From Bacteroidales bacterium (lineage in GTDB: Bacteria; Bacteroidota; Bacteroidia; Bacteroidales; Paludibacteraceae): a DNA stretch of 38,840 nucleotides. Below the pieces are notes generated by a model. It had not been told where the DNA came from, did no database searches, and saw only the letters and a program-made list of their open reading frames with translations. Below, piece after piece: positions 1 through 38,840 of this stretch. The position numbers and the translations under genes were made by a program. The stretch covers positions 1 through 38,840 of the forward strand of contig DUQS01000039.1 of the NCBI GenBank assembly GCA_012837685.1, given 5' to 3'. Numbering within the stretch: the first letter of the stretch is position 1; every line of letters begins with the position of its first letter.

Positions 1-2
1 AT

Positions 3-449
3 TTTCAAAGTCAGTTGGCTTATTTTCGACAGTTTTATCCCGTTCAAACAATTTGTATGCATGGCGCACCGCGCAGCCAATATGACAGCAAAGATTTATG
101 GAAACAGTATGATTATCACGATTTTGGAATTGTTGGAGAACCCTATTTTGATACCGATTTTTCTGATGTGTTTTATCTAACGGATACCGGTAGAAGGTGG
201 GACGGTTACCATGTGAGTGTGCGCGATAAAATACCTGTTTATCAAGATATTTGGACAAAACAAGGTCTTGTTTTTAACACTACTAATGACATTATTGAAG
301 CTATTTATCAAAATCGATTGCCTTATAGACTAATGATTACCACTCATCCGCAACGTTGGACAGACCAACCATTTGCTTGGTTAATGGAACTAGTAATGCA
401 ATCCACTAAAAATACTATCAAAAAATGGTTGATAATGCTTCGTGGATAA
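3..449 (+). CDS. C-terminal part of a polysaccharide deacetylase-like protein (5' end outside window)
   Basis: The reading frame is open to the left edge, so this is the C-terminal part (about 148 residues) of a longer protein. The in-frame TTG at 15 is unlikely to be the real start. The visible part carries MHGAPRSQYD, FYLTDTGRRWDG and a terminal TTHPQRW block. I associate these with a family found in Bacteroidales polysaccharide loci and usually described as polysaccharide deacetylase-like. The catalytic N-terminal half is not in the window, so the enzymatic role is inferred. It is followed after 51 nt by a FemAB/GNAT gene and then a sugar transferase on the same strand, which supports a role in surface glycan synthesis. 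The final residues are basic and hydrophobic (KKWLIMLRG). Confidence 0.6.
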   Translation, partial: FQSQLAYFRQFYPVQTICMHGAPRSQYDSKDLWKQYDYHDFGIVGEPYFDTDFSDVFYLTDTGRRWDGYHVSVRDKIPVYQDIWTKQGLVFNTTNDIIEAIYQNRLPYRLMITTHPQRWTDQPFAWLMELVMQSTKNTIKKWLIMLRG

Positions 450-500
450 TGAATTTTTCTTTGATTTTTATTTATTTTTACTCATTATCTTTTAATTAAT

Positions 501-1454
501 TTGTTTTCTCCTTGTCATATCAATAGAACCCAATGGTCAGCGTTGGTTGCAACATCGCCGGTAAGCAACTATTTTCAAACGCCGGAATGTTATGACTTTT
601 ACAGTTCATTGACTTTTTTAGAACCTTTCGCTGTGGGTGTTGACGAAAATGGAGAGTTGAAAGGTGTTGCTTGCGGTTACTTTATTGCTGACGGCGGTAA
701 ACTAAAACGTTACTTTTCACGTCGTGCCATTATTCCAGGAGGTTTGCTGTTGGCGGATGATATAACAGATGATGCATTACGGCGACTTTTGGAAAAGCTA
801 AAAAATGAATTGTCAAGAAAAAGCATTTACATAGAAATACGTAATTATCAAGACTATACCGCTTATAAATCGGGCATTGAAAGTGCAGGATTTAGCTATG
901 TACCACACTACGATTATTTGGTTGATACTACTGATGGAAAAGCTACTTTCGAGCGTTTCAGTAAAAGCAAGAAACGTCAAATAAATGCAGCACAAAGAAA
1001 AGGCTACCGATGGTCGACAACCACTGACAACGACGAAATAGAGGCTTTTTATCGACTTTTGAAACATCTTTATCGCACAAAAGTAAAACGTCCGCTCTTT
1101 CCATTGGAATTTTTCAAAAGATTAGCTATAAATCCCCACGGCAAAATATTGGTTGTTAAAAAGGGAGAGACCGTAGTGGGAGGGATGGCTTGTGCCATAG
1201 AGCCTGCTAAAAAAGTTTATGAATGGTATGTTTGTGGCGATGTGATGGCAACTTATGCCGGAATTGACTATGCCGTTCAAAATGGCATACCCTGTTTCGA
1301 CTTTATGGGAGCCGGTTCTCCTGATAAATCGTATGGTGTACGTGATTTCAAATCAAAATTTGGTGGAAAATTGTTAGAATACGGACGTTTTTTGTATATT
1401 TGCAATCATAAACTTTACCGTTTAGGCACATGGGTAGTGCGCTATCTGTACTAA
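501..1454 (+). CDS. FemAB/GNAT-fold acyltransferase
   Basis: A 317-residue protein of the FemAB-like, GNAT-fold group. In characterised members of this superfamily, such enzymes transfer an acyl or aminoacyl group to peptidoglycan precursors or sugars. The N-terminus (INRTQW, then a FQTPE block) is typical of the Bacteroidales group. The C-terminal signature DFMGAGSPDKSYGVRDFKSKFGG (split: DFMGAGSP near residue 268, then GVRDFKSKFGG near 279) matches the conserved FemAB end motif. No ATG lies in a suitable place; the first usable codon is TTG at 501, and an in-frame stop sits at 462. It lies between a deacetylase-like gene and a sugar transferase (16 nt downstream), so the substrate is probably a surface-polysaccharide sugar. 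The exact substrate cannot be read from sequence. Confidence 0.72.
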   Translation: MFSPCHINRTQWSALVATSPVSNYFQTPECYDFYSSLTFLEPFAVGVDENGELKGVACGYFIADGGKLKRYFSRRAIIPGGLLLADDITDDALRRLLEKLKNELSRKSIYIEIRNYQDYTAYKSGIESAGFSYVPHYDYLVDTTDGKATFERFSKSKKRQINAAQRKGYRWSTTTDNDEIEAFYRLLKHLYRTKVKRPLFPLEFFKRLAINPHGKILVVKKGETVVGGMACAIEPAKKVYEWYVCGDVMATYAGIDYAVQNGIPCFDFMGAGSPDKSYGVRDFKSKFGGKLLEYGRFLYICNHKLYRLGTWVVRYLY

Positions 1455-1470
1455 AAAAGGATTGTAACAG

Positions 1471-2997
1471 ATGAAAAAACCACGTTTCTATAAGCCCCAA
1501 TGGGAGTTGATAGTGTTAGACCTCGTTATTTGGACGCTGGCTACTTTAATTATGGTGCTTTGGCGTACTCTTACCGATAAAAGTCGCCATGTAGATTATT
1601 GCCTTGTCTGTACTGCCTTGTTTGTTGCCAATCTAATCTTTGGCTATTGTTTCAATAAATACCGTTATTTGCGTGACCATGGTTACTTTTACAACATGAA
1701 GGGAACCACCCTTACGTTCGTTGTGCTTATTTTGGGTCTTGTGGCGGGTTTCTATATCAACGAACTTGGGGGACTTTCCAGCTATGTGCTAATTATGACG
1801 GTAGTTATAGCCTTTGCTTTCAATGTTGGCTTTCTGTTTTTTTATTACGGCTACCGCTATGCGTTGAATATAGACGAAGGTATTATGGAGTTCAACCTCC
1901 GTCCGCCAACGTCTTTGGCTGTAACTCCTCAGCGTTTAAAACCGCAAGCAGAAGAGGCTATCAAACAATCTATATTGGATTTTGCTGATAGAAAAACACT
2001 GAATTTCCTCTCTACTAACTGTGATTTAGGTAGCTCAACAACTTTGGTATTGGCAACTTCCACGCTTTTCAATATTCAATCGCTTGAGAATTATAATTAC
2101 AACTGTATTATAAATTTAAAACGGCTGAATGATATGCGAGGCGTGAATAAAATGTTCTGTGCCATCAATGAAAAACTGCCTGATGGCGGTCTGTTTGTTT
2201 GCCGTTTTAAACCACATAAAGCAACCAAAGTCGCTATTTTACGCAAATATCCGAAAGGTATCAACAAATTGATGTACAGCTTTTATTTCATCTACAAACG
2301 TATATTGCCTAAACTTTTTTTAACCAGTCGTCTCTATTATGATATTACTAAAGGACGCAATCGCGTATTTTCGATTACTGAAGTATTGGGACGGCTCTAT
2401 TTTTGCGGTTTTAAAATTATCAAGGAAAAGGCATTGGGTGACACTTATATGGTAATTGCCCAGCGCGAAAAACAACCTGAAAAACAAGTAAAACGTAAAT
2501 ACGGGCTATTTATCAAACTGCCACGTATAGGTAAAAATAAAAAGAAATTCAATGTTTATAAATTGCGAACTATGCACCCTTATTCCGAGTTTTTGCAGGC
2601 CTATATGTATGAAAAACATCATTTACAGAAAGGCGGTAAAATAAGCAACGATATCCGTGTTAGTACATGGGGACGTTTTTTGCGCAAATATTGGCTCGAT
2701 GAAGTACCGATGCTTATTAATTTACTAAAAGGTGATATGAAAATAGTAGGCGTACGTCCGTTGAGTGCACATTTTTTCAGCCTCTACAGCAAGGAATTAC
2801 AGGATAAACGCACTCAATTTAAACCGGGTCTTTTGCCACCATTTTATGCCGATATGCCCAAAACACTTGAAGAGATACAAAATTCGGAAATGCGCTATCT
2901 CAACGCCTGCGAACAAAAAGGCGTATTTCGGACTGATTGGGTCTATTTTTGGAGAATAATTTACACTATTGTTTTCAAACGCGCACGGAGTAAATAA
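1471..2997 (+). CDS. Membrane-anchored sugar transferase with methyltransferase-like middle
   Basis: A 508-residue protein with three parts. Residues 12-131 hold about four membrane segments. Residues about 165-340 resemble a degenerate SAM-methyltransferase fold ([16 protein letters not shown], then [11 protein letters not shown]). Residues 355-508 are a bacterial sugar transferase (initiating phosphoglycosyl transferase, PglC/WbaP superfamily): [11 protein letters not shown] near 363, the catalytic Asp-Glu dyad in WLDEVP (D410, E411), then [13 protein letters not shown] and [14 protein letters not shown]. Enzymes of this superfamily move a phospho-sugar onto undecaprenyl phosphate in the inner membrane to start glycan assembly. 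The usual amphipathic re-entrant helix just before the catalytic domain is not evident; the four N-terminal helices may replace it. The gene is probably cotranscribed with the FemAB gene 16 nt upstream. Confidence 0.82.
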
Positions 2998-3020
2998 TTA
3001 TTGATAACATTTTAACTACA

Positions 3021-5636
3021 ATGAGTTCCAAAGTAAAAATAACCCCAATGATGCGGCAGTTCAACGAGATAAAAAGCAAACATCCCGATGCCATATTGCT
3101 GTTTCGTTGCGGAGATTTTTACGAAACTTATTCCAAAGATGCTCAAATAGCTGCCGAAATTTTGGGTATTACCCTTACAAAACGTTCTAACAAAAATGTC
3201 GATTCGACAGAGATGGCGGGATTTCCGCATCATGCACTTGATACTTATTTGCCTAAATTGGTGCGTGCAGGCTTGCGTGTAGCCATCTGCGACCAACTTG
3301 AAGATCCTAAAACAGCTAAAGGCATTGTCAAACGTGGTATTACCGAATTAGTTACGCCCGGAGTAGCCACAAATGACACTATTCTTGATGTCAAAGAGAA
3401 TAACTTCTTGGCTGCCGTCTATTTAGCACAAAAACAAGCCGGTGTTTCATTTTTGGATATTTCTACTGGTGAATTTCTCGTAGCGGAAGGCACATTAGAT
3501 TATGTGGACAAATTGATCAATAGTTTTACGCCTAAAGAGTTGCTTTATGAGTATGGCTATCGAAAAAAGATAGAAGAAGCTTTTGGAGGCAACCGATTTC
3601 ACATACAGGAAATGGACGATTGGGTATTTACGTCCGAAGCAGCTAACGATCGTTTAACTAAACATTTTGAGACAAGAAACCTTAAAGGTTTTGGTGTAGA
3701 AAATCTTACCCTAGGAACTGTGGCTGCCGGAGCCGTTCTTTATTATTTAGACCAAACTTACCATCAACAAATAAGCCATATTACACATTTGTCGCGCATT
3801 GAATCGGAACGTTACGTTTGGCTCGATCGTTTTACAGTACGTAATTTGGAACTATTTGGCTCGATTAACGAAAATGCACGCACACTCTGTTCGGTTATTG
3901 AAAAAACTATTACGCCAATGGGTAGCCGTTTGCTGCGCCGTTGGTTGGCATTTCCACTCAAAGATGTACAGCCCATAAACGACCGTTTGAGCGTTGTGTC
4001 GCACTATTTTAAACATCCCGACCTTCGCTACGAAATTAACGATTGGTTGGCTAAAGTGGGCGATTTAGAACGCATATTGTCGAAAGTGGCTGTAGGACGC
4101 ATTTCGCCACGTGAAGTAGGGCAATTGCGTGTGGCTTTGTCATCAGTCGAGCCTATTAAACGACTGTGTGAAGCTACGGACAATGCCGTTTTAAAACGCT
4201 TTGCTGAACAACTGAATCCGTGTACCACCATTCGCGACCGTATCGAAAGAGAATTATCCAAAAATCCGCCAATACTGCTCAATAAGGGCAATGTAATAGC
4301 CGAAGGTGTTAATGATGAGTTAGACAACTTGCGCCACATTGCTTATTCTGGTAAGGATTATTTATTGCAAATACAGCAGCGCGAAAGCGAAGCTACGTCT
4401 ATTCCAAGTCTTAAAATTGGCTATAACAATGTGTTCGGTTACTATATAGAAGTACGCAACACACACAAAGACAAAGTGCCTGAAGAATGGATACGTAAGC
4501 AAACGCTTGTAAATGCCGAACGCTATATCACACAGGAACTTAAAGAATATGAGGAAAAGATACTTGGTGCAGAAGAACGTATATTAGCACTTGAATCACA
4601 ACTGTTTAACGATTTGGTAATTGGCATTAGCGAATACATTCCGGCTATACAGATAAACTGCAATATTTTGGCACAATTGGATGTATTGCTTTCTTTTGCC
4701 AAAGTGAGCGAGGAAAATAAATACATTTGTCCGATAGTAAACGACAGCGATGTGTTGGATATAAAACAAGGCAGACATCCCGTTATAGAGCAACAACTAC
4801 CTATAGGAGAAGCCTACGTGCCAAACGATGTTTATCTTGACAGCGAAAAACAGCAAATTATTATCATTACAGGTCCCAATATGGCGGGAAAATCGGCATT
4901 ACTTCGTCAAACGGCATTGATAGTGTTATTGGCTCAAATAGGCTGTTTTGTTCCGGCAGAAAGCGCAACCATAGGTGTTGTCGATAAAATTTTTACGCGC
5001 GTAGGTGCGAGTGACAATATTTCTGCAGGCGATTCTACATTTATGGTAGAAATGAACGAAGCTGCCAGCATTTTGAACAATCTATCGCATCGCAGCCTTA
5101 TTTTGTTCGATGAATTGGGCAGAGGAACCAGCACTTACGATGGTATTTCCATTGCTTGGGCGGTTATAGAATATATACACGAACATCCTCAATATCAAGC
5201 GAAAACACTTTTTGCGACACACTACCACGAACTTAATGAAATGGAAAAATCATATCCACGCATAAAAAACTACAATGTGTCGGTAAAAGAGATGGACAAT
5301 AAAGTTATTTTTCTGCGCAAGTTGGTACGTGGTGGCAGTGAACATAGTTTTGGTATTCATGTGGCAAAAATTGCCGGTATGCCGCAAAGGGTAGTGAAGC
5401 GTGCTAACGAGATATTGGTGCAACTCGAACAAGACAATCGCCAAAGTGTGGTATCGGCGAAACAGTTGGACAATCTACCGATGCGCGAAGATATGCAACT
5501 AAGTTTCTTTCAGCTTGATGACCCTGTTTTGGAACAGATACGCGATGAGATAAAAAATGCCGATTTAAATAATCTGACACCATTAGAAGCGTTGAATAAA
5601 TTAGCTGAAATAAAACGCATTATCACAGGAAAGTAA
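3021..5636 (+). CDS. mutS: DNA mismatch repair protein MutS
   Basis: A full-length (871 aa) MutS that recognises base mismatches and small loops and recruits MutL. The mismatch-reading Phe-x-Glu motif is in GDFYE (F33, E35). The C-terminal ABC-type ATPase has Walker A GPNMAGKS starting at residue 618 and Walker B with signature [14 protein letters not shown] (D697, E698). It also has the ATHYHEL block. Length and domain order match MutS1 rather than the endonuclease MutS2. The gene begins 23 nt after the sugar transferase with no terminator between, but it is functionally unrelated. It ends at a strong bidirectional terminator. Confidence 0.98.
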
Positions 5637-5656
5637 AAGTATCACTTTATCATAAT

Positions 5657-5690
5657 AAAATAGCATTCCCGACATCGAGAATGCTATTTT
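5657..5690. terminator. Bidirectional intrinsic terminator between mutS and the convergent GNAT gene
   Basis: A perfect 12-bp inverted repeat, AAAATAGCATTC (5657-5668) and GAATGCTATTTT (5679-5690), separated by 10 nt. It has a T-run on the right for mutS and an A-run on the left that reads as a T-run for the minus-strand gene ending at 5719. Confidence 0.9.
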
Positions 5691-5718
5691 TCAGTTTATA
5701 GTTATGTGTTATTTGAGT

Positions 5719-6855
5719 TTACTCCAACGGTTTAATATAGGCTCTGCGGCGTTTGTGCTGTATTTTTTCAAAATCTTCAAAATTCGCCAGCATCTTTGTA
5801 TTGCTTTCTAACACAGAAGTTGTTTCGCAATGTTTTATGCCGTATTTAATGAAATATTTGACTTGGTCGTAGAAAAACAGTGCATTGACACCTTTGTTTT
5901 GGTAATCGGCACGTACAGCTATAAGTAGCAAATCGAACGCTTCTATTTGTTTAGATTTCAGCATTTTAAGTATGTAATACCAACCTAAAGGGAAAAGTCT
6001 TCCTTTACACTTACGCAACGCCGGCGAAATATCCGGCATTCCTACGCCTACGCCTACAATTTCGTTTTTCTCGTTGGTAATTATCGTAACAAAATCGAAA
6101 TTGAGTAGCGGGAAATACATTTTGGCATAATACTGTTTTTGGCGTTCCGTCATTGGTTGATAGTTGTAGAGAGGAGCATAAGCGGCATCAAGTACATCCA
6201 TATATTCAAAATTAGGAAAACGTTTCCTCATTTCGCTTTCCGACTTAAATTTCTCTATTTTGAGTTTTAAACGGTCAATGACTATTTTTGCCACACGTTC
6301 CATTCTTTCGGGAATAGCTTTCGGTATAAATATACGGTATTCAATCCAATCTATCTCTTTTTGCAAACCAAACGCATCAAAGTGGTCTACATAATACGGA
6401 TAACTGTAAAGGCTAGCCATTGGTGAATTGTAATCAAAGCCTTTTATTAGCTGACCTTGATGGTCCCAATCAGTAAATCCGACAGGCCCATTTAGTGCTG
6501 TCATGCCCTTGCTTTTTCCCCAGTCACTCACCGCTTTGAGCAGTGCAAAGGAAACTTCTTTGTCGTCAATAAAATCAATCCAACTGAAGCGAACATTCTT
6601 ATAGCCCCATTTTGCATTTGCTCTGTGATTGATGATACCGGCTATACGTCCGACTATTTTGTTCTCTTTGTAAGCCAAATATAAAATATACTCACAAAAT
6701 TCGAGAGCCGGATTTTTTTTCTTGTCGAATGTATTTATTTCATCGAAAATTAAAGGAGGGCAGTAATACTCATTGCCTTCGAACAAATCTATTCCAAATT
6801 GTACGAATTGTTTCAATTCCTTTTTGGAAGTAACTTCTTTCAATAAAATTGCCAT
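5719..6855 (-). CDS. GNAT-superfamily N-acetyltransferase-like protein of unknown substrate
   Basis: A 378-residue conserved protein starting MAILLKEV. The N-terminal part (KENKIVGRIAGIINHRAN, residues about 64-82) and the C-terminal part (LLLIAVRADYQNKGVNALFFYDQV, near 310-335, quoted here as LLLIAVRADY and NKGVNALF) have GNAT-like beta-bulge and acetyl-CoA loop features. A middle block, NGPVGFTDWDHQG, is strongly patterned and typical of the family. Members are often annotated only as N-acetyltransferase or hypothetical, and I know no established substrate. It has its own ATG at 6855. The upstream rpe gene ends 42 nt away and may be cotranscribed, since I see no hairpin in the gap. Confidence 0.7.
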   Translation of the reverse strand: MAILLKEVTSKKELKQFVQFGIDLFEGNEYYCPPLIFDEINTFDKKKNPALEFCEYILYLAYKENKIVGRIAGIINHRANAKWGYKNVRFSWIDFIDDKEVSFALLKAVSDWGKSKGMTALNGPVGFTDWDHQGQLIKGFDYNSPMASLYSYPYYVDHFDAFGLQKEIDWIEYRIFIPKAIPERMERVAKIVIDRLKLKIEKFKSESEMRKRFPNFEYMDVLDAAYAPLYNYQPMTERQKQYYAKMYFPLLNFDFVTIITNEKNEIVGVGVGMPDISPALRKCKGRLFPLGWYYILKMLKSKQIEAFDLLLIAVRADYQNKGVNALFFYDQVKYFIKYGIKHCETTSVLESNTKMLANFEDFEKIQHKRRRAYIKPLE

Positions 6856-6897
6856 GGTAATTTATTTTTAATAAATAAAGTTTTTATAATCAAGAGT

Positions 6898-7545
6898 TTA
6901 ACGTTTCATTTTCCGAATTGTTGCCATTATGTCGTCCGAACCGAACACCGCACTTCCGGCAACTAAACAATCGGCACCTGCGGCATATAGTTGCGCTGCA
7001 TTTTCCGTTGAGACACCGCCGTCCACCTGTATTAACGCTTTGGAACCTCGCCGTTCAATCATCTTTTTCAGCCGTGCTATTTTATTGTAAGTGTTTTCAA
7101 TGAAACTTTGACCGCCAAATCCGGGATTGACAGACATCAGCAGTACCAAATCCACATCATTAATGATATCTTCGAGTACTTCTACAGGCGTATGTGGATT
7201 GAGTGTAACGCCCGCCTGCATACCGGCTGCATGAATGCGCTGTATGGTTCGGTGCAAATGCGGACAAGCTTCGTAGTGTACATTCATCAATATTGCACCG
7301 ATTGCTTTCACTTCATTGATAAATTTGTCCGGTTCCACTATCATTAAATGCACATCTAACGGTTTTTTGCTCAATGCTTTAACATATTTCAAAACGGGAA
7401 ATCCGAACGAAATATTCGGAACAAAAACACCGTCCATCACGTCAATATGCAGCCAATCGGCTTCACTACGGTTAATAATATCAATGTCGTGTTCCAAATT
7501 GCCGAAATTGGCAGAAAGCAGGGAAGCGGCAAGTAGTTTTTTCAT
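6898..7545 (-). CDS. rpe: Ribulose-phosphate 3-epimerase
   Basis: A TIM-barrel enzyme of 215 residues that interconverts ribulose 5-phosphate and xylulose 5-phosphate in the pentose phosphate pathway. Landmarks are LLAASLLSANF at the start, the catalytic and metal block HIDVMDGVFVPN, HLMIVEP, VNPGFGGQSF and VDGGVS. The ATG at 7545 (MKKLLAAS) is chosen because it gives the family's usual N-terminus. An upstream in-frame start at 7593 would add 16 residues that do not fit. The gene sits downstream of a terminator-like hairpin and upstream of a GNAT gene on the same strand. Confidence 0.96.
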   Translation of the reverse strand: MKKLLAASLLSANFGNLEHDIDIINRSEADWLHIDVMDGVFVPNISFGFPVLKYVKALSKKPLDVHLMIVEPDKFINEVKAIGAILMNVHYEACPHLHRTIQRIHAAGMQAGVTLNPHTPVEVLEDIINDVDLVLLMSVNPGFGGQSFIENTYNKIARLKKMIERRGSKALIQVDGGVSTENAAQLYAAGADCLVAGSAVFGSDDIMATIRKMKR

Positions 7546-7596
7546 GGATTGAGTGTTTGAAATTAACACACAAAAATAGTAAAAAAATAACAATAA

Positions 7597-7627
7597 AAAA
7601 AGATTCCCTCAAAAGGAGAATCTTTTT
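7597..7627 (-). terminator. Intrinsic terminator after the sigma factor and small gene
   Basis: A perfect 10-bp inverted repeat, AAAAAGATTC (7597-7606) and GAATCTTTTT (7618-7627), with an 11-nt centre. On the minus strand it ends in a T-run, 22 nt past the stop of the small gene at 7650. It separates the sigma-factor unit from rpe. Confidence 0.75.
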
Positions 7628-7649
7628 ATCTCAAATTTCTGATAAACAC

Positions 7650-7808
7650 TTAGTTTAACAGCATTTCAACAATTTCACCATTAGCCAAATGTTTTACGTG
7701 GTAAGCCGCCGAAAAAGCCAAAATAGCGGCAATTGTACGTGGACTAGGCTTTAAATTGTTCTTTTCTTTACGGTCTTTTTCAATAGGTAGGGTAGTTGTT
7801 TTACTCAT
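7650..7808 (-). CDS. Small conserved-looking protein downstream of the ECF sigma factor
   Basis: A 52-residue open frame starting MSKTTTLPIEK at the ATG at 7808; a TTG ten codons further upstream is less likely. It lies 65 nt after the sigma-factor gene on the same strand and is followed by a clean terminator, which supports a real two-gene unit. The sequence has a charged N-terminal half (KDRKEKNN) and a KPSPRTIAAILAFSAAYHVKHL segment (as KPSPRTIAAI then LAFSAAYHVKHL) that could form one helix. There is no signal peptide or clear membrane span. I do not recognise a characterised family. It could be an accessory partner of the sigma factor, but that is inference. Confidence 0.5.
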   Translation of the reverse strand: MSKTTTLPIEKDRKEKNNLKPSPRTIAAILAFSAAYHVKHLANGEIVEMLLN

Positions 7809-7873
7809 AGGCAAACTAATTTTGGTTGAAGTTTGCAATTAAAACGTACTACCTGTTCTTTTTATTGTATGTT

Positions 7874-8476
7874 TTATGTTATTTTTTCAAAGTCAATCAA
7901 CAAATTACGTTCGGCAGCATATTTGCGCAAATTGAGTATGGCGTAACGCATCCGTCCCAATGCCGTGTTGATGCTGATTTGGTTACTTTCCGCTATCTCT
8001 TTGAAACTCATATTTTCGTAGAAACGCATCCGCACAATGTCTTGCTGATTTTGCGGCAACAAATCAACAAGTTTCAGCATATCGTTCATAGTTTGTTCAT
8101 GAATGATGGTGTCTTCTATATGCTGTTCGCACAAACTGCTGTTATTCAGCAAGTCGTAATCATAGGCATCGTTCGAGTAGGTGTTTTGGTTAGCCTCTTT
8201 ACGGTAAAAGTCGATAACCAAATTGTGAGCAATACGCGATATCCACGCAACAAACTTGCCGGATTCCACATAGCGACCTTGTTTGATGGTTGTAATAGCT
8301 TTAATGAAGGTTTCTTGGAATATATCCTCGGTAAGCACCCTGTTGTGGGTAAGAGAGTAGATATAGCCGAAAATTTTATCTTTATGGCGATAAAGCAACT
8401 CTTCAAAAGCAGCGTTATTACCTTTCTCATAACTTTTTACCAACATTTCGTCGGTAAAAGTACTGAATGTTTTCAT
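7874..8476 (-). CDS. ECF-type RNA polymerase sigma-70 factor
   Basis: A 200-residue alternative sigma factor with region 2 (residues about 25-95, including LTEDIFQETFIKAIT and FVAWISRIAHNLVIDFYRK) and region 4 (about 135-190, with MRFYENMSFKEIAE and an HTH ending in ALGRMRYAI). There is no region 1 or 3, as expected for the ECF group. It starts at the ATG at 8476 (MKTFSTFTDE). A consensus promoter (TTTG, 20 bp, TACCTTTG) lies about 70 bp upstream. No anti-sigma factor with a membrane segment is adjacent; the only downstream partner is a 52-residue protein. Its regulon cannot be deduced from this window. Confidence 0.93.
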   Translation of the reverse strand: MKTFSTFTDEMLVKSYEKGNNAAFEELLYRHKDKIFGYIYSLTHNRVLTEDIFQETFIKAITTIKQGRYVESGKFVAWISRIAHNLVIDFYRKEANQNTYSNDAYDYDLLNNSSLCEQHIEDTIIHEQTMNDMLKLVDLLPQNQQDIVRMRFYENMSFKEIAESNQISINTALGRMRYAILNLRKYAAERNLLIDFEKIT

Positions 8477-8543
8477 TACCTTGTTATTTAAAATTCAAAG
8501 TAATAGTAGGCAATAGGCGTCGTTTTTTAAAGTTTATACGTCG

Positions 8544-8575
8544 CAAAGGTAAATGTTTTTTTTTGACCAACCAAA
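8544..8575 (-). promoter_or_regulatory. Promoter of the ECF sigma-factor gene
   Basis: On the minus strand TTTG (8572-8575), 20 bp and TACCTTTG (8544-8551) match the Bacteroidetes -33/-7 consensus TTTG-N19-21-TAnnTTTG. The start codon at 8476 leaves a leader of roughly 60 nt. Confidence 0.75.
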
Positions 8576-8634
8576 TTTTTAGCTCTATTTTTGTCTATCG
8601 ACACTAAAACAGTAATTATTTCGTTTTGTTTTCG

Positions 8635-8642
8635 TATCTTCG
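8635..8642 (+). promoter_or_regulatory. Likely -7 element of the PlsC-like gene
   Basis: TATCTTCG, a variant of the Bacteroidetes -7 box, 25 nt before the ATG at 8668. No good -33 TTTG is seen at the right spacing, so this is tentative. Confidence 0.45.
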
Positions 8643-8667
8643 CACGACCAATTAAAAAAATGAAAAA

Positions 8668-9210
8668 ATGACAAAAAAATGTGCGCGATTGATATTAAAG
8701 CGGTGCGGATGGAAAATAGCCGACAGCTTGCAACTTCCCGCCAAATGCGTGATATGCATTGCTCCGCATACCAGCAACTGGGATTTTATCAGGGGCGTGT
8801 TATTCAAGTCGGCAGTGGGGCTGAAAGCTCATTTTTTTATGAAAAAAGAGTGGTTCCGCTTTCCGTTGGGAAATATAATGCGCTGCATAGGCGGAATTCC
8901 TGTTGATAGAAGTAAAAAAACATCGCTTACCGATCAAATTGCAGCCGAATTTGACAAACACAATACATTTTACATAGGTGTAACGCCCGAAGGCACTCGA
9001 AAATATACAGAAGAGTGGAAAAAAGGGTTTTACATTATTGCACAAAAAGCGAATGTGCCTATTATGCTGGCTTACATTGATTATGCAAAAAAAGAGTTGG
9101 GCTACGGTCGCTTATTCCAACCTACAGGCGATATTGACGCTGATATAAATGAAATAAAAGCCTTTTACAAAGGCGTAAGCGGCAAAAAACCGGAAAATTT
9201 CGGAGTATAA
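8668..9210 (+). CDS. PlsC-like lysophospholipid acyltransferase family protein
   Basis: A 180-residue protein with the two hallmark blocks of glycerolipid acyltransferases: H-x4-D in HTSNWD (near residue 34) and the PEGTR motif in GVTPEGTRK (near 107-115). These form the acyl-acceptor site of 1-acylglycerol-3-phosphate acyltransferases. It is shorter than PlsC and lacks the N-terminal membrane helices of the second homologue at 28709-29449, so the acceptor may be another lysolipid. The ATG at 8668 overlaps the stop of a three-codon frame (ATG AAA AAA TGA at 8660-8671). It is transcribed divergently from the sigma-factor gene. Confidence 0.83.
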   Translation: MTKKCARLILKRCGWKIADSLQLPAKCVICIAPHTSNWDFIRGVLFKSAVGLKAHFFMKKEWFRFPLGNIMRCIGGIPVDRSKKTSLTDQIAAEFDKHNTFYIGVTPEGTRKYTEEWKKGFYIIAQKANVPIMLAYIDYAKKELGYGRLFQPTGDIDADINEIKAFYKGVSGKKPENFGV

Positions 9211-9360
9211 AGAATATCTCAAGAAATCTTTATTGTTTTTCTATTAGAATAATTACGAATACCTTGTAATTATATTTACTATAAGATTGTTCGCTTTAGA
9301 TTTATTATTTTCTAAGAGAAATCTTTTTTGTAAAATTATGCGCAACTCACGACAAATAGC

Positions 9361-9368
9361 TATCTTTG
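9361..9368 (+). promoter_or_regulatory. -7 element of the DUF3109 gene
   Basis: TATCTTTG, a perfect Bacteroidetes -7 box, 18 nt before the ATG at 9387. The nearest TTTG upstream (9327-9330) is 30 bp away, further than the usual 19-21, so only the -7 element is called. Confidence 0.6.
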
Positions 9369-9386
9369 CGAAAAATGTAAAAGAAG

Positions 9387-9971
9387 ATGGTTGAAATAGG
9401 GGATACAATTGTAAGTTTCGACCTTTTTGAGCAACAATTTTGCTGCGATTTAGACATTTGCAAAGGACAATGTTGCGTGGAAGGCGATGCCGGAGCACCG
9501 CTCGAGATGGACGAAATTGCGAAACTCGAAGAGGTGTTACCTGTAATTTGGAACGATTTATCAGAAGCGGCTCGGAAGGTTGTTGATGCTCAGGGTGTTG
9601 CTTACTCCGATGCTGAAGGAGATTTGGTAACATCTATTGTCAATCGGCGCGAATGCGTTTTTTCATACATCGATTCTGCCGAAGGTGTTTGCAAATGCGC
9701 AATTGAAAAGGCTTACCACGAAGGCAAAACTTCATTCTACAAGCCAATTTCGTGTCATTTGTATCCTATTCGCCTTAAAAAATTCAAAGATTTTACAGCG
9801 GTTACTTATCATCGTTGGAGCGTGTGCAGTTGTGCCGAAACAAAAGGACATAAATTGCAACTGCCTGTTTATAAATTTCTTAAAACTCCGCTTATTCGCC
9901 GTTTTGGCGAAGCATGGTATAAGGAACTTGAAGAAGCTGCCAAAGCCTACGAAGCCGAGTTTAACAAATAA
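9387..9971 (+). CDS. Cysteine-rich DUF3109 family protein
   Basis: A 194-residue soluble protein that I recognise as the DUF3109 family, common in Bacteroidetes. It is rich in paired cysteines: FCCDLDICKGQCC (C19, C20, C25, C29, C30), RREC, GVCKC, ISCHLYP and VCSC. This pattern resembles the YkgJ-type metal-chelating CxxCxGCC arrangement, so binding of zinc, iron or an Fe-S cluster is likely but unproven. No signal peptide is present, so it acts in the cytoplasm. The manganese exporter gene mntP follows after 55 nt, which may hint at metal biology. Confidence 0.85.
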   Translation: MVEIGDTIVSFDLFEQQFCCDLDICKGQCCVEGDAGAPLEMDEIAKLEEVLPVIWNDLSEAARKVVDAQGVAYSDAEGDLVTSIVNRRECVFSYIDSAEGVCKCAIEKAYHEGKTSFYKPISCHLYPIRLKKFKDFTAVTYHRWSVCSCAETKGHKLQLPVYKFLKTPLIRRFGEAWYKELEEAAKAYEAEFNK

Positions 9972-10026
9972 TTGAAAATTAATTTGTGTTATTTACGTTC
10001 TAATTCAACATTTAGACTAAATAGTG

Positions 10027-10602
10027 ATGTCATTTTTTGAAATTTGCTTGATATCCATTGGTTTAGCTATGGATTGTTTTGCTGTTTCTATTGCAAGCAG
10101 CATCGGCTACGGTCGCTACAATTGGTCTAAAATAGTGCGTGTGGCGTTGTTTTTTGGACTATTTCAAGGGTTGATGCCGTTTATTGGTTGGCTAATTGGT
10201 ATTGGTTTTGCAGAGCAAATTGCAAAAATAGACCATTGGTTGGCATTTGCCATTTTAGGATTTATTGGTGGTAAAATGCTGGTAGAAAGCCTGAAAAAGA
10301 ATAAGAATGATGAAACAACGCCAAAAACTCTGTTCGGTTCACTTAAAATGCTTTTAATAATGTCCGTTGCAACCAGTATTGACGCTTTAGCCACAGGATT
10401 GATTTTTGTACCGATGGGCAATTTCATTTATACGGCGGTGGGTATCATTGCGTTAGGCAGTTTTTTGTTCACCATTTTAGGATGTGTTATTGGCATTACG
10501 TTCGGTAAACGGTTCAAATTGAATGTAGAATTTATTGGTGGCATCATTTTATGTGGCATCGGTCTGAAAATTTTAATAGAACATTTAATTAATGGTTGTT
10601 AA
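10027..10602 (+). CDS. mntP: Manganese efflux pump MntP
   Basis: A 191-residue, six-helix inner-membrane protein of the MntP family that exports Mn2+. The N-terminal helix carries GLAMDCFAVSIAS with D16, and the fourth helix carries TSIDALATG (D119). Both are intramembrane aspartates known to be needed for transport in the family. The ATG at 10027 is preferred to the adjacent GTG at 10024. Family members are often controlled by a Mn-sensing riboswitch or MntR. I see no yybP-like riboswitch in the 55-nt upstream gap. The last 11 bases overlap the next gene. Confidence 0.95.
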   Translation: MSFFEICLISIGLAMDCFAVSIASSIGYGRYNWSKIVRVALFFGLFQGLMPFIGWLIGIGFAEQIAKIDHWLAFAILGFIGGKMLVESLKKNKNDETTPKTLFGSLKMLLIMSVATSIDALATGLIFVPMGNFIYTAVGIIALGSFLFTILGCVIGITFGKRFKLNVEFIGGIILCGIGLKILIEHLINGC

Positions 10603-11476
10603 GCATTTAACATATAACGAAATTGACCGCACGCGTTGGGATGCGACTATAGCGACAAGTGCTAATAGTTTGCCGTACGCTTATTCGTGGTATTTAGATG
10701 CTGTTTCGCCGCAATGGGAAGCGCTTGCAAGCAACAATTATGAGTTTGTGATGCCGTTACCTGTTAAACGCAAATTTGGCGTGAAATATGTAATTCAGCC
10801 GCGTTGGGTACAGCAGTTGGGTGTTTTTTCGGCGCAACCAATAACGAAAGAAATAGTAAAATCGTTTTTAGCTAAAATTCCTTATTTAAGTTACGATTTC
10901 AACATTAATTATGCTAATAATTTCGGCGAACCGAAACCTAATTCGTTGATTGATTTATCGGTAGATTATGCCACGTTAAAATTGGCTTTTTCCGATAATA
11001 CCAAACGCAATATAACCAAAGCTAAAAAACACAAATTACTTATACAACCAATTGAAATAGAAGAATTTATAAAAATTTGGTCACATGAAAATGGTGATAT
11101 GCCGTATGAATTGCATACCAAATTACCTCTTTTGTGCCATGCAGCTAAAACAAATAACGTTGGAGGGTTTTACGGTGTGTTTTCGGCTAAAACCCAATTG
11201 ATTGCAGCACTTTTTACAATTGAAACAGAGGATAGAATTATCTATCTTGCGCCCGTTTCCAATGCCGAAGGCAAACAAAAATCGGCTATGTTTCTATTGA
11301 TTGATTTTTTGTTGCAAAAATATGCTGAAAGTGGCAAAATTTTCGATTGCGAAGGGTCGCAAATTCCCGGAGTAGCCCGATTTTATGCCGGTTTTGGTGC
11401 GCAACTTCAAACCTATTTCAGAGTTAGTCGCTGTCGTCCTCAATGGTTGGTAAAATTGCTAAACCCTTCTTTCTGA
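10592..11476 (+). CDS. FemAB-like GNAT-fold protein
   Basis: A 294-residue protein starting MVVKHLTYNEIDRTRWD. It has the FemAB/GNAT layout: an N-terminal half with PYAYSWYLDAV and a basic strand (NTKRNITKAKKH), then a C-terminal half ending FDCEGSQIPGVARFYAGFGA, shown as FDCEGSQIPG then VARFYAGFGA. That block corresponds to the G-x-F-y-x-x-F-G region of the superfamily. The substrate is unknown. It overlaps mntP by 11 nt, suggesting translational coupling, and overlaps the convergent glycosyltransferase gene by 37 bp at its 3' end. It is distantly like the FemAB protein at 501-1454, judged by eye. Confidence 0.68.
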   Translation: MVVKHLTYNEIDRTRWDATIATSANSLPYAYSWYLDAVSPQWEALASNNYEFVMPLPVKRKFGVKYVIQPRWVQQLGVFSAQPITKEIVKSFLAKIPYLSYDFNINYANNFGEPKPNSLIDLSVDYATLKLAFSDNTKRNITKAKKHKLLIQPIEIEEFIKIWSHENGDMPYELHTKLPLLCHAAKTNNVGGFYGVFSAKTQLIAALFTIETEDRIIYLAPVSNAEGKQKSAMFLLIDFLLQKYAESGKIFDCEGSQIPGVARFYAGFGAQLQTYFRVSRCRPQWLVKLLNPSF

Positions 11477-12504
11477 AGCATCAATTTAGTTTTAGCTCTG
11501 ACTTCTTCTTGCGAACAATTTAGTAAAACATGGTCGAAGCACGTTTGTCCCATTTCTACCAGCAAATTGGGATTTTCTTTTTTTATGGCAGCAACTTGTT
11601 TTATAGTAGTACAAAGCGTTTCGATGTGCGACTCTTTATTGTCGTAAGTGTATAAAAAACAGGTGTCAGATGGTAATTCATCGACTGTTGCAATATGCGG
11701 ACAAATAACTGTTTTTTTCATGGAAAAAGCAAGAAGAGCCGATGAAGAATTGAGACAACTGAAAGTATCAAAAGGTAAAACGCATACATCGAAACGCTCA
11801 AACAGGTGATATAACTCTTCGTTTTCGATAAATTGAAACAAAAAATGCGTGTTTTCATTGCGTGATGCGTTAATTAACTTTGCCTGCATTTCGCTTTCGC
11901 ATTGACCAATAATCCATGTTTCCACATCGGTATCTTGTAGTCTATTCATTGCTTCAATGAGTATTTCAATGCCTTTGTATGCTTCAATTTTTCCAAAAGC
12001 GACTATTTTTAAGCCACCTTTTACTTTGGGTGTCGGTTTGTTATCTTTTACCAATGTTGTAAAATTCGGATGTGGAATAACACTGATTTTATTTCTGTTT
12101 TTTAATAATTCTTTTTGAATAGAAGGCTCCAAATAATCGATTGCATTTTCTGTTAAGATGGCAATTTTCGTACAATAACGAATCATAAAACGAACCAGTT
12201 TATTCGATAGGCGATAGTTCGGAGTTTGATGGTATTTTTTATGCGGGCGAATGTTGTGAATATAAACAACTGTTGTTTTTTTTAATAAAAACAGACAAAA
12301 TAGAAAGCCTATTTTTTTTATAAAGGAAAGATATTGATTGTTATAAATGTTTTCGTACCAATTGAAGACATATAAATCGATAGTGCGAAACTCAGACAAT
12401 TTATTAGTAATAGTAATGCCACAGTCTGAAAAAGCATTACTTTGACTGATTATAAAATCATTATTGGTATCGTTTGGTGGATAGATGTAAACTTTTTTGT
12501 ACAT
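11440..12504 (-). CDS. GT4-type glycosyltransferase
   Basis: A 354-residue GT-B fold glycosyltransferase. The C-terminal half has KIVAFGKIEAYKGIEILIEAM (as KIVAFGKIEAYKG), an E-x7-E-like stretch and the SSSALLAFSMKKTVICP segment of family 4 donor sites. The N-terminal half has VVYIHNIRPHKKYH, typical of acceptor-side loops. A short hydrophobic stretch (FLFCLFLLKK) may touch the membrane. It begins one base after the flippase stop codon, so the two are almost certainly cotranscribed and likely act on the same glycan. The sugar donor cannot be told from sequence. Confidence 0.85.
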   Translation of the reverse strand: MYKKVYIYPPNDTNNDFIISQSNAFSDCGITITNKLSEFRTIDLYVFNWYENIYNNQYLSFIKKIGFLFCLFLLKKTTVVYIHNIRPHKKYHQTPNYRLSNKLVRFMIRYCTKIAILTENAIDYLEPSIQKELLKNRNKISVIPHPNFTTLVKDNKPTPKVKGGLKIVAFGKIEAYKGIEILIEAMNRLQDTDVETWIIGQCESEMQAKLINASRNENTHFLFQFIENEELYHLFERFDVCVLPFDTFSCLNSSSALLAFSMKKTVICPHIATVDELPSDTCFLYTYDNKESHIETLCTTIKQVAAIKKENPNLLVEMGQTCFDHVLLNCSQEEVRAKTKLMLQKEGFSNFTNH

Positions 12505-12505
12505 G

Positions 12506-13789
12506 TCAAAGCGTTTTTTCGTAACGGGTTATTAGGGTTTTATACCATGGTATTTGTATGATGTAACCGATGGTGCTGGCGATGCAATAGCCAATGATAG
12601 CGATTTTTATGCTACCGTAGAAAATACCGAGTCCAAGTCCGGCTAACCGCATGGCGATAACAATAATTTCAAAAGTCAACCACCAACTTTGTTTCATAAA
12701 AATGTCGGTAAGCGAGCCTAACGGCACGATGACGGCAGATAGAAGTAACCAAGGCAACATAAATTGTATGTATTCGCCGGTAATGCGCCACTCACTACCC
12801 AGTAACCAATCGGTGAGCGATGGCAAAATAAAATAGAGTAGTGTAAATGCGGGAACGATTATCAACAGTGTGTTTTTTAGAAATTTACTAAAAAAAGGTT
12901 TAATGCTTATGTGCTGATTTACTTTGTCGGTGGTATGTTGAAAGAAAACTTGATACAACGACCCCGAAATCATATTTATTGGTCTGAAAGCCAATGTAAT
13001 AGCCATTCCGAAAAATCCGATTTCAGTTAATCCGAAAAATGGAGTGAGCAACAGAATGGGCAAATTGCAACTTAAATGATTAATGAGAACACGTGGCAAT
13101 GAATATTTTGGGAAATTGGCATATTTTTTAGATGCTTTTTTACAACTGCTTAAATCGATTGAAACCAATTTTTTAACCTGTTTCCAACCGGAAGAAACAC
13201 TGAAAATCAATGCTGTAATAGGCGCAATAATGCTGGAAACAATTAGTCCACCATTAAGAAATCGACCCAATCCGAATCCAATTTTTGCACCACTACCGAT
13301 TATGCTTTGCGATAGTTGATAACAACTAATATTGTTAAAATTTTTATGCCGTGTGTACCATTGATTTAGCAAAGTCCAAAGTGCAATAAAGAAAACATAA
13401 AAAGGCAATAGGAAATACCAATTGGCTAAATCAGGAGCTTTAAATGCGACAGCAATTGATGTGCTAAATGGAATGGTTAGTGCGCATAGTAGTGTAACGC
13501 AGCAAGCTATCAAAAATCCAACATGAAAACAGGCTACAGCCGTTTTTTCTTCTTTGGGCAAAACAATAGCATATTGGTATTCAGACGTAGCAACAAGTGC
13601 GACAATACTGCCAATGCTTATAAATAAATTGAAAAGTCCGAAGTCGGCAGGTAGATAAAGGCGCGTTAAAATTGGATAAACGAGTAATCCTATAGCTTGT
13701 GCTATGACATTTGCCGACAATAATTTAGCCGAATTTTTTGCCAAGTCAGATTGTAGAATCCGTTTGATATTACTGCCAATTTTTTTCAT
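12506..13789 (-). CDS. Wzx-type polysaccharide flippase (oligosaccharide repeat-unit exporter)
   Basis: A 427-residue integral membrane protein with about 12 helices and the MOP-superfamily polysaccharide-exporter opening LLSANVIAQAIGLLVYPILTRLY, seen as ANVIAQAIGLLVYPILTRLY. Such proteins flip undecaprenyl-linked glycan units across the inner membrane. Its ATG overlaps the prmA stop codon (ATGA) and it is followed after one base by a glycosyltransferase, so it is the fourth gene of a compact operon. No polymerase (Wzy) or chain-length regulator (Wzz) is adjacent, so its cargo could be a short glycan made by genes elsewhere. Confidence 0.9.
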   Translation of the reverse strand: MKKIGSNIKRILQSDLAKNSAKLLSANVIAQAIGLLVYPILTRLYLPADFGLFNLFISIGSIVALVATSEYQYAIVLPKEEKTAVACFHVGFLIACCVTLLCALTIPFSTSIAVAFKAPDLANWYFLLPFYVFFIALWTLLNQWYTRHKNFNNISCYQLSQSIIGSGAKIGFGLGRFLNGGLIVSSIIAPITALIFSVSSGWKQVKKLVSIDLSSCKKASKKYANFPKYSLPRVLINHLSCNLPILLLTPFFGLTEIGFFGMAITLAFRPINMISGSLYQVFFQHTTDKVNQHISIKPFFSKFLKNTLLIIVPAFTLLYFILPSLTDWLLGSEWRITGEYIQFMLPWLLLSAVIVPLGSLTDIFMKQSWWLTFEIIVIAMRLAGLGLGIFYGSIKIAIIGYCIASTIGYIIQIPWYKTLITRYEKTL

Positions 13790-14625
13790 TTTTCAAAAAC
13801 ACACATTGTCCAATCTTCTTCAGATGCCTGTGCGATGAAACGCATACCAAGCAATTCCGCTTTTTGACGTAAAACAGCCACATCAGTAGCATAAAAGCCA
13901 CTAATAATTAACGTACCATTTGAAGTAAGTGCCGCAGCATAATAAGGTAGATGCTCCAATAAAATATTACGGTTGATGTTGGCTAAAATTAAATCGAACT
14001 GTTTTGAACCGATATTTTCGACGCTGCCCAATATCACTTCCATATTTTTAATATAGTTGGCGGCTGCATTTTCAATGGCATTACGTTGCGACCAAGGGTC
14101 AATGTCAATAGCCGTAACATGTTTTGCGCCTAATTTTGCCGCTAAAACACCCAAAACTCCGGTGCCGCAACCCATATCTAACACCGACTTACCATTTAGC
14201 GAAGAAAAAGAGAATAACTGTTTTATTATCAAACGAGTAGTTTGATGATAGCCGCTCCCAAATGATTGTTTTGGATTTATAATTATATCGTATTCGTACT
14301 TGTTAGAGGCAGGTTTTTCGGTGCTGTGTATCACGCAACGACCGCCTATATCTATCGGCTCAAACGAATTTTGTTCCCATACTTCGTTCCAATTTTGGTC
14401 GGCAATTTCTGTAATGCGATAGCTGTATTTTAGAACGATAGGAAGCTCGTCAATGGCAGATGTCATGCGCTTTTCATCAAATAACGATGCAGGACAATAG
14501 CCGATAATGCCTTGAGTGGTTTCTTCAAAACTATCGAAGCCAATTTCACCTAAACAGTTAGCCAAAAGGTCTGCAGCAAAATCTTGGTCGTTGGTAATAC
14601 GAAAAGTAACCTGCTTATAATCCAC
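13786..14625 (-). CDS. prmA: Ribosomal protein L11 methyltransferase
   Basis: A 279-residue SAM-dependent methyltransferase that methylates ribosomal protein L11. The C-terminal half holds motif I (VLDMGCGTGVLGVLAAKLGA), motif II (VTAIDIDPWSQRNAIENA) and the catalytic-type LANINRNILL. The upstream QSFGSGYHQTTRL block is typical of PrmA. The start is GTG at 14625, overlapping the TAG stop of the ligase gene by one base (TAGTG). It has a 4-nt overlap with the flippase, so it is translationally embedded in the operon. Confidence 0.95.
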   Translation of the reverse strand: MDYKQVTFRITNDQDFAADLLANCLGEIGFDSFEETTQGIIGYCPASLFDEKRMTSAIDELPIVLKYSYRITEIADQNWNEVWEQNSFEPIDIGGRCVIHSTEKPASNKYEYDIIINPKQSFGSGYHQTTRLIIKQLFSFSSLNGKSVLDMGCGTGVLGVLAAKLGAKHVTAIDIDPWSQRNAIENAAANYIKNMEVILGSVENIGSKQFDLILANINRNILLEHLPYYAAALTSNGTLIISGFYATDVAVLRQKAELLGMRFIAQASEEDWTMCVFEK

Positions 14626-16277
14626 TAAATTATTTCTATATTATTCTTTTTCAGCATTTCAACACCCCAATCTTTCAATCTGAATTTTTGAACTTTTCCG
14701 CTTCCAGTAAGCAAAAATTCTTTAACAAAGAAAATGTATTTCGGTATTTTGTGTCGTGCTATTTTTCCTCTGCAAAAATCTTTTACATCATCTTCCGATA
14801 AGGTTTGTCCATCTTTTAAAATAATGAATGCGCCTACAGATTCGCCGTATTTGGGTGAAGGGATACCAACCACCTGAACATCTTGTATTTGAGGCATCTT
14901 ATAAAGAAATTCCTCTATTTCGCGCGGAGAAATATTTTCTCCACCTCTGATTATCATATCTTTAATACGCCCTGTAACCCGATAATACCCTTCAGAATCT
15001 CTTATGCCTAAGTCACCGGTATGCATCCAGCCGTCGCTATCTATCGCCTCGACAGTCGCTTCAGGATTTTTATAGTAACCTTTCATCAGCAAGTAACCTC
15101 TGCAACAGATTTCGCCTTCTACTTCATCGGGACAAATTTCGCCTGTTTCAGGATTCATAATTACCACTTCGGTAAACGGATAGGGTTTGCCTACTGTAGT
15201 GCAACGTTTTTCGAAACTATCTTCAATTGTCGAATGTGTAATACCGGGCGAAGTTTCCGTCATTCCATAAACGCTTGTGATATAGGTAATATGCATATCT
15301 TCGGTTACACGCCTCATCAATTCGGTCGGGCAAAGCGAACCCGCCATAAGCCCCGTTCTCAATGATGTTAAATCGAACATGTCGAACATCGGATGATTGA
15401 GTTCTGCAATAAACATTGTAGGAACGCCATACAACGATGTACAACGCTCTTTGTGTATGGATGCCAATACCACTAACGGATTAAATTTTTCGACAACCAC
15501 CATTGTACAACCGTGTGTTAAACAGTTCATAGTGGCTAATACCACGCCAAAACAATGGAATAGGGGAACGCAACAACACAATTTATCATCGGCAGTAAAT
15601 CCCATGCCTTCGCCCGTGAAAAAGCCGTTGTTCACAATGTTATGGTGCGTTAACATTACACCTTTGGGGAAACCTGTCGTTCCCGAAGTGTATTGCATGT
15701 TTACCACATCGTAGCAATCAAAATTCTTACGATTAGCGGCAAGAGCGGCATCATCAATATTATTGCCAAGAAGTAGTAATTCGGCTGTAGAATACATCCC
15801 GCGATATTTTTCTTGACCAATAAACACAACATTTTTCAAATACGGAAATCGTTTACTGTTGATATAACCGCGTTGTTGTGTTTTCAATTCCGGCACCAAA
15901 TTATAAGTCATGTCAACGTAGCTGCCGTCGAATACGCCTTCCGTTATACAAAGTGTATGTATATCAGCATTATCAATAACGTATTCCAATTCGCTTTCCT
16001 TATAATTAGTATTGACGGTAACCATTACCGCACCAATTTTTGCCGTAGCAAAGATAAATGTAAACCAATCAGGAACATTAGTTGCCCATATACCTACATG
16101 CGTGCCTTTTTTCACGCCTATAGCCATAAGACCTTTAGCCATGTTATTGACACGTTCGTTGAATTGTTTATAGGTAAAACGAAGGTCACGGTCGGAATAG
16201 ACAATAAACTCTTTTTCGGGAGTTAAAGTTGCCCACTGTTCAATATAATCGCCAAGTGTTTTTTCTGATAATGTCAT
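14625..16277 (-). CDS. AMP-binding acyl-CoA ligase (fatty acid-CoA synthetase type)
   Basis: A 550-residue adenylate-forming enzyme. Motifs include the P-loop [12 protein letters not shown] (near residue 195), YGMTETSPG, the hinge-containing block GWMHTGDLG and [14 protein letters not shown], and the C-terminal lysine loop GSGKVQKF. This fits conversion of a carboxylic acid, probably a fatty acid, to its CoA thioester with ATP. There are no predicted membrane helices. It is 9 nt downstream of an XRE-cupin regulator, a pairing I recall from other Bacteroidales genomes and which suggests the regulator senses or controls this pathway. Substrate chain length is not deducible. Confidence 0.92.
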
Positions 16278-16286
16278 ACAAATGAA

Positions 16287-16859
16287 TTAAATAGGGGTAT
16301 ATACAACTGCTAATATCTTAGCTACTTGATTGTTATCGGCTAATACCAAGTGATTAACAATGGAATCGTAATAAATGGAATCGCCTTGTTGCAAACGGTA
16401 TTCCTCATTGCCGTGTTTGATTAACAAGGTTCCTTCCAATACGTAAATAAATTCTTCGCCTTCGTGCGAAGAGAGTTTTTTATTTTCTTCCGAAGTCGGC
16501 TCTATATCAATAAGAAACGGTTCCATGTGACGACCGGCTTTTTGTTCAGCCAAAGAGAAAAAATCAAGATGTCCGTCTTTTTGTTCCGCCTTTCCGGCAA
16601 AACGAATAGCTTCCGAACGCTCTCCGACGCGACTAACCACAGGACCAAGTTCCGTGTAATCGTCCAAAAAAGTGCCCAAACGTACTCCCAATGCACGTGC
16701 AATCTTTATCAAAGGTGCCAGCGATGGTATGTTTTCGTTTGCTTCGATAATTTTTATCTGTTTAACATCTAAACCACTGCGTTCCGCCAAAGCTTCAACG
16801 GATAAATTGCAGCTTTCTCTTAAACTGATGATTTTTTCTCCAATTTTTTTATTCGACAT
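16287..16859 (-). CDS. XRE-family regulator with C-terminal cupin domain
   Basis: A 190-residue two-domain transcription factor. Residues 5-65 form an XRE helix-turn-helix (KIISLRESCNLSVEALAER, then LDVKQIKIIEAN). Residues about 115-188 form a cupin barrel (HEGEEFIYVLEGTL, LQQGDSIYYDS, NHLVLADN), which in related regulators binds a small ligand or metal. It heads a five-gene operon with acyl-CoA ligase, prmA, flippase and glycosyltransferase, with a consensus promoter just upstream. It probably controls this operon, possibly in response to an acid or acyl-CoA, but that is inferred from neighbours. Confidence 0.92.
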   Translation of the reverse strand: MSNKKIGEKIISLRESCNLSVEALAERSGLDVKQIKIIEANENIPSLAPLIKIARALGVRLGTFLDDYTELGPVVSRVGERSEAIRFAGKAEQKDGHLDFFSLAEQKAGRHMEPFLIDIEPTSEENKKLSSHEGEEFIYVLEGTLLIKHGNEEYRLQQGDSIYYDSIVNHLVLADNNQVAKILAVVYTPI

Positions 16860-16894
16860 AATAAGATTATTTTATAGTATTTGTAAAATTTGTG

Positions 16895-16926
16895 CGAAGA
16901 TACCACTTTTTTTTGATAGCGGCAAA
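16895..16926 (-). promoter_or_regulatory. Promoter of the XRE-cupin operon
   Basis: On the minus strand TTTG (16923-16926), 20 bp and TATCTTCG (16895-16902) give the Bacteroidetes promoter pattern with a C in place of the third T of the -7 box. The leader to the ATG at 16859 is about 30 nt. Confidence 0.7.
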
Positions 16927-17000
16927 AATTGTTTTAAATTGTAAGTCAAATTGGGTTATTTCTTTTAAAATAAAAGATGAGTGTCCTATTTTTAATGAAA

Positions 17001-18521
17001 TTAGCCATTAATAGTTATCAAAGCATATTTTAGGCGTTTTACTACTTCGTCTTTACCTAAAATTTTGGTTATCAAGAACATTTGAGGACCTTTCATCTCA
17101 CCAACCAACGTGAGTCTGAACGGATTCATCACACTGCCCAAGCCGTAACCTTTAGTTTCGCACCATGTTTTGACTTCTTCTTCGGTTTTTTCGGCATCGT
17201 CGAAACTATCCATAGTTTCAAGTTTACTCAATAAATCGGAAAGTAGGGTAGAAGTGTCAGTTTTCCAACGCTTTTGCACATCTTTTTCGTTAAAAGTAGT
17301 CGGTGCTACAAAGAAAAAGGCGCACAAATCCCACAAATCGTTGGTAAACGTGGCACGTTCTTTCATTGCAGCCACAGCCATTTCCACTTTTTCGGAATTA
17401 GCTATAATATTCAATTCATCAAGTTTTGCTTGTACAATTTTTGCCAATTCGGCATCCGATTTCTTTTGTAAATATAAGTGATTAAAATATTTACCTTTTT
17501 CGTAGTCGAATTTAGCACCGCTTTTGCTGCATTTTTCAATGTTAAATAATTCCACAAGCTCATCTAACGACATAACTTCCTGATTGTTACCCGGATTCCA
17601 ACCTAATAAAGCCAAAAAGTTAATGACAGCCTCAGGCAAATAACCGCTTTCGCGATATCCTGAAGAAATATCGCCTGTTTTAGGGTCGCGCCATTCGAGC
17701 GGAAACACAGGAAAGCCGAGACGGTCGCCATCACGTTTACTCAATTTGCCGTTTCCGTCAGGTTTGAGCAATAGCGATAAGTGTGCAAATTGCGGCATGG
17801 TATCTTCCCACCCAAAAGCACGATATAGCAATACATGCAATGGAGCAGAAGGCAGCCATTCTTCGCCACGAATTACGTGTGAAATCTTCATCAAATTATC
17901 GTCCACTATATTTGCCAAATGGTAAGTGGGCAATTCATCTGCCGATTTATAAAGTACTTTATCGTCCAAAATAGACGAATTGACGTTTACATCGCCACGA
18001 ATAAGGTCGTGGACGGTTATTTCTTCATTCGGCTCAATTTTTATGCGCACTACATATTGTTCGCCTGCCGCAATGCGATTTTCCACCTCTTCTTTACTCA
18101 ACGTAAGCGAATTGGTCATTTGCAAACGAGTAGATGCATCGTATTGAAAATTAGGTATTTCCGCACGTTTGGCATCCAATTGTTCGGGTGTGTCAAAAGC
18201 AATGTAGGCTTTTCCGTTGTCCAACAACTGTTTAACGTAGTTTTTGTAAATATCTTTACGTTCGCTCTGACGATACGGTCCGTAATTGCCACCAAACGAA
18301 ACGCCTTCGTTAAACGGAATACCGAGCCATTGAAATGTTTCTAAAATATATTCTTCAGCACCCGGCACAAAACGCTGACTGTCAGTATCCTCAATACGAA
18401 AAATAAACTCACCGCCATGCTGTTTGGCAAACAAATAGTTGTACAGGGCAGTTCTCACCCCTCCAATATGCAACGCACCCGTAGGCGATGGCGCAAAACG
18501 AACACGAACTTTTCTTTCCAT
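17001..18521 (-). CDS. gltX: Glutamyl-tRNA synthetase
   Basis: A 506-residue class I aminoacyl-tRNA synthetase that charges tRNA-Glu. It has the HIGH-type signature [14 protein letters not shown] (H18-G21) and the KMSKS-type loop KLSKRDG near residue 260. Length and the single continuous Rossmann plus helical anticodon domain are normal. The ATG at 18521 gives the conserved [15 protein letters not shown] start. The upstream exported coiled-coil gene ends 73 nt away without a visible terminator, so gltX may be the last gene of a transcript starting at aspS. Confidence 0.98.
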
Positions 18522-18594
18522 TCAATAATATTGTGTTTAATATCTTATATCTAAATTATGTGCGATGTATATGTAGGTCAAAATATGATATAAT

Positions 18595-19479
18595 CTACTC
18601 TTTAATAATATTTTTGGTAGAACTAAAATCAACTTCATATGGATCTGTTACATAAGCACCTTTTACAATAACTGAATTAGGATGCGTATCAACAAAATTA
18701 CTCATCTTAATCCAAATTTTACCATAATTAACGTATGCAAATTTTATGCTACGTGGCTTTCCACAAACACGACAGAGCTCTGTATAAGTCATTCCAAGAC
18801 GTGCATTTTGTAAAACAATGTCTGTGGCTTTCTTGATACGTTGTTCAATTTGTTGTACTTCAGATAGAATCTCTTGCTCTTGCTTTTGATAAGTGTCAAG
18901 TTGCGTCTTAAGCGTCTGTAGTTGTTTTTTTAGTTCGTCAACTTTTTGTTTTTGTTGCTGTACTTGAGCGATTTGCGTCTCATATTTCGACTGCAATGCT
19001 TTTACTTCCTCGTTTTTTTGTAAAGAGAGTGTTTGCGTATTAGACAATAAAATTCGTAAACTGTCAATTACAACATCAGCTTGGCGTTTTTCGAGTGAAG
19101 CATTAATTTTTCGTGCAACATCTGTAGGATCCACTTCAATTTCTGCTTTGATATAATATTGAATACCATTCCAATTTTCTTCCAAAATTTTGGTTTCTGT
19201 GATACCTGCACTTAACGATTTTATCTCATTTTGAAAAAAATCTTTTGTAATTGTACCTTTTTGGTCTTCTACAATGTAATTAGTGTAACTTTCCATGTAT
19301 ACGCCCAATTCTTCAAGTAAAAGACGTTTTACCTCTGTGAGGGCTTTGGCGCGCGCCGTAATTTTACTGTCGTTTTCTCCAGCTTGGTAATTATATTCAC
19401 GAATGAATACTTTGTTTTCAGCGAAAGCACCAATAGTAATAGTTGCTAATGTAATTAAACAACACAAAACTTTTCTCAT
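18595..19479 (-). CDS. Exported coiled-coil protein of unknown function
   Basis: A 294-residue protein starting MRKVLCCLITLATITIGAFA, a clear type I signal peptide with cleavage near residue 20. The upstream start at 19527 would bury this signal, so 19479 is chosen. Residues 25-125 (ARAKALTEVKRLLLEELGVYM, quoted as ALTEVKRLLLEELGVYM, then IQYYIKAEIEVD) look like the LPP20/FlgT-N-type alpha-beta fold. Residues about 150-220 are a Gln/Lys/Glu-rich coiled coil. Residues 226-262 (ARLGMTYTELCRVCGKPRS) resemble the GMT-x-x-E-x3-x-GKP turn of BamE/SmpA proteins. It probably sits in the periplasm or at the outer membrane. No exact family is assigned. Confidence 0.72.
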   Translation of the reverse strand: MRKVLCCLITLATITIGAFAENKVFIREYNYQAGENDSKITARAKALTEVKRLLLEELGVYMESYTNYIVEDQKGTITKDFFQNEIKSLSAGITETKILEENWNGIQYYIKAEIEVDPTDVARKINASLEKRQADVVIDSLRILLSNTQTLSLQKNEEVKALQSKYETQIAQVQQQKQKVDELKKQLQTLKTQLDTYQKQEQEILSEVQQIEQRIKKATDIVLQNARLGMTYTELCRVCGKPRSIKFAYVNYGKIWIKMSNFVDTHPNSVIVKGAYVTDPYEVDFSSTKNIIKE

Positions 19480-19492
19480 ACTTCTGTTATTT

Positions 19493-19828
19493 TTAATAAA
19501 ACAATTGATATAATAGATTAGTAACAAACGTTACAATAATGCTAAACAGCAGAGCCCACCAAAAGCTGTCCACATGAAAACTGCTCAACAGTTTGCCTGC
19601 CAATAAAATAATTAGCGCATCAATAACGAACAGAAACAAGCCGAGCGTTACCACCGTAACGGGAATGGTAAGCAAAGTCAGCAAGGGCTTTACCAATACG
19701 TTGAGTACGGCAATAATGATACTTACACCAATGGCTGTCCAAAAACTTTTTACACTAATGCCCGGCAACAGCCAAGCAGTTAAATACACAGCCAACGCCG
19801 AAATCAGAAGATGTGCAATGATACTCAT
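19493..19828 (-). CDS. Phage-holin-family (YvlD-like) small membrane protein
   Basis: A 111-residue, almost entirely hydrophobic protein with four membrane helices and the family motifs GISVKSFWTAIGVSIIIAVLN (as SFWTAIGVSIIIAVLN) and LLTLLTIPVTVVTLGLF. Despite the name of the family (phage holin superfamily IV), chromosomal members occur in most bacteria and are not phage lysis proteins. There is no phage context here. It lies 51 nt after aspS and 13 nt before the exported coiled-coil gene. Confidence 0.88.
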   Translation of the reverse strand: MSIIAHLLISALAVYLTAWLLPGISVKSFWTAIGVSIIIAVLNVLVKPLLTLLTIPVTVVTLGLFLFVIDALIILLAGKLLSSFHVDSFWWALLFSIIVTFVTNLLYQLFY

Positions 19829-19879
19829 ATCTTTTTGTTTAAGTTTTTAATTCAATAAATAGTAATATTAAAATAGTTT

Positions 19880-21637
19880 TTATTTCTCTTTATCTACAAC
19901 TTTTAATCCCAATTCATCCAATTGTATTTGGTCAATAAATCCGGGGGCATTAAGCATTACATCGCGACCTTGATTATTTTTTGGGAAGGCGATGCAATCG
20001 CGAATGCTGTCCAAGCCCACAAAGAGCGACACAAAACGGTCGAGACCGTATGCCAAACCTCCGTGGGGCGGTGCGCCGTACTTAAAGGCATTCATCAAAA
20101 ATCCGAATTTATTTTGCGCTTCTTCGGGCTTAAAGCCAAGAATTTCAAACACTTTTGCCTGCAATTTGGCATCGTGAATACGGATACTTCCACCGCCCAC
20201 TTCTACGCCGTTTATCACCATATCGTAGGCATTGGCACGTACGTTGGCTGGGTCGGTATCAAGCAGATGAATATCTTCGGGCTTTGGCGATGTAAATGGG
20301 TGATGCATAGCCATTAAGCGATTTTCTTCGTCACTCCATTCGTACATTGGAAAATCAACTATCCACAGACACGAATATTTGTTTTTGTCGCGCAATCCGA
20401 GTTGTGAGCCCATTTCAAGGCGTAATTCGGAAAGTTGCTTGCGGGTTTTATTAACATCAGAGCCACTGAGTATGAGAATTAAATCGCCGACTTCCGCATT
20501 GAAAGCAGCTTTCATTTGTTGCAAAACTTCTTGTGTGTAAAATTTATCCACGCTCGATTTTACGCTACCATCGGCTTCTATTCGGGCATAAACCAATCCT
20601 TTAGCACCAATTTGCGGACGTTTTACGTATTCGGTCAGTTGGTCAATTTGTTTGCGCGTGTAGCCGGCTGCCCCTTTAGCGCAAATACCGCCAATGTAGG
20701 CAGCATCGTCAAACACACTGAAACCAAAGCCTTTGAGAATATCCATCAATTCAACAAACTTCATTTCAAAACGTGTGTCAGGCTTGTCGCTGCCATAATA
20801 TTTCATAGCATCGTGCCACGTCATACGGGGCAATTTAGGCAAGTCAATACCTTTAATTGTTTTGAACAAATGACGGCTCATGCCTTCAAACATTTGCAAC
20901 ACATCTTCCTGTTCTACAAATGACATTTCGCAGTCGATTTGGGTAAATTCGGGCTGACGGTCTGCACGTAAATCTTCATCGCGGAAACATTTCACAATTT
21001 GGAAATAACGGTCAAATCCCGAAACCATAAGCAATTGTTTCAAAATTTGCGGACTTTGTGGCAGAGCATAAAACTGTCCTTGATTCATACGGCTTGGTAC
21101 CACAAAATCGCGCGCACCTTCGGGCGTAGAATTGACCAAAACGGGCGTTTCCACTTCCAAAAAACCTTGTTCATCTAAATAGCGCCGTACTTCTATGGTC
21201 ATTTTATGACGCAATTCAAGATTTTTGCGTACACAGGCACGACGTAAATCCAAATAGCGGTATTTCATACGCAAATCGTCACCGCCGTCCGTTTCGTCTT
21301 CAATGGTAAAGGGTGGAGTAAGTGCCTCATTTAATACGGTAAGCTCTGATACAATTATTTCAATATCGCCCGTTGGAATATGTTTGTTTTTAGCGCTGCG
21401 TTCGGCAACTTCGCCCGTAACTTGCAATACAAATTCGCGTCCAAGTTTGTTAGCTTGTTCACATAGTTCGGCGTTAATTTCTTGATTGAAAACCAATTGT
21501 GTAATTCCATAACGGTCGCGCAAATCAATAAAAGTCATGCCGCCCATTTTGCGAATGCGTTGTACCCAACCGGCAAGAGTTACTGTTTTTCCAAGGTCGG
21601 CGATGCAAAGTTCGCCACAAGTGTAAGTTCTGTACAT
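19880..21637 (-). CDS. aspS: Aspartyl-tRNA synthetase
   Basis: A 585-residue class II synthetase of the bacterial type. It has an N-terminal OB-fold anticodon domain ([23 protein letters not shown], seen as [19 protein letters not shown]), motif 2 [16 protein letters not shown] near residue 217, a GAD insertion, and motif 3 [11 protein letters not shown] near residue 530. It charges tRNA-Asp. The start at 21637 gives the expected [10 protein letters not shown]. It is divergent from ruvX and has its own -7 box about 100 bp upstream. Whether it is the discriminating or the Asn-charging type cannot be settled by eye. Confidence 0.98.
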
Positions 21638-21737
21638 ATTTTTAGTGTTGTTAGTTTAGCTAAAAAGCTATTTTTCCGAATAAATTAAGAATAACTTTCT
21701 AACTTTCAGTTAATTAATTATTCATCTATTAAATCTA

Positions 21738-21745
21738 CAAAGGTA
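21738..21745 (-). promoter_or_regulatory. -7 element of aspS
   Basis: TACCTTTG on the minus strand, about 100 bp before the aspS start codon. The upstream side is T-rich but lacks a clean TTTG at 19-21 bp. It shares the 242-bp intergenic region with the divergent ruvX promoter. Confidence 0.55.
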
Positions 21746-21814
21746 AAACTATTTTTTGAAAAACGGGCTTTTGAAAGCTACTTTTTACTGTCCCGATACG
21801 ATTTTTAGACCGTT

Positions 21815-21848
21815 TTTGCCAAGATACAATTAAAATTTCGTACCTTTG
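21815..21848 (+). promoter_or_regulatory. Promoter of ruvX
   Basis: TTTG (21815-21818), 22 bp, then TACCTTTG (21841-21848), 31 nt before the ATG at 21880. The spacing is slightly longer than the usual 19-21. Confidence 0.6.
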
Positions 21849-21879
21849 TAGAGTACTTTTTAAATAAATAACAGTTTCT

Positions 21880-22296
21880 ATGGCTCGAATTTTAGCAATT
21901 GATTTTGGTGAAAAACGCACAGGAATTGCGGTGTCTGACCCGTTGCAAATCATTGCCAATGGTCTGAAAACAGTTGAAACGGCGCATTTAAACCAATTTT
22001 TGGATACTTATATTGCCAAGGAACCGATAGAGCGTATTATTGTCGGATTTCCGAAAACTTTGCAAAATGAACCGGCGGTAATTACTGCTAAAATTACACC
22101 GTTTGTAACCAAATTGCAACAGCGTTTTCCTGCCATTGCCATCGAATTGGTAGATGAACGCTTTACGTCAAAAATGGCATTTCAGGCGATGATTGATGGC
22201 GGATTAAAGAAAAAAGCACGTCAAAACAAAAGTTTGATTGACCAAGTAAGTGCCACCATTATTTTACAAGAATACTTAGAAAGCAAACATAAATAA
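21880..22296 (+). CDS. ruvX: Putative Holliday junction resolvase / pre-16S rRNA nuclease (YqgF family)
   Basis: A 138-residue RNase H-fold protein. The first catalytic Asp lies in ILAIDFGEKRTGIAVSD (D7). The second acidic block is ELVDERFTS (near 88-96), and a C-terminal LIDQVSATIIL carries the last Asp. Family members (YqgF/RuvX) are essential in E. coli and process the 5' end of pre-16S rRNA; some resolve Holliday junctions. It is followed 36 nt later by def, the usual kind of translation-linked neighbour. Confidence 0.95.
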   Translation: MARILAIDFGEKRTGIAVSDPLQIIANGLKTVETAHLNQFLDTYIAKEPIERIIVGFPKTLQNEPAVITAKITPFVTKLQQRFPAIAIELVDERFTSKMAFQAMIDGGLKKKARQNKSLIDQVSATIILQEYLESKHK

Positions 22297-22332
22297 AACG
22301 TTGATTATAAATTACTTATTTTCATTTACAAT

Positions 22333-22884
22333 ATGGTTCTTCCAATATATTTATATGGTCAGCCGGTATTGCGCAAAGTAGCCGAACCGATAAAAAAAGA
22401 TTATCCCGATTTACAAACACTCATCGACAACATGTTTGAAACAATGTATAAGTCGGATGGTGTAGGGCTTGCTGCTCCTCAAATCGGTTTGAGTATCCGT
22501 GTTGTTGTTATCGATGTTGCACCATTGGCGGACGAATATCCTGAACTTGCCAATAGCAAAATGGTGCTTATCAATCCTGAAATTAAATCTACCGAAGGTG
22601 ATGATGTCAGTTCAGAAGAAGGCTGTTTGAGTTTGCCCGGCATCCACGAATCGGTTGTTCGCAAAAACCGCATTCACATTACTTATTTCGATGAAAAATG
22701 GCAAATGCACGACAAAGTGATTGAAGGCTATTTAGCGCGCGTTATGCAGCACGAATACGACCATTTGGAAGGTCATGTGTTTACAGACCGCATTTCTCCG
22801 ATACGCAAACAGTTGATTAAAAGCAAATTATTAAATATCACTAAAGGGAAAGTGAATTGCAGCTATAAAATTCAACGCAGATAG
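22333..22884 (+). CDS. def: Peptide deformylase
   Basis: A 183-residue metalloenzyme that removes the formyl group from nascent proteins. All three signatures are present: [10 protein letters not shown] (near 39-48), EEGCLSLP (near 96-103, metal Cys) and [11 protein letters not shown] (near 138, two metal His and the catalytic Glu). Length and order are normal. It ends only 2 nt from the stop codon of the convergent MATE gene, leaving no room for a terminator between them. Confidence 0.98.
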
Positions 22885-22886
22885 CA

Positions 22887-24248
22887 TTAGGAAATATGTG
22901 ACTGTTTCAGTTTTTTTATTTGTACAACTAAAACCACACCCGCCACAAGAGCCGATAACAAATCGGCTACCCAATGAGCCGTCCAAGCCCCATCCAATCC
23001 GAAGAATTTCGGCAACAACAACAGAAACGGCATTAGGAAAAGAATTTGGCGAGACACACTCAAAAATATCGCCATTTTCACTTGTCCGATAGACTGAAAG
23101 AAATTGGTTACAACTAATTGAAAACCAACTACAAAAAACATCATCATCGCCAAACGCATACCGCGCTCAGTAAGGTTTATCAACTGCAAATCGGATGTAA
23201 AAAGTGTTGCTATTTGTTTCGCAAACAACTGTGCGCACAAACTTCCTATCAATGTGAGACTGATTGCCACTACGCAGGCATATTTCAACGTTTTCAGCAC
23301 ACGGTCGTACTTCTTCGCTCCGTAATTATAACCGATTATCGGCTGCACACCATTTGTCAGCCCAACGATAGTCATAATAATCAGCGTAGAAAAAGTGGTA
23401 ATAATACCAAATGCACCAATAGCCAACTCGCCGCCGTACCGTCCCAATGTGTGATTCATTAGAACATTTACAAAACTTGTACCCACTTGTATGCAAAATG
23501 GCGCAAAACCAATAGCAACAATCGGCAATGCTATTGAACGATTGATACGGAAATAATCTTTTTGAAAATGTACGAGATGGCGTTTGTTGAAAAAATGTAG
23601 AAAGACCCACACCGAACTAACTGATTTGGAAATTACTGTCGCAATGGCTGCACCTTTTATACCCAAACCCAAGCCGAAATCGAATATGAAAATCGGGTCT
23701 AAAACCACATTCAACAATGCTCCGGTAAGCAATACCAGCATAGCCTTTATAGGATAGCCCGAAGCACGCATAATGTTAGTAAAACTAAAACTGAATGTTG
23801 TAAGAATATGCCAGGGCAAAATAATTTTCAAATACTCTTTGGCATACGGAATAATAGTTGCCGTACCTCCAAACGCTATCAAAATCTCGTCTAAAAACAG
23901 ATACATGAGCAAAATAACGCTTCCGGAAACTATTAGTGTAAGCACAAAAGCGTTACTTAATATTTTGTTTGCCGTTTCATTCTCTTTCTTGCCCAATGCA
24001 ATGGAAATGTGCGTTGCAGCACCTTGTCCGACCAACATTCCAAAAGCTCCCAAAATCATCATAATAGGGAATGTAAGTGCCAAACCGGAAATGGCATAGG
24101 CTCCGACACCTTGACCTATAAAAATTCGGTCAACAACATTATACAATGCGTTTACCAGCGTTCCTACAATAGTGGGAAAGGAATAATGCCACAGCAACTT
24201 ACCAATGCTCTGACTTTCTAATTCTTGTATGTTTTTTGTATACAACAA
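22887..24248 (-). CDS. MATE-family multidrug efflux transporter
   Basis: A 453-residue inner-membrane protein with 12 predicted helices. It carries MATE hallmarks: FPTIVGTLVNALYNVVDRIFIG near the start (quoted as TLVNALYNVVDRIFIG), GAAIATVISK, and GVQPIIGYNYGAKKYDR in the second half. MATE proteins export cationic drugs or other small molecules using a Na+ or H+ gradient. The start codon is TTG at 24248 or the TTG that follows it; no ATG is available upstream in frame before the rpoD terminator. The substrate is not deducible. Confidence 0.93.
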   Translation of the reverse strand: MLYTKNIQELESQSIGKLLWHYSFPTIVGTLVNALYNVVDRIFIGQGVGAYAISGLALTFPIMMILGAFGMLVGQGAATHISIALGKKENETANKILSNAFVLTLIVSGSVILLMYLFLDEILIAFGGTATIIPYAKEYLKIILPWHILTTFSFSFTNIMRASGYPIKAMLVLLTGALLNVVLDPIFIFDFGLGLGIKGAAIATVISKSVSSVWVFLHFFNKRHLVHFQKDYFRINRSIALPIVAIGFAPFCIQVGTSFVNVLMNHTLGRYGGELAIGAFGIITTFSTLIIMTIVGLTNGVQPIIGYNYGAKKYDRVLKTLKYACVVAISLTLIGSLCAQLFAKQIATLFTSDLQLINLTERGMRLAMMMFFVVGFQLVVTNFFQSIGQVKMAIFLSVSRQILFLMPFLLLLPKFFGLDGAWTAHWVADLLSALVAGVVLVVQIKKLKQSHIS

Positions 24249-24265
24249 CTGTTTTTCGGTAAAAG

Positions 24266-24305
24266 AAAAAGAGTACGTTGTTTTTTGATGTTCCGTACTC
24301 TTTTT
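24266..24305 (-). terminator. Intrinsic terminator of rpoD
   Basis: A perfect 12-bp stem, AAAAAGAGTACG (24266-24277) and CGTACTCTTTTT (24294-24305), with a 16-nt loop. It lies 24 nt past the rpoD stop codon on the minus strand. It also separates rpoD from the MATE gene, whose promoter must lie in or after it. Confidence 0.88.
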
Positions 24306-24329
24306 ATCAGAAATTGTAGGATAAACGAA

Positions 24330-25190
24330 TTATCCCAAATAGCTTTTTAATAATTTATTCTTGGAGTTTTGACGCAATCTGCGAATGGCTTTTTCCTTGA
24401 TTTGGCGCACACGTTCACGCGTTAGTCCAAATTTGTCGCCTATTTCTTCAAGTGTCATTTCCACATAACCGATACCAAAGAACATTTTAATAATCTCGCG
24501 TTCGCGTTCGCTCAATATTTCAAGTGCACGGTTAATTTCCGTCAACAACGATTCATTAATAAGCGAGCGGTCGGCAACAGGGGAATCCTCGTTTACCAAT
24601 ACGTCTAACAAACTGTTGTCTTCGTCTTCTACAAACGGTGCATCTACCGAAATATGGCGTCCTGAAATTTTTATCGTGTCAGTAATTTTATCGATAGGAA
24701 TATCCAACTCTTCAGCCAATTCTTCGGGCGACGGGCGACGTTCGTTTTCTTGCTCAAAACGCGAAAAAGCTTTATTGATTTTATTCAGCGAACCAACTTG
24801 ATTTAATGGCAAACGCACAATGCGCGACTGTTCGGCTAATGCTTGCAGTATCGATTGGCGAATCCACCACACAGCATAGGAAATGAATTTAAATCCTCTC
24901 GTTTCATCAAATTTTTCAGCCGCCTTTATCAATCCCAAGTTACCTTCATTAATCAAATCCGGCAAGCTTAAGCCCTGATTTTGGTACTGTTTAGCTACAG
25001 AAACTACAAACCTGAGATTGGCGCGCGTCAGTTTTTCGAGAGCGGCACGGTCGCCTTTTCTAATGCGTTGTGCCAATTCAACTTCCTCTTCCACAGAAAT
25101 AAGCTCTTCACGACCTATTTCCTGCAGATATTTATCCAACGAGGCGCTTTCGCGATTAGTAATTGATTTTGTAATTTTTAGTTGTCTCAT
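24330..25190 (-). CDS. rpoD: Primary RNA polymerase sigma factor (RpoD/SigA, Bacteroidetes type)
   Basis: A 286-residue group 1 sigma factor in the short form seen in Bacteroidetes, which lacks the long region 1.1 and the non-conserved insert. Region 1.2 is at [10 protein letters not shown] (18-27). Region 2 includes [27 protein letters not shown] and the DNA-melting and -10 helix [14 protein letters not shown]. Region 4.2 is [20 protein letters not shown]. This factor reads the TTTG/TAnnTTTG promoters seen across the window. It is a single-gene unit with its own promoter and terminator. Confidence 0.98.
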
Positions 25191-25210
25191 ACTTATGCGT
25201 AATTAGCCTG

Positions 25211-25218
25211 CGAAGATA
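25211..25218 (-). promoter_or_regulatory. -7 element of rpoD
   Basis: TATCTTCG on the minus strand, 20 nt before the ATG at 25190. No clear -33 TTTG is found at 19-21 bp. Confidence 0.5.
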
Positions 25219-25300
25219 GTGATTTTTTTTGAAAAATCCTAATTTTTAACACGTTTGTTTACCTCTGATTACAAGAAACTTACCTTAATTTGTTGTTTAT

Positions 25301-26773
25301 TTACAGCGACAACGGGCTTTTGAGTGTCATTTTTTTACGAAAAATCAATAGTCCCACAGTGGTTATCAAGCCATTCAGAAGTAAAATTTCAAAACCGAAT
25401 TTGTAACCGAACAACAAGGTTTCGGAATATTTATCAATTAATACGCTGGCAACTACAGAAATAGCACATATATAGGGAATAGCTTTATCGTGTATTTGTA
25501 TTTTAGTGAAAATGCCAAGAAAATACAATCCGAGCAATGGTCCATAGGTGTAACCGGCAAATTTGAAAATGGCTTTTACAACACTTTCGTCATTGAATGC
25601 TTCAAACAAAATAATTACTAACGCCAATATGATAGCATTGCTTAAATGGACAATGAATCTCGTTTTTTTGAGATGTTCTTCCGAGCGTCCTTTTAAACCG
25701 TAAATGTCCACCATAAAAGAAGTTGTCATGGCTACCAAGGCGGAATTGGCACTCGAAAAAGCTGCCGCTATTACACCCAAAATAAAGCAAATACCAACAC
25801 CGAAAGAGAGGTATTTCGTGGCTAACATCGGATAAATTTCGTCTGTTTTAGCGGGAATGGCAATACCTTTTGCCTGCATATAGATAACGAACAAAACGCC
25901 CAAGCATAAGAAAATGAAATTGACGGGAACAAACGAAAGGCTAAACGAAAAGAAATTCTTTTTTGCCTCTTTTATGTTTTTAAGAGAGAGGTTTTTCTGC
26001 ATCATATCTTGGTCTAAACCCGTCATTACAATGGTAATGAACGCTCCCGATATAAATTGTTTGAAGAAATTATTCTCGTTAGTCCAGAAATTACTGAAAT
26101 CGAACATGCGGAAGTTTGGAGAATCGCCTATGGCTGAAACCATTCCACCAAACGAAAAGCCCAACTCGTCTTTAATGGAAAATATAGTAAATACTACCGC
26201 AAAAATAAGGAAGAACGTCTGAATTAAATCCGTCCATACAATGGATTTAATGCCACCTTTAAATGTGTAAACCCAAATAAGAAACACGGATAAGATGGCA
26301 TTAAGGAAAAATGGAAGTCCTAATGGGTCAAAAACAGTGATTTGCAAAACCAAAGTAACAATAAACAGGCGGAAACCTGCACCAATAATTTTCGATAAGA
26401 GAAATAATACTGCACTGGTTTTGTAGCCGCGAAAGCCAAAACGCTGCTCGATGAAACCGTAAATAGAATTCAGTTTATAACGGTAGTACAACGGAAGCAA
26501 CACCTGCATAATGAATATATACCCCAAAAAGTTGCCTAAAATTACCTCAAAATAGGTCATGTGCGCAGGCGACGCTACCATACCCGGAACGGAAATGAAA
26601 GTTACTCCTGAAAGGGTAGTTCCAATCATACCAAATGCTACTACCCACCATGGTGAATTGCCGCCGCCGGTATAAAAGTCGGAATCTTTACTTTTACGCG
26701 ATGCAATGTACGATACTCCAATAACTACTGCAAAATAGAGTGCAATGATACCTATTACTAAATACGGATTCAT
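25301..26773 (-). CDS. Sodium:solute symporter family transporter
   Basis: A 490-residue membrane protein with about 13 helices of the SSS family. It has WWVVAFGMIGTTLSGVTFISVPG near residue 42 (read as FGMIGTTLSGVTFISVPG), a GGIKSIVWTDLIQ segment, and AAAFSSANSALVAMTTSF in helix 8, which carries the Na+-site serines. Substrates of this family include sugars, amino acids and sialic acid; none can be chosen here. It starts 24 nt after the OmpA/PD40 gene and ends a plsC-ompA-SSS operon. Confidence 0.92.
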   Translation of the reverse strand: MNPYLVIGIIALYFAVVIGVSYIASRKSKDSDFYTGGGNSPWWVVAFGMIGTTLSGVTFISVPGMVASPAHMTYFEVILGNFLGYIFIMQVLLPLYYRYKLNSIYGFIEQRFGFRGYKTSAVLFLLSKIIGAGFRLFIVTLVLQITVFDPLGLPFFLNAILSVFLIWVYTFKGGIKSIVWTDLIQTFFLIFAVVFTIFSIKDELGFSFGGMVSAIGDSPNFRMFDFSNFWTNENNFFKQFISGAFITIVMTGLDQDMMQKNLSLKNIKEAKKNFFSFSLSFVPVNFIFLCLGVLFVIYMQAKGIAIPAKTDEIYPMLATKYLSFGVGICFILGVIAAAFSSANSALVAMTTSFMVDIYGLKGRSEEHLKKTRFIVHLSNAIILALVIILFEAFNDESVVKAIFKFAGYTYGPLLGLYFLGIFTKIQIHDKAIPYICAISVVASVLIDKYSETLLFGYKFGFEILLLNGLITTVGLLIFRKKMTLKSPLSL

Positions 26774-26797
26774 AAAAAAAATATTAAGTTAATAAAA

Positions 26798-28684
26798 TTA
26801 TAAAATAACAAATTCTACACGGCGATTTTGGCGGCGACCTGCTTCGGTGTTATTTGATGCAACGGGATGCGTAGCACCAAGTCCTTCGGCAACAATGCGT
26901 TCGGCGGCAATTCCCTTGTTTATAAGCGCGTTCCGCACCGCTATTGCACGTTTTTCCGACAATTCTTTATTATATTCCACCGACCCGATATCGTCAGTGT
27001 GTCCAACTATTTTAATGGCAACTAACGGATTTTTTATCAAAAATTGGTACAAATAATCAATTTCAGAATTCGACTTTTTCTCCAACTCAAACGAATTGAA
27101 TGCAAAAAATATGTTGTTGAGAATTGTTTTTTCGCCTTTCATTATTGGGCTCAAATAGAATGTTTTCAAAGTGTCAATGGCAGCATTGATGGTGTCCGAC
27201 ACGAAAAGGTAGCCTTTTTTTTGTATCAATAATCCATGTTGCGTTGCTTCGGGCAATACTGCCGAAAAATGTCCTGTCTGTTTGTCGGATAAGGAACTGT
27301 AACTCACTTTACCGTTAATTTGGTTAAACATTTCCACCGTTGCCTGCAAAGGTTTATTCGTTATTTTATCCATTACCACGCCCGAAAAGCATTCCATAGA
27401 TTTAGGACGAACAGCTTCATACAGCGGTGTTTCGTAAATATCCAAATCGCGGTAGGGGCTGTTTGGGTTTTCCGAAGCAAAATAGGCTTTATCGCCTTTG
27501 GCATTCACTACAAAACCAAATTCATCTCTGTGCGTATTGATTGGATACCCCAAATTGACAGGCGTTTGAAAAACGCCATTAATTCGGCGGCTCATGAATA
27601 TATCGCTACGACCCAAGCCTAAATGCCCGTTGGAGCAAAAATAGAGGGTTTGATTATCGAAATGCATAAATGGCGCATAGTCATTCTTAGCTGTATTTAT
27701 CGGAACACCTAAATTTTCAGGCTGCGAAAAGTGAAGCATTCCGTTTTCAGCCCTCTGCACCTTACAATGCCAAATATCTTTACCGCCAAGGCAGGGTGGG
27801 CGATTGCTCGTGAAAAACAATTCATCGCCGGACACCGACAATACCGGATTGCTTTCCCAATATTCAGAATTTAACGGGCGACCCGGGTTTATCGGCAAAC
27901 TCCACGAATCTCCTTGACGTATAGCGTAATAAATATCGCAACTGCCCACATTTTCTTTGCGGTCGCACGCCACAAAAAACATATATCGACCGTCGGACGA
28001 AAAACTTTGCGAACCTTCGTTACCCGATGTATTAGTGTGTTTTCCTACCGAATAGGAACGACCAAATTCATCTCCTTTCTTGAAACTCCAAAAAATATCC
28101 TCTTGTCCGGGCTCTTTTGCATCCGGCGACGATTTTACCAACACAGTAGTAGATATAATTTCCTCGTTAGCTGTAATGCTGGGAAAATAGTCATCGAAAG
28201 GCGTTGAAACTTTCCACAATAAACGCGGTTCAAATGCTACAGGATTTTCTTTCAGTCGGATAGCTTCCGCAAAAATCGTCAGTAAATCAGTTTTTTGACG
28301 AATATACGATGAATTAGATATATTTCGCGCTTCTTGAACAGCTTCTTTGTAGTTGCCCATTAAATAGAGTTGTTCTGCCAATTTTAATTGACTTTCTGCC
28401 AAACGAACATTTTTCGGATTGTTCACAATACTGCGCAACACCGCAATACCCGCCGAATCTTGTTTGTTTTTGATGTAAAGTTGCGCCAATTGCCAGTAAG
28501 CCTCTACAAAATTATTATCCTTCTTGATAGCCGCTTTCAAATATACCTCTTTCTGAACCGAAGTTAGCGCAGCAATGGCATCTTGGTAATATGCTTTTGC
28601 CTTTTTCGATTTTGTGCTCAACGGCTGACACATAGCACCAAAAGCTATGCACAAAAGCAAAAATATCGAAAAAGTTCGTTTCAT
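26798..28684 (-). CDS. OmpA-family outer-membrane/periplasmic protein with TPR and PD40 repeats (PorE-like layout)
   Basis: A 628-residue exported protein. Residues 1-19 are a signal peptide (LLLCIAFGAMC, then Q). Residues 25-120 are TPR-like helices (FVEAYWQLAQLYIK). Residues about 150-425 contain PD40/beta-propeller repeats with the recurrent YMFFVACDR, ELFFTSNRP, TLYFCSNG and KAYFASENP strands. Residues about 435-510 form a carboxypeptidase-regulatory-like fold (GVVMDKITNKPLQATVE). Residues 520-628 are OmpA-C, peptidoglycan-binding (KIVGHTDDIGSVEYNKELSE and NRRVEF). This is the same domain order as the type IX secretion component PorE, but many Bacteroidetes paralogues share it. The Cys at 19 does not sit in a good lipobox. 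Confidence 0.85.
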   Translation of the reverse strand: MKRTFSIFLLLCIAFGAMCQPLSTKSKKAKAYYQDAIAALTSVQKEVYLKAAIKKDNNFVEAYWQLAQLYIKNKQDSAGIAVLRSIVNNPKNVRLAESQLKLAEQLYLMGNYKEAVQEARNISNSSYIRQKTDLLTIFAEAIRLKENPVAFEPRLLWKVSTPFDDYFPSITANEEIISTTVLVKSSPDAKEPGQEDIFWSFKKGDEFGRSYSVGKHTNTSGNEGSQSFSSDGRYMFFVACDRKENVGSCDIYYAIRQGDSWSLPINPGRPLNSEYWESNPVLSVSGDELFFTSNRPPCLGGKDIWHCKVQRAENGMLHFSQPENLGVPINTAKNDYAPFMHFDNQTLYFCSNGHLGLGRSDIFMSRRINGVFQTPVNLGYPINTHRDEFGFVVNAKGDKAYFASENPNSPYRDLDIYETPLYEAVRPKSMECFSGVVMDKITNKPLQATVEMFNQINGKVSYSSLSDKQTGHFSAVLPEATQHGLLIQKKGYLFVSDTINAAIDTLKTFYLSPIMKGEKTILNNIFFAFNSFELEKKSNSEIDYLYQFLIKNPLVAIKIVGHTDDIGSVEYNKELSEKRAIAVRNALINKGIAAERIVAEGLGATHPVASNNTEAGRRQNRRVEFVIL

Positions 28685-28708
28685 TTTTTTAGTTTCTAAC
28701 GGGAAAAA

Positions 28709-29449
28709 CTACACCTTTTTTTGTAAAAGTGGTGCTTCTATAATGGTTCGGCTTTTTTCTATAAAATCGTTCAAATTGTCGTGTGTTAAGTCTTTTGTGG
28801 AAAGCGGTTTGTGGATAATCATTTCCAAACGACCGGGGTTAATGAATATAGTGTCCGATGGGCAAGATTCATAAGCACCGGTAATAGTAATCGGCACCAC
28901 TTCCAAATTCAAATTGAGTGCCAAAAAGAAAGCTCCGCGCTTAAACGGTTGTAATTCGCCGGTACGTGTGCGCCTACCTTCGGGAAACAAAACTACCGAT
29001 GCACCATGGCGTAGTGAAGCTTCTGCTTTTTCAATACTCTTTTTTGCTTGTACGGCATTACTTCGGTCTATAAATATATGACCAGCCATTTCGCACGCTT
29101 TGCCCACCAACGGAATTTTCCGAAGTTCCTTCTTCATTATCCATTTAAAACGGCTATTGAGCCAACCATATACCAAAAATATGTCGAAAATGCTTTGGTG
29201 GTTAGCTATAAAAATATAGGATTTGTTCGGGTCGTAATTTTCCGTTCCTTTTACTGTAACTTTCTGAAATGTTAATGCACATATCCATCGCGACCATAAA
29301 ATAGCAGGGTAGTAGGATAGCTTTTTATCTCCTACAAGCATAATGAAAATAATGGTAAATAGTGCCGTAAAAAACGTAATTACCAGCGCAATAGGAAGGA
29401 AAACGACTATTAAGTAGCCAAAAAATAGAGGATTTGTTTTTCGTTTCAT
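28709..29449 (-). CDS. plsC: 1-acyl-sn-glycerol-3-phosphate acyltransferase
   Basis: A 246-residue membrane-associated enzyme that acylates lysophosphatidic acid to phosphatidic acid in phospholipid synthesis. It has one or two N-terminal helices (LVIVVFLPIALVITFF-like stretch in residues 10-38), the NHQSIFD motif (H-x4-D near 79-85), FIDRSNA, FPEGRRTR (near 154-161) and a VVPITITGA block. It is the first gene of a minus-strand operon and ends 24 nt before the OmpA/PD40 gene. A TAACTTTG box at 29466-29473 lies just upstream. Confidence 0.93.
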   Translation of the reverse strand: MKRKTNPLFFGYLIVVFLPIALVITFFTALFTIIFIMLVGDKKLSYYPAILWSRWICALTFQKVTVKGTENYDPNKSYIFIANHQSIFDIFLVYGWLNSRFKWIMKKELRKIPLVGKACEMAGHIFIDRSNAVQAKKSIEKAEASLRHGASVVLFPEGRRTRTGELQPFKRGAFFLALNLNLEVVPITITGAYESCPSDTIFINPGRLEMIIHKPLSTKDLTHDNLNDFIEKSRTIIEAPLLQKKV

Positions 29450-29465
29450 GGGTAGTAATTAATCA

Positions 29466-29473
29466 GCAAAGTT
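29466..29473 (-). promoter_or_regulatory. -7 element of plsC
   Basis: TAACTTTG on the minus strand, 16 nt before the ATG at 29449. The region 19 bp upstream is T-rich (TTTT) rather than TTTG. Confidence 0.55.
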
Positions 29474-29611
29474 ACAATTTTAATTTTAAAAAAGAAGATT
29501 AATTACATTAAATATACAAACAAGTATACCAAAAATCTATTTATGATAGGTTTTTAAACACTTTTAAATAGGAAATTAACAAAATGTGGACTACAAAAGA
29601 AAGGTAAACTA

Positions 29612-29693
29612 AATAAAAAAAGCGGTAGAGAGCAATTACTCCCCCCGCGGGGACTGAGCCGTAGCACAGTCTTAAAGTCAAAAAAGACTTTAC
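29612..29693 (-). ncRNA. Putative small RNA B (downstream member of a tandem pair)
   Basis: A predicted transcript of about 80 nt in the 528-bp gene-free gap between plsC and the AddA gene. It begins at the predicted +1 of a consensus promoter. It has three stems: TAAAGTC/GACTTTA (29673-29692) at the 5' end; GACTG-GC with a C(UACG)G tetraloop and GC-CAGTC (29652-29671); and a 3' stem GCGG/CCGC (29622-29648) followed by seven U. No start codon with a plausible frame lies in it, and no gene follows closely (plsC is 160 bp away, beyond the terminator). I do not recognise the RNA family. The call rests on the promoter-hairpins-terminator layout. Confidence 0.6.
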
Positions 29694-29697
29694 GTTG

Positions 29698-29728
29698 CAA
29701 AGATACAAAATAATTTCAATATACCAAA
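29698..29728 (-). promoter_or_regulatory. Promoter of putative small RNA B
   Basis: On the minus strand TTTG (29725-29728), exactly 19 bp, then TATCTTTG (29698-29705). This is a full-consensus Bacteroidetes promoter and part of the second copy of a 41-bp direct repeat. Confidence 0.75.
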
Positions 29729-29743
29729 CTTTTTTACAAAAAA
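29703..29743 (-). repeat. 41-bp direct repeat, copy 1
   Basis: Identical over 41 bp to 29840-29880 and in the same orientation. It covers the promoter from the -33 region to the first bases of the -7 box, plus the T-tail of the upstream small RNA terminator. Confidence 0.9.
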
Positions 29744-29830
29744 ATAAAGAGTAGCGGCGACTTAGGTCTACGCCAGGTATGCTATTCTACTCTTTATTCG
29801 TTGTTTTGCACCGTAAAGACACAAAACAAC
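29738..29830 (-). ncRNA. Putative small RNA A (upstream member of a tandem pair)
   Basis: A predicted transcript of about 90 nt. It starts with a perfect 9-bp stem GTTGTTTTG/CAAAACAAC (29800-29830) placed exactly at the predicted +1. It ends with a perfect 12-bp stem AATAAAGAGTAG/CTACTCTTTATT (29743-29798) and a run of seven U, a textbook intrinsic terminator. Inside the second stem a GGC/GCC plus GAC/GTC sub-hairpin lies at 29756-29774. It is followed directly by the promoter of small RNA B. I recognise no RNA family. A 66-codon frame crosses this stretch but starts upstream of the promoter and is not convincing. Confidence 0.62.
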
Positions 29831-29834
29831 ATTA

Positions 29835-29865
29835 CAAAAATACAAAATAATTTCAATATACCAAA
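29835..29865 (-). promoter_or_regulatory. Promoter of putative small RNA A
   Basis: On the minus strand TTTG (29862-29865), 19 bp, then TATTTTTG (29835-29842). It is the first copy of the duplicated promoter and differs from the other only in the last bases of the -7 box. Confidence 0.7.
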
Positions 29866-29880
29866 CTTTTTTACAAAAAA
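29840..29880 (-). repeat. 41-bp direct repeat, copy 2
   Basis: Identical to 29703-29743, with a 137-bp offset between the copies. It carries the promoter of small RNA A. Confidence 0.9.
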
Positions 29881-29947
29881 TGTAAGTTTTTATTTGTTTA
29901 ACAATAAAAGAAAAAGAACAAAGAAAATCTAACTGCCATTTTTTTAT

Positions 29948-29955
29948 TATCTTTG
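29948..29955 (+). promoter_or_regulatory. -7 element of the addA-type gene
   Basis: TATCTTTG, 22 nt before the ATG at 29978. No TTTG is found at 19-21 bp upstream. The small RNA promoters point the other way from the same gap. Confidence 0.6.
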
Positions 29956-29977
29956 CTCCGAAAACCACGCGAAAATA

Positions 29978-32900
29978 ATGCCAGAAACCCTTCTTGAAAT
30001 TTGCAAAGCATCAGCCGGTTCGGGAAAAACTTTCCGACTTACCTACGAATATATCAAGCTGCTTTATACCAATCGTTTAGACAGTCAGTCTTATCGTCAT
30101 ATTTTGGCTGTAACGTTTACCAACAAAGCCACCGATGAGATGAAAAAACGCATTATAAGCGAACTTTTCAATCTCACCACAAACAAATCACAGTACACCG
30201 CCAATTTAAAACGCGATTTTCCCGAACTTTCGCAAGAGGAATGCCAAAAAATTGCGAGACAGTTTCTCAATCAAATATTATTCGATTATTCAGGATTTCA
30301 AATCAGTACCATTGATGCGTTTTTCCAACAAATAGTCTCTGCTTTTACACGAGAAATAGGCTTACAAAACGGCTATTCGGTGGAATTGGATACCGATACC
30401 GTACTTGAACAGTCCATCAGCAATATGTTGTTCGATTTGGACAAAAGTGAAAACAAGGAATTGCTTAATTGGCTTATTGATTTTTCGGAAAAGCGCGTAG
30501 GCGAATCTTCGTCAAAATGGGATTTTACAACCGAAATAGCTGATTTATCAAACCAACTTTTTACGGAAACTTACAAAAAACATATCGAAGAACTTTCAAA
30601 TATTCTATCCGATAAAAACAAGCTGAAAAATTACCGTAAAAAATTGCAAGACATCATTACACAGTTTGATGAAAAAATGGCAAAAATTGCCGACAGTGCC
30701 GATGACGTTCTAAAAAAATATGCTTTGCAGCCAACCGATTTTAAATATACGAAAGGGTCGTTTTACAACATTTTTCCAAAATTAAGAGAAAAAAATTACG
30801 AACCAAGCAAACGCGCTAAACAAGCCGAAAATAACCTAGAAGAGTGGTACTCTACGCAAACTGCTCCCGATATCAAAGCACGGATAGAAAAGGCTTATAA
30901 TGAGCTTAATCCGCTTTTATCGGAGGCACTTAATTTGCTCGATAGCGATCAATCCAAAGATTATTTTACAGCAAAATCAGCCATCAAAAACTTATTTATT
31001 TTGGGTATTCTGTCCGATGTTGAAAATTATATACAGCAATACACCAACGAAAACAACCTAATGCTGATAAGCAATACCAATGATTTTTTAGACAAAATTA
31101 TCAAAGGCAGCGACACTCCATTTATTTACGAAAAAACGGGAGTTACGCTTGCACATTATTTAATAGATGAATTTCAGGACACTTCGGCACAACAATGGAA
31201 CAATTTTCTGCCATTGCTCCGTGAAAGTATTGCAAAGGGTCACAAAAATCTCATTGTAGGAGACGTAAAGCAAAGCATCTATCGATGGCGGAATTCCGAT
31301 TGGAAACTGCTAAATCAACAAGTGATGGAAGATTTTAAAGCCATTAACCCGCAAATTAACGTATTAGACACCAATTGGCGCAGTGACAAAAACGTTATTT
31401 TGTTCAACAATATGGCTTTTACATCTATAGCCAATCAATTGGCTAACTCGTTTGATGACACAGAAGAGGCTCAAAAGCGTGCGGAAACCATACGGCAAAT
31501 CTATTCAGACGAAGTAAAGCAAAAAATATCCCCAAACGCTAAAGAGGGCTATGTGCAGGTGTCGTTTATGAAATCGGCGAGTAGCTGGCAAAAACAAGTG
31601 CTTGAAAATTTGGCAACAACCATAGAAAAAATGCAGGAAGCCGGTTATCTATTACGGCAAATGGCAATATTGACGCGCACCAACAGAGAAGCCGGCGAAA
31701 TTGCAAATTTCCTGCTCAATTATGCGGAAGAACATCCTGAAAAGCAAAATTACAAATACAACGTCATTTCAAACGAAGCTCTTTTGCTCGAATCATCATT
31801 GTCTATTCAATTCATTATCAGTCTGCTTACTTATTTGGCAAATCCTAAAGAGAGCCACAACAACGCCATATTGATAACGCAATATTCCAAATTGAAACAT
31901 TTGAGTTTGGAAAAAACTAACAATTTGCTGGGCAAATTAGTCAGCGAAAAAGAGTGGGTGCCCAAACTTTTTGGAACGGAAACGGCTAATGCGCTGGAAA
32001 CCATTGAATATACTTCGCTTTTCAACCTTACCGAGCAAATTATCATTCTTTTCGATTTGTCGGACAGTAACGATACCGCCTTTCTGCAAGGTTTTCAAGA
32101 TTGTATCTACGAATATTCGCAAACCAACGGTTCGGACATCAAAGATTTTTTAGATTATTGGGAGAAAAAGTCGAGTAAACAATTTTTAGTGGCTTCCGAC
32201 TCACAAGAAGCCATACGTATTATGACCATCCATTCGTCCAAAGGTCTCGAATTTGACACAGTATTTGTTCCGTTCTGCGATTGGACGTTCAACGAACACG
32301 ACTATAAAATACTTTGGTGCGAACCCCAGGAAGCACCTTTCAACGAAATGCCCATTATTCCTGTTAATTACGAAAAAAAACTAGCAAACAGCTTTTTCAA
32401 CACCGATTATTACAACGAACAACTATATAACTACATCGACACTCTCAACGTGGCTTACGTTGCATTTACAAGAGCTAAACACAACTTATGTCTGTGGGTA
32501 AAACCGTTACCTAAAAATCAAGACAGCTTACAAATATCTACTGTACTACATCAATTTTGCACTACTTCCGAATTTTCATTTAAGCAAAGTGATGGAGAAA
32601 ATTGCACGCAATTCACATTGGGCAAACTTGCAACAAATGCCAACAAAAAGGCATCAACACCATCCGATTATATAAGCGACAGCTATCCGTCAGTTTTGGC
32701 ACACGATAAGCTGAAATTGCACTATCAATATTCAATTAATGGAGAAGAAAGTTTTAGTGGCAACGACACACGGAAATATGGTATAATCATGCACAATTTG
32801 ATTGCGAATATAGATAATATAAACGACATAAAAAACTATTCGCAATCGTTGGTAAATCAAGGAATTATCACAGCCGAAGAAAAACTGAAATTGGACAAAA

Positions 32901-33193
32901 ACTTAGAATCATTTTTCAGTAATGAGAAAGTAAAAGATTGGTTTTCAGGAAAATATAAAGTACTCAACGAAAAAGAAATCCTTCTTCCCAACGGTTCCGT
33001 TTACCGTCCGGATAGGATAATGATACACAATAATAGAGCAATTGTTGTCGATTATAAATTCGGCAATGCCAAACAAAACAATTATCACTACCAAGTGCGG
33101 CGCTATATCCGTTTTCTTACTCAAATGGGCTACGAAACGGAAGGTTATATCTACTACGTCGCCATGGGAGAAATAGAACAAGTACATCTATAA
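29978..33193 (+). CDS. addA: AddA/RecB-type helicase-nuclease (UvrD helicase with C-terminal PD-(D/E)XK nuclease)
   Basis: A 1071-residue superfamily 1A helicase-nuclease for double-strand break processing. Motifs in order: Walker A ASAGSGKT (11-18), motif Ia AVTFTNKATDEMKKR, motif II DEFQDTS (D397, E398), motif III VGDVKQSIYRWRN, motif IV TNWRS, motif V MTIHSSKGLEFD, motif VI YVAFTRAKH, and a nuclease domain with YRPDR (D1012) and VDYKFG (D1025, K1027). The layout matches AddA more than RecB. The partner AddB is not next to it in this window. It is followed by the Nif3-family gene after 11 nt, so these are likely cotranscribed. Confidence 0.88.
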   Translation: MPETLLEICKASAGSGKTFRLTYEYIKLLYTNRLDSQSYRHILAVTFTNKATDEMKKRIISELFNLTTNKSQYTANLKRDFPELSQEECQKIARQFLNQILFDYSGFQISTIDAFFQQIVSAFTREIGLQNGYSVELDTDTVLEQSISNMLFDLDKSENKELLNWLIDFSEKRVGESSSKWDFTTEIADLSNQLFTETYKKHIEELSNILSDKNKLKNYRKKLQDIITQFDEKMAKIADSADDVLKKYALQPTDFKYTKGSFYNIFPKLREKNYEPSKRAKQAENNLEEWYSTQTAPDIKARIEKAYNELNPLLSEALNLLDSDQSKDYFTAKSAIKNLFILGILSDVENYIQQYTNENNLMLISNTNDFLDKIIKGSDTPFIYEKTGVTLAHYLIDEFQDTSAQQWNNFLPLLRESIAKGHKNLIVGDVKQSIYRWRNSDWKLLNQQVMEDFKAINPQINVLDTNWRSDKNVILFNNMAFTSIANQLANSFDDTEEAQKRAETIRQIYSDEVKQKISPNAKEGYVQVSFMKSASSWQKQVLENLATTIEKMQEAGYLLRQMAILTRTNREAGEIANFLLNYAEEHPEKQNYKYNVISNEALLLESSLSIQFIISLLTYLANPKESHNNAILITQYSKLKHLSLEKTNNLLGKLVSEKEWVPKLFGTETANALETIEYTSLFNLTEQIIILFDLSDSNDTAFLQGFQDCIYEYSQTNGSDIKDFLDYWEKKSSKQFLVASDSQEAIRIMTIHSSKGLEFDTVFVPFCDWTFNEHDYKILWCEPQEAPFNEMPIIPVNYEKKLANSFFNTDYYNEQLYNYIDTLNVAYVAFTRAKHNLCLWVKPLPKNQDSLQISTVLHQFCTTSEFSFKQSDGENCTQFTLGKLATNANKKASTPSDYISDSYPSVLAHDKLKLHYQYSINGEESFSGNDTRKYGIIMHNLIANIDNINDIKNYSQSLVNQGIITAEEKLKLDKNLESFFSNEKVKDWFSGKYKVLNEKEILLPNGSVYRPDRIMIHNNRAIVVDYKFGNAKQNNYHYQVRRYIRFLTQMGYETEGYIYYVAMGEIEQVHL

Positions 33194-33204
33194 AAATAAA
33201 CGCT

Positions 33205-34299
33205 ATGAAACTTCAACAAATTACCGATGCAATAGAAAAATTTGCACCTTTGGCACTTCAAGAATCCTACGATAATGCAGGATTGATAGTCGGCAACCAT
33301 AATATGGAAATTACAGGTATATTAATATGTGTAGATATTACCGAGTCGGCAATTAATGAAGCTATTGACAAACAATGCAATCTTATCGTTGCGCATCATC
33401 CAATTATTTTTAAAGGCATAAAAAAGCTCAACGGACAATCAGAAACCGAACGCTGCGTGGCAAAAGCTATAAAAAACGATATTGCGCTCTATGCTGCACA
33501 CACAAATCTGGATAATGCCTTTAATGGAGTAAGTTGGTGTATGGCTGAAAAACTCAACCTGAAAGATATTAAAGTGTTGTCGCCTAAAACGGGCATGCTT
33601 ACCAAATTGGTCACTTTTGCACCAACAACGCACATTGAAAAACTACAAGAAGCCTTATTTGCTGTCGGAGGAGGTAACATTGGTAATTACAGTTCATGCA
33701 GTTTTTCGCATCCGGGAACAGGAACTTTCAAAGCCGGAGAAGATTGCCATCCGTTTTGTGGCGAAATAGGCGAAATACATTATGAAAATGAAAGTCGTTT
33801 GGAAATCATTCTTCCTAACTATTTAATTGCAAAAGCTGTACAAGCGTTAATTTCCACGCATCCTTACGAAGAGCCGGCTATTGATTTAATACCATTGGAA
33901 AACAGATGGAATCAGGTAGGAGCGGGCGTTGTAGGACGTTTATCGCAGCCTGTAACCGAAGAAGAATTTTTGAATATTCTGAAACAAACTTTTGGCACGC
34001 CTTGTATTAAACATTCCGCATTGCTGCACCGTCCTATAAAAAAAGTAGCTTTGTGCGGTGGGAGCGGAGCTGATTTTATTTCAGACGCAAAACGTTCTCG
34101 TGCAGATATTTACGTTACGGCTGACGTTACTTATCACCGATTTGCCGAAGCTAATAATGAGTTGGTAATAGCCGACATCGGACATTTTGAATCGGAACAG
34201 CACACAAAAGAAATAATAAAAGAACAACTTATCAAAAATTTTCCTAACTTTGCAATTCATTTGTTTTCCCAAGACGGGGAAACCGTTTTTTACAGTTAA
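33205..34299 (+). CDS. Nif3-like dinuclear metal centre protein
   Basis: A 364-residue member of the Nif3/YbgI family, hexameric proteins with two metal ions. Metal-binding blocks are VAHHPIIFKG (near 61-71), HTNLDNA (near 98-104) and, at the C-terminus, IGHFESEQH. The longer size compared with about 250 aa is due to the middle PII/CutA-like insert (about 130-240), including the STHPYEEPA motif. Biochemical role is unsettled; some members are annotated as GTP cyclohydrolase I type 2. It is followed 26 nt later by a zinc-ribbon protein, a pair conserved in many bacteria. Confidence 0.93.
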   Translation: MKLQQITDAIEKFAPLALQESYDNAGLIVGNHNMEITGILICVDITESAINEAIDKQCNLIVAHHPIIFKGIKKLNGQSETERCVAKAIKNDIALYAAHTNLDNAFNGVSWCMAEKLNLKDIKVLSPKTGMLTKLVTFAPTTHIEKLQEALFAVGGGNIGNYSSCSFSHPGTGTFKAGEDCHPFCGEIGEIHYENESRLEIILPNYLIAKAVQALISTHPYEEPAIDLIPLENRWNQVGAGVVGRLSQPVTEEEFLNILKQTFGTPCIKHSALLHRPIKKVALCGGSGADFISDAKRSRADIYVTADVTYHRFAEANNELVIADIGHFESEQHTKEIIKEQLIKNFPNFAIHLFSQDGETVFYS

Positions 34300-34325
34300 A
34301 AAACTCATTTATAATAAATTAAAAT

Positions 34326-35099
34326 ATGGCTACTGTAACAACAAACACTTCGGAAGTAAAAGAAATATCTGTAGAAGAACGCCTTAAAGCCCTTTACAGA
34401 CTACAAAAAGTTGTTTCCGAAATTGACAAAATCAAAACCCTTCGTGGCGAATTACCTTTAGAAGTTCAAGATTTAGAAGACGAAATCATCGGACTTCAAA
34501 CACGTATTGAAAAGTACAACAGCGATATAGCCGAATTGGGAAAAGCACTTGCCCAGAAAAAAATTGAAATAGAAGAGGCAAACGCAAAAATCGCAAGAAG
34601 TACCGAACAGCAAAACAATGTTCGCAACAATCGTGAATACGACTCTTTATCGAAAGAAATCGAGTTCCAAAATTTATCCATTGAATTGTGCGAAAAGCGT
34701 ATCAGAGAGTTTACAGCCGACCAAAAGGCTAAAAACGAAGAATTGGCTGATGCGACCGAACGGCTAAAAGAGCGCCAAATAGACCTCGAACAGAAAAAGG
34801 GTGAATTAGACGAAATTATTGCCGACACCCGCCAACAGGAAGAGGCGTTGCGTGAAGAAGGTAAAAAAATAGAACAAATAATAGACCAGCGCTTACTTAC
34901 AGCATTTAAACGCATTCGCAAAAATGCACGCAATGGCTTGGCTGTAGTTATGGTAGAACGCGATGCTTGCGGAGGTTGCTTTAACAAAATTCCACCACAA
35001 AGACAATTAGACATCCGTTCGCGCAAAAAAATTATTGTATGCGAATATTGCGGACGTATTTTAGTCGATAAAGATTTGACTGAAGAAACAAACGATTAA
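34326..35099 (+). CDS. C4-type zinc-ribbon coiled-coil protein
   Basis: A 257-residue protein. Residues about 15-190 are a long coiled coil rich in Glu, Lys, Gln and Leu. The C-terminus carries a zinc ribbon, CGGCFNKIPP followed by CEYCGR, with four cysteines in a C-x2-C...C-x2-C pattern near 218-243. Homologues (for example CT398-type proteins) are linked to Nif3 genes and may act in nucleic-acid metabolism, but the function is not established. It ends a three-gene unit and is followed by a strong terminator. Confidence 0.9.
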   Translation: MATVTTNTSEVKEISVEERLKALYRLQKVVSEIDKIKTLRGELPLEVQDLEDEIIGLQTRIEKYNSDIAELGKALAQKKIEIEEANAKIARSTEQQNNVRNNREYDSLSKEIEFQNLSIELCEKRIREFTADQKAKNEELADATERLKERQIDLEQKKGELDEIIADTRQQEEALREEGKKIEQIIDQRLLTAFKRIRKNARNGLAVVMVERDACGGCFNKIPPQRQLDIRSRKKIIVCEYCGRILVDKDLTEETND

Positions 35100-35123
35100 A
35101 ATCCGCTAAACATAATTATTGAT

Positions 35124-35154
35124 GGGCTATCCGGAAAAGGGTAGCCCTTTTTTT
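35124..35154 (+). terminator. Intrinsic terminator of the addA-Nif3-zinc-ribbon unit
   Basis: Stem GGGCTA-TCC with GGG-TAGCCC (35124-35147) followed by seven T, 25 nt past the stop codon. Confidence 0.88.
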
Positions 35155-35673
35155 GCCTTCACGAGAATCGCATATTTAATTGAAAGTTGCACTCTCCATC
35201 AGAATATTTAAATTTTGACGAAGTAGGAAAGTTTACAATTGGAACTAAACTATTTATTTATAAATAATGTTACGAGATTACATTTGTAAACTAATCAACA
35301 GTATAAATAAGTTACAAACATAAACAACAATAAACGATAAGTTGTTTGTTTTTGTAAACAGGTAGATTTTGAGATTAACATTTTTTATTTTATATATTTA
35401 ATACACTATAAACCAATAATTTATATAAATAATATGAATTAAAATAATAAGTTATGAGAGTTTAATTATCGATAATGTTAAATTAGTTGTTAAAATAATT
35501 ACTATTGAAATATAATCTGTTTGTTTCCAATCAATTAAAATTAAATATCTAAACAAATACTTAACATATAAAGCGATTGATGAGCAGTTAATTAACTATT
35601 TTAAATAGATTGTGAATATTGAATTTTTAACTATTTCAAAAACAAGATAGTTACATTTGTAAACTTTCAATTA
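35155..35673. other. Very AT-rich gene-free leader with palindromes
   Basis: About 520 bp with no credible open frame on either strand and stretches near 15 percent GC. It holds two perfect 12-bp palindromes, ATTATCGATAAT (35465-35476) and AGTTAATTAACT (35586-35597), plus CTATTTTAAATAG (35596-35608). It also has two copies of the operator-like TTACATTTGTAA (35278-35289 and 35651-35662). One loose DnaA-box-like word (TGTGAATAT, near 35611) is not enough for an origin. Confidence 0.6.
35278..35289. promoter_or_regulatory. Operator-like palindrome, distal copy
   Basis: TTACATTTGTAA: arms TTACA and TGTAA around TT. The 13-bp word TACATTTGTAAAC recurs at 35652 and 35698 nearer the XRE gene. Confidence 0.45.
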
Positions 35674-35708
35674 TTTGCAAATGTAAAATATTATTTCTAC
35701 ATTTGTAA
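35651..35708. promoter_or_regulatory. Cluster of three operator-like palindromes before the XRE gene
   Basis: Copies at 35651-35662 (TTACATTTGTAA), 35675-35686 (TTGCAAATGTAA, inverted variant) and 35697-35708 (CTACATTTGTAA). Start-to-start spacings are 24 and 22 bp, about two helical turns, so bound dimers could line up on one face. The last copy overlaps the -7 box, which fits autoregulation by the XRE protein encoded downstream. Confidence 0.55.
35674..35705 (+). promoter_or_regulatory. Promoter of the XRE regulator gene
   Basis: TTTG (35674-35677), 20 bp, then TACATTTG (35698-35705), 18 nt before the ATG at 35724. It overlaps the operator-like palindromes. Confidence 0.65.
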
Positions 35709-35723
35709 ACAAATAAAATAGCT

Positions 35724-36158
35724 ATGACTGACAGTGAAAAAATTGTAAAATTATTGGAACGTGAGAATTTAACGGCTAAACAATGTGCCGATATAATAGG
35801 TATTACACGTTCATCGATGTCGCACATTATTAACGGTCGTAATAATCCTAGTTTAGATGTGATGCGAAAAATCCTCGAAAACTTTCCCAATATCAATCCT
35901 GAGTGGCTTATTTTGGGTAAAGGAGAGATGTATCGCCAAAAATCAAATCCTCGTGAGCCCGGATTGTTCGATAATATTATTGAAACTAATTCATTATCAG
36001 ATGGAAACAATGAAAAACAACCGCAAAAAGCAACAGATGAAAATATATCAACTGTAAACAGCGACAGAGAAACTATATCAGTCGGTTATCAGAATATCAA
36101 AAGCATCATTGTATTTTTCTCTGATAACACTTATGAAGAGTTTAAACACTCAAATTGA
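35724..36158 (+). CDS. XRE-family helix-turn-helix transcriptional regulator
   Basis: A 144-residue DNA-binding protein. Residues 6-60 form a lambda-repressor-like HTH (LTAKQCADIIGITRSSMSHI, then INGRNNPSLDVMRKI). This is followed by NPEWLILGKGEMY, a block typical of Bacteroidetes repressors of this size. A polar linker (about 72-115) leads to a short C-terminal strand segment (IKSIIVFFSDNTYEEF). The gene stands alone behind a long AT-rich leader with four TTACA-TT-TGTAA-like sites, so self-control is likely. It precedes gyrA by 226 nt on the same strand. Its targets are unknown, and I see no phage genes nearby. Confidence 0.88.
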   Translation: MTDSEKIVKLLERENLTAKQCADIIGITRSSMSHIINGRNNPSLDVMRKILENFPNINPEWLILGKGEMYRQKSNPREPGLFDNIIETNSLSDGNNEKQPQKATDENISTVNSDRETISVGYQNIKSIIVFFSDNTYEEFKHSN

Positions 36159-36317
36159 ACTTAAAAATCCCTAACTTTACTGTTTTTCTAAGTTCATTTA
36201 CACCTACCTTTTAAACGCTACACCAAATAACAAAAATAGGTGCAATAAAACAGAAACAAACAACGGCATATTACGTAGTAAATGTTGAAAAAATCATCTA
36301 TTTTTTTGACTCAAAAA

Positions 36318-36349
36318 GTTGGTCAATACAGCAAAATGTTGTACCTTTA
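36318..36349 (+). promoter_or_regulatory. Probable promoter of gyrA
   Basis: GTTG (36318-36321), 20 bp, then TACCTTTA (36342-36349). Both boxes have one mismatch to the Bacteroidetes consensus. The leader to the ATG at 36385 is about 30 nt. Confidence 0.5.
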
Positions 36350-36384
36350 TGCGAATTTTCGATTAACAACAAAAAACAACGTAA

Positions 36385-38840
36385 ATGCTTGAACAAGAAA
36401 AAATTATCCGAATTAATATCGAAGAGGAAATGAAGACGGCTTACATTGATTATTCAATGTCAGTCATTGTTTCGCGTGCTCTTCCGGATGTTAGGGACGG
36501 TTTCAAACCCGTTCAACGAAGAGTTTTGTTTGGAATGAATGAATTGGGAAACACTTCCGACAAACCATATAAGAAATCGGCGCGTATAGTCGGTGAAGTT
36601 ATGGGTAAATACCACCCACACGGAGACTCTTCTATTTATGGTACTTTGGTGCGTTTGGCACAGCCGTGGTCGCTGAGATATCCCTTGGTGGACGGACACG
36701 GAAACTTTGGTTCTGTGGACGGCGACAGCCCCGCTGCTATGCGTTACACCGAAGCACGTTTACAAAAAATTGCGGAAGATATACTACAAGATATCAACAA
36801 AGATACCATCGATTTCCAAAAAAACTTCGACGAAACGTTGGATGAGCCGGTTGTACTTCCCGCACGCATTCCCAATTTGCTAATTAATGGTGCTTCCGGC
36901 ATTGCTGTGGGCATGGCTACCAATATGGCTCCACACAACCTTTCGGAGTGTATAGATGGCACTATCGCTTACATTGAAAATAATGAAATAACCGTAGAAG
37001 AGCTAATGCACTACATTAAAGCTCCCGATTTTCCGACAGGAGGCATTATCTACGGCTACGCCGGCATAAAAGAAGCCTATGAAACGGGACGTGGGCGAGT
37101 AGTTATTCGTTCTAAAGCAGAAATAGAAACAGACGAAAACGGACGCGAGAAAATTATCGTGAACGAAATACCATACATGGTCAACAAAGCCGATTTGATA
37201 AAAAACATTGGCAATATGGTTATCGACAAACGCATTGACGGTATTTCCAATGTTAATGATGAATCAGACCGTGATGGTATGCGCATCGTCATCGATATTA
37301 AACGCGATGCCAACGCCAATGTTATACTCAATAAACTGTTCAAGGACACAGCTTTACAATCGTCATTCAGCATCAATAATATCGCATTGGTATATGGACG
37401 ACCACGTTTACTCAATTTGAAAGATTTAATACACTATTTTGTAGAACATCGCCACGAAGTAGTAACCCGCCGCACACAGTTCGAATTGGCAAAAGCTCAA
37501 GAACGCGCCGAACTGCTGGAAGGCTGCATGATTATTCTCAACAATCTGGACGAAGCCATTGCCATTATACGTAGTTCAAAAACACCTTCGGAAGCCCAAC
37601 ACCGCTTAATTGAACGCTTCGATTTATCGGATAGGCAAGCCACATACATTGTGGAATTAAGACTGCGTCAGCTTACCGCAATGGAGCAGGATAAATTGCG
37701 TACGGAATACGAAGATTTGTTGAAACGAATTGAAGATTTAAAAGATATTTTGGCACGCGTAGAACGTCGCATGGAAATTATCAAGCAGGAATTGATAGAA
37801 GTGAAGGAAAAATATGGCGATGCCCGCCGTTCCGAAATTGTTTATGCTTCTGAGGAATTCAATCCTGAAGATTTTTATTCCGACGAAGAAATGATTATTA
37901 CCATTTCGCATTTAGGCTATATAAAACGCACGCCATTATCGGATTTTAGAGCGCAGAATAGGGGAGGTGTGGGTTCTAAAGGAAGCTCTTCGCGAGATGA
38001 AGACTTTATCGAACACATTTATCCGGCTTCTATGCACAATACCATGATGTTCTTTACACAAAAGGGACGTTGCTATTGGTTGAAAGTGTACGAAATACCC
38101 GAAGGCAACAAAACAAGCAAAGGTCGTGCTATTCAAAATTTGTTGAATATTGAAAATGACGACAAGGTTACTGCGTACATTCGTGTTAAAAATTTGCAAG
38201 ATGCGGAATTTAACCAAGCACATTATTTAGTATTCTGTACCAAACAAGGCACTGTTAAAAAAACGTGTTTGGAAGCCTATTCACGTCCACGTCAAAACGG
38301 AATTAACGCCATAACTTTACGTGAAGATGACCAAGTGATAGAAGTGCGACTGACCGACGGCAATCACGAAATAATCATTGCTAACCGCAATGGTCGCGCC
38401 ATTCGATTCAACGAAACTAAAGTTCGCGAAATGGGTAGAACCGCCACCGGAGTACGAGGTATGACACTGGACAACGAAGACGATGAAGTAGTTGGCATGA
38501 TTTGTGTAGAGAAAAATACAACGGACGATATTCTTGTGGTTTCGGAATTGGGTTATGGAAAACGTTCCAACTTAGATGACTACCGAATAACCAACCGCGG
38601 AGGAAAAGGTGTGAAAACCATCAACATCACCGACAAAACGGGAAAATTGGTAACTATTAAGAATGTTACGGACGAAAATGACTTGATGATAATTAACAAA
38701 TCAGGCATTGTTATTCGTTTAGCGGTTGCGGACTTACGCGTTATGGGACGTGCCACACAAGGTGTTCGGCTGATTAACTTGGAAAAACGCAATGATGAAA
38801 TAGCATCCGTATGTAAAGTGAACGCCGAAACGGAAGATGA
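36385..38840 (+). CDS. gyrA: DNA gyrase subunit A (3' end outside window)
   Basis: The frame starts [16 protein letters not shown] at the ATG at 36385 and stays open to the right edge, giving 818 residues without a stop. GyrA is the cleavage subunit of the type II topoisomerase that adds negative supercoils. Visible features are [20 protein letters not shown] at 24-43, the quinolone-region block [10 protein letters not shown] (77-86), the catalytic tyrosine in AAMRYTEAR (Y121), GIAVGMATN, and C-terminal beta-pinwheel repeats including the GyrA-box-like [10 protein letters not shown] near 523. It is gyrase rather than ParC, judged by this box. The position of E. coli Asp87 is Gly86 here. Confidence 0.96.

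Follow-up and report, generated by a model that had tools for sequence, protein, structure and literature searches.

Two candidate small RNA genes between plsC and an AddA-type gene in a Paludibacteraceae genome, one of them a probable member of a small Bacteroidales RNA family with a UACG hairpin

Results

Two compact units in a divergent intergenic gap

The window, a stretch of 38,840 nt, corresponds to contig C7 in a genome of 1.77 Mb (99 contigs) from a member of the Bacteroidales family Paludibacteraceae. Within it, plsC and an AddA-type gene are divergent and separated by a gap of 528 nt. The nearest match of PlsC (73%) is in the MAG Paludibacteraceae bacterium STD2_129, and both flanking genes have a separate TAnnTTTG box close to their start. 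The gap also holds two compact, consecutive minus-strand units, RNA A and RNA B, which look like small non-coding RNA genes and are known here from sequence alone. The features of the locus are as follows.

28709-29449, minus strand: plsC, acyltransferase
29467-29474, minus strand: plsC's own TAACTTTG box, read from the sequence and also found in the sister genome G001
29615-29697, minus strand: candidate RNA B, with a predicted 5' hairpin, a UACG hairpin, a bulged terminator and seven T
29615-29621, minus strand: seven-T tract of RNA B, from the sequence
29622-29648, minus strand: bulged terminator of RNA B, predicted fold
29652-29671, minus strand: conserved C(UACG)G hairpin of RNA B, GACTGTGCTACGGCTCAGTC, which defines the family and has relatives in genomes G092, G672 and G573
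29673-29692, minus strand: 5' hairpin of RNA B, predicted fold
29692-29743, minus strand: promoter block of RNA B, with TTTG-N19-TATCTTTG at 29698-29728; it overlaps the T tract of RNA A
29738-29830, minus strand: candidate RNA A, with a 5' hairpin, a 12-bp stem around a smaller stem, then seven T
29787-29798 with 29743-29754, minus strand: 12-bp stem of RNA A, perfectly paired and enclosing the smaller stem
29800-29830, minus strand: 5' hairpin of RNA A, predicted fold
29829-29880, minus strand: promoter block of RNA A, with TTTG-N19-TATTTTTG at 29835-29865
29948-29955, plus strand: the AddA-type gene's own TATCTTTG box, read from the sequence
29978-33193, plus strand: AddA-type gene, UvrD helicase domains

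This is the layout that an earlier sequence-only reading had described, and its account of the two promoters, the perfect stem of RNA A and the C(UACG)G stem and seven-T terminator of RNA B is borne out at these coordinates. Both units have an intrinsic terminator at their 3' end and, as that reading had also stated, finish ahead of plsC without overlapping a gene.

The pattern TTTG-N19-TAnnTTTG is exact at both units and has no other match in the window, where 0.66 are expected; the count alone is weak evidence, as 12 shuffles in 100 do equally well. Stronger evidence comes from the duplication of the promoter, the folds relative to shuffled sequences and the intergenic uniqueness of the box-plus-terminator arrangement. 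The promoter blocks of A and B are 52-nt copies with 94% identity at a spacing of 137, a true duplication, as the reading had proposed. The 101-nt stretch containing RNA A (29733-29833) folds at -30.5 kcal/mol (z -4.0) and that containing RNA B (29608-29697) at -32.9 kcal/mol (z -4.6), with none of 200 shuffles as good in either case; for the shorter 3' parts alone (z -3.5 for A, -2.9 for B), one of 200 shuffles was equal in each. In both, the first predicted hairpin begins about 5 nt past the -7 box, which refines the earlier reading's placement of it exactly at the predicted +1, and the predicted fold of RNA A leaves a stretch of about 11 nt unpaired within the terminator stem-loop. A TAnnTTTG box with a terminator no more than 140 nt behind it occurs nine times in the window (five times in the reversed-sequence control), and only A and B lie outside listed genes. 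A simple consensus scan of positions 28700-30100, which models sigma-70 promoters only, found no promoter in the gap; it detected the terminator of RNA B and missed that of RNA A, whose loop is too long for the scan.

The absence of a coding frame, claimed at the outset, very nearly holds. Frames of 20-66 aa traverse the units, mostly with TTG or GTG starts, and the first hairpin of RNA A contains a nearly leaderless 12-codon ATG frame (MLFCVFTVQNNE, 29794-29832, minus strand), which is probably due to chance. The gap has no match in Rfam at gathering scores, in agreement with the earlier statement that no known family was recognized; the four matches below gathering in the gap (E up to 10) are at chance level, and the seven around the relatives of RNA B described below (E up to 5) are likewise all below gathering.

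The only other genome of the genus examined, G001 (87% complete), keeps the plsC-addA pair with a gap of 170 nt that has neither unit. The two gaps align too poorly for an insertion site to be visible. A and B were either gained in the lineage of the window or lost in that of G001. Among 146 loci, many with short flanks, no further genome has plsC and addA adjacent.

A promoter shared with a third unit

The 27-nt promoter core has three copies in the window genome (at most 3 mismatches) and none in G001; in 358 genomes of the family it matches in five others, with 3 mismatches each. The third copy lies on contig C88, flanked on one side by rsfS and on the other by what resembles, by eye, a gene for a TPR protein. 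Behind it lies unit C (locus L147, 1841-1945), a hairpin-rich stretch with a strong terminator and a fold of z -3.9 with flanks and -4.5 alone. Its -7 box reads TATCCCCG, broken relative to the consensus, and unit C is therefore possibly inactive or started elsewhere. Units A, B and C have the promoter in common and differ in their bodies. Two 8-mers, AGTCCCCG and GCGGGGGG, are found in both B and C; we judged this too little for homology. Predicted pairing among A, B and C is unexceptional, the observed energies being reached by 66, 112 and 48 of 200 shuffles.

A similar promoter is found in another genome of the family, G002, where three rRNA operons (loci L010, L024 and L027) have an A/B-like promoter about 320 nt ahead of the 16S gene, consisting of GTTTGGTATATTGA, a spacing of 19 and TATCTTTG. 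In the window, by contrast, this type of promoter is predicted to drive short hairpin-rich units. Because the core resembles the rRNA-operon promoters of G002, we infer that the promoter of A and B is of a strong, stable-RNA type.

RNA B has relatives in three further genomes

Three more Bacteroidales genomes contain the hairpin of RNA B, each with a TAnnTTTG box ahead of it and a terminator behind it: G092, from the same family and another genus; G672, from another family; and G573, from a third family. A covariance model of RNA B matched in six of 120 genomes, five besides the window. One of these is G092, where TTTG-N19-TAATTTTG precedes the hairpin GACAGTGCTACGGCTCGGTC and the terminator closely resembles RNA B's; as the model rewards terminators, this member is not independent support for the terminator. 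The other four matches were rejected as resembling ordinary terminators or coding DNA. At the G092 locus (L279), a gene for a 157-aa CdiA_C-domain protein (1734-2207, minus strand) ends inside the member's terminator.

In a pattern search, the hairpin motif with at most two mismatches occurs at 13 places in 12 of 393 genomes of the order, of which the window and G672 were kept, the latter with a box, a perfect stem and a terminator. The bare motif is not enriched, given about 31 places in the reversed control (a total taken as the listing count). A box-plus-head pattern gave 31 places in 30 of 358 family genomes, relative to about 47 in its reversed control (again the listing count); 30 were inspected and only G092 was kept. 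This pattern misses the window's own RNA B, whose spacer is one base too long for it.

G573 was found with a 26-nt hairpin model built from the window, G092 and G672, which gave 29 matches in 28 of 388 genomes of the order. The window, G672 and G573 were kept, G573 as the sole addition to the other two that combines box, hairpin and terminator; no box lies within 60 nt of the remaining 26. Across 208 loci, the share of positions with both a box and a terminator is 0.06% in coding and 0.16% in intergenic sequence. The 27 matches besides the window and G672 comprise 25 in long open frames and two outside; at these rates about 0.02 box-plus-terminator arrangements are expected among them, and G573 was found. 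The same model gave ten matches in nine genomes among 45 relatives of G672 and no new member (five matches not seen before have no box), and on 71 loci it recovered the known three and two weak matches only.

BLASTN with the gap matched in 17 of 61 genomes. Besides the window's own, the matches are short AT-rich stretches, mostly of promoters, and among the 29 segments listed none has an RNA body downstream except unit C. The neighbors of the relatives of RNA B differ, including an S4-domain gene and nadA in G573 and an alpha-galactosidase-like gene (by eye) in G672. Because the hairpin is accompanied by a similar promoter-like box and terminator in the three other genomes as well, RNA B probably represents a small undescribed Bacteroidales RNA family, as far as searched, and in the genomes covered this predicted family is rare and patchy in distribution. 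A literature search, which was not exhaustive, found no description of the UACG hairpin motif.

Viral and other mobile sequences were also searched. In IMG/VR, three patterns gave 2, 13 and 18 stretches, the two recurring among the 18, and the 45 nt upstream of each of the 31 distinct stretches contain no TAnnTTTG box; BLASTN against phages and plasmids yielded no convincing member. Three IMG/VR contigs (L256, L266 and L271) carry the exact hairpin GACGATGCTACGGCTTCGTC shortly ahead of an ATG, with neither box nor terminator, and their similar flanks suggest related phages. These searches bear on the idea that promoter, hairpin and terminator travel together as a small mobile or repeated element, an idea that draws on the patchy distribution with differing neighbors, the tandem duplication of the promoter, the absence of the units from G001 and a report of the FopS small RNA sequence in a phage (PMC11697453). 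We consider it very unlikely: the hairpin has one match in the window genome at E ≤ 0.3, the promoter core has only its three copies, and no boxed member was seen in IMG/VR nor a convincing one in phages or plasmids. Membership in a known mobile or repeat element, which the earlier reading had named as a ground for refutation, is not indicated by the genomic counts.

Conserved hairpin head and paired changes

Members of the RNA B family have the same order of parts: the box, 4-27 nt, the hairpin, a short linker and the terminator. The exact TTTG at -33 is found in B and G092 and not in G672 or G573, and B and G573 have an extra 5' hairpin between the box and the UACG hairpin. The hairpin consensus of the four members is GAC-NN-U-NC-UACG-GN-U-NN-GUC (in the window, GAC-NN-U-GC-UACG-GC-U-NN-GUC). 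Its UACG head is the same in all four members except for one pair, in which GC is replaced by UA in G573, a compensatory change, and the linkers vary among the members. The terminator has a predicted inner stem of 7-9 bp, and its 3' side carries a bulged base in most predicted folds; in G573 the bulge is present in one predicted fold and absent in another. The folds of the relatives range from modest in G092 (z -2.4, with six of 200 shuffles as good) to z -5.5 in G672 and -4.8 in G573.

In the four hairpins, 27 of 28 cells pair (the unpaired cell is in G092) and three of the seven pairs change on both sides, from four sequences only. The paired fraction and the covariation score were each reached by one of 500 shuffles, which with four sequences are counts and not probabilities. 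Less direct measures were unremarkable, with shuffles reaching the observed two-sided pairs in 55 of 500, two-sided cells in 11 of 500 and further pair types in 214 of 500. When the pairing partner is slid, pairing falls to 18-57%.

These data also bear on whether the units have any function in trans. They could be transcribed remnants, or neutral promoter-terminator pairs, that insulate plsC from the divergent AddA-type gene, as might be read from their absence in G001, the lack of relatives of RNA A and the broken -7 box of unit C. However, the pairing and head of the B hairpin are kept across three families, and the relatives of B adjoin other genes; we regard neutral units as quite unlikely.

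RNA A has no detected relative

No relative of RNA A was found by gap BLASTN in 61 genomes or with a covariance model in 120. The model matched in three genomes including the window, and both remaining matches were rejected by eye: the one in G020 is a hairpin without a box, and the one in G134 is a leader hairpin ahead of an ATG. The latter (contig C20, about 10822-10911, minus strand; locus L161) is a long hairpin between a TATCTTTG box and the ATG, much like a messenger leader. RNA A would be a small RNA of its own, probably a young one.

The proposal of two independent small RNA genes thus gains from the promoters, folds, terminators and, for B, relatives with compensatory changes, and is left without relatives on the side of A. 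Conservation of the stems in related genomes was found likewise for B (G092, G672 and G573) and not for A, and G001 has neither unit.

Discussion

The original observation is sound and, taken together, the results describe candidates for an ordinary kind of gene, with a probable new family for RNA B on modest evidence. As a whole, the best explanation in our view, to which we give an even chance, is that A and B are two independent small RNA genes, with B belonging to a rare undescribed family that acts in trans through a protein-read head and A being unrelated to it. Each would be transcribed from a housekeeping-sigma, stable-RNA-like promoter to its own intrinsic terminator. RNA B would have a covarying stem topped by the invariant head U-NC-UACG-GN-U, followed by a linker and a terminator that mostly has one bulged base. 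It would act in trans, with the head recognized by a protein, either as a decoy or in a small RNP, and not by way of a single-stranded seed. RNA A would be a second, unrelated RNA that acquired its promoter through the duplication. A more specific possibility, which we think unlikely, is that a dedicated protein binds this new UACG-hairpin family and that, in this species, RNA B and the unrelated A and C form a set of three under near-identical promoters of the rRNA type; the levels of all three would then follow growth in concert.

Small RNAs of this general layout are known in the phylum. In Bacteroides thetaiotaomicron, 49 high-confidence intergenic sRNAs with a start site and a terminator are reported, 22 of them conserved in at least two genera (PMC7366714). 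A and B, whose start is only predicted, are likened to them by layout. A 2010 survey of candidate structured RNAs in Bacteroidetes (PMC2864571) concerns the same phylum and found its RNAs by comparison. Those of its RNAs that have Rfam numbers give no match to A or B at gathering scores, a comparison that leaves out Bacteroides-2 and GUCCY-hairpin, for which the survey's table gives no Rfam number (PMC2864571).

The closest functional models, as their published accounts portray them, are GibS, which keeps a single-stranded 5' seed (PMC7366714), and FopS, which has a single-stranded 5' stretch and a terminator and forms a set of paralogues (PMC11697453). A and B resemble both in being intergenic, short and ended by an intrinsic terminator, with a mostly canonical sigma-AB promoter in the case of FopS (PMC7366714, PMC11697453). 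Unlike these RNAs with a 5' seed, A and B start with a predicted hairpin about 5 nt past the box, and B keeps its hairpin head; moreover, the FopS paralogues have a common body, and A, B and C a common promoter with differing bodies.

The main rival to a protein-read RNA B is base pairing, in which A and B would be regulators like GibS and FopS whose loops or linkers pair with mRNA starts, perhaps together with an RRM protein such as RbpB. This is the mode of both of those Bacteroides sRNAs (PMC7366714, PMC11697453), and the roughly 11 unpaired nt in the terminator stem-loop of RNA A may be the place to seek a seed. RNA B, however, has little unpaired sequence and its linkers are not conserved among the four members, and we hold base pairing to be possible and somewhat unlikely. 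For RNA B, recognition by a protein is favored because the linkers differ among members while the hairpin head is kept.

If the B family does keep its hairpin head, it would point to an RNA-binding protein in Bacteroidetes, for which the hairpin would be a small bait, in contrast to GibS and FopS with their single-stranded seeds. Even if the family proves ordinary, the 26-nt hairpin model makes it searchable in metatranscriptomes.
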